Translations under genes and position numbers: made by a program
DNA from: Desulfoglaeba alkanexedens ALDC
GTDB lineage: Bacteria; Desulfobacterota; Syntrophobacteria; Syntrophobacterales; DSM-9756
Length of the DNA stretch: 64,000 bases
Direction: 5' to 3'
Assembly (NCBI RefSeq): GCF_005377625.1
Contig: NZ_CP040098.1
Span: forward strand, 1,791,501 to 1,855,500
Shown: positions 1 through 64,000 of the stretch, piece after piece
Layout: every line of letters begins with the position of its first letter
How positions within the stretch are numbered: position 1 is the first letter of the stretch
Notes under the pieces: generated by a model
Databases searched by the model: none
Told to the model about the DNA's origin: nothing
The model's input: the letters and a program-made list of their open reading frames with translations, nothing else

Positions 1-173
1 ATGTGGGGCGCCGGATTTTGAACGGTTAGGCGGCATATCTCCCGGAACAAGAAACGGTGAACGGCGGTGGTCCCCAAAGGTTGGACAGCCTGATTGGTGC
101 GGCGTTTTGGCATGACTCAAGTTTTACAGTGACCACCTGGTCACATCCCGCAAGTCTGCATGAATGCTACAGC

Positions 174-815
174 CTATGGGGTTCCTTGTTTAAACCTGCT
201 AAACCTCACTCCGTGATAGTGGCTTGCATAAATGACTCCCAAAGGATTGTGCGCCAGCACTCGGTCTTTCGCAGCGAGGACCGTAACGGGGGCGTTGCTG
301 TGCTTAAAGAAAACGCTGTCGTGCCCTACGCAGAGCCCAAGTGCGATGTTCAATTCCGTGCCCGCAGCATTGAGGATTTTGGCCTGAGCCACCGGATTGC
401 ACGTCGGCTCAAACTGACCGGGACGAATCTTCTCATCCTCACGTATTCCTATCTCTTCCTTGGGAACGGAGCCGGTCTTACAGATAATAGATTCAACGAT
501 AAATCCAGCCTCCTTCAAGATCTTGGCCACTTCTGCTGCTTCCTTGACCAGGCCGGAACAGAAGGCGAGTCCCAATTTTGTGAACCTTCTCTTTCGGCTG
601 AATTCTAAAATCTCTTCCATTCGAGTCCATCTACGATAACCCGTAGCTTCCGTCCAAGCAGCTGCATGCATCAACCTTAAGGTATCAGGCTCCTGCAGAG
701 CAACTCGCGCCTCCTCATAAACCTCCTTACAATTCAACATAGGACAATGTTCGGGCGCTTTGTCGAGCTTCCCAACACGACACGCATAAATACCACATTC
801 CGCACATCGACTCAT
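174..815 (-). CDS. DUF1847 family cysteine-rich putative metal-binding protein
   Basis: The 213-residue product starts with a dense cysteine cluster (C4, C7, C12, C24, C29) that would suit a metal or Fe-S site. Later it has a conserved-looking LGLCVGHDSVF stretch and a GVIYASHYH tail segment. This pattern matches the uncharacterised DUF1847 family of archaea and anaerobic bacteria, whose function is not known. I chose the ATG at 815 because AGGAGA lies about 9 bases upstream. An in-frame start further out (866) would add 17 residues before the cysteine cluster and has no such site. The gene stands alone next to the gene-poor stretch that follows. Confidence 0.8.
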   Translation of the reverse strand: MSRCAECGIYACRVGKLDKAPEHCPMLNCKEVYEEARVALQEPDTLRLMHAAAWTEATGYRRWTRMEEILEFSRKRRFTKLGLAFCSGLVKEAAEVAKILKEAGFIVESIICKTGSVPKEEIGIREDEKIRPGQFEPTCNPVAQAKILNAAGTELNIALGLCVGHDSVFFKHSNAPVTVLAAKDRVLAHNPLGVIYASHYHGVRFSRFKQGTP

Positions 816-949
816 GGTGATTAATTCTCCTTTCCTGAATCCCATTAATTGGTCGACAACAACCACAAACTCCAGTCGGACTGCACGCTAGCCGTGTGGC
901 TCTGGTCCCTCGGTCAACCCGCTAGAATGTTGAATCGCCCAATTACAAC

Positions 950-1147
950 GGGTGCGGATCTTTTACAACGACATCCAGGGTGTCCCTCTGAGGTAGATCC
1001 AGATGGCCCTGAAGCAGCAAGCGCATCAGCTCCGTTTCCCCTAGTTCCCAAGCTCCAGCTTGGGAACGGCCTCACCGAAGCTGGAGCTTCTGCACAGTTG
1101 TGTTCCCAAGCTCCAGCTTGGGAACAAGAAGCAAAAGATCTGCACCC
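950..1147 (-). repeat. MITE-like repeat, full-length copy 1
   Basis: This 198-base element begins GGGTGCGGATCTTTT and ends with the near-complement AAAAGATCTGCACCC. Inside are palindromes with arms GTTCCCAAGCT and AGCTTGGGAAC, and one with arms GAAGCT and AGCTTC. Relative to the copies near 5.1 kb and 44.3 kb it lies in reverse orientation. No convincing flanking direct repeat was seen at this copy. It has no coding capacity of its own. Confidence 0.8.
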
Positions 1148-1345
1148 ACATCATTTCATCAGGAAGCCTGTAGAAAATTTCACAATGACTAGACCGGAAG
1201 CCAGCAGATTTGGGATTCAACGTTCCCTCTTAGCAGGGGCCATTTTTATCTGGAAAAACCCGGGGGCGGGTGCATCGACACCCAGCGCCCCCAAGCCCGG
1301 AGGTCGGCGGCCTCCCAAAACAAACATGGTTTAACAATAGCCTTT

Positions 1346-1993
1346 CTTGGACTGGATCTCAACCGGATCGCTCCCGGCAGTCGCGATTGTCCTTGGGCTG
1401 AGCCCCGCGGCTGTGGCCGATGTCACCATCCCAAGTTGTGGGGCCATGGATTTGTGCGGATGTTTTTCGATGGCTTTGACCAGGCACTGCGGATGTGTCG
1501 CTATCGCTGTCCGAAGTGTGGCTGTGTGGTGTGGGTGCCTCCGGCCGGCTACCTTCCTCGGCATCAGAGTGCCGTAGCGACGATCCGGAGACTTACGGCC
1601 TACAGGTTGACGAACCCGCCACAGGCAGATCCTGGTCCCATGGCTTCACGGAGGAGCACATTGCGTGCCAGGCTCCTCGGATATTCACGTTCTGCAGTAC
1701 AGCCAACAGATTGCGCCGGGAGGATCCGAAACGCTGCAGCTGTTGGTACCGGAATAACCAGACATTCTTTGTCACATTGGGACAATCCGTGCTATGGGCT
1801 GCGGCAGAAGCAGGGCGGAACCAGTGCTCCAGAGAGACAGCGCCGCGAAGAAGCGGCAGCCGCTGTGACAAAAAAGAAACCGACGCTGAGGCGCTGTGAA
1901 CGAGGCGAAGGGGCCGACGAGCGGGTTGAGTACCGCATTCCGGGGGCATGTGGCATTGCAGTCGGAGGTGGATCCCGGATGCCCGCTCAGTGA
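1346..1993 (+). pseudogene. Degenerate IS-associated zinc-ribbon helper protein
   Basis: Reading the frame that ends at 1993 gives CGRCHHPKLWGHGFVRMFFDG near 1415, then RYRCPKCG, a PAGYLPRHQ segment and an ATIRRL segment. From memory this resembles zinc-ribbon helper proteins found next to some insertion sequences (DUF6431-like). No good start codon exists at the left side; the first possible one is TTG at 1436. The sequence after residue ~60 from there no longer looks like the family. No transposase gene lies nearby. I treat it as a 5'-truncated, decayed remnant; the family assignment is tentative. Confidence 0.35.
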
Positions 1994-2101
1994 TATTGGA
2001 CGCTGACAGGCTCAAGAAAAACAACGGGACGAAGAATGTGCACGGCGAGACAGCGGGGGTCTCGTGCAGGTTGTCCGCCGAGGGCTCCGGACCCGGGCGA
2101 A

Positions 2102-3082
2102 TCAGGATGAGGGTTCGTCCCGGCTCCGTTTTGCGTCCCGGTCTTTCAGCTGACCGAGAAGGTTACAAACGCTGCACAGGGTTTCGTAGCACGGTTCGCC
2201 GCATTCCCGGCAGGTGCCGAAGGTTTCGGCCGCTTTGGCAGGGCGGTTTCTTTCCAGGTAGGTAAAAAGGAAATCCCGCTTGGTACCCGGCATTTTCATT
2301 TCGAGAAAGGCCAGGGCTTCCTTGAAGACGTGGCTGGTGGCGCCCCGCGACAGAGGACACGACGCCTGGAGCGGTTCGATCCCGGAAAGCTCGCAGTAGA
2401 TCCGGATTTCGTGGGCTTCCACACGGTACAGCGGCTTGATCTTAACTGGAAGCCGCGGATGGGTGGACGGAAGAAAGGGCGATTGTTTTTCCAGGTATTC
2501 CGTGCGGTGGCGCACCAGGTTTCCCAGAAGCCGGCCGGCTTCGTCGTCCAAGTTGTGTCCCGTCACGAGCACGCCGAAGCCTTCGCGCACGGTGAGCCGG
2601 TTGAGGAGCTGGCGTTTCAGGAGACCGCAGACGGAACAGATCTTCCTGCGGGTCCTCCGGCGGATTTCGGGAATGGAGAAGCCGATGAGATCTTCGAGTG
2701 CATAGCGGCTCCATGCGAGCCCCCGAGGGGCGGCGAAGCGTTCGATCGCGTCCGCGGAGGCTTCGGAAAAACCTTCTATGCCGAGGTCCAGGTGCAGGCC
2801 GCGAGTTCGGTAGCCCATCTCGTGAAGGACCGACCACGCAGCCAAGGAGTCTTTTCCTCCGGAGACGGCCACCATGAGCGGCGTTTCCGGATGCACGGCG
2901 GATTGCTTCATGGCGCGGCGCACGGCGTTTTGAAAAAACCGGAGATAACAGTCGGGGCAGAACAGGGCGTGGTGACTGGGAAGCGAGATGACGGCCTGCC
3001 CGCGGCATCGCGTGCACTTGGCACCCCTTGAAAGCTTCGGCGGCCGATGACCGTCTTCCTGGAACGGTTTCCCGGAAGCCAT
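2102..3082 (-). CDS. TtuA/TtcA-type tRNA 2-thiolation enzyme
   Basis: A PP-loop ATPase that would adenylate a tRNA base and exchange its oxygen for sulfur. The 326-residue protein has an N-terminal zinc finger (C23, C26, C42, C45), the PP-loop SGGKDS at 74-79, a CSVC pair (C149, C152) with C242 that would bind a catalytic Fe-S cluster, and a second zinc finger at the C terminus (C291, C294, C303, C306). Zinc fingers at both ends point to the TtuA (group II) branch, which makes 2-thiouridine at tRNA position 54, rather than E. coli TtcA. The substrate is inferred from the family. It starts 3 bases after the speE stop, so the two are probably co-transcribed. Confidence 0.85.
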   Translation of the reverse strand: MASGKPFQEDGHRPPKLSRGAKCTRCRGQAVISLPSHHALFCPDCYLRFFQNAVRRAMKQSAVHPETPLMVAVSGGKDSLAAWSVLHEMGYRTRGLHLDLGIEGFSEASADAIERFAAPRGLAWSRYALEDLIGFSIPEIRRRTRRKICSVCGLLKRQLLNRLTVREGFGVLVTGHNLDDEAGRLLGNLVRHRTEYLEKQSPFLPSTHPRLPVKIKPLYRVEAHEIRIYCELSGIEPLQASCPLSRGATSHVFKEALAFLEMKMPGTKRDFLFTYLERNRPAKAAETFGTCRECGEPCYETLCSVCNLLGQLKDRDAKRSRDEPSS

Positions 3083-3085
3083 GGG

Positions 3086-4015
3086 TCATTCCCCCGGAAA
3101 TTGGAAGCCTTCGGCTCCCACCAGCACGAAAGGCGCCGCGTCCGTGGATATTTCGCAGGGCCGCTCGAGGATCGACTGCACGTAGCCCGGGAGCGCGAAA
3201 AGCAGTGGATGCCGTTGCGCCGAATAGTATTGAAGTGGACCGATGCCCCGTTCTCCCATGCGCCGCCGTACGGCCCCGGTATCCAGATCCGGGAGGGGTT
3301 CCGAGGAGCAGGCGGAAAAGACGAAGTCCAGCATGTAGCCCAGGATATAGGCCAGGTACTGGCGCTTGTGAGGGAAAACGGCGTCGAGGGTTTTTGAAAT
3401 GACGTTGAAGGCTTCGGGGAAAAAGAAGGCCGAGTCGTTGTGAAGCCCCAGGATGCCTCCCGTATTGAGACGGCTCCTGCAGATTTCGTAGAATTCCCGA
3501 GTGTACACGTATTTGGACGGTTCCATGGGGTCGGTGAGGTCCAGGAGGATCACGTCATAGGTTCGATCCGTTTCTTCCATGAACCGGCGTCCGTCTCCGA
3601 TGACCAGTTCCACACGATGGTCTTCGAAGGCTTTTCCGCAGATGGTCTGGAGGTAACGGCGGGCTACATCCACCACTTCCGGGTCCAATTCCACCATGGT
3701 GATGCGGCGCACCGTTCGGTACTTGGCAATCTCTTCCAGGGCTCCGCCGTCTCCGCCTCCGATGATGAGGATGTCCCGCGGGTTCGGGTGTAAGAGCATA
3801 GGGGGATGCACCAGCGATTCGTGGTAGAAGAATTCGTCGCGCTCCGAAGTCTGAAAGCGGCGGTCGAGAAAAAGGGTGACCCCGAATTCGTGGGTTTCCA
3901 CCACGTCCACTTTTTGGTACGGGGTTTCTCGTGTGTGGATCATCTTCCGGATGCGGAACCGGCGTCCCATCGTCGCCGTGATGGGTTCCGCGTACAAGGT
4001 TTCGGTCTCGTCCAT
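3086..4015 (-). CDS. speE: Polyamine aminopropyltransferase (spermidine synthase)
   Basis: Transfers the aminopropyl group of decarboxylated S-adenosylmethionine to putrescine. The 309-residue product has the YHE motif near residue 65 and the nucleotide-binding GGGDGG motif near residue 87, followed by the acidic VELD strand and the catalytic-region LLDLTDP. The ATG at 4015 has GAGGAG 7 bases upstream; a GTG two codons earlier is less likely. It is the first gene of a speE-ttuA-like pair. Its substrate-making partners speD and speB lie at 8.1-9.5 kb on the other strand, so the pathway is split over two loci in this window. Confidence 0.93.
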   Translation of the reverse strand: MDETETLYAEPITATMGRRFRIRKMIHTRETPYQKVDVVETHEFGVTLFLDRRFQTSERDEFFYHESLVHPPMLLHPNPRDILIIGGGDGGALEEIAKYRTVRRITMVELDPEVVDVARRYLQTICGKAFEDHRVELVIGDGRRFMEETDRTYDVILLDLTDPMEPSKYVYTREFYEICRSRLNTGGILGLHNDSAFFFPEAFNVISKTLDAVFPHKRQYLAYILGYMLDFVFSACSSEPLPDLDTGAVRRRMGERGIGPLQYYSAQRHPLLFALPGYVQSILERPCEISTDAAPFVLVGAEGFQFPGE

Positions 4016-4156
4016 GGGCACTCTCCTCGTTGAAAATGCGAAAGGTGGAGACTATAAAATATTGGCATGGAAATCTCAAACCCTTATGACACGTCGGACC
4101 GGCGGTGGTGAATCGGCCAGAGCATCTGGACCGCAGGCGGCGATTTGGGAGAATCG

Positions 4157-5035
4157 ATGAACGGAATGCATTACGAAGGGATTATCATCCGCCCGCCCAG
4201 CGAGGCGGACAGCATCATTTTGCAGGTGACCGTGGGCTGTTCCCACAACAAATGCACCTTCTGCGGGACTTACAAGGGCAAACGGTTTCGAATCAAGGAC
4301 GACGCGGTGATCGATGAGGACATCCGCTATGCCGCCAGGAATTTTTCTTTCCTGCGGCGGGTTTTCCTGACGGACGGGGACGCGCTGATCATCCCCCAGC
4401 CCCGGCTGGTGCGGATCTTTTCCAAAATCCGGGAGGAGATGCCCTGGATTCAGCGCATCGGGCTCTACGGAAACGCCAAGAGCATCATCCGGAAATCGCC
4501 GGAAGAACTGGCGGAGCTTCGGAATCTGGGGCTGGGCATCGTCTACATGGGGCTTGAAAGCGGCGATCCGGAAACGCTCAAAGCCATTCGCAAGGGCGCA
4601 TCACCCGAACGCATGGTCGAAGCGGGACGCCGCGTCCGGGATGCGGGCATCAAACTCTCGGTCACCGTCCTTCTCGGAATCGCGGGACGCGAACGATCCA
4701 GCGAGCATGCCCGGGCCACCGGTGACGTGTTGAGCGCCATGGACCCCCATTATGTGGGAGCGCTCACTCTCATGCTGCTTCCCAACACCGAACTGGGCCA
4801 AAAGGCGGCCTGCGGAGCATTCGAACTCATGGACCCGCCGGAGATGCTGGCCGAACTCCGTGAAATGATCGCTCACACACATCTCAGCGGCGGCCTTTTC
4901 CTATCGAACCACGCCTCCAACTACCTGCCCCTTAAGGTGCGCATGCCGGCCGAAAAGGCGAAGGCTCTGGCCGCAATCGATGCGGCCCTTCGAGGCGATG
5001 TCCGCCTCAAGCCCGAATGGATGCGGGCGCTCTGA
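4157..5035 (+). CDS. Radical SAM protein with CX4CX2C cluster motif
   Basis: A 292-residue radical SAM enzyme. The cluster motif sits close to the N terminus as GCSHNKCTFCG, where the spacing is C-x4-C-x2-C rather than the usual C-x3-C-x2-C. It is followed by TDGDALIIP, a GLYGNAKSI strand, the substrate/SAM-binding strand YMGLESGD and VTVLLGIAG. From memory, stand-alone proteins with this motif are common in anaerobes but lack a proven substrate. I chose the ATG at 4157 because GGGAGA lies just upstream; a TTG at 4145 would add four residues. It is divergent from speE. A MITE-like repeat is inserted shortly after its stop codon. Confidence 0.8.
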   Translation: MNGMHYEGIIIRPPSEADSIILQVTVGCSHNKCTFCGTYKGKRFRIKDDAVIDEDIRYAARNFSFLRRVFLTDGDALIIPQPRLVRIFSKIREEMPWIQRIGLYGNAKSIIRKSPEELAELRNLGLGIVYMGLESGDPETLKAIRKGASPERMVEAGRRVRDAGIKLSVTVLLGIAGRERSSEHARATGDVLSAMDPHYVGALTLMLLPNTELGQKAACGAFELMDPPEMLAELREMIAHTHLSGGLFLSNHASNYLPLKVRMPAEKAKALAAIDAALRGDVRLKPEWMRAL

Positions 5036-5086
5036 TGCGGCTTGGGCAACGGCGGAAAGCAAACCGGGCGTCGCTTAAAATCCGGG

Positions 5087-5284
5087 GGCCGCAGATCTTT
5101 TGCTTCTTGTTCCCAAGCTCCAGCTTGGGAACACAACTGTGCAGAAGCTCCAGCTTCGGTGAGGCCGTTCCCAAGCTGGAGCTTGGGAACGAGGGGAAAC
5201 GGAGCTGATGCGCTTGCTGCTTCAAGGCCATGTGGATCTACCTCAGAGGGTCACCCTGGATGTCGTTCTTAAAGATCCGCACCC
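5087..5284 (+). repeat. MITE-like repeat, full-length copy 2, with 9-bp direct repeats
   Basis: This 198-base element starts GGCCGCAGATCTTTTGC and ends AAAGATCCGCACCC. It is flanked on both sides by AAATCCGGG (5078-5086 and 5285-5293), as expected for a target duplication. The interior carries two palindromes with GTTCCCAAGCT/AGCTTGGGAAC arms and then about 85 bases shared with the copies at 950 and 44251. It lies between two convergent genes and has no ORF of its own. Confidence 0.85.
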
Positions 5285-5311
5285 AAATCCGGGAGACGGG
5301 GGCGAAGAGGC

Positions 5312-6163
5312 TCAGTTCGTCCCCCATTTGAGCTTGGTCCTCAGGATGTCGAAGTAGTCCATACTGGGGGACTTGATGAGCCGAAGCGGGGCGGGCGCTG
5401 CGGTGATGAGGATCCGGTCCTGGGGCAGGAGCTTGCGGCCGATCTGGCCGTCGCAGGTGAGGGCCACGTCCTGGGCCTTGTCGTCGAGAGTCAGCTCGAT
5501 CCGGGCCGATCCGGGAAGGATGATGGGGCGGTTGGTCAGAGTGAAGGAACAGATGGGCGTGACGATGACGTCCCAGGCCGTGGGGTAGACGATGGGACCG
5601 CCCGCCGAAAGGTTGTAGGCCGTGGAACCGGTGGGCGTCGCCACGATGATGCCGTCCGCGCGATAGTGGGTCAGGTAGCGGCCGTCGATGCTAGTGTGAA
5701 AATTCACAATTCGGGCCAGCGCTCCCTTGTTCACCACCGCGTCGTTCAAAACGGTCTGGGAGAAGACTTCCCGGCCCTCTCGCCAGAGCGAAACCTGGAG
5801 GCGCATGCGTTCTTCGATTTCGTAGCGGCCTTCAAGGATCTCTCCGAGTTCCGAAAAACAGGATTCATGGGCGATTTCGGTGAGGAACCCCAGTCCGCCA
5901 AGGTTGACGCCCACCACGGGAATCGGCCGGTCGCGGACCGCCCGTGCCACGCTCAGGAAGGTCCCGTCGCCTCCCAATACCACCACGGCATCGGTGTCAG
6001 CGGGGAGTTCCGGTTCGTCGATTTCGGCCTGAAAGTCGGGAATCGCTGAATTCTGCTGGGACATCACGTCAAGACCCAGGCCTTCCATCCACTGCTTCAT
6101 CCGGCGGGCGAGAGAGGCGGCATCGGAGCGACCGCGTTTGTAGATGAGGACGATGCGCTTCAT
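5312..6163 (-). CDS. nadK: NAD kinase
   Basis: Phosphorylates NAD to NADP. The 283-residue protein has the family signature GGDGT at 64-68, the LGGLGFLTE segment, an NDAVV segment (the usual NE/ND position), and the NAD-binding GSTAYNLSAGGP loop near 176-187. Length is normal for bacterial NadK. The reading frame stays open far upstream, but similarity begins at MKRIVLIYKRG, so I take the ATG at 6163. It is divergent from the response regulator-GGDEF gene. A MITE-like repeat sits just beyond its stop codon. Confidence 0.93.
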   Translation of the reverse strand: MKRIVLIYKRGRSDAASLARRMKQWMEGLGLDVMSQQNSAIPDFQAEIDEPELPADTDAVVVLGGDGTFLSVARAVRDRPIPVVGVNLGGLGFLTEIAHESCFSELGEILEGRYEIEERMRLQVSLWREGREVFSQTVLNDAVVNKGALARIVNFHTSIDGRYLTHYRADGIIVATPTGSTAYNLSAGGPIVYPTAWDVIVTPICSFTLTNRPIILPGSARIELTLDDKAQDVALTCDGQIGRKLLPQDRILITAAPAPLRLIKSPSMDYFDILRTKLKWGTN

Positions 6164-6307
6164 GTTGTTCGGTCTCCTTGCTTGCAGGCCACCGATCTTA
6201 GGAAAACAAATAATAAAAATGCAACGAAAAACGTTTGTCAAATGAAACGCCGCAAAGTAAGCTGCGAAATGAAGCGGAATACGGTGGCACCTTCGGAAGT
6301 GAGCCGA

Positions 6308-7285
6308 ATGGACTCGCAAGCCAAGAACATCTTTGCTGCTCCGCAGTGCATCCTCGTTGTTGACGACGAAGTGCATATCCGTGAACTGGTCGCCGAATCT
6401 TTGAGCCTCATGGGGCATCGCGTGACCACCGCCGAGGACGGCCTGGACGCCATCGAGAAGATCCAAAACGGTTCCTTCGACATCATCATCACCGATCTGG
6501 ACATGCCCCGTATGGACGGACTCGAACTCATCAAGGCTGTTCATGCCGATCACAAGAACATCGATACCATTGCTATCATGGGCCATGCCGTCAAATACAA
6601 ATACACCGAGGTGATCGGCGCCGGGGCGGCCGACTTCATCACCAAACCCTTTTCCCTGGACAAACTCGAAGCCAAGCTCCAGCGGCTGCTCCGGGAGCGC
6701 TGGATGCGCCGCGAACTGGAAGAGCTGGCCATCCGGGATCCCCTGACCGGCCTGTTCAACCGGAGGCATTTCAAGAGCATTCTGACTCAGGAGGCCGTTC
6801 GGGCAATCCGTTACGGGCACCCCCTTTATCTGTTTTTCATCGATATCGATTCCTTTAAGGAGTACAATGATCAAAAAGGCCACCAGGCGGGCGACCGGCT
6901 GGTGATCCTGCTTGCGGATATCCTGCGGACATCCATCCGTGAAAACGTAGATAAGGCCTTTCGCTACGGGGGAGATGAATTCTGCGTGATTCTCCCGCAT
7001 CTCACAACTCCTCAGGCATTAAAGGTGGCGGAACGTATCCGCAGCAAGTACAACAAGCTCAAGCCTCAGCCCACCACGCTTTCCACAGGCATCGCTTCTT
7101 TTTCCGGCAATCTGGATAACCTGGCGGAGGCCATCGAAGACCTGGTCCAGCGGGCCGACCGCGCACTTTACGAAGCCAAGCAGGCCCGAGGCGGCGACTG
7201 CGTCTGCGTGAACGGGATCGACCCGCCTGAGCCGATTCCCCGGCTCCTGGGAAACTCGGGAACCGGTGGCGGCAATGCCCGATAG
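6308..7285 (+). CDS. Response regulator with GGDEF (diguanylate cyclase) output domain
   Basis: Would make cyclic di-GMP under control of a histidine kinase. An N-terminal receiver domain (about residues 12-130 from the chosen start) has the VVDDE acid pair, the phospho-acceptor aspartate in ITDLDMPRMDG and the KPF lysine. A GGDEF domain follows, with DPLTGLFNRR and an intact RYGGDEF active site. The usual RxxD product-inhibition site is not in register: the four residues at that spacing read ENVD. The start is uncertain. ATGs at 6242, 6269 and 6308 are all in frame, and I prefer 6308, which has GGAAG upstream. No kinase gene is adjacent. Confidence 0.88.
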   Translation: MDSQAKNIFAAPQCILVVDDEVHIRELVAESLSLMGHRVTTAEDGLDAIEKIQNGSFDIIITDLDMPRMDGLELIKAVHADHKNIDTIAIMGHAVKYKYTEVIGAGAADFITKPFSLDKLEAKLQRLLRERWMRRELEELAIRDPLTGLFNRRHFKSILTQEAVRAIRYGHPLYLFFIDIDSFKEYNDQKGHQAGDRLVILLADILRTSIRENVDKAFRYGGDEFCVILPHLTTPQALKVAERIRSKYNKLKPQPTTLSTGIASFSGNLDNLAEAIEDLVQRADRALYEAKQARGGDCVCVNGIDPPEPIPRLLGNSGTGGGNAR

Positions 7286-7357
7286 AGCCCCCCCCTCTCG
7301 AAGTCCCGCCCGCGAGTTCGCCGCTGCACCGCCATCAACGGCCGCCCTCATTTCCTC

Positions 7358-7387
7358 TTGACACCCGGCACTTCCTCCCTATATATA
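7358..7387 (+). promoter_or_regulatory. Sigma-70-type promoter upstream of the XRE-cupin gene
   Basis: A perfect TTGACA (7358-7363) is followed after 18 bases by TATATA (7382-7387). It lies 41 bases before the start codon of the regulator and is the best promoter match in this part of the window. Confidence 0.65.
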
Positions 7388-7400
7388 GGCCGCGTTTTGC

Positions 7401-7415
7401 TAAACTTTTAGTTTA
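7401..7415. promoter_or_regulatory. Operator-like inverted repeat
   Basis: TAAACT and AGTTTA form a perfect inverted repeat around TTT, just downstream of the predicted -10 box and 14 bases before the regulator start codon. The position suits autorepression by the XRE-cupin protein; this is inference. Confidence 0.5.
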
Positions 7416-7428
7416 ATAAAGGTAAACC

Positions 7429-7980
7429 ATGGAGGGGCATCTGAGGATCGGTGAGAAGCTCCGAAGGCTGCGGACGGAAACCGGTCTGACTCAGGAAGAA
7501 CTGGCCAACCGCGCCTACCTGACCAAGGGCTTCATCTCGCAGCTGGAGCGGGACCTCACCTCACCGTCCATCGCCACATTGAAAAGCATCCTGGACGTCC
7601 TGGGGTTGGACCTGGCGGAATTTTTCAGAGACACGCCGCAGCCCACCGTGGTGGGCCGCAAGAAGGCCAGGGTGCTCAGTTCGGTATCCACCGACGACTA
7701 CACGGTCCATTTTCTGCTTCCCCGAGCCATGGGGCGGTTGATGGATCCCGTGCTGGTCATCCTGGCGAAGGGCGCGAAGACACCTCAGGAGACCTCGCAC
7801 GAGGGAGAAGAGTTCGGGTTCGTGATCCGGGGGGCGGTGACCCTTTGGCTGGACACCAAGGCCCATAAGCTGGGTCAGGGCGATTGCTTCTACTTCAAGA
7901 GTTCGACACCTCACCGGGTGGAAAACACCGGAAAGGGAGCGGCGAAGATTCTTTGGGTGGTGACTCCGTCGCGTTTCTGA
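7429..7980 (+). CDS. XRE-family regulator with C-terminal cupin domain
   Basis: A 183-residue transcription factor. Residues ~7-65 form a Cro/C1-type helix-turn-helix (GLTQEELA, then FISQLERDLTSPSIATL). Residues ~105-180 form a small cupin barrel, with HEGEEFGFVIRG, GDCFYFKSSTPH and a final LWVVTPS strand. Relatives of this architecture, such as PuuR, often sense small amines or amino-acid derivatives. Here speD and speB follow directly on the same strand, so control of polyamine synthesis is a reasonable inference. A strong promoter and an inverted repeat lie in front of the gene. The start at 7429 has only a weak ribosome site. Confidence 0.88.
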   Translation: MEGHLRIGEKLRRLRTETGLTQEELANRAYLTKGFISQLERDLTSPSIATLKSILDVLGLDLAEFFRDTPQPTVVGRKKARVLSSVSTDDYTVHFLLPRAMGRLMDPVLVILAKGAKTPQETSHEGEEFGFVIRGAVTLWLDTKAHKLGQGDCFYFKSSTPHRVENTGKGAAKILWVVTPSRF

Positions 7981-8131
7981 AACGGAAGCGGGCGGGCTTC
8001 GCCCCGATCGTTAACGGCTGCAAGGCGGGAGTGATATGCGTTGGGAAAAGAGTCATTTCTTGTGATGTGTCTGAATGTGCAAACGCAGAGATCCATTGAG
8101 ATGGTTCTCTTGCTTCAGGGGAGGTAAGGCC

Positions 8132-8581
8132 ATGGGCGTAAAAAAACCGGAGTTCGGGTTCGGGGTCCATCTCATGATGGACGGCTATGGTTGCCATCGC
8201 GACCTGCTGGAAGATATCGGCCTAATCTACAATTTTTTGGATGAGTATCCAGCGGCAATGGACATGACGAAGATCATGCCTCCGTATGTATTCCGTTACA
8301 ACGGCGCCGTTCCTGAAGACTGGGGGATTTCGGGTTTTGTGCTCATCGCCGAAAGCCATATCAGCATCCACACCTTCCCCGAGAAGCTTTATCTCAGTGT
8401 GGACATATTTTCGTGTAAGCCGTTCGACGTTGATAAAGCGGTGGAAGCGATCCGGGATCAGTTCCAGATCAAGAAGTACGAAATGAACGTTCTGGACCGG
8501 GGCCAGGAATTTCCCAACACCCTGTCGGCGTCCGCTCAGGTGGTGCGGATGGACCGATCGCTGCGCCAACGGACTCGTTGA
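8132..8581 (+). CDS. speD: S-adenosylmethionine decarboxylase proenzyme
   Basis: Makes decarboxylated S-adenosylmethionine, the aminopropyl donor used by SpeE. The 149-residue proenzyme contains the self-cleavage site in ESHISIHTFPE. The serine at 75 would become the pyruvoyl cofactor after cleavage from E74. A FSCKPFD segment carries the conserved cysteine. The ATG at 8132 has GGGGAGG upstream. It lies 151 bases after the XRE-cupin regulator and 4 bases before speB, so speD and speB are almost certainly one operon. Confidence 0.92.
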   Translation: MGVKKPEFGFGVHLMMDGYGCHRDLLEDIGLIYNFLDEYPAAMDMTKIMPPYVFRYNGAVPEDWGISGFVLIAESHISIHTFPEKLYLSVDIFSCKPFDVDKAVEAIRDQFQIKKYEMNVLDRGQEFPNTLSASAQVVRMDRSLRQRTR

Positions 8582-8585
8582 GATC

Positions 8586-9515
8586 ATGGATCCGGAAACG
8601 GTGCGTGACGCGAGGGCCCGCATGCGGGAATACCTGGGGCCCTCCTCTTCGTTCATGGGGTTGACCTCTCCGGAAGCGGACTTCGAAAGCGCCCGGTTCG
8701 TGGTGCTTCCCGTTCCCTACGACGGCACCACCACGTTCCGGGCGGGCACTCGTGAGGGGCCTCGAGCCATTCTCCATGCGTCCCGGGAGCTGGAGTCCTA
8801 CGACGAGGAAACAGGAGAGGAACCTCACCGGCGGGGCATCGCCACACTGGACGAACTGGCGATCACGGTGGCGTCTCCAAAGGAGATGGTGGACCGTGTG
8901 CGGGACGCCGGCCGGATTCTCTTCGAAGCGGGAAAGCTTCCGGTCATGCTCGGAGGCGAGCACCTGCTTTCCCTCGGAATGATCGAAGCGGCGGCGGCCT
9001 TTCATCCTCGACTCACCGTCCTGCAGCTGGACGCGCACGCCGACTTCAAGGACCACTACCAGGAAAGCCCCTACAGTAACGCATGCGTCATGCGCCGTGT
9101 CTGGGAACGGGTCCCGGTGGTGCAAGCGGGCATCCGGTCGCTCACCCGTGAGGAGCATCACTTCCTGATCGAAAACCGGGTGCCCTCCTACTTTGCCCGG
9201 GACCTGCACGAGGTTCCCGAAAGACTAGACGAGGTGCCGGAGGACCTGGGCCCCGAGGTCTACGTCACCATCGACCTGGACGTGTTCGACCCGTCGGTCA
9301 TGCCTTCGGTGGGCACCCCTGAACCGGGGGGACTCACGTGGTACCAGGTTTTGAGGCTGCTCCGGCGCGTGACCGAGACGCGGCGCGTGGTGGGCTTCGA
9401 CGTGATGGAACTGCTCCCTCAGCCGCATTTGGCGGCCCCCGACTTTCTTGCGGCTCGGCTGGTACACAAGATGCTTGCCTACATTTCCCTAGACATCAGC
9501 CGGCGGCCTTGTTAG
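8586..9515 (+). CDS. speB: Agmatinase / ureohydrolase
   Basis: Hydrolyses agmatine to putrescine and urea, supplying the putrescine used by SpeE. The 309-residue protein has the ureohydrolase manganese motifs in order: GGEH at 123-126, DAHAD at 149-153, and DLDVFDPS near 230. It is the second gene of the speD-speB pair. No arginine decarboxylase gene is visible in the window, although the route from arginine would need one. Family members include arginases and guanidinobutyrases, but the position beside speD favours agmatinase. Confidence 0.9.
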   Translation: MDPETVRDARARMREYLGPSSSFMGLTSPEADFESARFVVLPVPYDGTTTFRAGTREGPRAILHASRELESYDEETGEEPHRRGIATLDELAITVASPKEMVDRVRDAGRILFEAGKLPVMLGGEHLLSLGMIEAAAAFHPRLTVLQLDAHADFKDHYQESPYSNACVMRRVWERVPVVQAGIRSLTREEHHFLIENRVPSYFARDLHEVPERLDEVPEDLGPEVYVTIDLDVFDPSVMPSVGTPEPGGLTWYQVLRLLRRVTETRRVVGFDVMELLPQPHLAAPDFLAARLVHKMLAYISLDISRRPC

Positions 9516-9594
9516 ATTGGGTTCACACTGAAAACCTGTGCGGGATCACCCGCCCACGGACATCAGAGCACCGGGTTTTCTTCGAGGAAAAGGG

Positions 9595-10467
9595 TTGGAA
9601 GAGGAGTCTGCCAAAGGGATTCGGCGCTGGCTGCAGCTGGCCTTCCGCCGGCTCGCGCGCGTTCAAAAGCCACAGGATCTCGAGCGGGAGATCCAGCAGA
9701 TCATCGACGAAGGGGAAGAGCAGGGTCTGATCTCCGAAGATGAAGGAGAGATGATCCAGGGGATCTTTTCGTTCCGGGACACACTGGCCAGGGAAATCAT
9801 GATTCCACGGACCGACATGGTGGCGGTCCGTTTCGATGCCACTGTCCGCGAGGTCATCCAGATCATCCTGGATTCCGGCCACTCGAGAATTCCCATCTAC
9901 CAGGACAGCATCGACAACATGATCGGCATCCTGCACGCCAAGGACCTGCTCCATTGCTGGGGGCGGGACGAAGTGGAAGTGCGGGAGATGGTCCGCGCCC
10001 CGTACTTCATACCGGAAACGAAAAGGGTCAGCGACCTGCTGCGGGATCTCCGACACCGCAAGTCCCACATGGCCATCGTGATCGACGAGTACGGGGGCAC
10101 CGCCGGAATCATCACGATGGAAGACATCATTGAAGAGATCATCGGCGACATCATGGACGAGTACGACGCCGAGGAGGACTGGATCGTCCATCAGGATGAT
10201 GGATCCCTTCTGGTGGACGCCCGCTTGGACGTGGAAGAATTGGAAGATGTTCTGGGAATCGAGTTTCCTGAGGGGAAATTCGAATCCATCGGGGGTTTCA
10301 TCATCAGCCTTCTGGGTCGAGTTCCCGAAGCCAGGGAACAGGTGGTCTTTCGGGACCTGGAAATGACGGTGGAATCCGCCGACCGTCGAAAAATAGAGAA
10401 GATCCGCATCCGTCGGTCTCCGCCGGAACCCCGGCCACTGGCTTCCGGCAATGAATCAGCGGCTTGA
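9595..10467 (+). CDS. corC: CorC/YbeX-type CBS-domain protein
   Basis: A soluble protein with a short helical N terminus, a CBS pair (about residues 60-185, with MIPRTDM, HSRIPIY, and the second-repeat segment HMAIVIDEYGGTAGI), and a C-terminal CorC_HlyC domain. At about 290 residues it matches E. coli CorC. The family is linked to magnesium/cobalt homeostasis. I prefer the TTG at 9595, which follows GAGGAAAAGGG; a GTG at 9538 would add 19 unlikely residues. It lies directly before lnt, the same neighbour as in E. coli. Confidence 0.85.
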   Translation: MEEESAKGIRRWLQLAFRRLARVQKPQDLEREIQQIIDEGEEQGLISEDEGEMIQGIFSFRDTLAREIMIPRTDMVAVRFDATVREVIQIILDSGHSRIPIYQDSIDNMIGILHAKDLLHCWGRDEVEVREMVRAPYFIPETKRVSDLLRDLRHRKSHMAIVIDEYGGTAGIITMEDIIEEIIGDIMDEYDAEEDWIVHQDDGSLLVDARLDVEELEDVLGIEFPEGKFESIGGFIISLLGRVPEAREQVVFRDLEMTVESADRRKIEKIRIRRSPPEPRPLASGNESAA

Positions 10468-10497
10468 AGCGCGCCGCACGCGGAAGCAAGGCGTCCC

Positions 10498-12132
10498 TTG
10501 ACGACCGGCCTTTCAGAGCAGTTCGAACCCGTTTCTCTTCTCGACAGCCCATCCGCCGACATTCGGAAATCGACGCCCATCGCCCCGGTACCGGCGGTTT
10601 TGCTGAGCCTTTCGAGCGGGGGGCTTCTCACGCTGGGGCTCCCTCCGTTCCATCTCGCCTGGCTTTCCTGGGCGGCACTGGTTCCTCTGCTCCTTGCCGT
10701 GCGGGGAAAGACCCTGCGACAGGCGATGGGACTGGGTTTCCTGACGGGATTCACCCACTTCCTGACCGCCCTCTACTGGATCGCCTACGTGGTCCGACAT
10801 TACGGGTCGCTCCCCCTTCCCCTGGCGGCGGCGGTGCTGGTGCTTTTGGCCGCCTATCTGGGACTTTATCCGGCGGTTTTTGCCGGCGTCGCTCGTGCTT
10901 GGGATTCCCGGCCCCGATTCCAGTGGTACGGTCTGCCCTTCGTGTGGGTAGCTCTCGAATGGCTCCGGGCTCACGCCCTCACTGGGTTCCCCTGGGCGAA
11001 CCTGGGTTATACCCAGACGCCTTTTGCGACACTCGTCCAACTGGCGGATTTGACGGGGGTCTATGGCGTGGGATGGCTCGTGGTGCTTGGAAACACCTGT
11101 CTCGCCGCGTGCGTGGCGTCTCGCCGACCCAGGCGCTGCCTCGCTTTTCCCCTTCTGATGCTTGCCGCTTCCCTGGCCTATGGAACCTCGCGCCTGGACA
11201 CCGTCTCAAGGGCTCAGGACGCCGCGGAAGCCATGGCGGTCGGTCTAGTTCAGCCCGCCATCGACCAGTCGCTCAAGTGGGACCCGGCATTCCAAGAGGC
11301 CACCCTGGAGCGCCTGGAGCGCCTTTCGCGGCGCGCGGCGGCCCATGATCCCCGCCCGGACATCCTGGTCTGGCCGGAGACGGCGACTCCCTTCTTTTTC
11401 GGAATCGAAGAGGAACAGAGCGAGCGGGTGAAAGGTGTGGCTCGTGCCCTCGGCATCCCCATTTTGTTCGGAAGCCCGGGGGTGATGTGGCACGGGAAAC
11501 AGCCGCGCCCTCTGAACAAGGCGTTTCTTCTGGATTCCGAAGGGAATGTTCGAGGGGACTACGCCAAGCAGCATCTGGTTCCCTTCGGAGAGTACGTACC
11601 GCTGAAGAGGATACTCTTCTTCGTCCACCGCCTGGTGGAAGCCGCTGGGGATTTCGTTCCAGGTCAGGACCCCTCCGTTCTTCGGATGGACGGAACCCGC
11701 CTGGGGGTTCTTATCTGTTACGAAGCCATCTTTCCGGACCTTGCAAGGTCAGCGATCCGGGAAGGGGCCGACATTCTGGTGAACCTCACCAACGACGCCT
11801 GGTTCGGCCGCAGCAGCGCTCCCTATCAGCACTTTGAAATGGCCCGGTGGCGGGCCGTCGAATTTCGCGTACCGCTGGTGCGCTGCGCCAACACGGGCGT
11901 CAGCGCGATGTTTGACGCGGCCGGGAACCCCTGCGGCAAGATCCCTCTGAACGAAGTCGGCGTGCTGGTCTGCCGGGTGAAACCCTTGGCGTTTCGAACC
12001 GTCTATGCCCGATGGGGGGACTGGTTCGCCTGGATTTGCACCTTGACGGCGGCGGGTTGTGGAGTGTATTCGGCGTGGGGGCTTCGGCGGCGTAAAGAGA
12101 CGGGGTCGCGGGCAAGCCCGCTCCTACCATAA
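10498..12132 (+). CDS. lnt: Apolipoprotein N-acyltransferase
   Basis: Adds the third acyl chain to outer-membrane lipoproteins in the inner membrane. The N-terminal half (about residues 25-230) is a series of hydrophobic segments. The C-terminal half is a carbon-nitrogen hydrolase domain with the catalytic triad visible as the glutamate in WPETATPFF, the lysine in KQHLVPFGEY and the cysteine in LICYEAIFPD. At 544 residues it is slightly longer than the E. coli enzyme. The start is TTG at 10498, with only a weak ribosome site. It follows corC by 30 bases and is probably co-transcribed with it. Confidence 0.92.
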   Translation: MTTGLSEQFEPVSLLDSPSADIRKSTPIAPVPAVLLSLSSGGLLTLGLPPFHLAWLSWAALVPLLLAVRGKTLRQAMGLGFLTGFTHFLTALYWIAYVVRHYGSLPLPLAAAVLVLLAAYLGLYPAVFAGVARAWDSRPRFQWYGLPFVWVALEWLRAHALTGFPWANLGYTQTPFATLVQLADLTGVYGVGWLVVLGNTCLAACVASRRPRRCLAFPLLMLAASLAYGTSRLDTVSRAQDAAEAMAVGLVQPAIDQSLKWDPAFQEATLERLERLSRRAAAHDPRPDILVWPETATPFFFGIEEEQSERVKGVARALGIPILFGSPGVMWHGKQPRPLNKAFLLDSEGNVRGDYAKQHLVPFGEYVPLKRILFFVHRLVEAAGDFVPGQDPSVLRMDGTRLGVLICYEAIFPDLARSAIREGADILVNLTNDAWFGRSSAPYQHFEMARWRAVEFRVPLVRCANTGVSAMFDAAGNPCGKIPLNEVGVLVCRVKPLAFRTVYARWGDWFAWICTLTAAGCGVYSAWGLRRRKETGSRASPLLP

Positions 12133-12206
12133 CGGAACACCGGGCGGCTCCCCCGTAGGAGCCGGCTTGCCGGCGATCAAGGTCAATGGAGCATTGTGGG
12201 TTTTTT

Positions 12207-12331
12207 ACGCTCGTTCCCAAGCTCCGGCTTGGGAACGGCCTGCCCGGGAAGCTCCAGCTTCGCCTCCTGATGGGAATCGAAGCTGGAGCTTCGGCACAGT
12301 TGTGTTCCTAAGCTGGAGCTTGGGAACAAGG
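12207..12331 (-). repeat. Palindromic repeat, partial member of the MITE-like family
   Basis: Two copies of the GTTCCCAAGCT/AGCTTGGGAAC palindrome (each with one or two changes) flank GAAGCT/AGCTTC arms. The outer ends seen in the full-length elements are missing. It lies in reverse orientation, between lnt and prfB, and ends 22 bases before the prfB start codon, so it would be in the prfB leader if transcription begins upstream of it. Confidence 0.75.
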
Positions 12332-12353
12332 TGGAAAGAGGAGGTAATCGACC

Positions 12354-13485
12354 ATGAGCTTCGACGTCAGCGAAATCAAAACCGTTTTGCGGGATCTCTC
12401 CCTGCGCATTCAAACCTTGGGAGGCTATCTTTGACCTGGCCGGCATGAAGGAACGGTTGCAGGAACTGGACCGGATCATGACCAAGTCGGATTTCTGGGA
12501 CGATCCGGACGCCGGCAAAGACGTGGTCAAGGAGCGGGCGCAGCTCAGTGAAATCGTCTCGGAAATTGAGCGCTTCCAACACGAACTGGAAGAAAACGAA
12601 CTCCTGCTTGAAATGGCTCTCGAGGAAAACGACGCGACCACCGTCGCCGAAGTGGCGCAAAAGGTAAAGCAACTTCAGAAAGAGATGAGGGCGCTGGAGG
12701 TTCGCCGGATGCTCAGCGCCGAAAACGACCGGGAAAACGCCATAGTGAGCATCAACGCGGGGGCCGGAGGCACCGAAGCCCAGGACTGGGCGGAAATGCT
12801 GCTTCGGATGTATCTGCGCTGGTGTGAACGCAAAGGCTTCGAGACCCAGTTGATCGACATCCTCGAAGGCGAGGAAGCCGGCATCAAGAACGCCACCTTC
12901 ACGGTTTCAGGCCCCTACGCCTACGGGCTCCTCAAGTCGGAATCGGGCATTCACCGCCTGGTACGCATCTCGCCGTTCGACGCCAGCGGCCGCCGCCACA
13001 CGTCCTTTGCCGCGGTTTTCGTCTACCCGGAAGTGGACGATCAAATCGTGATCGACATAAAGCCTTCAGACCTGAGGATCGACACGTATCGAGCCAGCGG
13101 CGCCGGGGGGCAGCATGTCAACAAGACCAGTTCGGCGGTCCGGATCACGCACATCCCCACTGGAATCGTGGTCCAGTGTCAGAACGAGAAATCCCAGCAC
13201 CGAAACCGCGATCTGGCCATGAAGGTGCTTCGGTCGCGGCTTTATGAGCGGGAAAAGAAGATTCAGCAGGAAAAACTCCAGGAAGTGCACGACAGTCTGG
13301 AAGACATCGCCTGGGGCAACCAGATCCGGTCCTATGTGCTTCAACCCTACCGGCTCATCAAGGACCACCGCACCCAGTTTGAAAAGGGGAACGTGGAAAG
13401 TGTTCTGGACGGCGACCTGGACGAGTTCATCGAAGCCTACCTCTTCGAGCAGTTGAAGACCGAAAGCACCGGCGCCCTGCACTGA
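12354..13485 (+). CDS. prfB: Peptide chain release factor 2 (programmed +1 frameshift)
   Basis: Terminates translation at UGA and UAA. The gene is in two frames. The first part runs from ATG 12354 (after GAGGAGG) to an in-frame TGA at 12432-12434. The second part continues in the +1 frame from GAC at 12433. The recoding site is canonical: CTT TGA C preceded by GGGAGG. Downstream the protein has the codon-reading SPF motif (RISPFDA) and the catalytic GGQ loop (GAGGQHVNK). Total product is about 376 residues, the normal RF2 length. Its 3' end faces the exonuclease gene, 17 bases away. Confidence 0.96.
12419..12435 (+). promoter_or_regulatory. RF2 autoregulatory frameshift site
   Basis: GGGAGG (12419-12424), a short spacer, then CTT TGA C (12429-12435). 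When RF2 is scarce, ribosomes pause at the in-frame UGA and slip +1 on CUU; the upstream Shine-Dalgarno-like element stimulates the slip. This is the standard prfB arrangement. Confidence 0.95.
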
Positions 13486-13502
13486 TTTCCCCGCCTCGAG
13501 GC

Positions 13503-15527
13503 TCAGGCGACTTGAACCCGGAGCACTTCATCCCTCGGGTTCAGGCGTTCCACCTTGACGGCGATCATTTCGCCCTGTTGGATCGTGGTTTCGGGCGGCA
13601 GCGGAACCTGGGTTTCCAGCAGGAAGTCGGGAATCAAGATCTGGGCGAACCGAGCGTTCTTGTCCAGAACAATGGCGTTCATGGTCTGGATGTCTTCCTG
13701 TTCCAGGTATTTCAGGATCCAGTAGCGGGTCCATTTCCGGTGGACGAACACCACGCGCGAAAGCTGTGCCCTGAGCCGGGTGATGAGGTTCCGCAGTTCT
13801 TCTTCCGAGTAGAACGCTTCCCCGGTTTCCAACGCGTGCACCAACTGCCGCTGCACCACCAGGTCGATGTAGCGGCGGATGGGTGATGTGATGCTCGTGT
13901 ACGTGGGAACCCCCAGGCTGCAATGGACTCCGGGCTCCGTCTCCAGTTCGGCTCGAGCGAAAAGACGGCGCTGGCGGTAGATATGGAAGATCTCATGCTC
14001 GCTTTGCACCTGATCCGTTTCCGGCCGGCACTCTCCCTGGCTCCGGTAAATGGCGGGGACGCCTTTTTCGGCCAGGTACTCGGCGGCCAGGCTGTTGGCG
14101 GCGATCATCCATTCCGACACGATGATTTGGCTCGGGGTTTCTTTTTCATAACGGCTCACTTGGATCATGCCTTCGGCATTCACGTACACGTTGATTTCCG
14201 GAAGCGGAAGGATGACGGCGCCCATCTCGAGCCGCTTCGCTCGAAGCCTCTGGCTCAACCGGTACAACTCCCGGAAAGCTTCTTCTTCCTCGACCTTCCG
14301 GTTCACGTCTTCGTAGGTGAGCTGTTCCCGGACCCGGATGATGCTCGAGAAAACCTCCCGGGAAAGGACCGTCCCCTCACGGTCGATCCGGACCAGGAAG
14401 GTCAGCGCCAGTCGGTCCCTGCCCGACTGAAGGCTGCACACGCCCTCTGAAAGCACCGGCGGCAGCATGGGAATCCTGGCGTCGGGAAGATAAATGGAAG
14501 TGGCTCGAGAGCGCGCTTCCCGATCCACCGGGTCGTCTTTGTCCACCACCGCCGCGGCGTCTGCGATGTGGATTCCGACCTCGTAGAACTCTTCCTCGAG
14601 TATTCGAAAGCTCAAAGCATCGTCGTAGTCCTTCGTCTGGGCGCTGTCGATGGTGAAGGCGTGCAGTCCGCGGAGATCGCGCCGCGGCCGACCGTCGGGG
14701 ATCGTGAGGGTTTCGGCCTTTCGTACCGCAAAGTCGAGAATCTCTTGCGGGAAGTCCCGAGCGATCCCCTGCTGGTACAGGTAGAGGTTTTCGTCTTCCC
14801 GCCATTCGCCGAGCCGGACCAGGGTGCGGAAGGCGGAATGGGGCTGGGGGGTGAGCCCGGCGCGCTTCAGGAGTTCCTTGGCGAAGGACTGCTGCGCCGA
14901 TTCTTGACCGAAAAGGGCATAGTCTTTCAGTGCGTCCAGGATCCGGACCCGGAATTCTTCCGCTGGAAAGGCCGCCTTCTTGTGCTTCAACGACCCCAGC
15001 CAGCACGCCCCCGCTTCCAGGAGCCTTTCCTGCTCGGCTTCCCTTTCCAGTTCCAGTCGGCGCTGTTCCACCTTTTCCCGGCTCCGGGCATAGAACCGTC
15101 CGTCCTTAAACTGAAAATAGAGGCGGTCTCGGAGGAGGACCCGCTGCACGGCGGCCGCCTCGTCGTCTGCCGGTTCCTCCGGAAAGACCAGCCCGACCAA
15201 GTCTTGGAGTTCCACGCCCTCCGCCTCTTCTTCCAGGACTTCCCAGATCTCCTCGACGTTCACCTGGGCCGCCAGATCTTCCCTCCGCCGCTTGAGAAGC
15301 TTGAGCGCCTGAACCGCTCCCTCCCGGCCTTCTTTGAGGTCGAGGGGCTTCGAAGACGCGTGAAGCACGCGGCTGCGGGCAAGGTTCAGTTCCCGGTTGT
15401 TTTCGGAAAGGATGCTGAGTCGCTGATTCTTGACGGCAAGACACACACCCAGCAGGACTTCCTTGGCTTCGAAAAACTCCACGACCGTACCGGGTTCTAT
15501 CCGTTGAGGGGTGGTTGGAGCGGTCAT
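13503..15527 (-). CDS. RNase II/RNB-family exoribonuclease
   Basis: A 674-residue 3'-5' exoribonuclease. The middle and C-terminal part (about residues 270-600) is an RNB domain: the catalytic acidic cluster is in TIDSAQTKDYDDALS, followed by VGIHIADAAAVV, SIYLPDARIPMLPP and the later YTSITSPIRRYIDL segment. The N-terminal ~250 residues are charged and lack an obvious cold-shock domain, which is unlike classic RNase R. The C terminus is short. Its start overlaps the stop of the upstream amidase gene by 4 bases (ATGA), so the two are translationally coupled. I leave the symbol open because RNase II and RNase R cannot be separated here. Confidence 0.85.
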   Translation of the reverse strand: MTAPTTPQRIEPGTVVEFFEAKEVLLGVCLAVKNQRLSILSENNRELNLARSRVLHASSKPLDLKEGREGAVQALKLLKRRREDLAAQVNVEEIWEVLEEEAEGVELQDLVGLVFPEEPADDEAAAVQRVLLRDRLYFQFKDGRFYARSREKVEQRRLELEREAEQERLLEAGACWLGSLKHKKAAFPAEEFRVRILDALKDYALFGQESAQQSFAKELLKRAGLTPQPHSAFRTLVRLGEWREDENLYLYQQGIARDFPQEILDFAVRKAETLTIPDGRPRRDLRGLHAFTIDSAQTKDYDDALSFRILEEEFYEVGIHIADAAAVVDKDDPVDREARSRATSIYLPDARIPMLPPVLSEGVCSLQSGRDRLALTFLVRIDREGTVLSREVFSSIIRVREQLTYEDVNRKVEEEEAFRELYRLSQRLRAKRLEMGAVILPLPEINVYVNAEGMIQVSRYEKETPSQIIVSEWMIAANSLAAEYLAEKGVPAIYRSQGECRPETDQVQSEHEIFHIYRQRRLFARAELETEPGVHCSLGVPTYTSITSPIRRYIDLVVQRQLVHALETGEAFYSEEELRNLITRLRAQLSRVVFVHRKWTRYWILKYLEQEDIQTMNAIVLDKNARFAQILIPDFLLETQVPLPPETTIQQGEMIAVKVERLNPRDEVLRVQVA

Positions 15528-17293
15528 GGAGCTTCTCCCGTCTGGGCCATCTTTGTCATGATGTCCACGTAAGCGGCCAGACCCTCGGCGATTCCGCCCG
15601 CCAGCACCCGCTGGAAAGCTCGATTGACCAAAAGCTTCTCCTCCGTTTCGTTGGAAATGAACGCCGTTTCGATGAGAATGGAAGGCATCTCCGCTCCCAG
15701 CAGGACATAGAACGGGGCCTGCTTGACACCCAGATCCCGGACTTCGGGATATTGAGTCTTGACCTTCTGGATGATCTTCCGATGCACTTCATGGGCCAGA
15801 CGGGAGGATTCACTGATCTTGGTGTTTCTCATGAGATCCTGCAGTATGACTTCCAGGTCGCTGATCTTCTTGGTTGAAGTGGCGTTCTCGAAGGCGGCGA
15901 CTCGAGCCGATTCCTTGTCGGTGGAAAGATTCAAGAAATAGGTTTCGATCCCGCCCAGGCTCCGGTCCGTGTGTGCATTGGCGTGGATGGAAACGAACAG
16001 GTCCGCCTTGCAGGTGTTGGCGATGGCGGTCCTTTCCTCCAGTGAAAGGAAACGGTCGGTAGTCCTCGTGAGGATGACCTCGCAGTCGGTCATTTCTTCC
16101 AGTATTTTTTTCAAGCCTTTGGCAATGGCGAGGGTCACGTCCTTTTCGTATACGCCGTTGGGCCCAATGGCCCCCTTGTCCTTTCCCCCGTGGCCGGGAT
16201 CCAGCACGATCCGGCGGACCGAAAGCCCCAATTGCCGGGCCAGGCTCGGACCCTCCGCGCCCCTTCCGGGCGCGGTGGACAGAGCGGGTACCTTCTTCCT
16301 CTTGCCCCGCACATCGATGATCACCCGGAAGGGATCTTCCATCGAGAACACTTTGTGGGATTCGATGGACTCGATGTCCAGGACCACCCTTGCCCGGTCC
16401 GAGCTGTACTGGCCGACGCGCACGTCACGAAGAAAACCATCCATGATGTCGATCCGGGGCTTGAGACGCGGGCTCAACGACGTGTTTTCGAAGTCGATGT
16501 AGATGCGGGCCGGCTGTTGGTTCGCTTCGTCGGGGGGCAGGGTATTGGGCCCGAACCGGACGGGTTGGCTCAGGTAGACCACCACCCGCGTGTAGCCCTC
16601 AGCAGACCAATATTGGACGTCTTCGAGGAGCGCCGAACCCGTTTGCGGGGACGGGAGGTGTTCCTTCGCTTCCGTGGAAACGGGCGCCGCAGCGGTCGCC
16701 GCCCCGCCTGGGCCGCCTTCGGGCGGCGGAGCCGCTTGCGGGCTTACCCCGCCCCGGTGCGGGGAACTCAGCCGCCGGGCCAGGCGATTGGAGCGTTCGC
16801 GGGCCTTTTCCGCCATATCTCCCGTCGGAAAAAGGGCGGGAACCTTCACGAACTCCAAATATGCCTGGGCGGGGTCCCTGCCCTCGTAGATGACCCCGAT
16901 CAGGTACTGGGCATCGTCGGCCAAGTTGCTCCCCAGGTGCTTGCGGATGAGGGTTCGATAGGCTTCGACGGCCGCCTGCAGATCTTCGGAGCGTCCGAGT
17001 CCGTCGTAGAGGTGATGAAAAGACTGGCCGATCAGATAAAGGCTTCGGGCAGCGTAGGGACCTTCAGGGTCCATCGCCACGATCTTCTGAAGATCCCGGA
17101 TACACGCTTCCCACGGCTCCCGGGCGGCTTCCGTGACCGGAACCGCCAGCAGGGAATGGTAATCGGCCTTGGCTATGCGATAGGCCGCCTCCAGTGATTT
17201 GGCGGCATCCGCCGGCGCCGCCGGGCTCCAACAGAGGAGTCCGCAAAGCATCATCATTGCCGGCAATGAATGTGAGGAACGCTTTTTTCTCAT
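15524..17293 (-). CDS. N-acetylmuramoyl-L-alanine amidase (AMIN plus Amidase_3)
   Basis: Cleaves the peptide stem from peptidoglycan in the periplasm, usually during cell separation. The 589-residue protein has a signal peptide (residues 1-30), a helical tetratricopeptide-like region (about 31-175), a Pro/Ala/Gly linker, an AMIN targeting domain (about 225-330) and a C-terminal zinc amidase. Zinc ligands are visible as the histidine in LDPGHGGKDKG, the glutamate in GVYEKD and the histidine in SIHANA, with the catalytic glutamate in LIETAFISN. This is an AmiC-like layout with an extra N-terminal repeat region. It overlaps the exonuclease start by 4 bases. Confidence 0.9.
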   Translation of the reverse strand: MRKKRSSHSLPAMMMLCGLLCWSPAAPADAAKSLEAAYRIAKADYHSLLAVPVTEAAREPWEACIRDLQKIVAMDPEGPYAARSLYLIGQSFHHLYDGLGRSEDLQAAVEAYRTLIRKHLGSNLADDAQYLIGVIYEGRDPAQAYLEFVKVPALFPTGDMAEKARERSNRLARRLSSPHRGGVSPQAAPPPEGGPGGAATAAAPVSTEAKEHLPSPQTGSALLEDVQYWSAEGYTRVVVYLSQPVRFGPNTLPPDEANQQPARIYIDFENTSLSPRLKPRIDIMDGFLRDVRVGQYSSDRARVVLDIESIESHKVFSMEDPFRVIIDVRGKRKKVPALSTAPGRGAEGPSLARQLGLSVRRIVLDPGHGGKDKGAIGPNGVYEKDVTLAIAKGLKKILEEMTDCEVILTRTTDRFLSLEERTAIANTCKADLFVSIHANAHTDRSLGGIETYFLNLSTDKESARVAAFENATSTKKISDLEVILQDLMRNTKISESSRLAHEVHRKIIQKVKTQYPEVRDLGVKQAPFYVLLGAEMPSILIETAFISNETEEKLLVNRAFQRVLAGGIAEGLAAYVDIMTKMAQTGEAP

Positions 17294-17380
17294 AATGCAA
17301 CCGAGTCATGGATTTAGGGCCAACATGACACGGTCTGTCCGGCGACGCAAGGTCCACGGCCTGATCCTCCCGCCGCCGGT

Positions 17381-17442
17381 TGCCCTCCCCTCCCCTCCCC
17401 CTTCCCCTCCCACAAGGGGAGGGGAAGGGGGAGGGGAGGGCA
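17381..17442. terminator. Long C/G-run hairpin between mutS and the amidase gene
   Basis: A pyrimidine-only arm (runs of CCCC separated by T) and a purine-only arm (runs of GGGG separated by A) form a near-perfect hairpin around CACAAG. The left arm has one extra TCCCC unit. It lies between the mutS stop and the amidase start, both on the minus strand. There is no T-run, so it may act as a transcription pause or a quadruplex-forming element rather than a classic terminator. A shorter relative lies at about 20.6 kb. Confidence 0.55.
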
Positions 17443-17445
17443 GTT

Positions 17446-20079
17446 TCAGAGCTCGGAGCGGGCCAGCCGTTCCTTCAGGGCGTAGAGTGTCTGAAGGGCC
17501 GCCAGCGGTGTCATGCGATCGAGGTCCAGCGCCAGGATCTGCTCCTGGATCCATTCTGCGGTCGGGCGAAACAGGCTGAGCTGGAAGCCTGCTTCCTTCG
17601 GCCTGGCCGCCCGGACCTTTCTTCGGTGGGTCAAAGCCTCCGCAACGCCGCCCGGCGGTCCGTGCTTTCCGGCTTCCAGCTGGATGAGGATCTCCCTCGC
17701 CCGGTCGATGACCTCGCCGGGGATTCCGGCAAGCCGAGCCACCTGGATGCCGTAGCTCCTGTTGGTGCCGCCGGGAACCAGCTTGTGAAAAAACAGGATA
17801 TCGTCCTCCCACTCCTTCACGGCTACATTGAAATTCTTGACGCGAGGAAGCCTTTCCGCCAGTTCGGTGAGTTCGTGATAGTGGGTGGCGAAAAGCGTTT
17901 TGACTCCGACCCCCTGATAGTTGTGAAGATGCTCGGCCACCGCCCAGGCCAGGCTCATCCCATCGAAAGTGCTCGTTCCCCGGCCGATCTCATCGAGAAT
18001 CACCAGGCTGCGTGGCGTAGCGGTCCGGAGAATATTGGCCGTCTCCTGCATTTCCACCATGAAGGTGGAGCGCCCCCGTGCCAGATCGTCCGATGCGCCC
18101 ACCCGCGTGAAGATCCGATCGACAATTCCGATCCGAGCTCTTTCGGCGGGAACGAAGCTTCCGATCTGCGCGAGAAGCACGATCAGGGCGCATTGGCGCA
18201 GGATGGTCGATTTACCCGCCATGTTGGGACCGGTGATGATGAGAACCTGCTGCGCTTCCTGGTTGAGTTCCAGGTCGTTGGGAACGAACGAACCGTCTTC
18301 CATGAAGTGCTCGATCACCGGATGACGGCTTTCCCGTATGGAAAGATCGCCGCTGTGGTCCACGATGGGACGGCGGTAATCGTTCAAAGCCGCGGTTTCG
18401 GCCAGTGAGTGAAGGCCGTCCAGCTCGGCCACCTTCCGGGACATTTTCTGGATGCGGTGCCCCTGGCCGGCCAGCCAGTTCCTGAGTTCCCGGAAGATGG
18501 CTTCTTCCAGTTCCATTCGCCTGGCATCCGCTTCCAGTACCTGGCTTTCGAACGTTTTGAGTTCATCCGTGATGAACCGTTCGGCGTTGACCAGGGTCTG
18601 CTTGCGGACATAGTGGTCCGGCACCAGCGAAAGATTGGCGCGCGAGACTTCGATGAAGTATCCAAAGATTTTATTGTAACGCACCTTGAGGGAGCCGATG
18701 CCGGTCCGCTCCCTTTCCCTGGCCTCATAGTTCAGCATCCATCCCTTGGCGTCCCGGCTGAGCCGAGTGACCTGCTCCAGCTCGGGATGAGCGTCCGCCC
18801 TGATGTATCCGCCCGCCGCCGCGGCCGGCGGATCCTCCACCAGGGTTTTTTCTATACGCTCGGCCAGGTCGGAGAGGTCGTCCCAGTCCGCTGAAATCTC
18901 CTTCAGCATGCCGCCTTCATGCTCAGCGAGGGCTTTGCGGATTTCGGGAAGGGATCGGAGCGACTTCCTGAGCGCCGCCAGGTCCCGAGGCTGTGCGGAA
19001 CCCACGCTGATGCGCCCGAGGATGCGTTCCATGTCCTGGATGCGTGACAGGTGATCGGCCAGCCGGGCCATGACCGCGGGCCGCTCCACGAGTTCCCCCA
19101 CGGCTTCCTGCCGAGCCAGAATCCTTTCCAGATCCAGCAGGGGAAACCGGAGCCATTCCTGGATCTTTCTGGCTCCCATGGGCGTTTTCGTCCGGTCGAT
19201 GACGTCCAGGAGCGAACCCTTCCGGTTTCCGAAGGTGGCGGAGCGGAAAATCTCCAGGTTTCGAACGGTGGCCTCGTCCAGGGTCATGTAATCGTGGGGA
19301 TGGTACGGCAGGAGAGACCTCACGTGCGAACAGTCCCCCAGGCGGTTGGCCCGCGCGTAATGAAGGATGGCGCCCGCAGCCTGGATACCCGCCTTCATGT
19401 TCTGCAGCCCGAATCCATCCAGGGAGTGGACCTTGAAGTGCTCGATGAGCCGCTTTTCGGCGCGGCGCCGGTCAAAGGCGTCGGAATCGACAAAGGTGAC
19501 GGTCACTTCAAACCGCCGTTGCAGCTGGTCCAGCCAGGCGGGCCGGGCGTGTTCGTCTACAAGCAGTTCCCGGGGAGCAACCCGTAGAATCTCGTCGAAA
19601 ACCGTGCTCTCGGCATCCAATTCCACGACCTTGAATTCCCCCGTGGAAATGTCCAGGTACGCCAGCCCTTGGCGCCCCGAATTCTCGGCCACCGCCGCCA
19701 GGTAATTGGGGGACGCCGCCGCCAGGTTCTGTTGTTCCACCACCAGCCCGGGTGTGATCACCCGGGTGACTTCACGGCGCACCAGGCCTTTCGCCTGCCT
19801 GGGATCCTCCACCTGATCGCACACCGCCACCTTGTGGCCCGCATCCACCAGCTTGACGATATAGTTTTCGGCGGCATGGTACGGCACGCCACACATGGGA
19901 ACGGGGTTTTCCGCCTGTTTGTCTCGCGATGTGAGAGCGATATCCAGGATCTTCGCGGCCTTCACCGCGTCGTCCAGGAACAACTCGTAAAAGTCGCCCA
20001 TTCGGTAGAGCAGCAGCGCGTCGGGAAATTCCGCCTTGATCTCCAGATACTGCTGCATCATCGGAGTAAGCTTCTGCAT
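17446..20079 (-). CDS. mutS: DNA mismatch repair protein MutS
   Basis: Recognises mismatches and starts repair. The 877-residue protein has the mismatch-reading phenylalanine-glutamate motif (F30, E32 in GDFYELF), the clamp and lever region, and a C-terminal ATPase with Walker A GPNMAGKST and Walker B VILDEIGRGTSTFDG. Length is normal for MutS1. The C-terminal tail (PTAEWIQEQILALDLDRMTPLAAL) is of the usual dimerisation type. No mutL is next to it. Confidence 0.97.
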   Translation of the reverse strand: MQKLTPMMQQYLEIKAEFPDALLLYRMGDFYELFLDDAVKAAKILDIALTSRDKQAENPVPMCGVPYHAAENYIVKLVDAGHKVAVCDQVEDPRQAKGLVRREVTRVITPGLVVEQQNLAAASPNYLAAVAENSGRQGLAYLDISTGEFKVVELDAESTVFDEILRVAPRELLVDEHARPAWLDQLQRRFEVTVTFVDSDAFDRRRAEKRLIEHFKVHSLDGFGLQNMKAGIQAAGAILHYARANRLGDCSHVRSLLPYHPHDYMTLDEATVRNLEIFRSATFGNRKGSLLDVIDRTKTPMGARKIQEWLRFPLLDLERILARQEAVGELVERPAVMARLADHLSRIQDMERILGRISVGSAQPRDLAALRKSLRSLPEIRKALAEHEGGMLKEISADWDDLSDLAERIEKTLVEDPPAAAAGGYIRADAHPELEQVTRLSRDAKGWMLNYEARERERTGIGSLKVRYNKIFGYFIEVSRANLSLVPDHYVRKQTLVNAERFITDELKTFESQVLEADARRMELEEAIFRELRNWLAGQGHRIQKMSRKVAELDGLHSLAETAALNDYRRPIVDHSGDLSIRESRHPVIEHFMEDGSFVPNDLELNQEAQQVLIITGPNMAGKSTILRQCALIVLLAQIGSFVPAERARIGIVDRIFTRVGASDDLARGRSTFMVEMQETANILRTATPRSLVILDEIGRGTSTFDGMSLAWAVAEHLHNYQGVGVKTLFATHYHELTELAERLPRVKNFNVAVKEWEDDILFFHKLVPGGTNRSYGIQVARLAGIPGEVIDRAREILIQLEAGKHGPPGGVAEALTHRRKVRAARPKEAGFQLSLFRPTAEWIQEQILALDLDRMTPLAALQTLYALKERLARSEL

Positions 20080-20388
20080 GAAACGCCTTCCCTGCGCCCG
20101 GCAAACGTCATCACTCCGCCGGACTCCGGCCTTCGACTAGAAGGTGGCGGAAACGCCGGGTCTCCACTATTTAACGTATCCTTTCGAAAAGGGGCAATCT
20201 CTACTGTGAAGTATCTCTATTCAATAAATCGGGGTGACTGATTTTGCAGCAAGGCAATGGATTCCAACGACGAGCCCACGGCGGTCGGCCTCGACGTGGC
20301 TGCGGCCCCGTTACTGCGGGCCTTGATCGCAGAGTTCCATAACCAGAGGGTGACGGTGCTACTTCCATCCTGCTCCCAAACTCCACCA

Positions 20389-20487
20389 TCAACCTTGTTC
20401 CCAAGCTCCAGCTTGGGAACACAAGTGTGTAGAAGCTCCAGCTTCGATTGAGGCCGTTCCCAAGCCAGAGCTTGAGAACGAGGGGGA
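20389..20487 (+). repeat. Palindromic repeat, partial member of the MITE-like family
   Basis: One good GTTCCCAAGCT/AGCTTGGGAAC palindrome, the GAAGCT/AGCTTC middle, and a second, more mutated palindrome. The terminal GATCTTTT-type ends are absent. Confidence 0.75.
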
Positions 20488-20603
20488 AAATCCATCACAA
20501 AGGGCCCGAACAGGCCCTACTTCCTCGCATCGAGTATCGTAGCGAGGATCCCGGTCTTTACCCACAAAGATCACTTCGAGATCCTGGCCGGCTCTCTTCA
20601 GTC

Positions 20604-20640
20604 CCCTCCCCTTAATCCCCTGCCACAAGGGGAGGGGAAA
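20604..20640. repeat. CCCCTCCCC...GGGGAGGGG hairpin
   Basis: CCCCTCCCC and GGGGAGGGG can pair around a loop that contains CCACAA, the same loop-side sequence as in the larger hairpin at 17381-17442. It is probably a second member of that repeat type. Confidence 0.5.
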
Positions 20641-20724
20641 TAGAATCTGGCATCAAATATTAGGTCTGTTATTTTCTACCCTACCAGAATATTATCTTAA
20701 TGCACGTTAAGAAAGGGGTGGATG

Positions 20725-21066
20725 ATGCCACAGGGTGACGGCACGGGCCCATTTTGGGGCCAAGGAAAGGGAAGAGGACGTGGTGGTCAGGGCCGGAGGA
20801 TGGGACGGAGGATGGGACGTGGTCCCGGGGCCGGCCGAAGCGTCGGGCCAAGGGGTTGGCCATCCGGTTTTGGGTACAGGACCCAAGCGCCTGTCACAGC
20901 GGCTCCGCAGGTAGACCAAGAAAAGTGTGTTGGCTGCGGCGAGTGCGCCAAAGCCTGCTCGTTCGGAGCGATCTCCATTCAAAACGGAAAAGCAGTCGTG
21001 GCCCCGCAGCTCTGCCAGGGCTGTCGGGTTTGCGTATCTGCCTGCCCCAAAGGGGCCATCTCGTAG
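20725..21066 (+). CDS. 2[4Fe-4S] ferredoxin-like protein with Gly/Arg/Met-rich N terminus
   Basis: A 113-residue protein in two parts. Residues 1-60 are rich in Gly, Arg and Met and begin MPQGDGTGP, like the small DUF5320-type proteins seen near Mrp/NifB-like genes in anaerobes. Residues 65-113 carry two ferredoxin motifs, CVGCGECAKAC and CQGCRVCVSACP, which would bind two [4Fe-4S] clusters. The ATG at 20725 has AGGGG 6 bases upstream; the ATG one codon earlier is too close. The gene stands alone at the left edge of the accessory island. Its redox partner is unknown. Confidence 0.85.
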   Translation: MPQGDGTGPFWGQGKGRGRGGQGRRMGRRMGRGPGAGRSVGPRGWPSGFGYRTQAPVTAAPQVDQEKCVGCGECAKACSFGAISIQNGKAVVAPQLCQGCRVCVSACPKGAIS

Positions 21067-21207
21067 CGGGTTAACACATGGCTGGCGGAGAGGAGGCGAA
21101 ACCGCGAACTCACATCGGACGTTGGTTCATCGCGGCGAGGGCGCCGCTCCCACAATGGGCGCTGCTCCCACAACGGGCGGGGTTGTTTTTCTAGGAGCCG
21201 GCGCGCT

Positions 21208-22263
21208 CGGCCGATCCGCATCAAGGTGACTGCGTTTTCCCGGCGGATGAGGATGTCCGTGACCCAGGAAAACCGCAGAAGCCCCTTGGGAGTCACCTGC
21301 CAGTACTCGAGGAGGTTCACTCGAAGGTCGGGATGGGACTTGTTGAGAGGAAGGTCGTTCACGAAGCGGAAGTAATGGAGGGTTTCGGGGTTGTCTTCCG
21401 CTGCCTGCCAGAACTCCACAGCCCGGCCCTCGGCGATGGCCTCGTCGGCCTTTTCGAAGAGGAAGGCGTGATCGCTGGGTTTAACCCCTCGTTACAACGG
21501 CCGGCGGCGTTGCGTTCGCAGTCGTTTTTGGTGTCGCCGTCTTCTCTCTGCATCACTTCGGGGGGAAAGGGGATCACGGCCTTGTGGCCCGGGTGGACGA
21601 GGGCGGCTCCCATCATTTGCAGGGAATACGTGGTCTTGCCGGTGCGAGAGGTTTTTCGAAGGCAGGCGTCGGAAAAGACCTTTTCCGACGAAAATAGCCC
21701 GTGCCGTCCAGGGCCAGGATGTAGCGGCCGTCCAGCACGGTCATCTGAGCCAGCGCCTTGCCGCGCTGAAGCCGTGAGAAGATCTCGCGGAAGGCGGGTC
21801 GGAACACATAGGGCGAAACCTCATCGAGAATCTCCCCCATGGTGCTGTGGCAGGGATCTTCTCGATGTGGTAGAGCGCGTGCAGGTTGTGATCCCGAGCC
21901 GACCAGCGTTTCTCAAAGGCCAGAAGAGAGGGATCCTTCAAAGAAAACATGGCGAAGGCGCTCATGCCCGCATCCGCAAAGGAGATCTGCGGCCTGCCTT
22001 TGCGGGGATCGGGGATCTTTTCGAACTCACGGCGCACCGCTCTCACCAGGGCATCTGCATTCAGATGCTTGCGAAGTCGGATCTTGGAGGAAGGAGCGTC
22101 TTTGCTGGACTTCATGGCAAAATAGCCTACCAGAGACGCGGGCGGCTGTCCGGCATGAGACAGCAAAATAGTCGAAAAAATTCACCTCCGAAACCCCCTT
22201 CGGAGCCCGAAATCACCCCCTGGGTTCGCGAAAACCAAATCCTCCGAGGCCCGGTTTTCAAGG
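21208..22263 (-). pseudogene. Decayed copy of the DDE-transposase IS
   Basis: This segment is nearly identical to the intact IS between about 24213 and 25391, read on the minus strand. It is broken in several ways: the last ~110 codons are missing, a block of about 125 bases is lost near 21490, and there are small deletions near 21700 and 21850. The resulting reading frames are fragments only. It ends at the same point as the intact copy, against the same recombinase remnant. I infer that both arose by duplication of the IS together with the sequence to its right. Confidence 0.85.
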
Positions 22264-22379
22264 CTTTAGAGGGGCTCCAGAAATTGCTGAGACATACCGA
22301 CGTGAGAACCACAATGATTTATACGCATTGCATACCGAGGATGACGGCAAAAGAGGGAAAAAGCCCGCTTGATTTTTAA
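22264..22379 (+). pseudogene. 3' end of an integron-integrase-like tyrosine recombinase, copy 1
   Basis: The 116 bases encode the last ~36 residues, with KLLRHTDVRTTMIYTH and the ending GKSPLDF. Integron integrases typically end with ELLGHSDVSTTMIYTHV...RSPLD, so the catalytic histidine and the tyrosine nucleophile can be recognised. Everything upstream has been replaced by the IS. The stub runs in the same direction as the cassettes that follow, unlike classic integrons, where intI points away. It cannot make an active enzyme. Confidence 0.7.
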
Positions 22380-22488
22380 TGAGATACAATGATGAAAAAT
22401 ATAATTATAAACCAGGCATGTTTCTTGCTTTTATAGCTAATACGCATTTTTGTGTATTAGCCATAAAAAGCCGTTTAGCTAATAACTT
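22380..22488 (+). promoter_or_regulatory. Putative attI-side leader of the integron, copy 1
   Basis: AT-rich sequence between the recombinase stub and the first cassette. It contains the inverted repeat GCTAATAC / GTATTAGC and ends TAATAACTT immediately before GTT at 22489. Sequence matching the second leader (25508-25616) stops exactly after AACTT, so a recombination point lies there. Calling it attI is inference from position. Confidence 0.5.
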
Positions 22489-22489
22489 G

Positions 22490-22646
22490 TTCTCGGCGGC
22501 TGCGCCGCCGAGAATCGCGGTGCTGACTTCGTCAAGTACCTTGCGCTGGCGCCTTGCGCCAGAACAAGGTACTTGACCGGACACCGCACACCGATCAACC
22601 AGACTACGTCTGTTTGATCGGCGCACGGCGCCGGTCAGCACCGCGA
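22490..22646. repeat. Hairpin plus three-way-junction palindromic element, copy 1
   Basis: A perfect 11-bp hairpin (TTCTCGGCGGC, loop TGC) at 22490-22514 is followed by a 132-base element. The element's ends pair perfectly over 13 bases (TCGCGGTGCTGAC at 22515-22527 with its complement at 22634-22646). Between them are two further arms: one with a 12-bp stem TCAAGTACCTTG capped by CTGGCGC/GCGCCAG, and one with CCGATCAA/TTGATCGG capped by CAGAC/GTCTG. The whole would form a three-way junction as single-stranded DNA or RNA. A second copy is at 27448-27613. I do not recognise it. Confidence 0.85.
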
Positions 22647-22665
22647 TTGGCCTTGAAAAAGAACC

Positions 22666-22704
22666 TTGACAAAATGCCTTTTAGAATGTACAGATGAATG
22701 TACA
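22666..22704 (+). promoter_or_regulatory. Promoter and operator-like repeats of the Phd/VapC cassette
   Basis: TTGACA (22666-22671) and a weak TACAGA (22689-22694) are 17 bases apart. Two direct repeats of AATGTACA (22685-22692, 22697-22704), each holding the palindrome TGTACA, overlap the -10 box. Repressing complexes of toxin-antitoxin pairs usually bind such sites, so self-control is likely. The cassette therefore has its own promoter. Confidence 0.55.
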
Positions 22705-22721
22705 CTTGTGGGGGTATATCA

Positions 22722-22955
22722 ATGAAGACTATTGCTTTCACCGATTTTCGTAAAAGGGCTTCAGATTTAATAACTGAGGTAGAGCATGGGGAGACGCTTA
22801 TTCTTCTCAGGCGTGGAAAGCCCGTGGCTGAAGTAGTTCCGTTTTCTGACAGGGCACAAAGAATGCCAGCATGGAAACAATCAGGAATCCAGCTGCGTAT
22901 TCCCGGAGGCGATTTGTCCTCTGCTATTTTAGAGGAACGTGGGACGGCTCCATGA
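22722..22955 (+). CDS. Phd/YefM-type antitoxin
   Basis: A 77-residue DNA-binding antitoxin. The N-terminal half has the typical Phd/YefM pattern: FTDFRKRASDLITEVEHGE, then LILLRRGKPVAEVVP. The C-terminal part would wrap and block the toxin. It starts at ATG 22722 behind a GGGGG run, and its stop overlaps the start of the PIN toxin (ATGA). The gene lies in the first integron cassette and has its own promoter with operator-like repeats. Confidence 0.88.
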   Translation: MKTIAFTDFRKRASDLITEVEHGETLILLRRGKPVAEVVPFSDRAQRMPAWKQSGIQLRIPGGDLSSAILEERGTAP

Positions 22956-23392
22956 AACTGGCGGTTGATTCATCATCATTTGCTAAAAGGTATGTGCAAG
23001 AGGTTGGCAGCGACAAATTGGATGATTTTTTGGAAAGCGCTTCGGAGTTGGCTTTATGCGTTATTTTGGTGCCTGAAATAATTTCTGGCCTCAACAGGCG
23101 ACTGAGAGAACGCATTTTGACTATCGTGGACTATCGGACGGTAAAGCAGCAGCTGATGGACGATGTCCGTGATGCAACTGTTTTACAGATCACTCCTTCA
23201 GTAATCTCGCGTTCCGTAAAACTCTTGGAGGGCAATGCCTTACGAGCATTGGACTCTCTGCATGTCGCATGTGCTCTTGAGTGGCAGGCAGACCTGTTTG
23301 TAACCTCGGATAGAAGGCAATTTCTGGCTGCCACGAATGCAGGTCTTCGCACTGAATATATTGGCCAACCAGACGCTTCAGCCGACGGCTAG
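22952..23392 (+). CDS. VapC-like PIN-domain toxin
   Basis: A 146-residue PIN-domain ribonuclease, probably the toxin of the preceding antitoxin. The acidic metal-binding residues are visible in LAVDSSSFAKRY, in VPEIISGL, in RALDSLHVA and in FVTSDRRQF. Its stop codon lies inside the attC-like site, so the last residues are encoded by the recombination site, a usual feature of integron cassettes. Such pairs are often found in cassette arrays, where they are thought to stabilise the array. Confidence 0.88.
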   Translation: MKLAVDSSSFAKRYVQEVGSDKLDDFLESASELALCVILVPEIISGLNRRLRERILTIVDYRTVKQQLMDDVRDATVLQITPSVISRSVKLLEGNALRALDSLHVACALEWQADLFVTSDRRQFLAATNAGLRTEYIGQPDASADG

Positions 23393-23419
23393 TCGCCGCG
23401 GCTGAGCTTTTCGTTAGGT
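23363..23419 (+). other. attC-like site closing the Phd/VapC cassette
   Basis: Begins GGCCAAC and ends GTTAGGT, which fits the GTTRRRY end core. The inner arms TCAGCCG and CGGCTGA pair. The length (57 bases) is typical of attC sites. Confidence 0.8.
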
Positions 23420-23431
23420 TTGAGGACAACG

Positions 23432-23716
23432 ATGAGCACTACGTCCAAAGGAAATACGTTTGAGGACAGAGTGTACGGCTCGTTGGAGGTTGAACTAGAG
23501 AATGATCGGCTTTGCGTCTCCCCAAGAGCTGCAAAGATATTCAAGAAGAAGAGATACCACTTACAGGATAGGGATTCTGACATCATCACGGATATCTCCA
23601 TCGAAATCACTTTACCAGGTAAGGATAAGCCGTCTCTGATCTGGATATTCGAGTGCAAAGACTATTCTGGCAGCAATTCCCGGAGCGGATGGTCCTTGGG
23701 TGAAAAGCGGGCGTGA
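23432..23716 (+). pseudogene. PD-(D/E)XK nuclease-like gene truncated by the IS
   Basis: The reading frame starts just after an attC end (ATG 23432, behind GAGG) and encodes about 85 residues that look native. It includes DSDIITDISIEI and IWIFECKDYSG. The aspartate followed by an ECK motif resembles the active site of Mrr-like or related restriction-type nucleases. After about position 23675-23694 the frame runs into the IS and stops at 23716. The rest of the gene is not found on the far side of the IS, so the cassette was lost or rearranged. Confidence 0.65.
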
Positions 23717-25391
23717 AAGGAGAGTCTTCGAGTGTTCAGCGGGCCGTTTGGGGTGATCGAGGGTCCGAACGTCCCGTTGAGGGATGCCACCCGGAGCGTG
23801 AGGGGCTCAGATGCCCGGTTTGAAGGCGCACCTCCGCATCGGTTCTTCGGGTGAAAGGCTCAGGTTCTGCATGGGGTAATTCCTTTCTCCGCCCTACGAG
23901 GTGTTATAGGCGATGATCGGGGTCAGCCTTTTGTATCCGTAAAGAAGGGCCTCGTAGAGCATCCGGATGGACTCCAGGCGGAAGTCCCAGAACATGGCCC
24001 GGATCCTCTCCCAGAGGTCCCGTTTGGTTTGGAGCTTTCGCCATACGGCCTGAAACAGCGGGCAACACAGTTGGAGGCTCTGGTCCACGCAGAAGGCCAA
24101 CATCATGAGGGTGACGAAGACGGCGCTAAGGTGTTTTCGGCCCAGGCCGTAGTTGTGTTCGAGGTGGTAGCCCTGGTTTTTCAAGGTGTTGAAGGTTTCG
24201 TTTTCGATGCGCCAGCGTGCCCGGCCGATCCGCATCAAGGTAACGGCGTTTTCCCGGCGGATGAGGATGTCCGTGACCCAGGAAAACCGGATAAGCCCCT
24301 TGGGAGTCACCTGCCAGTACTCGAGGAGGTTCACTCGTAGGTCGGGATGGGACTTGTTGAGGGGAAGATCGTTGATGAAGCGGAAGTAATGGAGGGTTTC
24401 GGAGTTGTCTTCCGCTGCGTGCCAGAACTCCACAGCCCGGCCCTCGGCGATGGCCTCGTCGGCCTTTTCGAAAAGGAAGGCGTGATCGCCGGGTTTAACC
24501 GAAAGGACGAAGCGGCAGTCGAAGCGCTTGAGGGTTTCAATGTGGGGAGCGTTGGGACTGAGGGCATCTTCGGTCACGATGAGCTTGATATGGGGATGAT
24601 CGGTTCTCAGGTTCTCGTTACAACGGCCGGCGGCGTTGCGTTCGCAGTCGTTTTTGGTGTCGCCGTCCTCTCTCTGGATCACTTCCGGGGGAAAGGGGAT
24701 CACGGCCTTGTGGTCCGGGTGGACGAGGGCGGCTCCCATCATTTGGAGGGAATAGGTGGTCTTGCCGGTGCGAGAGGTTTTTCGAAGGCAGGCGTCGGAA
24801 AAGACCTTTTCCGACGAAAAATAGCCCGTGCCGTCCAGGGCCAGGATGTAGTGGCCATCCAGCACGGTCATCTGAGCCAGCGCCTTGCCGCGCTGAAGCC
24901 GTGAGAAGATCTCGCGGAAGGCGGGTCGGAACACATAGGGCGAAACCTCATCGAGAATCTCCCGCATGGTGCTGTCGGCAGGGATCTTCTCGATGTGGTA
25001 GAGCGCGTGCAGGTTGTGATCCCGAGCTGACCAGCGTTTCTCAAAGGCCAGAAGAGAGGGATCCTTCAAAGAAAACATGGCGAAGGCGCTCATGGCCGCA
25101 TCCGCAAAGGAGATCTGCGGCCTGCCTTTGCGGGGATCAGGGATCTTTTCGAACTCACGGCGCACCGCTCTCACCAGGGCATCTGCATTCAGATGCTTGC
25201 GAAGTCGGATCTTGGAGGAAGGAGCGTCTTTGCTGGGCTTCATGGCAAAATAGCCTACCAGAGACGCGGGCGGCTGTCCAGCATGAAACAGCAAAATAGT
25301 CGAAAAAATTCACCTCCGAAACCCCCTCCGGAGCCCGAAATCACCCCCTGGGTTCGCGAAAACCAAATCCTTCAAGGCCCGGTTTTCAAGG
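23694..25391 (-). mobile_element. Insertion sequence with DDE transposase, intact copy
   Basis: About 1.7 kb carrying one transposase gene. The right end is well placed at 25391, because the same junction with the recombinase stub occurs at 22263. The left end is less sure. CCTTGGGTGAAAAGCGGGC at 23694 is loosely similar to the complement of the right end (CCTTGAAAACCGGGC), so these may be imperfect terminal repeats. No target duplication is evident; recombination between IS copies would explain that. Confidence 0.75.
23894..25294 (-). CDS. IS transposase (DDE type, IS4-like superfamily)
   Basis: A 466-residue transposase. Acidic catalytic residues can be proposed in LALDGTGYF, in VTEDALSPN and in WRIENETFNTLKNQGY. 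The segment GYHLEHNYGLGRKHLSAVF after the last glutamate is characteristic of a group of IS4-like/ISNCY elements; the exact family is uncertain. The start may be 25294 or an internal ATG at 25243 (MKPSKDAPSSK), and neither has a strong ribosome site. The gene appears intact. A decayed copy lies at 21208-22263. Confidence 0.85.
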   Translation of the reverse strand: MLFHAGQPPASLVGYFAMKPSKDAPSSKIRLRKHLNADALVRAVRREFEKIPDPRKGRPQISFADAAMSAFAMFSLKDPSLLAFEKRWSARDHNLHALYHIEKIPADSTMREILDEVSPYVFRPAFREIFSRLQRGKALAQMTVLDGHYILALDGTGYFSSEKVFSDACLRKTSRTGKTTYSLQMMGAALVHPDHKAVIPFPPEVIQREDGDTKNDCERNAAGRCNENLRTDHPHIKLIVTEDALSPNAPHIETLKRFDCRFVLSVKPGDHAFLFEKADEAIAEGRAVEFWHAAEDNSETLHYFRFINDLPLNKSHPDLRVNLLEYWQVTPKGLIRFSWVTDILIRRENAVTLMRIGRARWRIENETFNTLKNQGYHLEHNYGLGRKHLSAVFVTLMMLAFCVDQSLQLCCPLFQAVWRKLQTKRDLWERIRAMFWDFRLESIRMLYEALLYGYKRLTPIIAYNTS

Positions 25392-25507
25392 CTTTAGAGG
25401 GGCTCCAGAAATTGCTGAGACATACCGACGTGAGAACCACAATGATTTATACGCATTGCATACCTAGGATGACGGCAAAAGAGGGAAAAAGCCCGCTTGA
25501 TTTTTAA
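25392..25507 (+). pseudogene. 3' end of an integron-integrase-like tyrosine recombinase, copy 2
   Basis: The 116 bases are almost identical to those at 22264-22379 and encode the same tail (KLLRHTDVRTTMIYTH ... GKSPLDF). The IS borders it at exactly the same base. It is a second non-functional stub in front of a second leader and a different set of cassettes. Confidence 0.7.
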
Positions 25508-25616
25508 TGAGATACAATGATGAAAAATATAATTATAAACCCGGCATGTTTCTTGCTTTTACAGCTAATACCCATTTCTGTGTATTAGCCAGAAAAAGCC
25601 GCTTAGCTAATAACTT
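25508..25616 (+). promoter_or_regulatory. Putative attI-side leader of the integron, copy 2
   Basis: Matches 22380-22488 with a few substitutions, then diverges after AACTT. Here the following bases make the palindrome GCTAATAA-C-TTATTAGC across the junction. The inverted repeat GCTAATAC/GTATTAGC of copy 1 is slightly altered. Role as attI is inferred from position. Confidence 0.5.
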
Positions 25617-25633
25617 ATTAGCGAGTATAGAAG

Positions 25634-26344
25634 ATGAGTTTTTCAGAATTTTTAAAAGATTTATCGATCATTGTAGCATCTTGCACCGCCATTTATGGGA
25701 TTGGTTCTTGGCGACGGGAATATGTTGGAAAAAAACGTGCTGAGTTAGCGGAAGAAGTATTGTGTCTGTTTTATGAAGCACGAGATGCGGTTCAACATAT
25801 CAGAAATCCTTTCAGTCACGGTAACGAGGGCAGCTCCAGAAAAGCAGCCGAAAATGAAACGCCAGAACAAAAAGAAGCGTATGATAGGGCTTACGTATTA
25901 TTTGAAAGATTCAATACACATATCGAATTGTTCAATAAAATGCATTCGATGCGCTATAGGTTTATGGCACAATTTGGAGTTGAGGCTGGGAAGCCATTCG
26001 ATGATTTCCGGCGGATTTTAAATAAAATGCAGGTTTCAGCTCAAGCTCTTGCTAGGGAATGGGCTAAAAAATATCATCATTTCAGAACAGAGGAACAGGA
26101 AGCATCTCACTTCAATTTTATCAAAGAACAAGAAAACATTTTCTGGGAAGGGCTCCCGGAAGAGGATACAATAAAACCAGAAGTTGAACGGTGTATTGAA
26201 AATATCGAGAAGATTTGTAGGCCAATAATTGACAACAGATCAGTGTTTACCTCGGTAAGCAAAATCAATTTCTTGCGAAAGTTATACGGGAAATTCGCTA
26301 ACAAGATTAATTCAGCCGACGCAAAAAGCCGCGCGGCTGATTAG
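25634..26344 (+). CDS. Cassette-encoded hypothetical protein (236 aa)
   Basis: I do not recognise this protein. It begins with a hydrophobic stretch (about residues 8-24, LSIIVASCTAIYGIGSW) that could be a single membrane anchor. The remaining ~200 residues are charged and mostly helical, with a cysteine pair near 189 and 195. The last residues (NSADAKSRAAD) are encoded by the attC site, as in other cassettes. The gene is AT-rich compared with the chromosome. It is the first cassette after the second leader; the start at 25634 lies 18 bases from the junction. Confidence 0.7.
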   Translation: MSFSEFLKDLSIIVASCTAIYGIGSWRREYVGKKRAELAEEVLCLFYEARDAVQHIRNPFSHGNEGSSRKAAENETPEQKEAYDRAYVLFERFNTHIELFNKMHSMRYRFMAQFGVEAGKPFDDFRRILNKMQVSAQALAREWAKKYHHFRTEEQEASHFNFIKEQENIFWEGLPEEDTIKPEVERCIENIEKICRPIIDNRSVFTSVSKINFLRKLYGKFANKINSADAKSRAAD

Positions 26345-26355
26345 CGCCGTTATGC
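26296..26355 (+). other. attC-like site after the 236-aa cassette
   Basis: Starts CGCTAAC and ends GTTATGC. The arms TTCAGCCG and CGGCTGA pair, and the length is 60 bases. The right core departs from GTTRRRY at one base. Confidence 0.75.
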
Positions 26356-26388
26356 TCAAAAGATGAAGGACAAGAGGGAGGTGGGTTC

Positions 26389-26787
26389 GTGATAAATACA
26401 TCAGGTAAAAAAATGTTTGAAATTGCAGGACATTTAAAGGAACTGGACAAATATGGCAAAGTTAAAGGGCTTCAAGGAAACGAGAAAGGCTATGCCAAAA
26501 TAATCGAAATTTGCCGAGGTTGTTCTGTCTAGGTTCATCATTTGCGCAGCGACGATCTAATAATCGATGTTATGGTTTCTCATTCTGCTCGTAAGAATAA
26601 TCCCGCATTGTGCGATAGCACTGTCAAAAAATTTGAAGATTTTTTCGGTAGTCCAGTTAAAAAAACAAAATGGAACCATTCTATAGATCAGAATTATGAA
26701 TACGAGCGGTACTATACTGTTGTGAATGACAAGAAAACGGCGGAGATAATTGATATAGTAGATAATATCAAGAAACTATTCGCATAA
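26389..26787 (+). pseudogene. Cassette gene with an in-frame amber codon
   Basis: A GTG at 26389 with a strong ribosome site (GGGAGGTG) opens a frame of 47 codons that ends at TAG 26530-26532. The same frame then stays open for another 84 codons to 26787. The two halves (MFEIAGHLKELDKYGK..., and LIIDVMVSHSARKN ... DIVDNIKKLF) read as one ~131-residue protein of unknown function. The simplest view is a single stop mutation in a cassette gene. A sequencing error, or read-through as pyrrolysine, cannot be excluded, but nothing in the window supports the latter. Confidence 0.6.
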
Positions 26788-26839
26788 CCATCGGTTGCAG
26801 GCGACCGCTGAAAGCGGCGCCTGAACCGTAACGTTAGCA
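26782..26839 (+). other. attC-like site
   Basis: Begins GCATAAC and ends GTTAGCA. The long arms CGGTTGCAGGCGACCGC and GCGGCGCCTGAACCG pair with interruptions. The length is 58 bases. Confidence 0.75.
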
Positions 26840-26860
26840 TAAATAAAAAAGGAGGGGACA

Positions 26861-27442
26861 GTGAGCGAAGAAAATAAAAAATGTCCATTTTGCGGTGAAG
26901 AAATTTTATCGGTCGCAGTAAAATGCAAACACTGCGGGGAATTTCTAAATAAGGCTGCTTCTCCACTTCAAAACCAAGATAGAAATAATGACGTGGAAAA
27001 AACATTATGGGAAGGCCATCCATCACATTACTATTATTTATTTGCTTACATAATCGGGGGAATATTAATCTTAGGATCTGGCTTAGGATTGCTGGTTATT
27101 CTTATCGCAATTCTTGATAGAAAATGCAAAATATTCACTATAACAAACAAAAGGGTGAAATCAAAGAAAGGGATAATTTCTCGCTCGATCCATGAGGTTT
27201 TCATCAAAGATATACGAAGCGTAAATGTACACCAAAGCATTCTAGAAAGGTTATTTAATTTGGGTACCGTTAATATAGGAACGGCCGGTACAGCAGGCAT
27301 TGAAGTTTCATTCAAGGGGGTATCGGAAGCACCAGAGATTAAAGAAAAAATACAAAAATTAAGAGGGCAACACTATATGCTAACAACTTTATCCAGCGGA
27401 GGCAAACCGCCGGCTCTTCAAGCCGTCGGCTTGCGCCGCTGA
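26861..27442 (+). CDS. Cassette-encoded zinc-ribbon membrane protein with bacterial PH-like domain
   Basis: A 193-residue protein. Residues ~8-28 form a zinc ribbon (CPFCGEEI ... CKHCGEFL). A hydrophobic region (about 50-90) forms one or two membrane helices. The region after it (KIFTITNKRVKSKKGIISR, VFIKDIRSVNVHQSILERLF, LGTVNIGTAGT) matches the pattern of bacterial PH (bPH_2/DUF304) domains. The start is GTG at 26861 behind GGAGGGGA. The C-terminal residues (GGKPPALQAVGLRR) are encoded by the attC site. Function is unknown. Confidence 0.75.
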   Translation: MSEENKKCPFCGEEILSVAVKCKHCGEFLNKAASPLQNQDRNNDVEKTLWEGHPSHYYYLFAYIIGGILILGSGLGLLVILIAILDRKCKIFTITNKRVKSKKGIISRSIHEVFIKDIRSVNVHQSILERLFNLGTVNIGTAGTAGIEVSFKGVSEAPEIKEKIQKLRGQHYMLTTLSSGGKPPALQAVGLRR

Positions 27443-27456
27443 TGTCGGCGTTCCTC
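27378..27456 (+). other. attC-like site, long form
   Basis: Begins TGCTAAC and ends at GTT (27450-27452). The arms CCAGCGG...CCGCTGATG pair, and a central GCCGGCTC/GCCGTCGGC region adds length, giving 79 bases. The right core reads GTTCCTC, because the next cassette begins with a hairpin. Confidence 0.65.
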
Positions 27457-27613
27457 CGGACGCGCTTCGCGCGTCCGGAGGAACGCGGCGCTGACTTCGT
27501 CAAGTACCTTGCCCTGGCGCCTTGCGCCAGAACAAGGTACTTGACCGGACGCCGCACACCGATCAACCAGACTACGTCTGTTTGATCGGCGCACGGTGCC
27601 GGTCAGCACCGCG
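27448..27613. repeat. Hairpin plus three-way-junction palindromic element, copy 2
   Basis: A perfect 18-bp hairpin (arm GCGTTCCTCCGGACGCGC, loop TTC; 27448-27486) leads into a copy of the 131-base junction element. The two inner arms match copy 1 except for one or two bases, and the outer stem has a single mismatch. The hairpin in front is unrelated in sequence to that of copy 1 but has the same position, a perfect stem and a 3-base loop. As in copy 1, it starts at the GTT where a cassette begins. Confidence 0.85.
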
Positions 27614-27654
27614 ATTAGGCGCATGAGAACCATCGTGGGACCTGGGAGCGAGTG

Positions 27655-29622
27655 ATGCTGACCACACCCATATTCCGACCGTGGCGGCCCCTCTGGGACG
27701 CCCAGCTCGCCGACGCGACGCGGCAACTCGATGAACTTGCAAAGGAGCGACAGAAAGGGCGCCAAGTACCGCCGCCGGTACACGACTGGTCCGATGCTCA
27801 GCGCGTCCTTCTCGCAGCACATTTGGCTAAAGGGCGGGTGTCCTCTGTCAAGTTCATGCAGGATAAGATCGAACCGCTTCTCAAAGCGTGCGTGTGGCCC
27901 CGCTGGCTTCTTCTTGAAGCAGCCCTCGACCATGCCGCGACTTCGGGCGATCTTCACCTGAGCGCACTCATCCTTCGAAGTCAGATCGAGGAACTGGATG
28001 CCCTGCGGACCGTCGCCATAGTTCTGTCGTGCCGAGAACAGGGTTCTTGGAACGCTGAGGCCATGGCCAATGCGATTCAGACTATGACCAAGCGTGTCCT
28101 ACCAAGGCTGGAGACCAAAACAGACGAACAGCTCATTGAACAGGCCACTGATGCGGCCACCGCTGCTACACGTTCCGAACCTCTCCAGCGGGTCTTCGAC
28201 CGGCTCAGCGAATACGTCCACCCGAACTACGGCAGTCACGTCCTGACGGTGCGCCCACATGGCGTCGAGGCCGCCAAGGTTTTCGTCGAGGCCTTCGTGT
28301 CGATCTACGAAGCGTTCCTTTCCCTTCCGTGGGCGAAAGATGGCGATGATAGTCGCGAAGAACCGACACAGCGGGGCCAAACAGATTCACGAGATCCGTA
28401 CCTTATCCTGGCGGACGATACCATCCCGACGCTGAAGCCGGCGTTCCCGGGCGTTGGGGAGAAGAAATGGGACGATGCCGCCGAGTGTTTCCGTCACCGT
28501 GCGGCCTGCGAGAACAACTGGGCCGCTCTAGAGGACTTACCGACTGATATCGAAGCAATCCGCGCCCTGAGCGCGAACTCGGTTCCGTCAGATTCTTGGC
28601 CGGAGGCTCTCAGAACAGTTGCAGGCCAAAACAGGTATGCGTTCCTCGTCGCGCAAGAACACCGACTTGCTCAAGATGCCGCGCACCTGGTTGCCGGAAC
28701 CGGCCTGTGCGATGACAAGGAACGGCTCTCGGTTTTGGTGTTGGTGTCCGGCTTGAACTTTGCGATCAACGTGACCGAGCACAAACTGGATTTGCTGGCA
28801 CGTCAGGCAGCGCGATTGATCAATGCGGAGAATGTGCTCGGGGCGACTCTGGCCGTCCGGTCAATGCTCGAGCATCATGCCGTAGCGATCGAGTTGGGTG
28901 ACAAGTTGCGAGCACTGTGGGAACGGGCGGAGAAAGGCGCCCCGAACGCGCCTCAAGTCGCCGAGGCGTTCGCGGAGGCGGAGAAGCAAATCGCTCGCGT
29001 ACTCGCGGGGAGTTCGCAACCGTCGGAGGTATCGTCATCCTGGCGAAGCCTGTGGCAGGAAACCATTCGGAGGCCCTACAACGTCCTCGGACCCGTCAAG
29101 GCCCTGGATGCCGCACAGCCCGGGTTCCTGAAGACCTATGGACTCCTTTCACACATTGTTCATGGAACCGTGTGCACCGGGGGTGACCTCCTCGGCACGC
29201 GTTCCGGTGGTTCGAAGGCCGGACACCCAATGCTCGCGCAGTTGATCCTCAACCTTGCACGACTCTGCGACACCGATGCGATCCTGGATCGACAGGCCGT
29301 GTCGATGACCGTTGCGCATCGGCTCGATGTCCTACGGCGCGACCCGAGCGGGCTTGGAGAGCGCATCAAAGCGATGAACCTTCTCGAAGGGCAGAAACTG
29401 AAGCCCGGTCGAGATATCTTTGGGTCTGGAACCGCGAATGATCCGTACCGCTTCCGGGACGGGCTCCTCTATCACGACGCCTACTATCACTACTTGGCAC
29501 AGGAAGGCATCCAGGTGCGTAATCGCAGGCTCGAGCAGCTTAGCGGCGGGTTCGGCGATCGGGTCGAGGCGGAAGACGGCCGCGTACTCTACTTTCTGAA
29601 TGACAAGCTGCATCTGCAATGA
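27655..29622 (+). CDS. Large cassette-encoded protein of unknown function, internally duplicated
   Basis: A 655-residue soluble, helical protein I cannot assign. Two halves share a pattern: LILRSQIEELDALR with LSEYVHPNYGSHVL near residues 105-205, and LAVRSMLEHHAVAIE with LSHIVHGTVCTGG near 405-510. R-S-x-x-E followed by a V-H motif is reminiscent of DUF5677/HEPN-like helical proteins, so a tandem duplication of such a domain is possible. It is GC-rich, unlike the AT-rich cassettes around it. ATG 27655 follows GGGAG by 6 bases. It sits directly after the junction element. At nearly 2 kb it is large for a cassette. Confidence 0.75.
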   Translation: MLTTPIFRPWRPLWDAQLADATRQLDELAKERQKGRQVPPPVHDWSDAQRVLLAAHLAKGRVSSVKFMQDKIEPLLKACVWPRWLLLEAALDHAATSGDLHLSALILRSQIEELDALRTVAIVLSCREQGSWNAEAMANAIQTMTKRVLPRLETKTDEQLIEQATDAATAATRSEPLQRVFDRLSEYVHPNYGSHVLTVRPHGVEAAKVFVEAFVSIYEAFLSLPWAKDGDDSREEPTQRGQTDSRDPYLILADDTIPTLKPAFPGVGEKKWDDAAECFRHRAACENNWAALEDLPTDIEAIRALSANSVPSDSWPEALRTVAGQNRYAFLVAQEHRLAQDAAHLVAGTGLCDDKERLSVLVLVSGLNFAINVTEHKLDLLARQAARLINAENVLGATLAVRSMLEHHAVAIELGDKLRALWERAEKGAPNAPQVAEAFAEAEKQIARVLAGSSQPSEVSSSWRSLWQETIRRPYNVLGPVKALDAAQPGFLKTYGLLSHIVHGTVCTGGDLLGTRSGGSKAGHPMLAQLILNLARLCDTDAILDRQAVSMTVAHRLDVLRRDPSGLGERIKAMNLLEGQKLKPGRDIFGSGTANDPYRFRDGLLYHDAYYHYLAQEGIQVRNRRLEQLSGGFGDRVEAEDGRVLYFLNDKLHLQ

Positions 29623-29678
29623 TCCTCGGGCGAATCGGCGTCGGTACGTCGATCAAGACCCGATTTCTGCACAGCACC

Positions 29679-29742
29679 GCCTAACAACCGGTTGCAGCGG
29701 ACGGTCCGCTGCGCGGCTCGCCGCTGAACCGGAGCGTTGGCC
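29679..29742 (+). other. attC-like site after the 655-aa cassette
   Basis: Begins GCCTAAC, a perfect RYYYAAC core, and ends GTTGGCC. The arms CCGGTTGCAGCGGACGG and CTCGCCGCTGAACCGG pair with a bulge. The length is 64 bases. It lies 57 bases after the stop codon. Confidence 0.82.
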
Positions 29743-29784
29743 GGGGCACATGGACATCACTACGAATAATGGAGGAAAGGCATA

Positions 29785-30111
29785 ATGGAAAAGGCAGTAT
29801 GGATGAGCTTCGACCTTGGAGTCAGGGGCGATTATGAAGGCTTGTACGCATGGCTTGACTCAAAAAAAGCAATTGAATGTGGAGATAGCCTTGCATTTTT
29901 TAAATATGATGTTTCAGAGGATATTGTTGAAAGCCTTGAGAAGGAAATCAAAGAAAATGTGGAAATAAACAAGAAGACACGTATTTATGTAATTTTCCGT
30001 GATGCCAAAACAAAGAAAATGAAAGGAAAATTTATTTTGGGCAGTAGAAAAACCGCTCCTTGGGCTGGATATTCAGGTAGTCAGGAGCAGACGGAAGAAG
30101 AGGAGCTATAG
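29785..30111 (+). CDS. Cassette-encoded small protein paired with a PIN-domain gene
   Basis: A 108-residue acidic/basic protein of unknown family. Its N terminus (WMSFDLGVRGDYEGLYAWLDS) and the motif ECGDSLAFF are distinctive. The tail is glutamate-rich. ATG 29785 follows GGAGGAAAGG. It ends 3 bases before the PIN gene, so the two are one unit. That layout suggests an antitoxin or partner of the nuclease, although no DNA-binding motif is obvious. Confidence 0.7.
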   Translation: MEKAVWMSFDLGVRGDYEGLYAWLDSKKAIECGDSLAFFKYDVSEDIVESLEKEIKENVEINKKTRIYVIFRDAKTKKMKGKFILGSRKTAPWAGYSGSQEQTEEEEL

Positions 30112-30114
30112 CTG

Positions 30115-30534
30115 ATGGAATATGCTCTTGCTGACACAGGTGTGTGGTACGGGATATTTGATAGCCGAGATCCAAGGTATAATGAAGCACAGTCAAAGAT
30201 TGAATTCTTTGACCTTTTGACGATAGTGATTCCATGGCCTACGGTTTATGAAACACTCCGAACTCGTTTTGTGAGAAACAGATCTGGTCTTCAGCTATTT
30301 GAGATATTTTTGAAAACCCATCCTATTGTGTATATTGACGACGATATTTACAAAAATGAGGCTCTTGACCTATCCATAGAATCCTCATTGCGAAAAGGAA
30401 GACCACTCAGCATGGTAGATTGTTTACTTAGGTTGATTATTGATGATCCAAATGTAAAAATAGATTACCTATTAACCTTTAACCAGCCTGATTTCATCGA
30501 TGCATGTAGAAAGAATCGTGTGGAGATGTTGTAA
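30115..30534 (+). CDS. PIN-domain protein (VapC-like)
   Basis: A 139-residue protein with PIN-domain features: ALADTGVWYGIFD at the N terminus, a TVYETLRTR segment with the second acidic residue, LSMVDCLLRLI with the third, and LLTFNQPDFIDAC at the end. It probably cuts RNA as a toxin, controlled by the preceding 108-residue protein. Sequence similarity to the first PIN toxin of the array is low, so they are separate acquisitions. The gene is AT-rich. Confidence 0.75.
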   Translation: MEYALADTGVWYGIFDSRDPRYNEAQSKIEFFDLLTIVIPWPTVYETLRTRFVRNRSGLQLFEIFLKTHPIVYIDDDIYKNEALDLSIESSLRKGRPLSMVDCLLRLIIDDPNVKIDYLLTFNQPDFIDACRKNRVEML

Positions 30535-30537
30535 GAC

Positions 30538-30595
30538 TGCCAACCAAACCTTGAACCGGACGCAAAAAGACGCGCCGGTTAAGGTTGCGTTCGCC
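30538..30595 (+). other. attC-like site
   Basis: Begins TGCCAAC and ends GTTCGCC. The arms AACCTTGAACCGG and CCGGTTAAGGTT pair well. The length is 58 bases. The right core departs from GTTRRRY. Confidence 0.78.
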
Positions 30596-30664
30596 ACTAA
30601 CCTGCTTTTGACATTCGAGAAGGTAGATGGTACTTTTTAAACAAAATTAAGAGGAGCTTACATC

Positions 30665-30883
30665 ATGCAGAATACGTTCGAAATACGACATCTTTCCAAA
30701 GAAGAGAAGCTTAGAGTGATGGAGGCTATTTGGGAAGACCTATCAAAAGATGGTGAGGAAGTAGAATCCCCCAAGTGGCATCAGGAGGCTCTTCAGGAAA
30801 CAGAGGAACGGCTAAACTTGGGAGAGGAAAAGATGGTTGATTGGCATACTGCAAAAAAAGACCTCCGGGAAAGATTCCAATGA
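30665..30883 (+). CDS. RelB-like addiction-module component
   Basis: A 72-residue protein. LSKEEKLRVMEAIWEDLSKD, followed by SPKWHQEALQETEERLNLGEE and a tail DWHTAKKDLRERF, matches the small addiction-module component family that usually sits before a RelE/ParE toxin. ATG 30665 follows GAGGAG. Here the next gene does not resemble RelE, so its partner is uncertain. Confidence 0.78.
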   Translation: MQNTFEIRHLSKEEKLRVMEAIWEDLSKDGEEVESPKWHQEALQETEERLNLGEEKMVDWHTAKKDLRERFQ

Positions 30884-31071
30884 AAATCAAGATACGGAGA
30901 TCGCATGTCCAGTCAATTGACTATATTGAGGAAGATCATATGCAACGACTTCTTCGCGCTTTCGTTTCAAAAGATCTGTACCCAAGTGAAATAATACCTG
31001 TTTCAATTCATCCAACTACGCGTCAACAAATTAATTTCCGACTTAAAACAGGAAGCTTCATATATGGATAA
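30880..31071 (+). CDS. Cassette-encoded small hypothetical protein
   Basis: A 63-residue basic protein (MKIKIRRSHVQSIDYIEE ... RQQINFRLKTGSFIYG) that overlaps the RelB-like stop by 4 bases (ATGA) and the DUF2283 start by 8 bases. Tight overlap suggests co-translation. It lacks the RelE toxin residues. I cannot assign a function. Confidence 0.55.
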   Translation: MKIKIRRSHVQSIDYIEEDHMQRLLRAFVSKDLYPSEIIPVSIHPTTRQQINFRLKTGSFIYG

Positions 31072-31297
31072 AACAAAGATGGCATATTCTAAAGATGAAG
31101 ATGTTCTGCATATAGTTGTCTCTGAGGGAAAAGAAGCAGACAGTATTGAGTTGAGCCCAAATATTACGGCTGAGTTGAATGAAAGCGGTGAATTAATTGG
31201 TATAGAAATATTAAAGGCAAGTTCTTTTCTCCGCGATACAATATTGGAATCGTCGCAAGCCAAAATACTTAAATTAAAAAAATCGTATAACAATTAA
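31064..31297 (+). CDS. DUF2283 family small protein
   Basis: A 77-residue protein of the DUF2283 type: YSKDEDVLHIVVSEG, then SIELSPNITAELNESGELIGIEILKASSFL. The family is common beside small toxin-like genes and is sometimes treated as an antitoxin, without firm evidence. It is the last gene of a three-gene overlapping unit in the final recognisable cassette, and its stop lies inside the attC site. Confidence 0.8.
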   Translation: MDKTKMAYSKDEDVLHIVVSEGKEADSIELSPNITAELNESGELIGIEILKASSFLRDTILESSQAKILKLKKSYNN

Positions 31298-31341
31298 ATC
31301 CAGCGGATGGCTTGCACCCCCGCTGATTTAAGCCGTTGGGT
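31285..31341 (+). other. attC-like site, last in the array
   Basis: Begins GTATAAC and ends GTTGGGT, a perfect GTTRRRY core. The arms ATCCAGCGG and CCGCTGATT pair. The length is 57 bases. Beyond it comes an IS remnant rather than another cassette. Confidence 0.8.
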
Positions 31342-31462
31342 CGATTAAAAAGAAAGTCAATTTATACCAAATACGGTGGAGGCCCCCTGTGTCAGGGTAG
31401 TTGTCGTAATGATCTGAATCCATCTATAATTGAGCATCTTGGGGGCGATGGAGGATCGGATC

Positions 31463-31979
31463 ATGCGATATTCCAAAGAGCGTAAAGAAGCTGTTCTGAA
31501 AAAGATGATGCCGCCGCACAACCGGTCGATCATCGAGCTGGCCAAGGAGGAAGGCATCAGCGAGGCTGCTCTGTACCTCTGGCGCGGGCAGGTGCGTGAG
31601 CGGGGGCTGCTGCTCGACTCGGATAGAGCACCCGAGGGCTGGAGCGCGCGGGACAAGTTCAATGCCGTTGTTGAGAGTGCCGCCATGAACGAGTCCGAGC
31701 TGGCCGAGTACTGTCGCCGGAAGGGGCCGTATCCCGAGCAGTTGGCCCCACTGGCGCAGGAACTGCGAGACGGCCGACGACTGGGACCGCGAAGTGAACC
31801 GCCGGCTGAAAAGCGAGCAGAAGGCCGATCGCAAGCGTATCCGCCAGGTCGAACGTGAGCTGCACCGCAAGGAAAAGGTACTGGCCGAGAGCTCTGAGCG
31901 TTACGGCTTCCACCTCGACCAAACCGTGGTCCAAGGCTATGGCGTTTGCGACGCTTGTCGACGAAAGGAGGCAAGATGA
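31463..31979 (+). pseudogene. Truncated, frameshifted IS3-like transposase orfA
   Basis: MRYSKERKEAVLKKMM, IIELAKEEGISEAALYLWR, EGWSARDKFNAVVESAAMNE and AEYCRRKGPYPEQL are typical of an IS3-type orfA. Near 31750 the frame shifts: the continuation WRRNCETADDWDREVNRRLK is found in another frame. The C terminus is also scrambled and no orfB follows. It ends inside the region where the metallo-beta-lactamase gene begins. It marks the right border of the cassette array. Confidence 0.75.
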
Positions 31980-32764
31980 GAGGGTTTTTAATCGGTAATC
32001 TTTTCCTTCTGGCACCCCTGTATGGGGCGGCTTCCGCCGCCGAGTCCGTACGCCTTACCATCCTCTACGATAACTATTTGTCCAACGAGAGCCTGCACAC
32101 CGCCTGGGGCTTTTCCTGCCTGGTGGAAGTGGGTAAAAAGACGATCCTCTTCGACACCGGGGGAAGCGCCGAAATCCTCCTCTCCAACATGGCGACCCTC
32201 GGGATCGACCCGGCCCGGATCGAGATCGTGGTTCTCTCTCATATTCATGGCGACCACGTGGGGGGTCTTTCCGGCGTTCTTGAGCTGAACAATTCGGTAA
32301 CAGTCTACCTCCCCGCCTCTTTTCCGAGTTATTTAAAGGATCAGGTCAGGGCCCACGGAGCTTTGGTCGTAGAGGTGCGAGGTCCCACGGAGATCGTTCC
32401 CGGCGTTTGGTCCACCGGCGAGATGGGAACCTGGATCAAGGAGCAAGGATTGGTGGTGCAAAGTTCCAAGGGACTTGTGGTGATCACCGGCTGCGCCCAC
32501 CCCGGGGTGGTGAACATAGTCGGAGCGGCGAAGCAAATTGCTGACCAGGAGGTTCACCTTGTGGTCGGGGGATTTCACATGTTCGGGATGTCAAAAGCCC
32601 AGGTTCAGTCCGTCATCAACGCCTTCCAGAAGCTTGGGGTCCACCAGGTTGCCCCCTGCCACTGTTCCGGTGACCTCACCCGAGACCTTTTCCACGCGGC
32701 CTATGGTGCCGGTTTCTTTCCGGCTGGTGCCGGCTGGTCCATCGATCTCAGACCCAATCCTTGA
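31976..32764 (+). CDS. Metallo-beta-lactamase-fold hydrolase with signal peptide
   Basis: A 262-residue protein with an N-terminal signal peptide (residues 1-22, ending near ASAAES). The MBL metal motif is visible as HIHGDHVGG, followed by GCAHPGVVN, GGFHMFG and CHCSGD. The pattern resembles proteins annotated as dihydropteridine-related phosphate synthases in archaea and anaerobes, but the substrate is unknown. An export signal is unusual for that group. ATG 31976 follows AAAGGAGG, and the start overlaps the end of the IS3 remnant. The high GC content suggests a chromosomal gene rather than a cassette. Confidence 0.82.
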   Translation: MRGFLIGNLFLLAPLYGAASAAESVRLTILYDNYLSNESLHTAWGFSCLVEVGKKTILFDTGGSAEILLSNMATLGIDPARIEIVVLSHIHGDHVGGLSGVLELNNSVTVYLPASFPSYLKDQVRAHGALVVEVRGPTEIVPGVWSTGEMGTWIKEQGLVVQSSKGLVVITGCAHPGVVNIVGAAKQIADQEVHLVVGGFHMFGMSKAQVQSVINAFQKLGVHQVAPCHCSGDLTRDLFHAAYGAGFFPAGAGWSIDLRPNP

Positions 32765-32970
32765 GGGAATACAAGCAGCGGTATCTTGTTTGATCTTTCC
32801 AAATCAGCTCAGCCTCATCGCCATCATTTCTTCTTACCTTGTGCCCGGTTCAGTACCAATCGATTGCCTTCTTATCTTCACTGACCAAGTAATTCCCCAA
32901 CTCGGCCCCTGAAGATCGGGCCGGACTGCACCCGCAGCACCCATCCTGGAGGCAAAGGAAACACGCCGTT

Positions 32971-33372
32971 TCACGGCCGCTCTACTGAGGAAGGTGCATC
33001 CCTCGGCGGCCGGTCGCGCTCCGGCGGCTCGATCCGGCCCGATTCTGAAGGCTCAGACTCTCCGCCAGGCACCTCCGCGTCTTCGGAAGCATGCAGCAAC
33101 GCTTCCAGCTCGGCACGGGCCTTCCGCTCCTCGTTCACAAGTTTTCGCAGGTGCAACCAAGGTTTCAGCATCAGAGCCATGCCAATCAGAATACCCATGA
33201 GACCCACGGCCAGAAGCAGGGATCCCACCCGGTGCGTCCACTCGACCTGCTCCCGGATGTAAAGGTTCAAGCTGAAGGGGAGCACCATGTCGAACGTGGT
33301 CATGTTCTGGCGGATGAACAGAACGATGACGGCTACCAGCAAGGCGGTGGTGAAGAGCCTAAACAGCCTCAT
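32971..33372 (-). CDS. LapA-domain (DUF1049) membrane protein
   Basis: A 133-residue inner-membrane protein with two hydrophobic helices (about residues 8-24 and 50-70), as in LapA/YciS, a partner in lipopolysaccharide assembly in E. coli. After them come a short coiled-coil-like segment (LRKLVNEERKARAELEALL) and a Glu/Pro/Ser-rich tail. It overlaps the end of the HIT gene by 14 bases and is probably co-transcribed with it. The LPS role is inferred from the family. Confidence 0.78.
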   Translation of the reverse strand: MRLFRLFTTALLVAVIVLFIRQNMTTFDMVLPFSLNLYIREQVEWTHRVGSLLLAVGLMGILIGMALMLKPWLHLRKLVNEERKARAELEALLHASEDAEVPGGESEPSESGRIEPPERDRPPRDAPSSVERP

Positions 33373-33859
33373 CGGCGCTCTCCTTCCTGAAATGAGGTAA
33401 CAGTTTGGCGAAGGTCTGCTTCAAATGCTCCGGTATGCTTCTCACCTCTGCAAAGACCGTCATAAAATTCGTATCGCCCTGCCAGCGCGGCACGATGTGA
33501 AAGTGAAGATGGCTCTCGACCCCGGCGCCCGCCGCCGCGCCAAGGTTCAACCCCACATTGAACCCATCGGGCTTCATCACTTGCCGCAGTATGCGGATCG
33601 ACTTCTGGAGCCATCGCATGATGTCGGTCATTTCGTCTTCGTACAGTTCCTCCAGGCCGGCCACGTGCCGCCAAGGCGCCACCAGAAGATGACCGTTGTT
33701 GTAAGGGTACTTGTTCATCATGACCATCGTCAGCCGGCCCCGGAAAAGGATCAGTCGCTCTTCATCGCTGTGCCCGTCACCTTCCGGGCAAAAGATGCAG
33801 TAAGGCTCGCGTTTGCCGAGAATATATTCCATTCGCCAGGGCGCCCACAAAGGCTGCAT
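33359..33859 (-). CDS. HIT-family hydrolase (Ap4A phosphorylase-like)
   Basis: A 166-residue HIT protein that would cleave or phosphorolyse dinucleoside polyphosphates. The active-site histidine triad is in HLHFHIVPRW. MQPLWAPWRMEYI at the start and CIFC near residue 23 are typical of the bacterial ATP adenylyltransferase-like branch. ATG 33859 has TAGGAG upstream; the frame is open 21 codons further, but that part overlaps the phosphodiesterase gene. It is the middle of a three-gene unit (yfcE-like, HIT, lapA-like). Confidence 0.88.
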   Translation of the reverse strand: MQPLWAPWRMEYILGKREPYCIFCPEGDGHSDEERLILFRGRLTMVMMNKYPYNNGHLLVAPWRHVAGLEELYEDEMTDIMRWLQKSIRILRQVMKPDGFNVGLNLGAAAGAGVESHLHFHIVPRWQGDTNFMTVFAEVRSIPEHLKQTFAKLLPHFRKESADEAV

Positions 33860-33869
33860 CAGGCCACTC

Positions 33870-34346
33870 CTACAGCTCAACGATTTCGCCGTCGATGGTT
33901 GGACCCAAGTGAAGAATTGCAAGGCTGGACCGAACGCGGCCGCGCCCGGAAAAAACGGAACCCGGATTCATCCAGAACACGCCGTCTTCGGTCCCCTTGA
34001 ACGGAAGATGAGTGTGGCCGTAAAGGATCGCCTCCACGCCGGAAAACTCGCCACGAAGACGGGCTCGAAGGTCTCCGCCCGGACCCCACCCGTGAACGAT
34101 GCCGACACGATGCCCGTTCAAATGGAGCACCTTCCGGTCCGGCAGTCGGCTGCGGAGGACGGCATCATCCATGTTTCCGCAAACCCCCTCCAGCGGGTAC
34201 TGTTCAAAAAAATCCAGCACCGGAGCCCGGACCCAATCCCCCAAGTGAATCACCAGGTCGGCTTCCCGGCAGTAGCGGTCACAGAGACGTTCCAGGTCAC
34301 GATTCACGTGGTTTAAATGCGTATCTGAAAACACCACCACTTTCAT
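33870..34346 (-). CDS. MJ0936/YfcE-type metallophosphoesterase
   Basis: A 158-residue phosphodiesterase with the calcineurin-like metal motifs: FSDTHLN, HLGDW, GVCGNMDD, and the closing GHTHLPF and NPGS segments. Members hydrolyse artificial phosphodiesters, and their true substrate is mostly unknown. The gene is first in the unit with the HIT and LapA-like genes, 10 bases before the HIT start. Confidence 0.88.
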   Translation of the reverse strand: MKVVVFSDTHLNHVNRDLERLCDRYCREADLVIHLGDWVRAPVLDFFEQYPLEGVCGNMDDAVLRSRLPDRKVLHLNGHRVGIVHGWGPGGDLRARLRGEFSGVEAILYGHTHLPFKGTEDGVFWMNPGSVFSGRGRVRSSLAILHLGPTIDGEIVEL

Positions 34347-34537
34347 GGAACGGGAACTCCAGAAACAACTCGAAAAAAGTCCTTAGAATTTCATAAGTTA
34401 ACAATCAGATTACACCACAGCGTTCGAAAAACTCAAGGCCTTTTTGGCGGAGATATCCGGAAAGCAACCGCTCAGCCGCTTGCAGACTTTCTTACATCGG
34501 AAACACAAGGCTATGGTAGGCGGAGGACCGCCCCGAT

Positions 34538-35278
34538 TCAAGCGGGATGGATTTCGAAGGCCCCCCAGGCAGCCATGCGATCCCCGGCGATGATGAGGGC
34601 CCCCAGAAGGCCGTCGAGGCTCTGTGTCCATTCGGCGGCTCTACCCAGGTCCTCCCGAGTCCGCACCATGTTACCGGCGGCCGTGGCACAGGCGTCGGCC
34701 AGGGCCCCGTCCCGGGAAAGGACGGTCACGGCGTCCGCCTGTCCGAGACTGAGGGAGTGGCCGATGGTTCTTGAGGACGTGCAGACGGCGGCGGGCAGGA
34801 TTTCCCGCTCCAGGGAAAGAACCAGGCGGTCTTTGAAGGGGGAATGCGGTCCCGCGTAGACGCCCACCCGAACCGGGGTGTTCAGATGAATGAAACAATC
34901 CCCGCCGTTTTCGACGATCGAGCAGGCGCCGGCGGCCTTGAGGCGTTCTCCCACCGCCTGAGCGATCGCCCCGGCAACAGCGGCCATGGGGCCCACGCCG
35001 GCCTTTCGCGCCGCCTGGAGCATTCGGCGCACCAGCCGGGGGGCCAGGGGATCATCCAGAAGCGGGACCAGGCTGTTCAGAAAGGCCGGATGTTCCGCCA
35101 CATACCGGTCCAACCCATGACGGAGACTCAGCACCTCATCCATGGCTTCATCCCGGCAGTCCCTGGACGCCCGAATCCACAGATCGGTCTGCTGGAAGCG
35201 GACCTCGAAACAGTGCCATGCGGCCCCTCCGGGGGGCTTGTGTTGAAACCGGTAGAAGCGGCCGGATCTCTCCTCCAT
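34538..35278 (-). CDS. UPF0280 family protein (ApbE-like fold)
   Basis: A 246-residue protein of the UPF0280 family: RASRDCRDEAMDEVLSLRHGLDRYV, PMAAVAGAIAQAVGE, VENGGDCFI, CTSSRTIGHSLSLGQADAVTVLS and a DGLLGALIIAGDRMAAWG end. Members are related to the FAD-transferase ApbE and are common in methanogens and sulfate reducers, without a firm function. ATG 35278 lies 1 base beyond the guaA stop, so it is co-transcribed with guaA. Confidence 0.85.
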   Translation of the reverse strand: MEERSGRFYRFQHKPPGGAAWHCFEVRFQQTDLWIRASRDCRDEAMDEVLSLRHGLDRYVAEHPAFLNSLVPLLDDPLAPRLVRRMLQAARKAGVGPMAAVAGAIAQAVGERLKAAGACSIVENGGDCFIHLNTPVRVGVYAGPHSPFKDRLVLSLEREILPAAVCTSSRTIGHSLSLGQADAVTVLSRDGALADACATAAGNMVRTREDLGRAAEWTQSLDGLLGALIIAGDRMAAWGAFEIHPA

Positions 35279-35279
35279 A

Positions 35280-36836
35280 CTATTCCCACTCGATGGTGCT
35301 GGGGGGCTTGGACGAAATGTCGTAAACGACCCGGTTGACACCGGGCACCTCGTTGATGATCCGGTTGGAAATTCCGGCCATGAGCTCATATGGGATGCGC
35401 GCCCAATCCGCCGTCATGGCGTCCACACTCTCCACCACTCTCAGGGCGACCACCTCATCGTACGTCCGTTCGTCCCCCATGACGCCCACCGACCGTACGG
35501 GGAGCAAGACGGCAAACGCCTGCCAGACCTTATCGTACCACCCGGCCGCTTCCATTTCTTCCATCACCAGCGCATCTGCTTCCCGAAGCACCCTGAGTTT
35601 CTCCGGCGTCACCTCCCCGATTATCCGGATGGCGAGCCCCGGGCCCGGAAAGGGATGCCGCATGATGATCCGTTCCGGAAGCCCCAGCTCCCTGCCCACG
35701 AGCCGCACTTCATCCTTGAAGAGCTCCCGCAGCGGTTCGATGAGCTCCAAGTCCATACGTTCCGGCAGCCCCCCCACGTTGTGGTGGGTCTTGATGGTCG
35801 CCGACGGGCCCTTGAAGGAGACGCTCTCGATCACATCGGGGTAGAGCGTGCCCTGCGCCAGGTACCGCACATTGGGAAGTCTCTGAGCTTCCCGTTCAAA
35901 GATCTCGATGAAAAGGTTCCCTATGATCTTCCGCTTTTCCTCGGGGTCCGTCACACCCTTTAGACGCCCCAGAAACTGACGGGCGGCGTCCACCACGGTG
36001 AGGTTCATGTCGAAATGATCGCGGAACACCCGTTGAACCGCCTCCGATTCGCCTTTTCTGAGAAGCCCGTTGTCGACGAAGATGCAATGCAGGCGCGGCC
36101 CGACGGCCTTGTGCAGCAGCACGGCCACCACCGAAGAATCCACGCCGCCGCTCAAGGCGCAAATCACGTGGCCGTCGCCCACCTTTTCTCGTATGGCCTC
36201 AATGGAGGCCTCCACAAAAGACTTCATGGTCCAGGTGGGCCGGCAGCGGCAAATGTGGAAAAGAAAATTGTCGAGAAGCGTCCGTCCGCACGGCGTGTGA
36301 ACCACTTCCGGGTGAAACTGGACCGCGAAAAACCCCCGTTGGGGATCGCCCATGGCGGCAACGGGAGAATTGGCGCTGGAGGCCAGCACTTTGAATCCCG
36401 TGGGCATCCGCAGAATCCGATCCCCGTGACTCATCCATACCCGCACATCCTCCCGCTCGATATCTCGAAAAAGGCTCGAAGGGCCCTCCACGGTGATCAG
36501 TGCGGGCCCGTATTCCCTCTGTTCGGCCCGTTCCACTTCCCCTCCCAGCAGATGGGCCATGAGTTGCATTCCGTAGCAGATGCCCAAAACGGGGCATCCC
36601 AGGGAAAGCACCGCGGGATCCACCAGCGGCGCGCCCGGATCGTGAACGCTGGCTGGACTACCCGACAGGATGATTCCCCGGGGAGCAAACCGACGGATGC
36701 TTTCGATCGGCATATGATACGGGTGGATTTCGCAGTAAACCCGGCTTTCGCGAACACGCCTGGCGATCAGCTGCGTGGTTTGAGAACCGAAATCCAGTAT
36801 TAGTATCCGATCTTCCTGCAGATGATCCCAGTCCAT
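35280..36836 (-). CDS. guaA: GMP synthase (glutamine-hydrolysing)
   Basis: Converts XMP to GMP using glutamine. The 518-residue protein has a class I glutamine amidotransferase domain (catalytic cysteine in GICYGMQLM; His and Glu in QFHPEV), a PP-loop ATPase (SGGVDSS) and a C-terminal dimer domain ending PSTIEWE. It lies 42 bases after guaB on the same strand, the normal guaBA order. The UPF0280 gene follows immediately. Confidence 0.97.
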
Positions 36837-36878
36837 GAAATGTCCGTCCTTCGAAAGTCACGCATGAAAACACCCGGA

Positions 36879-39477
<2,599 letters not shown>

Positions 39478-39778
39478 CCCCCCTGCCCGGGAATCCCGGT
39501 GTTTTCCTCACCGGACCGCCACCACGGCCATGGTCCGACCGGGCGGCGCCCCGCGCACCAACGCCGCGACGAAACCTCAGGCCTTCTCGCGGTATCTTGA
39601 CTTCGGCCGAACCGGCCCATTATGCTTGGTAACAAGCGCGAGCGGATGGCAGAGCCGTCTTGGGTTCAGCGCTCACCCCCCGTTCCTTTTCTTCCGGAGA
39701 TCAGCGCGTTGCGTTACGAAAGCCGCCCGTATGACACGTGTTTGCTTCGCTGCCGCGGACTCAAAGAGAGGGATGCCC
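39478..39778. other. Intergenic region between ppx/gppA-like and Sua5/YciO genes
   Basis: About 300 bases between divergent genes. A reading frame from the Sua5/YciO gene stays open through it, but the translated sequence does not look like that family. I see no further gene and no clear promoter. Confidence 0.5.
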
Positions 39779-40393
39779 ATGATTCTTGAAGTCAATCCCC
39801 GACACCCGGAACCCAGGAAGATCGACAAGATTGCTGAAGTCTTGGCCAACGGAGGAATCATCGCCTATCCAACGGACACCTACTACGGGATCGGCTGCGA
39901 CCTTTTCAACAAGCAGTCCATCGAAAAAATCTACCAGCTCAAACGCCGTTCGCCGCTGCAGCCCTTCAGCTTCATCTGCAGTGACCTGAAAAACATCAGC
40001 GAGTACGCCCAGGTGACCAATTACGCCTACAAGACCATGAAGCGGCTTCTTCCCGGGCCCTACACGTTCATCCTCGAAGGATCGAAGCTGGTTCCGAAAA
40101 TCATGCTGACCAAGCGCCGCACGGTGGGCATTCGGGTGCCCGATCATCCGATCTGCCTTGCCATTGTGGAAGAGCTGGGTCATCCCGTGATCAGCACCAG
40201 CGCCACCGACCCCGAAAACGGCCGCATCCTGGAAACACCCCAGGAAATCAAGGACAAGCTCGGCCATGCACTGGACCTCATCGTGGACGGAGGCATCGTT
40301 TCCGGAACGCCTTCCAGCGTGATTTCCTTGATAGACGACGCTCCGGAGATCCTCCGCCAGGGCGCGGGCGATGTGGCCATCTTCACCACGTAA
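39779..40393 (+). CDS. Sua5/YciO/YrdC-family threonylcarbamoyl-AMP synthase-like protein
   Basis: A 204-residue protein with the YrdC fold. GGIIAYPTDTYYGIGCDLFN, followed by KRRSPLQPFSFICSD, LLPGPYTFIL, RTVGIRVPDHPI and VISTSATDP, matches the YciO/TsaC group. The best-known role is making threonylcarbamoyl-AMP for the t6A modification of tRNAs. YciO-branch proteins are close relatives of unproven function, and this protein could be one. The start is ATG 39779, behind GAGAGGG; ATG 39773 is also possible. Confidence 0.85.
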   Translation: MILEVNPRHPEPRKIDKIAEVLANGGIIAYPTDTYYGIGCDLFNKQSIEKIYQLKRRSPLQPFSFICSDLKNISEYAQVTNYAYKTMKRLLPGPYTFILEGSKLVPKIMLTKRRTVGIRVPDHPICLAIVEELGHPVISTSATDPENGRILETPQEIKDKLGHALDLIVDGGIVSGTPSSVISLIDDAPEILRQGAGDVAIFTT

Positions 40394-40444
40394 ACCCCGC
40401 CCTTGGTTGCATTCAGTACAGGTCAACAAAATAAAGTGTTGATT

Positions 40445-40541
40445 CTTGTTCCCAAGCTCCAGCTTGGGAACACAACTGTGCAGAAGCTCCAGCTTCGATT
40501 CCCGTCAGGCCGTTCCCAAGCCAGAGCTTGGGAACGAGAGG
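40445..40541 (+). repeat. Palindromic repeat, partial member of the MITE-like family
   Basis: One intact GTTCCCAAGCT/AGCTTGGGAAC palindrome, the GAAGCT/AGCTTC middle, and a second palindrome with two changes. The terminal ends are missing. It lies between two convergent genes. Confidence 0.75.
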
Positions 40542-40650
40542 AAGCGCTTATCCATTTAACTGGCCTATCGAGCCTGTAGCAAAGATCATGGCTTATGTTC
40601 ACCCACTGAAGAGTGCTGCATAGTGGCCACTTTATTACGTGGAGCTGCAC

Positions 40651-41541
40651 TCAGGGCCACAGGCTCCACTGGTACCGTAGCGGATTCACGGCTTCCGAAG
40701 GGTCCAGGGCCGTTCGGAACCTGTCAAGAAACGATCCGCTCAGGATGACGTCCCAGAGCGTCACCTTCTTTTTTTCGGCGTAAACGATCACGGGTTTTCC
40801 CTCGATGCCGCCGAGTTTCGCCGCCAGGGCGAAGGCGTCTTCGAGGTTGCCCAGTTCGTCCACCAGCCCCAGGCTTTGGGCATGTTCGCCGGTAAAGATG
40901 CGGCCGTCGGCAATGGACCTCACCGCCTCTTCGGGGAGACCTCTCGCCTTGGCCACATCCTTCACGAACTGCCCGTGCACCGCTTCCACGGTTTCTTCGA
41001 GCACCCGGCGCTCCTCCGCGGTGATGTCCCGCCCCGGGTTTCCAATGTCCTTGTAGGGTCCGCTCTTGATGGTCACGGTTTCGTAGCCGATGCGGTCGAA
41101 CAAGCCCTGAAGTTTCGGCAGGTGCACCACGACGCCGATGCTTCCGGTGAGCGTTCCAGGGTTCGCGACGATCGTATTGCAGGCGGCTGCCACGTAATAG
41201 CCGCCGGAGGCGGCGATGCTTCCGAGGGAGGCGACCACGGGCTTAAGGGATCTGAAGCGGCGCACTTCGCGGTAGATTTCCTGTGAAGGGCCCACACCGC
41301 CTCCGGGGGATTCGATGCGGACGACCACGGACCGGATGTTGGGGTCCTCCCCGAATTTCTTCAGGGCCTCCAGCACAGGCGTCCCGTTTTTGATCATGCC
41401 GTTGACCTCGATCACGCCCAGGCGGTTGGGTTTCGCCAGCAGGTCCACTTCCTGAACCACCATCCAGAGCAGAACGCCTCCGACAGGCAGAATCACGAAT
41501 ATGAACAGAAAGACCACGAACCAGAAGGCAACCCGTTTCAT
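40651..41541 (-). CDS. sppA: Signal peptide peptidase SppA, short form
   Basis: A 296-residue membrane-anchored S49 serine protease that clears signal peptides. It has one N-terminal membrane helix (about residues 2-28), the nucleophile serine in SIAASGGYYVA and the general-base lysine in TIKSGPYKDIG. The short single-domain form suggests a homo-octamer as in Bacillus SppA. Three ATGs follow each other (41547, 41544, 41541); the third has AAGGAG 6 bases upstream, so I chose it. A terminator-like hairpin separates it from rpsA. Confidence 0.92.
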   Translation of the reverse strand: MKRVAFWFVVFLFIFVILPVGGVLLWMVVQEVDLLAKPNRLGVIEVNGMIKNGTPVLEALKKFGEDPNIRSVVVRIESPGGGVGPSQEIYREVRRFRSLKPVVASLGSIAASGGYYVAAACNTIVANPGTLTGSIGVVVHLPKLQGLFDRIGYETVTIKSGPYKDIGNPGRDITAEERRVLEETVEAVHGQFVKDVAKARGLPEEAVRSIADGRIFTGEHAQSLGLVDELGNLEDAFALAAKLGGIEGKPVIVYAEKKKVTLWDVILSGSFLDRFRTALDPSEAVNPLRYQWSLWP

Positions 41542-41556
41542 CATCATCTCCTTACC

Positions 41557-41583
41557 AAAAGAAACACCCGGCTGCGGGTGTTT
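41557..41583 (-). terminator. Rho-independent-type terminator after rpsA
   Basis: AAACACCCG and CGGGTGTTT pair perfectly around a 4-base loop, followed in the minus direction by CTTTT. It lies between the rpsA stop and the sppA start, so sppA may need its own promoter or read-through. Confidence 0.7.
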
Positions 41584-41643
41584 CCGCCGACCGGGTGTGT
41601 GCCCCTCGATGTTCGGGAAGGTTCCAGGCGTGAACGGCCAGGT

Positions 41644-43428
41644 CTAATCGTCGGACGAAAAGTTGTTCTGGCGGGCCTGGAGTTCGCCCTTCAGCAGTTC
41701 CCCCAAGTTGGAAGTGGCGGCCTTGGCTGTGTTCATGTAGTCCTGATAGTCCGTTCGCTCGTCGTGTTCCTCGGCCTTCTTGATGGAAAGCCCGATCTTC
41801 CGGTCCTTGGTAGAAATATTGATCACCTTGGCCGTTACCTGGTCGCCCACTTTGAACTGATCGATGGGCGTCTTGATCTTCTCCTTGCTGATCTCGGACA
41901 CGTGCACCAGCCCCTCGATCCCTTCCTCGATCTCCACGAAAAGCCCGAAGTCGGTCACGTTGGTCACCGGTCCGGTGAGGACCGCTCCCACCGGGTAGCG
42001 CTGGGGCACGCTTTCCCACGGATCCGGCTCCAGCTGCTTGATTCCCAGCGAAAACCGTTCGTTGCCCTTGTCGATGTTGAGCACGATGGCCTGCACTTCC
42101 TGGCCCTTCTTGAAAACCTCGGAAGGATGGCGGATCCGCTTGGTCCAGGAAATATCGGAAATATGGACCAGGCCGTCGATGCCCTCGTCGATCCCGATGA
42201 AGATTCCGAAGTCGGTGATATTTTTGATCTTCCCGGAAATGACGGTTCCCACGGGATACTTGTCCGCGATCACGTCCCACGGGTTGGGTTCCAGCTGCTT
42301 CATGCCGAGCGAGATCCGCTTCTTTTCCGGGTCGATGCTCAGGATGACCGCATCCACGCGGTCGCCGACGCTCAGGATCTTCGAAGGATGGCGGATCCTC
42401 CGAGTCCAGGACATTTCCGACACGTGGATCAGTCCTTCGATGCCTTCTTCGATCTCCACAAACGCCCCGTAGTCGGTGAGGCTCACCACACGTCCCTTGA
42501 CCTGGGTTCCCACGGGGTAGCGGTCCACCGCATGCGTCCACGGATCCGGCGCCAGCTGCTTCAAACCCAGGGAGACTCGTTCGTTTTCCCGGTCGAAATG
42601 AAGCACCATGACCTTGATGGTATCGCCGATCTGGCACATTTCCGACGGATGCCCGACGCGGCCCCAACTCATGTCCGTAATGTGCAGGAGGCCGTCGATG
42701 CCGCCCAGATCCACGAAGACGCCGTAATCGGTGATGTTCTTCACCACGCCTTCCATGATCTTGCCGTCTTCGAGATCCTCCAGGGTCTTGCTCTTGAGCG
42801 CTTCCCGTTCCTTTTCCAGGAGCACACGCCGCGAGAGGACCACGTTTCGCCGCTTCTTGTTGTACTTCAGAATCTTGAAGTCGAAGGTCCTGCCGATGAG
42901 CGACTCCAGGTTCCTCACGGGGCGCAGATCCACCTGGGACCCGGGCACGAAGGCCTGAATACCCACATCCACCGACAGGCCACCCTTGACCCGGGAGACC
43001 ACCTTGCCCTCGATCACGCCGTCTTCGGCGTAAATCCGGCTGATGTCATCCCAGATCTTTATTTTCTCGGCTTTTTCCTTGGACAGGAAAACCGATCCCT
43101 CGTCATCGTCGTGGTACTCGAGCAGTACATCCACCTCGTCGCCGATGTTGGCCTGCACGTTTCCGGTTTCATCCACGAATTCCGCGATGGGGATTTCACC
43201 CTCGGACTTGTATCCGATATCCACCATCACAAAATCTTCGGAAACCTGCACTATCCGGCCTCGAACCACTTCCCCTTCCTGGATGTTTCCGAAGCTCTCA
43301 TCGTAGAGCGCCTGCACGGATTCCATGTCGAGGTCATCGGTTTCTCCCTGAGGCGGCGCATGCACTTCTTCTGGTTCCATTTCCTTGGAATCGTCTACTA
43401 CAGGTTCTGTCATTTGTTTGTCCACCAT
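41644..43428 (-). CDS. rpsA: 30S ribosomal protein S1
   Basis: Binds mRNA and helps place it on the 30S subunit. The 594-residue protein has an acidic N-terminal tail and six S1 (OB-fold) repeats from about residue 55 to 575. Several repeats share the pattern GVVKNITDYGVFVDLGGIDG followed by HITDMSW or HVSEMSW. It is longer than the E. coli protein (557). The cmk gene lies upstream on the same strand (91 bases), the same neighbour as in many Proteobacteria, although rpsA has its own promoter in the gap. Confidence 0.96.
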   Translation of the reverse strand: MVDKQMTEPVVDDSKEMEPEEVHAPPQGETDDLDMESVQALYDESFGNIQEGEVVRGRIVQVSEDFVMVDIGYKSEGEIPIAEFVDETGNVQANIGDEVDVLLEYHDDDEGSVFLSKEKAEKIKIWDDISRIYAEDGVIEGKVVSRVKGGLSVDVGIQAFVPGSQVDLRPVRNLESLIGRTFDFKILKYNKKRRNVVLSRRVLLEKEREALKSKTLEDLEDGKIMEGVVKNITDYGVFVDLGGIDGLLHITDMSWGRVGHPSEMCQIGDTIKVMVLHFDRENERVSLGLKQLAPDPWTHAVDRYPVGTQVKGRVVSLTDYGAFVEIEEGIEGLIHVSEMSWTRRIRHPSKILSVGDRVDAVILSIDPEKKRISLGMKQLEPNPWDVIADKYPVGTVISGKIKNITDFGIFIGIDEGIDGLVHISDISWTKRIRHPSEVFKKGQEVQAIVLNIDKGNERFSLGIKQLEPDPWESVPQRYPVGAVLTGPVTNVTDFGLFVEIEEGIEGLVHVSEISKEKIKTPIDQFKVGDQVTAKVINISTKDRKIGLSIKKAEEHDERTDYQDYMNTAKAATSNLGELLKGELQARQNNFSSDD

Positions 43429-43483
43429 TGAACTGTTGCCCCCTTATCCGAATTCGGCCTTTGGCCCTGTCATTTGTGCGCGC

Positions 43484-43512
43484 AATCTATCAGACGGCTC
43501 AACAATTGACAA
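43484..43512 (-). promoter_or_regulatory. Sigma-70-type promoter for rpsA
   Basis: On the minus strand, TTGTCA and TAGATT are separated by 17 bases, ending about 55 bases before the rpsA start codon. Confidence 0.6.
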
Positions 43513-43519
43513 TGCTTTT

Positions 43520-44212
43520 TCATAACGAAAAAGAAGAACCGTGCGAAACCGGACGCCGGGAACCCACACGCTTGGAAAGCAGTTCCACTACCTCCTCGAA
43601 GGTCAAATCCGAGGTGTCCACGACCCAGGCGCCGGGAGCGGGCTTGAGCGGCGCAAGGGCCCGGCCTGCATCCGCCTCATCGCGCATTCGTATTTCATCG
43701 GCCAGTTTGTCGGGGTCGGGGTCGAGGCCCATTTTGCGATAGTCGCCGAGGCGCCGCCGGACCCGTGCCGTGAGGTCCGCAGTGAGGAAGACCTTGATCG
43801 AAGCATCCGGAAACACCACGGTGGTCATGTCCCTGCCTTCCGCCACCACATCGCGTTGAGCGGCCAGCCGGCGTTGCCAGTGCACCAGGAGGTCTCGAAC
43901 GGGCTTCTGTTGCGAAATACGCGAAGCCCACGCAGTCACCTGCGGCGTCCTGAGTTGGTCTTCGGCCACGTCCTTCCCTTGCCAGAGGATCCGGAGGCTT
44001 CCGTCCCGGATGTCGAATTCCAACGGAAAATCCTTCAGGACCTCGGCAAGTTCTTCCGCCGAAGCCTCTTGGCGACCGCTCTGCAGGACCGCCCAGGCCG
44101 TGGCCCGGTACATGGCCCCCGTGTCCAGGTAGGCAAAACCCAACCGGCGGGCCAGTTCGCGACACACGGAACTCTTGCCGGCCCCCGCCGGTCCGTCAAC
44201 CGCCACTACCAT
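43520..44212 (-). CDS. cmk: Cytidylate kinase
   Basis: Phosphorylates CMP and dCMP. The 230-residue protein has the P-loop GPAGAGKSS at 7-15, LGFAYLDTGAMYRA, and the CMP-specific region with VAEGRDMTTVVFPDA. The length is normal. It lies just upstream of rpsA, a common arrangement. The MITE-like repeat at 44251 lies close to its start and may affect its upstream region. Confidence 0.95.
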   Translation of the reverse strand: MVVAVDGPAGAGKSSVCRELARRLGFAYLDTGAMYRATAWAVLQSGRQEASAEELAEVLKDFPLEFDIRDGSLRILWQGKDVAEDQLRTPQVTAWASRISQQKPVRDLLVHWQRRLAAQRDVVAEGRDMTTVVFPDASIKVFLTADLTARVRRRLGDYRKMGLDPDPDKLADEIRMRDEADAGRALAPLKPAPGAWVVDTSDLTFEEVVELLSKRVGSRRPVSHGSSFSL

Positions 44213-44250
44213 CGATCACCCCCGCTGTCCCACGATCTCCTTTGCGGATG

Positions 44251-44469
44251 GGGTGCAGATCTTTTGCTTCTTGTTCCCAAGCTCCAGCTTGGGAACACAA
44301 GCGTGCAGAAGCTCCAGATTCGATTCCCATGAAGCCGTGACCCATTCCCTCGTTCCCAAGCTGAAGCTTGTGAACGAGGGGAAACGCAGCTGATGCGCTT
44401 GCTGCTTCAAGGCCATCTGGATCTATTTCAGAGGGTCACCCTGGATGTCGTTCTAAAAGATCCGCACCC
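44251..44469 (+). repeat. MITE-like repeat, full-length copy 3, with 10-bp direct repeats
   Basis: A 219-base element beginning GGGTGCAGATCTTTTGC and ending AAAAGATCCGCACCC, so its ends are near-perfect inverted repeats of about 15 bases. It is flanked on both sides by TTTGCGGATG (44241-44250 and 44470-44479). The right-hand copy abuts the hisC stop codon. The interior carries the GTTCCCAAGCT palindromes, the GAAGCTCCAGATTC middle and the shared ~85-base right part. Confidence 0.88.
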
Positions 44470-44479
44470 TTTGCGGATG

Positions 44480-45586
44480 TCACCCTTCCAGCGTTTCCAG
44501 GACCTCCAGCAGGGTCCTCACAAAACGCTCGTTTTCCTCAGCAAGCCCGGCGTTGACCCGAATGTATTCCGGCAATCCATAGGCGTTCATCGCGCGAATA
44601 ATCACTCCCCGGCGAAGCATGCCCTCGAAGACCTTCTTGGCGTCCACCGGAACCTTCACCAACATGAAATTGGTTTCGGAGGGTACGCACACCAGCCCCG
44701 CCGCGCTCAGCCGCCGCCGGATGTGCTCCAGCCCCTCCCAGACCGCACGGCAAGTTTTCTCCAGAAAGATCTCGTCGTCCAGTGCCGCGAGAGCCGCCGC
44801 CTGGGCCAGGCTTCCCGTATTGAAGGGCTGCCGGACGCGGTTCAGGTAATCGGCGACTTCCGGCGCCATCACCCCATAGCCGATCCGAAGGCCTGCCAGT
44901 CCGTACGCCTTCGAAAACGTCCGGAGCACCACCACGTAGGGCCCCTTTCGCCGGATCGCGCCGAATCCCCTGAAGATCTCGGGATCCCTGGCGAATTCGA
45001 TGTACGCCTCGTCCACCACCACGACCACGTGGGGCGGCAAGCCGTCCAGGAAGGCATCCATGGTGTGCCGCGAGAGGATCGTCCCGGTGGGGTTGTTGGG
45101 ATTATTGATGAAAACCACCCGGGTCCGCTCCGTGACCGCATCAATCATGGCCTCCAGGTCGATCACGAAGTCTTTCAAGGGAACCGGCGTGGCATGCCCC
45201 CCCGCCGCCTGCACTGCCAGGCTGTAAACCAGGAAGGAAGGGGCCGGCAAAACCACATGATCCCCGGGCTGGATAAAGGTCCGGATCACCAGGTCGATGA
45301 CCTCGTTGGACCCGTTTCCCAGGACGATGCCTTCAAACGGCAGATCGAATTTCTCGCTGATTCGGCGCCGCAGATAGTAGCCGCTTCCGTCCGGGTAGCG
45401 GTGCAGCCCCCAGAGGGCCTTCCGCACCGCTTCCACAGCCCTCGGCGAGGGCCCGAGCGGGTTTTCGTTGCTCGCCAGTTTGATGGAATTCGTGATACCA
45501 TATTCCCGTTCCAATTCATCCAGAGGCTTTCCAGGCGGGTAAGGCACCAGCGATGCGATGTGCGCGGGGATGAGCTTTTCCAGCAA
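44480..45586 (-). CDS. hisC: Histidinol-phosphate aminotransferase
   Basis: A fold-type I PLP enzyme of histidine synthesis. The 368-residue protein starts with VPYPPGKPLDELEREYG, has ASNENPLGPSP, the loop INNPNNPTG, the VVVDEAYIEF strand and the PLP lysine in RTFSKAYGLAGLRIGYG. All are typical of HisC, although related enzymes can act on phenylalanine or tyrosine precursors. A MITE-like element is inserted exactly after its stop codon. It is divergent from the sigma-factor gene. No other his genes are visible. Confidence 0.92.
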   Translation of the reverse strand: MLEKLIPAHIASLVPYPPGKPLDELEREYGITNSIKLASNENPLGPSPRAVEAVRKALWGLHRYPDGSGYYLRRRISEKFDLPFEGIVLGNGSNEVIDLVIRTFIQPGDHVVLPAPSFLVYSLAVQAAGGHATPVPLKDFVIDLEAMIDAVTERTRVVFINNPNNPTGTILSRHTMDAFLDGLPPHVVVVVDEAYIEFARDPEIFRGFGAIRRKGPYVVVLRTFSKAYGLAGLRIGYGVMAPEVADYLNRVRQPFNTGSLAQAAALAALDDEIFLEKTCRAVWEGLEHIRRRLSAAGLVCVPSETNFMLVKVPVDAKKVFEGMLRRGVIIRAMNAYGLPEYIRVNAGLAEENERFVRTLLEVLETLEG

Positions 45587-45634
45587 GGCCGATCTCCTGG
45601 TGGAAGCGAAAGGTTTCGTGCAACCGTTTGACTC

Positions 45635-45662
45635 TTTACAAAAGATGAGCTTTCCGTAGAAT
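45635..45662 (+). promoter_or_regulatory. Promoter-like pair upstream of the sigma-factor gene
   Basis: TTTACA (45635-45640) and TAGAAT (45657-45662) are 16 bases apart. They lie about 150 bases upstream of the chosen start codon, in the region divergent from hisC. Confidence 0.5.
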
Positions 45663-45813
45663 CAGTTAGTTATTAATGGAAGAGTCGTTCCAAAGGCAAC
45701 GGCTTTCTGCTGTCCAGAATGCCGTCCCGCATGTGGAAAGAGCTCCCTCTTGCCGTTTCGCCGGCCGGATCGCCCCCGGCCGGGTGATGCGCGCCTTACA
45801 TGGAGTCAAAGGA

Positions 45814-46848
45814 ATGCCCAAGAAGACGCGAAAGAAAAACGTCGCCGGAGAAGATGCAGGAAGCGCGACCCAACGCCCCCTTGAATCGGACAACGCTTTA
45901 CTCCCGGTCTCCCTCGAAAACGAAGACACCGGGAGCCTGGAAAGCGATCTGCCGGCGACCAAGCCCCCGGAAAAACCCTGGCCCGCCCCTTACGATTCCC
46001 TGCGGGCTTACCTGGAGGAAATCAAGCGATATCCTCTGCTCAGCCGGGAAGAAGAAGTGCAGTTGGCCATCCGGTACCGGGAAAAGGGCGACGTGGATGC
46101 GGCCTACAAGCTGATCACGTCCAACCTCCGCCTGGTGGTCAAGATCGCCATGGACTTCCAGCGCCACTGGATGCAGAACCTCCTGGACCTCATCCAGGAA
46201 GGCAACATCGGTCTCATGCAGGCGGTCAAGAAGTTCGATCCGTACCGTGGCTACAAGTTCTCCTATTACGCATCGTTTTGGATCAAGGCCTACATCATCA
46301 AATTCATCATGGACAACTGGAAGCTCGTGAAGATCGGAACCACCCAGGCCCAAAGGAAGCTCTTTTTCAACCTTCGGAAGGAAAAGGAAAAGCTGGAGGC
46401 CCAGGGGATCGACGCCACCCCGGGACTCCTCAGTCAGCGCCTGGACGTCAAGGAATCCGAAGTGACGGAAATGGACATCCGCCTGAGCGGCGGAGAAGTT
46501 TCACTGGACGCCCCTTTGGAAGCGGATTCCGACGACACCCACAAGTCCTTTCTTCCTTCCAACGAAATCCCGGTCGACGATCAACTGGCCGACGAAGAAG
46601 CCAAGTCCATCCTCCACGACAAGCTGGTGCGCTTCCGCAGTGAACTGAAGGACAAGGAAGCGGTCATCTTCGACAAGAGGCTGATAGCAGACGAACCCAT
46701 GACCCTCCAGGAAATCGGCGACCAGTTCGGCATCAGCCGGGAACGGATCCGCCAGATCGAAAGCCGCCTGAAAAAGAAGCTGAAGGCCTACCTCGAAGAG
46801 GAAATCGAAGACCTCGATCTCCTTCACGAAAGCCTCATCGACGCCTGA
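45814..46848 (+). CDS. rpoH: RpoH-type (sigma-32-like) RNA polymerase sigma factor
   Basis: Directs RNA polymerase to heat-shock-type promoters. The 344-residue protein has region 1.2/2 (RAYLEEIKRYPLLSREEE, NLRLVVKIAMDF, NLLDLIQEGNIGLMQAVKKFDPYRGYKFSYYASFWIK) and the RpoH box QRKLFFNLR. Region 4 has the helix-turn-helix MTLQEIGDQFGISRERIRQIESR. An extra N-terminal tail of about 55 residues, rich in Pro and Glu, precedes region 1.2. ATG 45814 has GGAG 8 bases upstream; the frame is open further but without a better start. Confidence 0.9.
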   Translation: MPKKTRKKNVAGEDAGSATQRPLESDNALLPVSLENEDTGSLESDLPATKPPEKPWPAPYDSLRAYLEEIKRYPLLSREEEVQLAIRYREKGDVDAAYKLITSNLRLVVKIAMDFQRHWMQNLLDLIQEGNIGLMQAVKKFDPYRGYKFSYYASFWIKAYIIKFIMDNWKLVKIGTTQAQRKLFFNLRKEKEKLEAQGIDATPGLLSQRLDVKESEVTEMDIRLSGGEVSLDAPLEADSDDTHKSFLPSNEIPVDDQLADEEAKSILHDKLVRFRSELKDKEAVIFDKRLIADEPMTLQEIGDQFGISRERIRQIESRLKKKLKAYLEEEIEDLDLLHESLIDA

Positions 46849-46894
46849 TCCCGCGCCGCCCCGGGAGAAACCCGGCTCTGGAAACCCCGCACGT

Positions 46895-47740
46895 CTATGA
46901 GGGCAGCCCCAGGAATCGCGCGGCGTTTTCTCCCATAATCGCGGCGATGAACCGCTCTTCCAGCCCGGCTTCTTCCATCTCTTTCCGGTAACGCTCGACC
47001 CGCAACAGGGGAAAGTCGCTTCCCAGAAGAATCTTTTCCACCCCCACCGCCTGGATCATCTGAATGTAAATAGCGGGCTGATACAGGTAGGGAGAGGCGG
47101 CCGTGTCGTAGAAGACGTTCGCCAGTACTTCGGAAGCTTCCCGCTTCAGGTTTTCGTAGAAGCCCAATCCCCCTCCCCAGTGCGCCAGGATCAGGCGAAC
47201 GCCCCGGCACAAGCGGGCGAGTTCGTAGTAAAAGCGAAGCCCCATGGGCGCTTTTCCGGGATACAGGTGCCCGACAGGCTCGTTGGCGTGCACCAGAAGA
47301 AACGCGTTGTGCCGGTTCACGAGGTCCACCAGGGGTCGAAAGGCTTCCAGTGCCCGGTTTTCATCGCAGGGCCCGTAGATGGCCAGTTCCCCGAGCCCTC
47401 GGGCCCCCTGCCTCAGGCAGCGGTCCGCTTCGTGCGCGCTTCCAGGAGCGAGCGGAAACACGCAGGCCAGCGGAACGAGGCGGTCGGGATAACGGGCCGC
47501 GGCTTCCAGCACATAATCATTGTGCCGACGCGCGAGTTCCAGGTTGTTCCAGGGAAAGCCGAAGGTCACGGCACGGTCGATCTCGTCGCGATCCATGACC
47601 TCAATCAACCCTTCAACGGAGACCAACCGGGATTTCGGACCATCGTAAAGGAGCCGAAAGGCCGGTTCCCCTGCGAAGTAGGCCCCTCTATTTCCGACCA
47701 CCGCCGGCGGAAAGATGTGCGTGTGGACGTCTATTTTCAT
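46895..47740 (-). CDS. Amidohydrolase-family metal-dependent hydrolase
   Basis: A 281-residue TIM-barrel protein of the amidohydrolase-2 type. It has the N-terminal HTHIF metal motif, LLVHANEP, a LILAHWGGG strand and the aspartate in LLGSDFPL. Family members include decarboxylases and hydrolases of small acids. The substrate cannot be told from sequence. It converges with the sigma-factor gene and stands alone on its strand. Confidence 0.83.
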   Translation of the reverse strand: MKIDVHTHIFPPAVVGNRGAYFAGEPAFRLLYDGPKSRLVSVEGLIEVMDRDEIDRAVTFGFPWNNLELARRHNDYVLEAAARYPDRLVPLACVFPLAPGSAHEADRCLRQGARGLGELAIYGPCDENRALEAFRPLVDLVNRHNAFLLVHANEPVGHLYPGKAPMGLRFYYELARLCRGVRLILAHWGGGLGFYENLKREASEVLANVFYDTAASPYLYQPAIYIQMIQAVGVEKILLGSDFPLLRVERYRKEMEEAGLEERFIAAIMGENAARFLGLPS

Positions 47741-47961
47741 GGGAACCGCTCCCTCCGTTCCGTTACGCTGTTCACGGCCGTCACCCGTTCCGCCTTATAT
47801 CGAACACCGCAAATCCGGAACCTTGTCAAGGGAAATCCAGGAAAAAGCGTCATTGACATGGGCTTTTCAATGAGGCAGAAGTCTGATGCCTTCTTACCGA
47901 AGGCGGCCTCGCAAGATCCGTCGATGAAAACCCTTGATGAACCCTAAGCAGCGACGGCGCC

Positions 47962-48801
47962 ATGAAAAACCTCCCCGACAAGGATCAGCTGGCAGTCATG
48001 CGGCGGGTGGCCCGCCTCAGCGTGTTCGAAGCCGGGCGAATCATTCGGACACATCATGAAGTTGCGAAACCCATGGCAGTGGAAAACAAGAGCCGTTTCG
48101 ATTTCGTGACCAGCGTGGACCGGCGGTGCGAAGAACTCATCCTGGATCGGATCTCCCGGCGTTTTCCAGGTCACGGCTTCCTTGCGGAGGAAAGCCCGCC
48201 GCAGGAAGGTTCCGAACCGGTCACCTGGGTCGTGGATCCGCTCGACGGAACCACCAATTTCGTTCACGGCTTCCCGTTCGTGGCCGTTTCCGTGGCCGCC
48301 ATCGTGGGGGAAACGGTAACTCTCGGGTTCGTGCTGGATCCCCTGAGGGGCGAACTGTTCGAAGCTCAAAAAGGCTGCGGCGCCTTCCTCAACGGCCGCC
48401 CGATCGCTGTGAGCAGAGAAGCCGACCCTGAGCGCATGCTGCTCGCCACCGGGTTTCCGTTCCGCGAAAGGGAGTTCCTGGAGGTCTATCTGAAAGTTTT
48501 CGGGCGGATCTTCAAACGGGTGGGCGGCGTCCGCCGCGCAGGAGCCGCCGCTCTGGATCTGGCCTACTTGGCGGCGGGGCGGGTGGACGGCTTCTGGGAA
48601 ACCGGGCTCAAGCCATGGGACATCGCGGCCGGTGCGCTGCTCATCGAAGAAGCCGGCGGCAGGGTGAGCGATTTCCATGGCGCCGAGCGTCACATCCAAA
48701 CCGGGCACATCGTGGCCGGTTCACCGGCATGCTATCCGTTCTTGCTGGAAGAAGTGAAATCCGGGCTGGCGCCTTTCATCACGACCGACGCCTCCCGCTG
48801 A
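47962..48801 (+). CDS. suhB: Inositol-1-monophosphatase family protein
   Basis: A magnesium-dependent sugar-phosphate phosphatase. The 279-residue protein has the metal motifs EESPPQEG, WVVDPLDGTTNFVHGFP and, in the C-terminal half, KPWDIAAGALLIEEAGG. These are diagnostic for the IMPase/SuhB group. The true substrate could be inositol phosphate, a nucleotide-derived phosphate or another sugar phosphate. It is followed by a strong hairpin. Confidence 0.88.
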   Translation: MKNLPDKDQLAVMRRVARLSVFEAGRIIRTHHEVAKPMAVENKSRFDFVTSVDRRCEELILDRISRRFPGHGFLAEESPPQEGSEPVTWVVDPLDGTTNFVHGFPFVAVSVAAIVGETVTLGFVLDPLRGELFEAQKGCGAFLNGRPIAVSREADPERMLLATGFPFREREFLEVYLKVFGRIFKRVGGVRRAGAAALDLAYLAAGRVDGFWETGLKPWDIAAGALLIEEAGGRVSDFHGAERHIQTGHIVAGSPACYPFLLEEVKSGLAPFITTDASR

Positions 48802-48810
48802 AGGGAAACA

Positions 48811-48842
48811 CGGAGAAAGCGCCGGATCGGGCGCTTTCTCCG
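48811..48842. terminator. Hairpin between suhB and the small acidic protein gene
   Basis: CGGAGAAAGCGCC and GGCGCTTTCTCCG pair perfectly over 13 bases around a 6-base loop. There is no clear T-run on either side. It lies between two convergent genes and could serve both. Confidence 0.6.
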
Positions 48843-48920
48843 CCGATTCCAAAAGGTTTGGTCCGCCCGGCTGCATTTCCAAGCGGACAGATGTTCAATC
48901 ACCGCCGAAGGAAGAATCGT

Positions 48921-49322
48921 TCAAGAAGCCGCCGCTTCCCGGGGAGGCGTCAGGTTCATGGCCATCAACTTTTTGCTCATATCGAAGACCACTTCCATCT
49001 TCCGGGGCGAAACCACCTTGCTCACCACCCCCAAGCCGAACTGGGGGTGCAGGATCAGATCGCCATCCTTGTAGGTGTCCGTGATCCGGTACTCCGGTAC
49101 GCCTTCCCGGCTTGCCTCCATGAGCAACTGACGCCAGTCGTCCTCGGTCTTGGGTTTGGCGATCCCCTTGTAAAGGACTGAAGGGATGAGTTCCTCGTCG
49201 TCTTCTTCCCCCAAAAGGTCTTCCTCGTCGTCGAAATCCAGGTCCGCTGAATCGTCGAATTCGAGGTTGTCTTCGTCGTCGAAATCGTCCATCATCTGTT
49301 CTTTTTCCAGATCTTCCGCCAT
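48921..49322 (-). CDS. Small acidic protein with a Tudor/CarD-like C-terminal domain
   Basis: A 133-residue protein. Residues 1-45 are strongly acidic (runs of Asp/Glu such as DDFDDEDNLEFDD). The C-terminal ~50 residues read GDLILHPQFGLGVVSKVVSPRKMEVVFDMSKKLMAMNL, a pattern like the small SH3/Tudor barrels of the CarD/TRCF or UvrD C-terminal type, which contact RNA polymerase. The middle has DDWRQLLMEASREGVPEYRITD. I do not know a named function. It is divergent from the AEC transporter. Confidence 0.65.
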   Translation of the reverse strand: MAEDLEKEQMMDDFDDEDNLEFDDSADLDFDDEEDLLGEEDDEELIPSVLYKGIAKPKTEDDWRQLLMEASREGVPEYRITDTYKDGDLILHPQFGLGVVSKVVSPRKMEVVFDMSKKLMAMNLTPPREAAAS

Positions 49323-49459
49323 GTTTCCGCTCCATTTGGGCCGTGGCGCCGGGTTTTGAAATACGTGAGTCTATTAAAGCCCGGCCGGCAAAAGGTCAAG
49401 TGCTTTCGGGACTTGACGTACAAGCCCCGATTCAAACCGGATGCGGGGGTTGGAACGCC

Positions 49460-50386
49460 ATGATTCCGGTCTTCACCCAGACGATTTTTCCGGTCTTTGC
49501 AATCATCCTGGTCGGCTACGGCCTGAAGCGGACCGGCGTCATAGACGCCGAGTTCTCCCGCAAAGCCAATCAGCTGGTTTTCTATCTGGCCCTCCCGGCC
49601 ATGCTTTTTCACAAGCTCTCGGCGGCGTCCTTTCATGCCCACTTTGAGCCGCGAGCGGTCGTCGGCATCCTGGCCGCCCTCGCCGTCCAGGCCGTCATCG
49701 CGTGGCAAACCGCCAGGCTCTGCGCCTTTCCGCGAACCGTCCGCGGGACCTTCATCCAGAGTAGCTTCCACGGAAACCTGGGCTACATCGCGTTCGCCAT
49801 GGCGTACTATTCCGACGGGGACCTGCTGTTCGAACGCGTGGCGTTTCTCAGCAGCTTTCTCATGATCGCCCACAACATTCTGGCCACCATGGCCTTGGCG
49901 TCTCAGGCGGAACGAAACCCCACCGGCGTCGTCTTCCGGCCGTTCTTCAAGAGCGCACTGTTCAACCCCATCATTCTGTCCGTGGCCTTGGGGGTCGCGG
50001 TTTCCGCCATGCGGATTCCCGTCCCGGTTCCGTTGGGCCGATTTCTGGAAATCCTTTCGGGCATGGGGCTTCCCACGGCCCTGCTGCTCATCGGGTCGTC
50101 TCTTTCCTTCGGGCCCGTAAGGCAACGGCAGCGAGAGCTGATCTGGATCGGTGTTCTGAAAATGGTCTGCTTTCCCATCGTGGGATACGGCCTGCTCCGA
50201 CTGCTGGACGTTCCGCGCGAAATGTGGCTTCCCGTAATGATTCTCCTGGCCGCCCCTCCCGCCACCGTGTCGTACGTCATGGCTTCCGAACTGGGAGGCG
50301 ACGTGGAACTGGCCGCCGCAAGCGTTTCCCTCCACACCCTCCTTTCGGGACTCGTTTACGGGGTGGTGCTCTCCCTGTTCGGATGA
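49460..50386 (+). CDS. AEC-family transporter (auxin efflux carrier-like)
   Basis: A 308-residue inner-membrane protein with about ten hydrophobic segments over its full length. It begins FTQTIFPVFAIILVGYGLKR and shows the crossover-type segment FHGNLGYIAFAM and, in the second half, LGRFLEILSGMGLPTALLLIG. This is typical of the AEC family, which exports or imports organic acids such as malate or malonate in bacteria. The substrate is unknown. The ATG at 49460 is the first that gives a normal N terminus. Confidence 0.85.
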   Translation: MIPVFTQTIFPVFAIILVGYGLKRTGVIDAEFSRKANQLVFYLALPAMLFHKLSAASFHAHFEPRAVVGILAALAVQAVIAWQTARLCAFPRTVRGTFIQSSFHGNLGYIAFAMAYYSDGDLLFERVAFLSSFLMIAHNILATMALASQAERNPTGVVFRPFFKSALFNPIILSVALGVAVSAMRIPVPVPLGRFLEILSGMGLPTALLLIGSSLSFGPVRQRQRELIWIGVLKMVCFPIVGYGLLRLLDVPREMWLPVMILLAAPPATVSYVMASELGGDVELAAASVSLHTLLSGLVYGVVLSLFG

Positions 50387-50556
50387 CCGGTCCGAGGCGT
50401 GCCATCGCAGGGTTGTTCAGCCGACCCGGAGCGGCAGGAGCGACCGTGGTGGAAGAACCCGTGGGGATTCCTTCGCACGGATGGCTGGCGCGATCGGTCT
50501 TTTTTCGGAAGGCGCCCGGTTGCGGTGTGACACATCCGGGAGCGATCTTGCGCGCG

Positions 50557-51963
50557 TCAGCCTTCTTTGGGTTCGTCTTCGGAAGTCAGTCCGTATTTGA
50601 GGAGACGGTAACGGAAGGAGCGGAAGGTAAGCCCCAGGAGTTCGGCGGCCCTCTGCTTGACGCCGCGCGCCTGGTTCAGCGCCTGCACGAGGATCTCCTT
50701 TTCGATGTCGGCGAGAAAGTGATTGAGATCGAGGCCTTCCGGTGGAAGCGACGGCAGGAACCCGCCGGCTTCCGGTTGCCGCCCGCGTTTGAAGGAAGCC
50801 AGTGTGAGGCTGTCGGGAAGGATGATGCTTGAAGACTCGAGAGCCACGCCGCGCTCGATGATGTTTTCCAACTCGCGCACGTTTCCGGGAAAATCGTAGC
50901 CTTTGAGAATGTCCATGGCGTACGAGGAGATCTTCTTGATGTCCTTCTGGAATTCTTTCCGGAACTTGTCGAGAAAATACTCGGCGAGAAGCGGGACGTC
51001 TTCACGGCGTTCCCTGAGAGGCGGCAGCCTCAACTGGATCACATTCAACCTGTAATAGAGATCTTCGCGAAACGCGCCCTCGATGACCATGGCCTCCAGG
51101 TCTCGATTGGTGGCGGAAACGATCCGAACGTCCACGGGAATATCGTCGGTATCGCCGATCATCCGAACGGTCTTTTCCTGAACGAGCCGCAACAGCTTCA
51201 CCTGGAGTGTGGGCGACAGTTCCCCGATCTCGTCCAGGAAAAGGGTCCCGCCCTGGGCGGCTTCCACCAGGCCTTTGTGCGTCGCGGCGGCTCCCGTGAA
51301 CGCTCCCCGTTTGAAGCCGAACAGTTCACTTTCGATGAGCGATTCGGGGACCCCGCCGCAATTGACCGCCACAAACGGGCGGTCATGGCGCGGGCTTTGG
51401 CGGTGTATGGCCTTGGCCACCAGTTCCTTTCCCGTTCCGCTCTCGCCGGTGATGAGCACATTGCTGCTCGTCTTCGCCACGCGTTCGATCAGTTCGTAGA
51501 CTCTTCGCATGGGGGGGCTTTCGCCGATCAGGCAACCGTAGTAAAGGGGCCCCTGGCGATCGGCTGGCAGCGGCTCTTCCCCCCGGCTCTGGAGGGCATT
51601 GCGGATGACCGTCCGCATTTCGTCGATCTTGAAGGGTTTGGGCAGATAATCGTAGGCCCCTTCCTTCATGGCGGCCACGGCCGTTTCCGTACTGGCGTAA
51701 GCCGAAATGATGATGACCACCGTGTTGGGGTACCGTGCTTTGCAGCCTTTGAGAACCTCCAGGCCGCCGACGGGCTTCATGCGGATGTCGGTGATGACCA
51801 GATCGAAGCGTTCTTTCGCAAGAATATCTAGAGCTTCCTGCCCGTGAACGGCGGAACGCACGGCGTAGCCTTCCTTGAGAAGCATGATCTCAAGAAACTC
51901 CCTCATGCTCCTTTCGTCGTCAACGATCAGAATGCGGGGCGTTCGTTCGGCGGGTGTCGTCAT
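50557..51963 (-). CDS. NtrC-family sigma-54 response regulator
   Basis: A 468-residue two-component activator. It has a receiver domain (about residues 10-125: LIVDDERSMREF, phospho-aspartate in ITDIRMKPVGG, KPF lysine). The AAA+ domain (about 145-385) has Walker A GESGTGKE, the sigma-54-contacting GAFTGA loop and Walker B GGTLFLDEIGE. A C-terminal Fis-type helix-turn-helix (VKQRAAELLGLTFRSFRYRLLKYG) closes the protein. The layout resembles PilR. Its ATG overlaps the dihydroorotase stop by 4 bases, so it is coupled to the pyr genes. No kinase is adjacent. Confidence 0.92.
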   Translation of the reverse strand: MTTPAERTPRILIVDDERSMREFLEIMLLKEGYAVRSAVHGQEALDILAKERFDLVITDIRMKPVGGLEVLKGCKARYPNTVVIIISAYASTETAVAAMKEGAYDYLPKPFKIDEMRTVIRNALQSRGEEPLPADRQGPLYYGCLIGESPPMRRVYELIERVAKTSSNVLITGESGTGKELVAKAIHRQSPRHDRPFVAVNCGGVPESLIESELFGFKRGAFTGAAATHKGLVEAAQGGTLFLDEIGELSPTLQVKLLRLVQEKTVRMIGDTDDIPVDVRIVSATNRDLEAMVIEGAFREDLYYRLNVIQLRLPPLRERREDVPLLAEYFLDKFRKEFQKDIKKISSYAMDILKGYDFPGNVRELENIIERGVALESSSIILPDSLTLASFKRGRQPEAGGFLPSLPPEGLDLNHFLADIEKEILVQALNQARGVKQRAAELLGLTFRSFRYRLLKYGLTSEDEPKEG

Positions 51964-53312
51964 GGTTTCCGGTAAACGAATGCGGCCTTGCCCTCCACCG
52001 CGGTCAGAAGCACCCGTCCCTTAACCCGCCGGCCATGGAACGGGCAGTTGCGGCTTTTTGACTGGAAGGAATCGGCATCGATAACATATTCGGCATTCGG
52101 GTCCACCAGGGTAAACGTTGCCGGTGCTCCCTCCTGCAACCGTCCGACCGGAACATCGAGAATCCGCGCGGGATTCCAGGTGAGGGCGGCGATGGCGCCC
52201 CCGGGCGTCAGGACTCCCTCGTGCACCAGGCCGCAGACGAGGGGAAACGCTGATTCCAGGCCGATCATCCCGCTCGCCGCATACTCAAACTCGATATCCT
52301 TTTCAAGGAGGCTGTGCGGCGCATGGTCAGTGGCGATGCAATCGATGGTACCGTCTGCGAGGGCTTCCTTCACCGCCTTCCTGTCTTCCCGACTCCTCAG
52401 CGGCGGATTCACTTTGTAGACGGTATCGAAACCGGACAGCACGTCATCGCTCAGGGTGAAGTAATGGGGAGCTGTTTCGGCCGTTACGGGGACACCCCGG
52501 GACTTGGCTTCCCGGATGAGGCGGACGGATGCCTCGGTACTCACATGGGCGATGTGAATCCGCGAACCGGTCAATTCGGCGAGCATGAGATCCCGGGCCA
52601 CCATCGCCGATTCCGCGACCCAGGGAATCCCGCGCAGGCCGAGCCTCGTCGACATGGCCCCCTCGTTCATCAAGCCGCCTTCGGACAGGCTCAAGTCTTC
52701 GGCATGACTGATCACCACCAGGTCGAACCGTCGCGCATATTCCAGGGCCCGCCGCATTAGCCGGCCGTCCGTCACGGGACGGCCGTCGTCGGTCACCGCT
52801 ACGGCCCCGGCAGCCCGGAGTTCCCCGAACTCCGAAAGCTCCTTCCCCCGAAGGCCCTTGCTGATGGCGCCGACGGGAAAGACGGTGCAGGACCCCGCCT
52901 GCTCAGCCCGCTTCAGGATGAATTCGGTCACCGGAGCACAGTCGTTTACGGGATTCGTATTGGGCATGCAGGCTACCGCCGCGTACCCCCCGGAAACGGC
53001 CGAAGCCGTCCCAGTGGCGATGGTTTCCTTGTATTCTTCGCCCGGTTCGCGAAGGTGAACGTGCATGTCGAAAAAACCGGGCACCAGCCAAAGCCCCGCT
53101 CCATCGACCACCCGGGTCTCCTCGATGCGTTCAGCCGGAAGATCCAGCCGCGGAGCGATCCGTTGGACTCTGCCGGCAACCACCCATACATCGGCCGTCT
53201 CATCCAAACCGGAAGCCGGATCGATAACCCGCGCCCCGCGGACAAGCACATCGAGCAGCCTGGAGGGCTCCGCCGCCAGAGCCTCGAAAACCGGCGAGAG
53301 AAAGTCCGTCAT
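51960..53312 (-). CDS. pyrC: Dihydroorotase
   Basis: Closes carbamoyl aspartate to dihydroorotate in pyrimidine synthesis. The 450-residue protein is of the class I type: metal motif DMHVHLREPGEE, CMPNTNPVND, ISHAEDLSL, IHIAHVSTEASV and IATDHAPHS. It follows pyrB by 16 bases and overlaps the NtrC-type regulator by 4. The N-terminal ~20 residues before LLDVLVRGARVIDP are extra. The active class I signature makes a non-catalytic PyrC' unlikely. Confidence 0.95.
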   Translation of the reverse strand: MTDFLSPVFEALAAEPSRLLDVLVRGARVIDPASGLDETADVWVVAGRVQRIAPRLDLPAERIEETRVVDGAGLWLVPGFFDMHVHLREPGEEYKETIATGTASAVSGGYAAVACMPNTNPVNDCAPVTEFILKRAEQAGSCTVFPVGAISKGLRGKELSEFGELRAAGAVAVTDDGRPVTDGRLMRRALEYARRFDLVVISHAEDLSLSEGGLMNEGAMSTRLGLRGIPWVAESAMVARDLMLAELTGSRIHIAHVSTEASVRLIREAKSRGVPVTAETAPHYFTLSDDVLSGFDTVYKVNPPLRSREDRKAVKEALADGTIDCIATDHAPHSLLEKDIEFEYAASGMIGLESAFPLVCGLVHEGVLTPGGAIAALTWNPARILDVPVGRLQEGAPATFTLVDPNAEYVIDADSFQSKSRNCPFHGRRVKGRVLLTAVEGKAAFVYRKP

Positions 53313-53328
53313 GGCTTGCGTTCACCTT

Positions 53329-54282
53329 TCATACGGATGGGTCCGCGGTTCCCGATGCCGCGCCTTCCCGTTGGATCAGCAGGTACAACAGGGCCATGCG
53401 AACGGCGACGCCGTTTGTCACCTGGTCCAGGATCAACGAACTAGGACCGTCGGCCACATCCGGGCTGATTTCCACCCCCCGGTTCATGGGGCCGGGATGC
53501 ATAATGAGCACATCTTTTCTGGCGTGCCGGAGCTTGTCGCGATCGACTCCGTAGTAGACGGCGTACTCCCGGAGCGAAGGAAGCAGCATCTGATCCTGGC
53601 GTTCTTTCTGAAGCCGGAGTACCATGATCACGTCCGCCTCGGGAATCACTTCCTGGAGCCGGTCGTGGACTTCGGCGCCCATACGGTCCATATGCGGCGG
53701 GATCAGGGTGGGAGGCCCGCAGACCACCACGCGGCTTCCCATCCGGGTGAGCCCCCAGATGTTGGAGCGGGCCACACGGCTGTGAGCCAGATCGCCAACA
53801 ATGAGGACCGTCAATCCTTCCAGGCGCCCCGCATGCTGGCGGATGGTGAGCATGTCCAGAAGGGCCTGGGACGGATGTTCATGCATGCCGTCGCCCGCAT
53901 TGATCACCGATGCAGACGTTCTCGCCGCGATCCGGTGCGGCGCGCCCGAAGCCGAATGGCGCACGATGAGCACATCCGGCTTCATGGCCTCCAGGTTCTT
54001 TACGGTGTCCAGGAAAGTCTCACCTTTCACCATGGAACTGGTGGAAGCGGTGATGCTGAAGGTGTCCGCGCTCAACCGCTTGGCGGCTATGTCGAAGGAA
54101 GTCCGCGTCCGGGTGCTGGGTTCGTAAAAGAGGTGCACCACCGTCTTTCCGCGGAGCGTCGGAACCTTCTTGATGGAACGCAGGTTGACTTCCTTGAAAG
54201 ATTCCGCCGTCTGCAGGATATGCTCGATTTCGAATGCCTCCAGTTCGCGGATTCCCAAAAGGTCTTTTCGTGAAAATTGCAT
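53329..54282 (-). CDS. pyrB: Aspartate carbamoyltransferase catalytic subunit
   Basis: Condenses carbamoyl phosphate with aspartate. The 317-residue protein has the carbamoyl-phosphate loop [10 protein letters not shown], the HPSQALLDM segment and the later [12 protein letters not shown] segment. No pyrI regulatory gene is adjacent, as expected for enzymes that pair with dihydroorotase. It is the first gene of the pyrB-pyrC-ntrC-type unit and is divergent from greA. Confidence 0.96.
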
Positions 54283-54461
54283 CGAAATCCTCGAAGTCCC
54301 GTTGGAGGGGGAAGCCCGACGGCGTAATCGAACTTATCTAACACGAATCTCGCCGCTGCGGGAAAGAAAATGTCACCGCCCGCCATCCGTTCATGTTGCT
54401 TGACAGCAGACCGGAATGTTAATAAAGGAACCTGAAATTGATCGCGACGGGAGGAACAGGA

Positions 54462-54932
54462 ATGCAAAGGGTCCCCATAACCCGCGAAGGCTACGAACGC
54501 CTTCTGCAAGAGCTGCAACGGCTTCAAAAGGAAGAACGGCCGGCCGTGATCCAGGCCATCGAAGAAGCCCGAGGCCACGGAGATCTTTCCGAAAATGCGG
54601 AATACGAGGCCGCCAAAGAGAAACAGGCCCTGATCGAAGGCCGCATCAAGGATCTACAGGAGCGACTGGCCAATTCCGAAATCATCCAACCCGACGGGGA
54701 CGGCGACGGCAGGGTCATGTTCGGCCGAACCGTGGTCCTCGAAGACCTCGATTCCGGCGAAACCCTTTCGTATCGGCTGGTCGGTCCCTACGAAGCGGAC
54801 ATCCAGTCCGGCACCCTGTCGGTTTCGTCCCCCATCGGCAAGGCATTGATCAGCAAGGAAGTGGGCGATGAAGTCAAGGTGAAAACGCCGAGGGGGTTGC
54901 GCACCCTGGAGATCCTTGAGGTCCGGCCGTGA
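54462..54932 (+). CDS. greA: Transcription elongation factor GreA
   Basis: Rescues backtracked RNA polymerase by stimulating RNA cleavage. The 156-residue protein has the N-terminal coiled coil with the catalytic-tip pattern GDLSENAEYEAAKE and the C-terminal FKBP-like domain ending EILEVRP. ATG 54462 follows GGGAGG by 7 bases. It is divergent from pyrB. A TTGACA lies at 54400, but no well-placed -10 box stands out. Confidence 0.95.
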   Translation: MQRVPITREGYERLLQELQRLQKEERPAVIQAIEEARGHGDLSENAEYEAAKEKQALIEGRIKDLQERLANSEIIQPDGDGDGRVMFGRTVVLEDLDSGETLSYRLVGPYEADIQSGTLSVSSPIGKALISKEVGDEVKVKTPRGLRTLEILEVRP

Positions 54933-54981
54933 ACCGCGAACGCCGCGGCATCGGAAAGGCGCTGATTTCAGGATATTTTGC

Positions 54982-55010
54982 TTGACATCCTGAGACCTTC
55001 CACCTAAAAG
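54982..55010 (+). promoter_or_regulatory. Sigma-70-type promoter for rpsT
   Basis: TTGACA (54982-54987) and TAAAAG (55005-55010) are 17 bases apart, about 80 bases before the rpsT start. Confidence 0.65.
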
Positions 55011-55092
55011 CAAGGCTTGCTGCGAAGCCGATCAAGGGAACGGAACCGGCCGGCGCGGCCGAAGCTGTTGAACGAAGCGAGGAGGATCTGTC

Positions 55093-55371
55093 TTGGCCAA
55101 TCACAAGTCAGCCGTCAAGCGTGTGCGCCAGAGCGAAGAACGGCGTCAGCGCAATCGGGCGCGAAAGTCGCGGATGAAGACAGCCATCAAAGCCCTGGAA
55201 GAGGCCATCGACGCCAGGGACCGGGAGCTGGCCGCCGAGAAGTTGAACGAGACCATCTCCATCATTGCCAAGACGGCATCCAAGGGCGTCATTCACCGGA
55301 ACACCGCATCACGCAAAATTTCACGGCTTACCCGCCGCGTGAATGCGCTGAAGGCGGCCGAATCGGCCTGA
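55093..55371 (+). CDS. rpsT: 30S ribosomal protein S20
   Basis: A small primary 16S rRNA-binding protein. The 92-residue product has the typical start ANHKSAVKRVRQSEERRQRN and a helical basic body. Translation starts at TTG 55093 behind GGAGGA. A TTG start is also used by E. coli rpsT, where it takes part in translational feedback control. A promoter lies at 54982 and a strong terminator at 55418. Confidence 0.95.
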   Translation: MANHKSAVKRVRQSEERRQRNRARKSRMKTAIKALEEAIDARDRELAAEKLNETISIIAKTASKGVIHRNTASRKISRLTRRVNALKAAESA

Positions 55372-55417
55372 GGCGGAGGGGGATCCTCCGCGAGAGCCCT
55401 TGTGGAGCGGAATGCCT

Positions 55418-55447
55418 GGGTCCGTGAAGCCTTCACGGGCCCTTTTT
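55418..55447 (+). terminator. Rho-independent terminator after rpsT
   Basis: GGGTCCGTGAA (55418-55428) and TTCACGGGCCC (55432-55442) pair with one wobble around a 3-base loop, followed by TTTTT. It overlaps the 3' end of holA. Confidence 0.85.
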
Positions 55448-56434
55448 CGTGGATAGACGGTAAACAATGGATTCCAGGGCCTTTACTGGATCGACCTGGG
55501 AGCTTTTCAATGCGTAGTCCAGATCCTGAAGCCTGCGGTGGACGTCGGCCAGCTCGTCGTCGCTGAAAGACTCCGAGGAACGCTGCTGCCGGGACACCAC
55601 GAAGAGAGGCACCTGGAGCCGCTGGGCGATTTCCTGAGGGGCCAGGCCCAGCCCCAACCCGTCCTTGATCCCCCACAGGATGCGTACTTCCCGGGCCAGT
55701 ATAGCCAGAACGGCCAGCGGAGGCTCTCCTTCCTCCAGCAGCCGGTGAAGCGCCAGAAGCGCCTCCCGCGGTTTTCGAGAACCAGCCGCGCGAACCATTT
55801 CAAAGACCGTAACCGACCGGTTCTGCCCCACCACACGGTCCACGTCCTCAGCATCGATCTCGGTTCTCTCACCCGCGTAAAGCGCCAACTTTTCCAGCTC
55901 CGCCTGCAATGCCGGAAGATCGGGACCCACCTTCTGAACCAGAAGTTCCGCCGCTGGAGCGGTCAGTACCTTCCCCAACGCCTGCGCGCGCTGCTGAATC
56001 CATCGCGGCGCCTGCTTTTCGCCGGGCGCCGAAAATTCCACCACCAGGCCGGCGGCACCCACGGCCGTCTCCAGTATCTTGGGGGTCTTTTTCAGGGGAA
56101 CAGCCAAGACCAGGCACGCCCGGGGGTTCGGGCGGGACGTGTAGGCGGCGACGGCCTCCTGCTGCGCCTTGTTCCACTGATCCGGGCGGTCGACCATCAC
56201 CAGGCGTTTCGACCCGAACATGGCGAGCGTGCGGAGCCTTTCCACCACCTGGGCCGCTGAAACCTGAGAAGCATCCAGCCTTTCACCGTTAAAACGCCGT
56301 GCCCCCTCGGGGACAACCGAACGGACAAGCCGCCGCCACGCCTCGTCAACGAGAAAATCGGAATCACTCTTGAACAAATACACCGGCACCGGGGTCGATT
56401 CCTTCAGGTGCCGGTAGAATTGAAAGGCGTTCAT
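55433..56434 (-). CDS. holA: DNA polymerase III subunit delta
   Basis: Part of the clamp loader that opens the beta sliding clamp. The 333-residue protein has PVYLFKSDSDFLVDEAW at the N terminus, the SKRLVMVDRPDQWNKA segment and the helical collar region (LADVHRRLQDLDYALKSSQVD). It starts 2 bases after the lptE stop. The leuS-lptE-holA order is the same as in E. coli. Confidence 0.9.
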   Translation of the reverse strand: MNAFQFYRHLKESTPVPVYLFKSDSDFLVDEAWRRLVRSVVPEGARRFNGERLDASQVSAAQVVERLRTLAMFGSKRLVMVDRPDQWNKAQQEAVAAYTSRPNPRACLVLAVPLKKTPKILETAVGAAGLVVEFSAPGEKQAPRWIQQRAQALGKVLTAPAAELLVQKVGPDLPALQAELEKLALYAGERTEIDAEDVDRVVGQNRSVTVFEMVRAAGSRKPREALLALHRLLEEGEPPLAVLAILAREVRILWGIKDGLGLGLAPQEIAQRLQVPLFVVSRQQRSSESFSDDELADVHRRLQDLDYALKSSQVDPVKALESIVYRLSTKKGP

Positions 56435-56436
56435 GG

Positions 56437-56970
56437 TCAGAAACGGCTGAGGAAACGATCGTGGATCCGTACGGCCAGCTCCCGCGCCACGATTTCCAGG
56501 GCGTGCCGGCGGTTCTCAAAACTCGCCATCGCATCCGGGTCATGAAAATACTCTTCGAAGTAAACCATGTTTCGATCTTCCCAAAGAATGGTGCCGTCTT
56601 TTGCATCCTCACACCGGATATCGAGCACCAAGTGGATCCGCGTTTCGATGGTTTCTTCGGCTTCCCGGTGAGCGACGTCCGACGTCCCGAGGCTCTTCAC
56701 CCGCCCCCAAAAAACGGCTTCGGCCTGTTCCAGCGGTACCACTTCCATATGACTTCGCAGCAGAAACTCCCGCCGGAGCGCCGACGCCAATATACTTTCG
56801 AGCCCGGGTTCCCCCGTCGCGTTTTCGAACACCGGAATGGCGATCTTTCGAAGGGACGGCCGGGGCCCCGGTCCTTCACCGGCAAAATAATAGCCGCAGG
56901 AAGGGACCACCGCAAACCACAGGGCAAGAACCACCATGGCGAACACCATTCGTTGCAGGGGCACCTTCAT
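56437..56970 (-). CDS. lptE: LPS-assembly lipoprotein LptE
   Basis: Plug protein of the LptD outer-membrane LPS translocon. The 177-residue product has a lipoprotein signal (hydrophobic stretch to about residue 24, lipidated cysteine in PSCGYYF) and the family pattern KIAIPVFENATGEPGLESILASALRREFL. Identification rests on this pattern and on its position between leuS and holA. It starts 27 bases after leuS. Confidence 0.87.
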   Translation of the reverse strand: MKVPLQRMVFAMVVLALWFAVVPSCGYYFAGEGPGPRPSLRKIAIPVFENATGEPGLESILASALRREFLLRSHMEVVPLEQAEAVFWGRVKSLGTSDVAHREAEETIETRIHLVLDIRCEDAKDGTILWEDRNMVYFEEYFHDPDAMASFENRRHALEIVARELAVRIHDRFLSRF

Positions 56971-56997
56971 GGAAGCGCCTTTCCCGTTGCGGGTCCG

Positions 56998-59490
56998 TCA
57001 AACGACAATATTCACCAGCTTCTGAGGCACCACGATCACCTTGCGAATCGTCTTGCCCTCGATGAAGCTCCTGACTTTCGGGTCTTCGAGCGCCGTCGCT
57101 TTCATTTCTTCTTCGCCGGCTACCGCGGACAGCGTGATGCGGCTCCTAAGCTTACCGTTCACCTGAACCACCACGAGGACCTGATCGCTCTGAACGGCGT
57201 TTTCGTCCCAGGCGGGCCAGGAAGCTCTGAAAATGCTCGTCCTCCGGCCGAGAGCTCTCCAGATCTCCTCGGTGATGTGCGGGGCCATGGGCGAAAGCAG
57301 CACCACCATGGCGTCCGCCGCCGCACGCAGGACGGGCCAGAAGGCTCTTTCCCGATCACTCGCCTCCAGCGTTTGGTACATCGTGTTGACCAGTTCCATG
57401 ATGGCTGCGATGGCCGTATTGAAATGATACCGCTGCTCAATGTCTTCGGTCACCTTCTTGATGGTCTGGTGTGTCTTGCGGTGCAGCTCAAGGAGGCACC
57501 CGGTGAGCTCGTTCGGCGAGCCTTCGAAGGGCCGCGCGGAAGCCAGCGCCTCCCGGTTTTCGCTCACCAAGCGCCAGACCCGCCCTAGGAACCGCGAAGC
57601 CCCTTCCACCCCCTGGTCGCTCCATTCCAGCTCCTTTTCAGGGGGAGCGGCGAAAAGACAGAAAAGCCTCACCGTGTCGGCTCCGTACGTTCGGATCATA
57701 TCGTCGGGATCCACCACGTTTCCCTTGGACTTGCTCATCTTGGCGCCGTCTTTGATGACCATCCCCTGGGTCAACAGATTCCTGAACGGCTCGTCCACGC
57801 CCAGGTATCCCAGGTCCCGGAGCACTTTCGTGAAGAACCTGGAATACAGGAGATGGAGGACGGCGTGCTCGATGCCCCCGATATACTGATCGACGGGAAG
57901 CCAGTAATCGACCCGCTCCCGATCCAGGGGCCCGCTCTCGTGGTCGGCGCAGGCAAACCTGGCGAAGTACCAGGACGATTCCACAAAGGTGTCCATCGTG
58001 TCGGTTTCCCTTCGGGCGGGTCCGCCGCAGACCGGGCAGTTCGTCTTTACAAAGGCTTCGCTCATAGGAAGCGGCGACGCTCCATTGGGCAGGATGTCCA
58101 AATCCAGGGGAAGCACCACGGGGAGGTCCTTTTCCGGAACCGGGACGGCGCCGCACCGATCGCAGTAGACAATGGGAATGGGAGCCCCCCAGTAACGCTG
58201 GCGGGAAATCCCCCAGTCCCTAAGCCGGTATTGAACGGTCCACCGCCCGCGGCCTTGAACCTCCAAGTCCCGGGTGATGGCCTCCCGGGCCCGTTCTGAA
58301 GTGAACCCCGTGTACCTGCCGGAATCGATCAGGACCCCGTCGTCCTCGAAGGCTCGGTCCAATTCATCGGGTGACGGCACTTCCTCCGACCCCTGGGGCT
58401 GAATCACCACCCTGACGGGGAGATTATACTTGCGGGCAAACTCAAAGTCCCGCTGATCATGAGCCGGAACTCCCATGACGGCGCCCGTCCCGTATTCCAT
58501 CAGTACGAAATTGGCCACGTAGATGGGCATGCGGTCGCCGGTCACCGGATTGATGCAGCAGCTTCCCGTAAAGACGCCTTCCTTTTCCAGGAGCCCGGCA
58601 TCCCGCTCGCCCCGCTTGGCCCGCTTGGCGCGCTCGACGAACTCCACTACAGCCTGCTCCTGGGGCTTACCTCGGCAGAGCGAAGGCACCATGGGGTGCT
58701 CAGGGGCAAGGCTCATGAAGGTCGCCCCGAACAGCGTGTCCGCCCGCGTGGTAAAGACCTCGATGGAAGGCCCGCCTTCCTCCACTTGGAACCTGAGAAG
58801 ACTTCCGTAGCTCTTGCCGATCCAGTTGCGCTGCATGGTGAGCACCCGTTCGGGCCACCCCGGAAGTCGATCCAGGTGTTCAAGCAGCTCTTCCACGAAG
58901 TCCGTGATCTTGAAAAACCACTGTTCCATTTCCTTCTGGACCACGGGCTGTTCACAGCGCCAGCACGCTCCGTCTTCCACCTGTTCGTTGGCGAGCACCG
59001 TGTGGCACGTTTCGCACCAGTTGACGTAGGCCTTTCGCTTGTAGGCGAGTCCCCGTTCGTACATCTTGACGAAAAAAAGCTGTTCCCAACGGTAGTACGA
59101 CGGATCGCAGGTGGCGAACTCCCTGGACCAGTCGTAGGAAAATCCCAATTGCTTCAACTGCCGGCGCATGTAATCGATATTGGAATAGGTCCAGCGGGCG
59201 GGGTGGATCCCGGCCTTGATGGCGGCATTTTCCGCGGGCATTCCGAAGGCGTCCCAGCCCATGGGGTGCAGCACGTTGAATCCGCGCATCGAAAGGAACC
59301 GCGCCACCACATCCCCGATGGTGTAGTTCCTCACGTGCCCCATGTGGATCCGCCCCGAAGGATAGGGGAACATCTCGAGCAGGTAGAATTTCCTGCGGTC
59401 GGAGTTCTCACGTACCTTGAAGAGTTCTTCCCTTTCCCAATATTCCTGCCATTTCGGCTCGATCGCCTTGGGAACGTACTTGGTTTCCAT
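56998..59490 (-). CDS. leuS: Leucyl-tRNA synthetase
   Basis: Charges tRNA-Leu. The 830-residue class I synthetase has the HIGH-type motif in [11 protein letters not shown] (42-52), the CP1 editing domain with [13 protein letters not shown], and the KMSKS motif ([13 protein letters not shown]). The reading frame is open upstream to 59706, but similarity begins at [12 protein letters not shown], and GAGAG precedes that ATG at 59490. It heads the leuS-lptE-holA cluster. Confidence 0.97.
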
Positions 59491-59931
59491 CCGCGTCTCT
59501 CTTCCTTCCTGTTGCCGCAAGTCCGCGGGCCGCGGGGCTCCGAAAAGTATAAGGCTACGAGTTCCTTCGAAGAACGGCTCGAAAGTCGGCTGACTTGTAG
59601 CACAGGAACCGCGGTTTATCAACAGCGGCCAATTCCGGCAGGCAGGCAGGCAAGCAGGCAAGCAGGCCGCAGCAGAGGCGGGAAGTAGAGAACCCGGGGC
59701 ACCCAAAAGAACCCCAGGCGCTCAGGGCTGAACTCAGCCGTCATGCCGGTGAGTCGCGGAAAGCCGGGCGTTACCCCGGGTCGAAGTTCCCCTTGGCTTT
59801 AGCATCCATCGGACGTTCGGCGTTTCGACCGTTTTTTGCGCGGCACAAGCTGCCTTGAAAAGCCGGGGGGAAGTGTTTAGACTAACAACGTTTACAGCGA
59901 CAGACGTTCAGGCCACCGGCGAAGGAAAGAA
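59491..59931. other. Intergenic region between leuS and the ClpX-like gene
   Basis: No gene seen in about 440 bases. It holds a short tetranucleotide tandem repeat (59637-59668) and the divergent upstream regions of the two genes. No clear promoter pair stands out. Confidence 0.5.
59637..59668. repeat. Tetranucleotide tandem repeat (GGCA/AGCA)
   Basis: Eight tandem units: four GGCA, then AGCA, GGCA, AGCA and GGCC. It lies about 150 bases upstream of the leuS start, on the promoter side. Confidence 0.8.
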
Positions 59932-61719
59932 ATGATCGAAAAACTACAAAAATTTCCGGATCAGGAAGAAATCGAAAAAGAGCTGAGCGATTACCTCAGC
60001 AAGAAGTACGGTCGACCCATCAAGGTGGTTTCCCCCATGATGATGCCCGAGGCCAAAAAGAAAGACGAAGGAGGGGCGGGGGCTCCTCCGAGTGTCGAAA
60101 AGATCCGTTTCGACATGAAACCTGAGGAATTGGAAACGTACTTGGACCAGTACGTGGTCAAGCAGGAAGACGCCAAGGCCGTTCTGGCGACCAAGATCTG
60201 TACGCACTACAACCGGATCCGCTGGCAGCAGCAGCGGGGGCGGGCCGCCACGGACCAGACGATCGGGCGGATCAAGAACAACATCGTCCTCATCGGCCCG
60301 ACCGGCGTGGGAAAGACCTACCTGGTCAAGCTCATCGCTCAGAAACTGGGCGTCCCCTTCGTCAAGGGGGACGCCACCAAGTTCAGTGAAACCGGCTACG
60401 TGGGAGGTGACGTCGAAGACCTGATTCGCGACCTGGTGAAGGAAGCGGACGATGACATTCAGCTGGCCCAGTACGGAATCGTCTTCATCGATGAAATCGA
60501 CAAGATCGCTTCCAGCCGTAACCTGGTCGGCCCTGACGTCTCCCGGACGGGCGTCCAGCGCGCACTCCTGAAACCTCTGGAAGAAACCGAAGTGGACCTG
60601 CGGGTGCCCCACGATCCCATCTCCCAGATCCAGGCCATCGAGCACTACCGTAAGACCGGCAAACGGGAAAAACAGACCATCAATACGCGGAACATCCTTT
60701 TCATTGTGAGCGGCGCCTTCGGTGATCTGGCTTCCATCGTGAAGCGGCGGGTGGAAAGCCAGGGCGTGGGTTTCGGTGCGAATGTCCAAAGCCGCGAAAA
60801 CGATTACAGGTACCTGAAGAGCGTGAAAGCGGAGGACCTGATCGCCTACGGGTTCGAGAGTGAATTCGTGGGCCGGCTTCCCGTCGTCGCCGTGTTGGAA
60901 CCGCTCACAGAGGACGACCTCTACGACATTCTTCGAAACCCCAACAATCCCGTTATTCTGGGCAAGAAGGAGGATTTCCGTTCCTACGGCATCGACCTGA
61001 AGTTCGACGACACCGCGCTGCGGCTCATCGCCGAAATGGCTCACCGAGAGAAGACGGGGGCAAGAGGACTAGTGAGTGTCATCGAACGGGTTCTCCTCCC
61101 CTTTGAAAAACGCCTGCCGTCTTCATCGGTGCGCTACCTCACCGTCACGGAAGAGGTGGTGCGGCGTGCGCGCGAAGAACTGGAGTTCATCCTTTTGAAC
61201 CCGGAAGACCCGGATCGCCTCCACCGCTACGAGCGCCTCGTCGGCGAGGAAAAGGAATCGGCCCGTGACCAGGTGATGAGGCGAAAGAAGTCTTACATCC
61301 AAAAGTATCCGTTCGTATTCAGCCCCGACCGCCTCGAACTTCTCCTGGACGAACATCTGCGCACGGGTATCACCATCGAAGCCCTGTTCGACGAATTCAT
61401 CCTTCTGTACAACCAGGTGAAGGTGTTCGAAGACGACTTTCACGAACAGCACGGCTTCAGAATTCACTTTGACGATCAGGCGATCAGTGCGATCATCCGC
61501 AAGGCGATCGAGCAGGGTCTGTCGGCTTCTGAAATCTGCCGGCGTATCTCCCGCGACTACGACTACGGGTTCAATCTGGTGGCCGACCGAAGCGGGCAGA
61601 CTCAATTCATACTCCCCGAAGCGGCCGTGGAAGATCCTGGCGTATACCTGGATGAACTGATCCGGGAAACCTACCGTCGGCATCCCCTCAAGACTCCCGA
61701 CATGCAAAAGGAACTCTGA
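59932..61719 (+). CDS. ClpX-like AAA+ ATPase with C-terminal extension
   Basis: A 595-residue AAA+ protein. The core matches ClpX: Walker A GPTGVGKT (122-129), pore loop GYVG (155-158), Walker B VFIDEID (184-190), a ClpP-docking-type loop VGFG (279-282), EFVGRLP (311-317) and sensor-2 GARGL (376-380). It differs in three ways. The N-terminal zinc finger of ClpX is absent; a polar insertion lies at about 222-250; and about 165 residues follow the ATPase, with EEKESARDQVMRRKKSYIQKYP and a helical end. I infer an unfoldase of special function rather than the housekeeping ClpX. No clpP is adjacent. Confidence 0.85.
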   Translation: MIEKLQKFPDQEEIEKELSDYLSKKYGRPIKVVSPMMMPEAKKKDEGGAGAPPSVEKIRFDMKPEELETYLDQYVVKQEDAKAVLATKICTHYNRIRWQQQRGRAATDQTIGRIKNNIVLIGPTGVGKTYLVKLIAQKLGVPFVKGDATKFSETGYVGGDVEDLIRDLVKEADDDIQLAQYGIVFIDEIDKIASSRNLVGPDVSRTGVQRALLKPLEETEVDLRVPHDPISQIQAIEHYRKTGKREKQTINTRNILFIVSGAFGDLASIVKRRVESQGVGFGANVQSRENDYRYLKSVKAEDLIAYGFESEFVGRLPVVAVLEPLTEDDLYDILRNPNNPVILGKKEDFRSYGIDLKFDDTALRLIAEMAHREKTGARGLVSVIERVLLPFEKRLPSSSVRYLTVTEEVVRRAREELEFILLNPEDPDRLHRYERLVGEEKESARDQVMRRKKSYIQKYPFVFSPDRLELLLDEHLRTGITIEALFDEFILLYNQVKVFEDDFHEQHGFRIHFDDQAISAIIRKAIEQGLSASEICRRISRDYDYGFNLVADRSGQTQFILPEAAVEDPGVYLDELIRETYRRHPLKTPDMQKEL

Positions 61720-61736
61720 ACGAGGACACCTCCCCG

Positions 61737-62921
61737 ATGATCGGCATTTCCAAGCTCTACTGCGGTACGGTGGAACCGTCCGATGCACTCCGGTATGGAC
61801 GAAAGAGCGGCAGGCTTCCTTCTCACCTTCTTCAGTTTTCGGAAGACAAGAAGCCGGTGGTGGTCTGGAACGTGACCCGGCGATGCAACCTGAAATGCGT
61901 CCACTGTTACGCTCACGCCGCCGATCGCGACTTTCCCGACGAACTGACCACCGCCGAAGGCAAGGCCCTTCTGGATGATCTCGCCCGCTTCGGAGTCCCG
62001 GTGGTCCTGTTTTCGGGCGGGGAACCCTTCGTGCGGCCGGACTTGCTCGAACTGGCCGCTTACGCCGTGGATCGCGGTATGCGCGCGGTTATCTCCACCA
62101 ACGGCACGCTCATCACGCCGACACTCGCAAAACAACTCAAAACCGTCGGCCTCTCCTACGTGGGGATCAGCCTGGACGGCATGGAAGACGTCAACGACAG
62201 ATTCCGAGGCGTTCCCGGTTCCTTCCGCCGCGCTCTCGATGGCATCGCCGCCTGCGCGGAAGCCGAAATCAAGGTGGGGCTTCGGTTCACCATGAACCGG
62301 TTGAACGCCGCGGAAATTCCGGCGATCTTCGACCTCCTGGAGGAACGGGACATTCCCCGCGTCTGCTTCTATCACCTGGTGTACGCCGGGCGCGGAAGCG
62401 CCCTGATGAAAGAGGACCTGTCCCACGAAGAAACCCGCCGTGCGGTGGACCTGATCATCGATCGAACAGCGGACCTCCACCGCCGCGGCAAGCCCAAAGA
62501 AGTGCTCACCGTGGACAATCACGCGGACGGCCCCTACCTCTATTTGCGGCTCCTCAGAGAAGGTTCGCCGCGCGCCGCCGAAGTCCTGGAACTGCTCAAG
62601 ATGAACGAAGGAAACAGTTCAGGACGCGGCATCGGGTGTGTGAGCTGGGACGGGACGGTCCACGCCGATCAGTTCTGGCGGCACCACGCCTTTGGCAATA
62701 TCCGGGAGCGGCCCTTCAGCGAAATCTGGACGGATCTCTCGGACCCCCTGATGGCACGGCTTAAAGAGAAGAAACGCTACATCAAGGGGCGGTGCGCCCG
62801 GTGCCGCTGGCTCGATATCTGTGCCGGCAACTTCCGCGTGCGAGCCGAAGCGGCGACCGGAGATGTGTGGGCGCCCGATCCGGCATGCTACCTCACCGAT
62901 GAAGAAATCGGTCTCCAGTGA
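61737..62921 (+). CDS. ahbC: 12,18-didecarboxysiroheme deacetylase (AhbC)
   Basis: Removes the acetate side chains of didecarboxysiroheme to give Fe-coproporphyrin in the siroheme-dependent heme route. The 394-residue radical SAM protein starts [21 protein letters not shown], which is typical of AhbC. It has the cluster motif C50-x3-C54-x2-C57 and a C-terminal SPASM-type region with [21 protein letters not shown] and DPACYL cysteines. hemB follows after 34 bases. Other genes of the route (ahbA, ahbB, ahbD) are not visible, but a reading frame begins at the window end. Confidence 0.88.
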
Positions 62922-62955
62922 TTGCAAACGCTTCCGGCAAGAGGAGTCCACGACC

Positions 62956-63933
62956 ATGATGTTTCCCGATTATCGCCCTCGACGGTTTCGCCGAACCGAA
63001 AACCTCCGACGCATGATCCGCGAGACCACGCTTACCGTGGATCGGCTGGTGTATCCGCTGTTCGTTTCGGCCGGTGAGGGGCTCCGAAACCCCGTGGCGT
63101 CCATGCCCGGAGTCTTCCAGCTGTCGGTGGACGAACTCCTCAAGGAAGTGGACTCGGCTGCCGCACTCGGCATCCCGGCTGTGCTTCTCTTCGGACTGCC
63201 CGAAACGAAGGACGAAATAGGGAGCCAGGCATCGGCCGCACATGGCCCCGTTCAGACAGCCACCCGCCGCATCAAAGAACATCACCCGGAGCTGGTCGTG
63301 ATCACCGACGTGTGCCTCTGCGAATACACAAGCCACGGTCACTGCGGCATCCTGCGGGGCCGCGAAGTGGACAACGACGCCACCCTGGAAGCGCTGTCCG
63401 CCGTAGCCCTGTCGCACGCCAGGGCCGGTGCGGACGTAGTGGCTCCATCGGACATGATGGACGGCCGTGTGGGCGCCATAAGGGGCGTTCTGGACGACAA
63501 TGGGATGGAAAACGTAGGCATTCTTGCTTATTCGGCCAAATACTGTTCCGCCTTCTATGGCCCGTTCCGGGAGGCTGCCGATTCCGCCCCCCAGTTCGGC
63601 GACCGGCGCACCTACCAGATGGATCCCGCCAATTCCGACGAAGCCCTCCGCGAAACCGCCATGGACATCGAGGAAGGGGCCGACATGGTGATGGTGAAGC
63701 CCGCTTTGCCCTACCTCGACATCATCCGGCGCGTCAAGGAAGAGTTCGATTGGCCGGTGGCCGCCTACAACGTGAGCGGCGAATACGCCATGGTCAAGGC
63801 GGCGGCTTCCATGGGCTGGTTGAACGAGGAGCCCGTCATGATGGAAATGCTTCTGTCCATCCGCCGGGCCGGTGCGGACCTCATCATCACCTATTTCGCC
63901 AAAGACGCCGCAAGGCTCCTGCGTGAGGCGTGA
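62956..63933 (+). CDS. hemB: Delta-aminolevulinic acid dehydratase (porphobilinogen synthase)
   Basis: Joins two 5-aminolevulinate molecules to porphobilinogen. The 325-residue protein has the zinc-binding cysteines in [14 protein letters not shown], the first active-site lysine in [13 protein letters not shown] and the Schiff-base lysine in [12 protein letters not shown]. The cysteine form marks it as zinc-dependent. ATG 62956 (or 62959) follows GAGGAG. It is in one unit with ahbC, which links early and late steps of tetrapyrrole synthesis. Confidence 0.95.
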
Positions 63934-63946
63934 GAGGAAGAGATCA

Positions 63947-64000
63947 TTGACGATACAGGCCTCGGATTTTCCTTCGGGCACCGGACCGCTCGAAAGCCAC
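63947..64000 (+). CDS. Start of a further gene, cut by the window end
   Basis: A TTG at 63947 follows GAGGAAGAG and opens a frame of 18 codons (TIQASDFPSGTGPLESH) to the end of the window. By position it could be another heme-route gene such as ahbD, but too little is seen to tell. Confidence 0.4.
   Translation, partial: MTIQASDFPSGTGPLESH

Follow-up and report, generated by a model that had tools for sequence, protein, structure and literature searches.

The gene examined here lies on the forward strand of the window, by which we mean the whole 64,000-nucleotide stretch of Desulfoglaeba alkanexedens ALDC that was analysed, and is the only gene of its integron cassette (Table 1). Its open reading frame (ORF) has a GC content of 60.1% (GC3 67%), which is host-like compared with the 58% of the window, though high among cassettes: the other cassette genes measured have 38-44% (five neighbours) or 49% (the gene encoding a PIN domain). 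The description of a long, GC-rich cassette gene in the earlier note is therefore confirmed, as are the two motif pairs it had read, RSQIE with YVHPNYGSH and RSMLE with IVHGTVCTGG, which stand as written at R108-E112 and H189-H195 in the N half and at R402-E406 and H503 in the C half of the protein.

Table 1 Features of the cassette, its surroundings and the encoded protein (window positions)
Feature	Positions	Strand	Basis and remarks
Integron integrase remnant, C-terminal end, upstream of the array	25403..25501	+	TIGR02249 positions 282-313, E 2.7e-5
attC of the preceding cassette	27378..27456	+	bottom strand folds, z -4.1
ORF-less multi-hairpin element ('junction element'), 164 bp	27451..27614	+	directly before the cassette of the 655-aa ORF
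Gene cassette with the 655-aa ORF	27615..29736	+	read from sequence; exact left edge putative
ORF, 655 aa, putative tandem DUF5677/HEPN-like domain protein	27655..29622	+	ATG start; relatives align end to end
N-terminal helical domain, residues 65-222	27847..28320	+	AlphaFold2 model; invariant R83 W84 E88 R108 H189 N191 Y192 H195
RSQIE motif, N half, R108..E112	27976..27990	+	R108 12/12; E112 11/12, D in one
HPNYGSH motif, residues 189-195, end of helix 175-188	28219..28239	+	12/12; motif used to find relatives
C-terminal helical domain, residues 355-562	28717..29340	+	AlphaFold2 model; invariant K377 R402 E406 W463 H503
RSMLE motif, C half, R402..E406	28858..28872	+	R402 and E406 12/12
H503, end of helix 491-503 (S-x3-H-G)	29161..29163	+	12/12
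Small C-terminal beta-containing domain, residues 576-655, GRDxFGxGTxxDPY	29380..29619	+	model strands 598-649; 10-row alignment
attC of the cassette of the 655-aa ORF, GCCTAAC ... GTTGGCC	29679..29742	+	bottom strand folds, -23 kcal/mol, z -3.4

The assignment as an integron gene cassette is based on a single ORF with attC-like folds on both sides, in an array located behind integrase remnants. The edges of the cassette fall between GCGA and TTAGGC, after the ORF-less element, and between GGAGCG and TTGGCC, where the cassette extends to the G of the attC core site. Six attC-like sites were tested as folded single strands, and z scores of -2.1 to -6.0 were obtained for five of them and of only -1.35 for the one at 26299-26360. 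A second C-terminal fragment of an integrase is found at window positions 22275-22373. Since the integrase match is a fragment only, mobility of the cassette today appears doubtful. The segment containing a transposase ORF and the integrase C-terminal fragment is duplicated (window 21201-22500 and 24215-25615; 95-99% identity, four repeat families), and on account of this duplication the integron seems to possess two attI-like starts and a broken integrase. The main part of the multi-hairpin element has four further genomic copies (91-96%) and two partial copies, the element at about 22499-22646 being counted among them. Several copies were seen by eye to lie directly behind attC or attI, and the ORF-less elements have the appearance of cassettes lacking a gene, in which the structured recombination site is very long. 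Rfam gave no match over window positions 20500-32000.

Neighbouring cassettes carry toxin-antitoxin-like genes and genes without assigned function, none of them a known defence system. The PIN domain gene is located at 22871-23392 (Pfam E 1e-9), and two pairs appear toxin/antitoxin-like by eye, at 29785-30534 (without Pfam support) and at 30665-31297. The cassette gene at 26861-27442 combines a zinc-ribbon start with a bacterial PH domain (bPH_2, E 9e-17), and its frame enters its own attC. Window ORF 25634-26344 also reads into its attC, ending in SADAKSRAAD.

Single-sequence comparisons left the protein isolated: a scan of genome contigs yielded 49 pattern stretches and no relative, a scan of 297 genomes of its own phylum retrieved only the window protein itself, and a PDB search with the 655-residue protein gave nothing convincing. 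Relatives were found by running over the genome collection a degenerate DNA pattern that encodes HPNYGSH flanked by a hydrophobic residue on either side. Of the 25 genome stretches obtained, eleven encode proteins of 584-778 aa that can be aligned over their full length with the window protein, at 20-28% identity; the translated frames of the other 14 were read and dropped as chance, being short frames or unrelated contexts. HPNYGSH is invariant by construction of this search, the remaining invariant residues being independent of the pattern, and members lacking the motif would escape the genome scan. The relatives span six phyla and come from Rhizobium, Mesorhizobium, Acetobacter and a Sphingomonadales MAG, from two Chloroflexi MAGs, a Myxococcaceae MAG and a 'Deltaproteobacteria' MAG (Myxococcota in the tree listing), and from a Planctomycetaceae MAG, an Akkermansia-labelled MAG and Alicyclobacillus. 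The label Akkermansia muciniphila (G401, locus L052/L080) is doubtful, as 7.3 Mb seems too large for this species. The Mesorhizobium relative (L046:4638-6389; G397:C210:44701-46734) has a frame of full length but for a single in-frame TAG and is, from its sequence, probably a decaying copy or an assembly error.

With a 12-member profile, matches were confined to one of 395 genomes of the window's own phylum, one of 299 of the Rhizobium phylum, one of 246 of the Planctomycetaceae phylum and one of 241 in one Chloroflexi phylum, in each case only the seed genome, and the genomes of the 11 relatives have one family match each. Fragments at E <= 0.5 occurred in 33 other genomes of the 395; the 11 loci inspected lacked the motif pair, and these fragments were treated as chance. 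The queries used retrieved no relative from viral contigs, from 50,697 phage records or from 72,556 plasmid records, and the one match of a first viral pattern scan was chance. Curated family cut-offs were reached by none of the 12 family proteins, and no PADLOC 2.0.0 model matched any of them at E <= 1. Matches of NCBIfam Shiga toxin A-subunit models to residues 117-178 (at most 15 bits against cut-offs of at least 600) were attributed to chance, and two PHROGs families (E 0.23 and 0.48) were rejected. Literature searches found nothing on HPNYGSH and only an unrelated paper on DUF5677. Judged by these sequence comparisons, this is a rare, horizontally spread and so far unnamed bacterial family with two similar, predicted helical domains per protein.

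Across the 12 members 25 alignment columns are invariant, comprising R83, W84, L87, E88, A104, L107, R108, L184, H189-H195, P201, Y218 and F221 in the N half and K377, R402, E406, A409, L450, W463 and H503 in the C half. That the two halves are related, as the earlier note had it, is not significant in direct comparison, where a Smith-Waterman score of 33 stands against a shuffle mean of 33.9 and 269 of 500 shuffles score as well; the argument is carried by a spacing repeated throughout the family of 12 and by a parallel helix order. In both halves a basic residue precedes the invariant arginine by 25 residues (R83 to R108, K377 to R402), and a glutamate follows at +4. The resulting pattern [RK]-x24-R-x3-[ED], chosen after the data had been seen, is present in 12/12 N halves and 12/12 C halves, compared to 3/10 DUF5677 proteins and 31/215 decoy ORFs. 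The position four residues before the histidine is occupied by S or N in all 12 N halves; in the C halves it is S in 10 members and C in 2. Profile-profile comparison of the N and C halves gave a weak match (E 0.029, probability 1.7%), in the correct register. Because both halves share this pattern, a later helix with the histidine and the same element order, the internal duplication suggested by sequence and model is probably real.

The whole protein was modelled with AlphaFold2 using the 12-row alignment (pTM 0.86, pLDDT 79). The model comprises two helical domains with the same order of elements (A-B-insert-C-D), followed by a small C-terminal beta domain. Helices span residues 82-97, 100-128, (134-145), 175-188 and 204-222 in the N domain and 355-390, 394-427, (432-451), 491-503 and 524-538 in the C domain. 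In both modelled domains the arginine and the acid are placed on the second helix, and the histidine ends or directly follows the third. This parallel order of elements would make the two domains a structural repeat. Structure prediction, proposed in the earlier note as a check, has thus returned two domains of parallel helix order, but no HEPN match for the model as a whole. Foldseek with the whole model against PDB and BFVD produced no match at E <= 0.001, and the best VIA-align hit was a designed protein (Z 5.5). Among the matches listed for the whole model none was recognisable as a HEPN chain, which is no proof of absence. Low-confidence matches of Foldseek and VIA-align to transporters, designed bundles and tape-measure proteins were set aside as common helical arrangements; in PDB profile searches, Bcl-xL at E about 1 (DUF5677 profile) and a single chain at E 2 (family profile) were rejected.

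DUF5677 (PF18928) is the only Pfam family to match more than one of the 12 members. It does so below threshold in three (the N half of L047, E 0.095; the C halves of L049 and L059, E 0.12 and 0.15), and the best score of the 12 members, 13.2 bits, does not reach the cut-off of 27.1 bits. Running the DUF5677 model over the 12 genomes placed the family gene among sub-threshold matches in 3/12, beside other weak matches, with none over the cut-off. The HHpred-type check of the halves that had also been proposed gave a divided answer with hhalign, the C half aligning to DUF5677 with E 7.3e-4 (probability 26%) and the N half with E 0.04; the motifs were in register. Against 430 decoys (215 ORFs and their reversals) the DUF5677 profile separated the C halves with an AUC of 0.98 and the N halves with 0.90, and a C-half profile scored the N halves with an AUC of 0.95, all three values being descriptive, as the rows are related and not independent. 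C halves scored with the DUF5677 profile surpassed their own reversed versions in 12/12 cases as well as all 20 block-shuffled sets; the mean of the N halves, -3.44, lay below the best of 20 shuffled sets (-3.20). In the reciprocal direction, DUF5677 proteins surpassed their reversed versions in only 5/10 cases with the N-half profile and 4/10 with the C-half profile, and neither mean was above all 20 block-shuffled sets.

Ten DUF5677 frames were fetched, with lengths of 256-362 residues and one model match each. From them we read the motif order R-[ST]-x-x-E, then S/N-x3-H, which is not an official definition; both halves of the window family follow this order, with R-x3-[ED] in 12/12 and a later histidine in 12/12. 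Relatives of DUF5677 were sought as well: the viral contigs contained no conserved stretch, and the plasmid searches returned 2 and 0 records. One DUF5677 protein from another genome of the phylum (L020:1336-2166) ends in ADAKCRAAD. This end is close to the SADAKSRAAD of window ORF 25634-26344, and because of the resemblance DUF5677 genes may also travel as cassettes. Overall, motifs, motif order and profile scores speak for the doubled DUF5677-like helical domain that the earlier note had suspected, although it stays below every curated threshold.

As set out in PMC3710099, HEPN domains have four core helices, with an acid conserved in helix 2, an insert between helices 2 and 3 and a conserved histidine at the end of helix 3; the RNase motif is Rx4-6H at the end of helix 3, and HEPN proteins are associated with defence. 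A further characteristic of the superfamily is metal-independent endoRNase activity. In the window family the acid of helix 2 corresponds to E112 (11/12, D in one) on helix 100-128 and to E406 (12/12) on helix 394-427. The motif Rx4-6H is not conserved, being present in 5/12 at H189, 1/12 at H503 and 8/12 at H407, within helix 2. In the window protein it reads R183-x5-H189. The HEPN likeness thus extends to helix order and to the placement of acid and histidine, but neither to a conserved Rx4-6H nor to a matched HEPN structure. Read from the alignment, the family is outside HEPN by the Rx4-6H motif; it may work like HEPN all the same. We infer homology to DUF5677/HEPN and consider it likely that each half is a domain of this kind.

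To place the family in its genomic context, up to 20 kb was fetched around each of the 11 relatives, and 20 of the 90 neighbour ORFs (at least 150 aa), chosen by eye, were compared with Pfam. Nine of the 11 relatives have a defence or conflict gene close by. On the same strand as the Rhizobium relative, a Shedu gene (SduA_C, E 5e-31) lies about 70 nt upstream, and in one Chloroflexi MAG the relative is inserted on the same strand between genes for an N6_N4 methylase/DUF559 protein and a ResIII helicase, with gaps of about 12 and 6 nt. DruA (3e-33) lies upstream of the Mesorhizobium relative, which is accompanied by two HATPase_c_3 proteins, and an AAA_15/AAA_21 protein is encoded upstream in the Akkermansia-labelled MAG. 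In the Myxococcaceae MAG the relative is followed by GmrSD and then by a TIR plus SLOG protein, while the other Chloroflexi MAG has an SNF2-type helicase and a C5 methylase at most about 8 kb away. Alicyclobacillus encodes an AAA_30/UvrD-type helicase upstream and GmrSD_N, Acetobacter a HEPN_RiboL-PSP protein upstream (E 1.2e-5, just under the model's cut-off) together with HsdM, and the 'Delta' MAG a Zeta toxin nearby. The Planctomycetaceae MAG has a sub-threshold TOTE primase match only (E 0.0066), and around the Sphingomonadales relative, whose neighbours were outside the Pfam scan, no defence gene was noticed.

PADLOC at 1e-10 gave 279 families from the 90 neighbour ORFs, compared to 49 from 125 control ORFs, the latter, among the matches listed, being mostly UvrD-type helicase models. 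The controls came from other regions of the same 11 genomes, chosen by contig number and position before reading; in four genomes, where the region first picked was missing or of insufficient length, another took its place, and L092 and L098, both short, were left out. The earlier note had taken the position behind the junction element as the mark of a candidate defence gene. The gene's own cassette position gives no such support, but the neighbourhoods of its relatives do, and we think it probable that the window protein defends against phage.

We propose that the gene represents a new family of single-gene antiphage effectors with two fused DUF5677/HEPN-like domains, a reading to which we give a probability of roughly 45%. 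A single-gene effector fits because this is the only gene of its cassette in the window. On the molecular level, a four-helix DUF5677/HEPN-like domain would have been duplicated within each protein, with a small beta domain behind the two copies, and these copies would probably pack together as a built-in pseudo-dimer. R108/E112 and R402/E406 on helix 2 would then face H189 with the HPNYGSH loop and H503 at the end of helix 3. Phage might be sensed, perhaps through the C-terminal beta domain, whereupon the protein would act on RNA, by binding or cleavage, and stop the infected cell. That the window protein is an RNase is a guess that we hold tentatively. Unlikely in its full detail is the most specific version, a single-gene antiphage family, spread over at least six phyla and mobile as an integron cassette too, in which the two fused HEPN-like domains together make up an RNase within one chain, its active site relocated (arginine and acid on helix 2; histidine and the HPNYGSH loop after helix 3), and are joined to a small beta sensor domain.

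The absence of a conserved HEPN catalytic motif is equally what would be expected of a defence-associated but non-catalytic protein that binds RNA, DNA or a partner and serves as sensor, scaffold or specificity factor for an adjoining nuclease or helicase; binding of this kind is also assumed for inactive HEPN domains. The partners of the relatives vary in keeping with such a role (Shedu, DruA, methylase/ResIII, AAA_15, GmrSD), and one relative's gene sits between methylase and helicase genes. As the sole gene of its cassette, however, the window protein would have to act alone or with unlinked partners, and its dense invariant polar residues (R, E, H, N, Y, H) resemble an active site, so that we regard a non-catalytic role as unlikely, though worth keeping in view. 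An active site of another kind would be present if the protein belonged to a novel helical enzyme fold, unrelated to HEPN or DUF5677, in which HPNYGSH served as active-site loop and two short motifs had come to resemble those of DUF5677 by convergence. The lack of any significant match to a known fold or profile is in favour of this. Against it, each half agrees with DUF5677 in the two motifs, in their sequence along the chain and in the layout of its helices; DUF5677 matches 3/12 members, and C halves score above 12/12 reversed versions and all 20 block-shuffled sets, so that we consider convergence rather improbable.

The least probable explanation in our estimate is an ordinary stress or metabolic cargo gene on mobile islands, its association with defence genes being hitch-hiking. 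Two of the 11 relatives without a convincing defence neighbour, and a window array of toxin-antitoxin-like genes and genes without assigned function, would suit such a gene. Against it, family genes of several phyla lie close to defence genes on the same strand, and PADLOC matches are far more numerous than in control regions. Where the libraries searched had offered no recognisable family, the protein can now be placed among 11 full-length relatives, with its invariant residues mapped and its structure modelled. If the effector function holds, the family would be a defence family absent from the 2023 PADLOC set and an example of a long, GC-rich effector moving as an integron cassette. A connection between HEPN-like effectors and DUF5677, itself uncharacterised, would likewise follow if the proposal is true.

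In comparison with known systems, the window family differs from the antiphage proteins known to PADLOC in having no model match, yet its relatives lie in the same islands. It resembles DUF5677 in R-[ST]-x-x-E on a long helix and S-x3-H ending a later one, in an all-helical domain of similar size, and departs from it by two copies per chain, HPNYGSH and the C-terminal beta domain. As in HEPN, a helix 1 is followed in the model by a helix 2 with the acid, an insert, a helix 3 ending in histidine and a helix 4; unlike in HEPN, the invariant arginine is on helix 2, Rx4-6H is not conserved and there is no structural match. HEPN_SAV_6107 (PF18726) gives a single weak Pfam match, to residues 395-455 of the window protein, far under the cut-off (E 0.94, 10.5 against 27.2 bits). 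Cas13-type effectors carry tandem HEPN domains in one chain, and by analogy the two HEPN-like domains in each chain of the window family would give a composite site.
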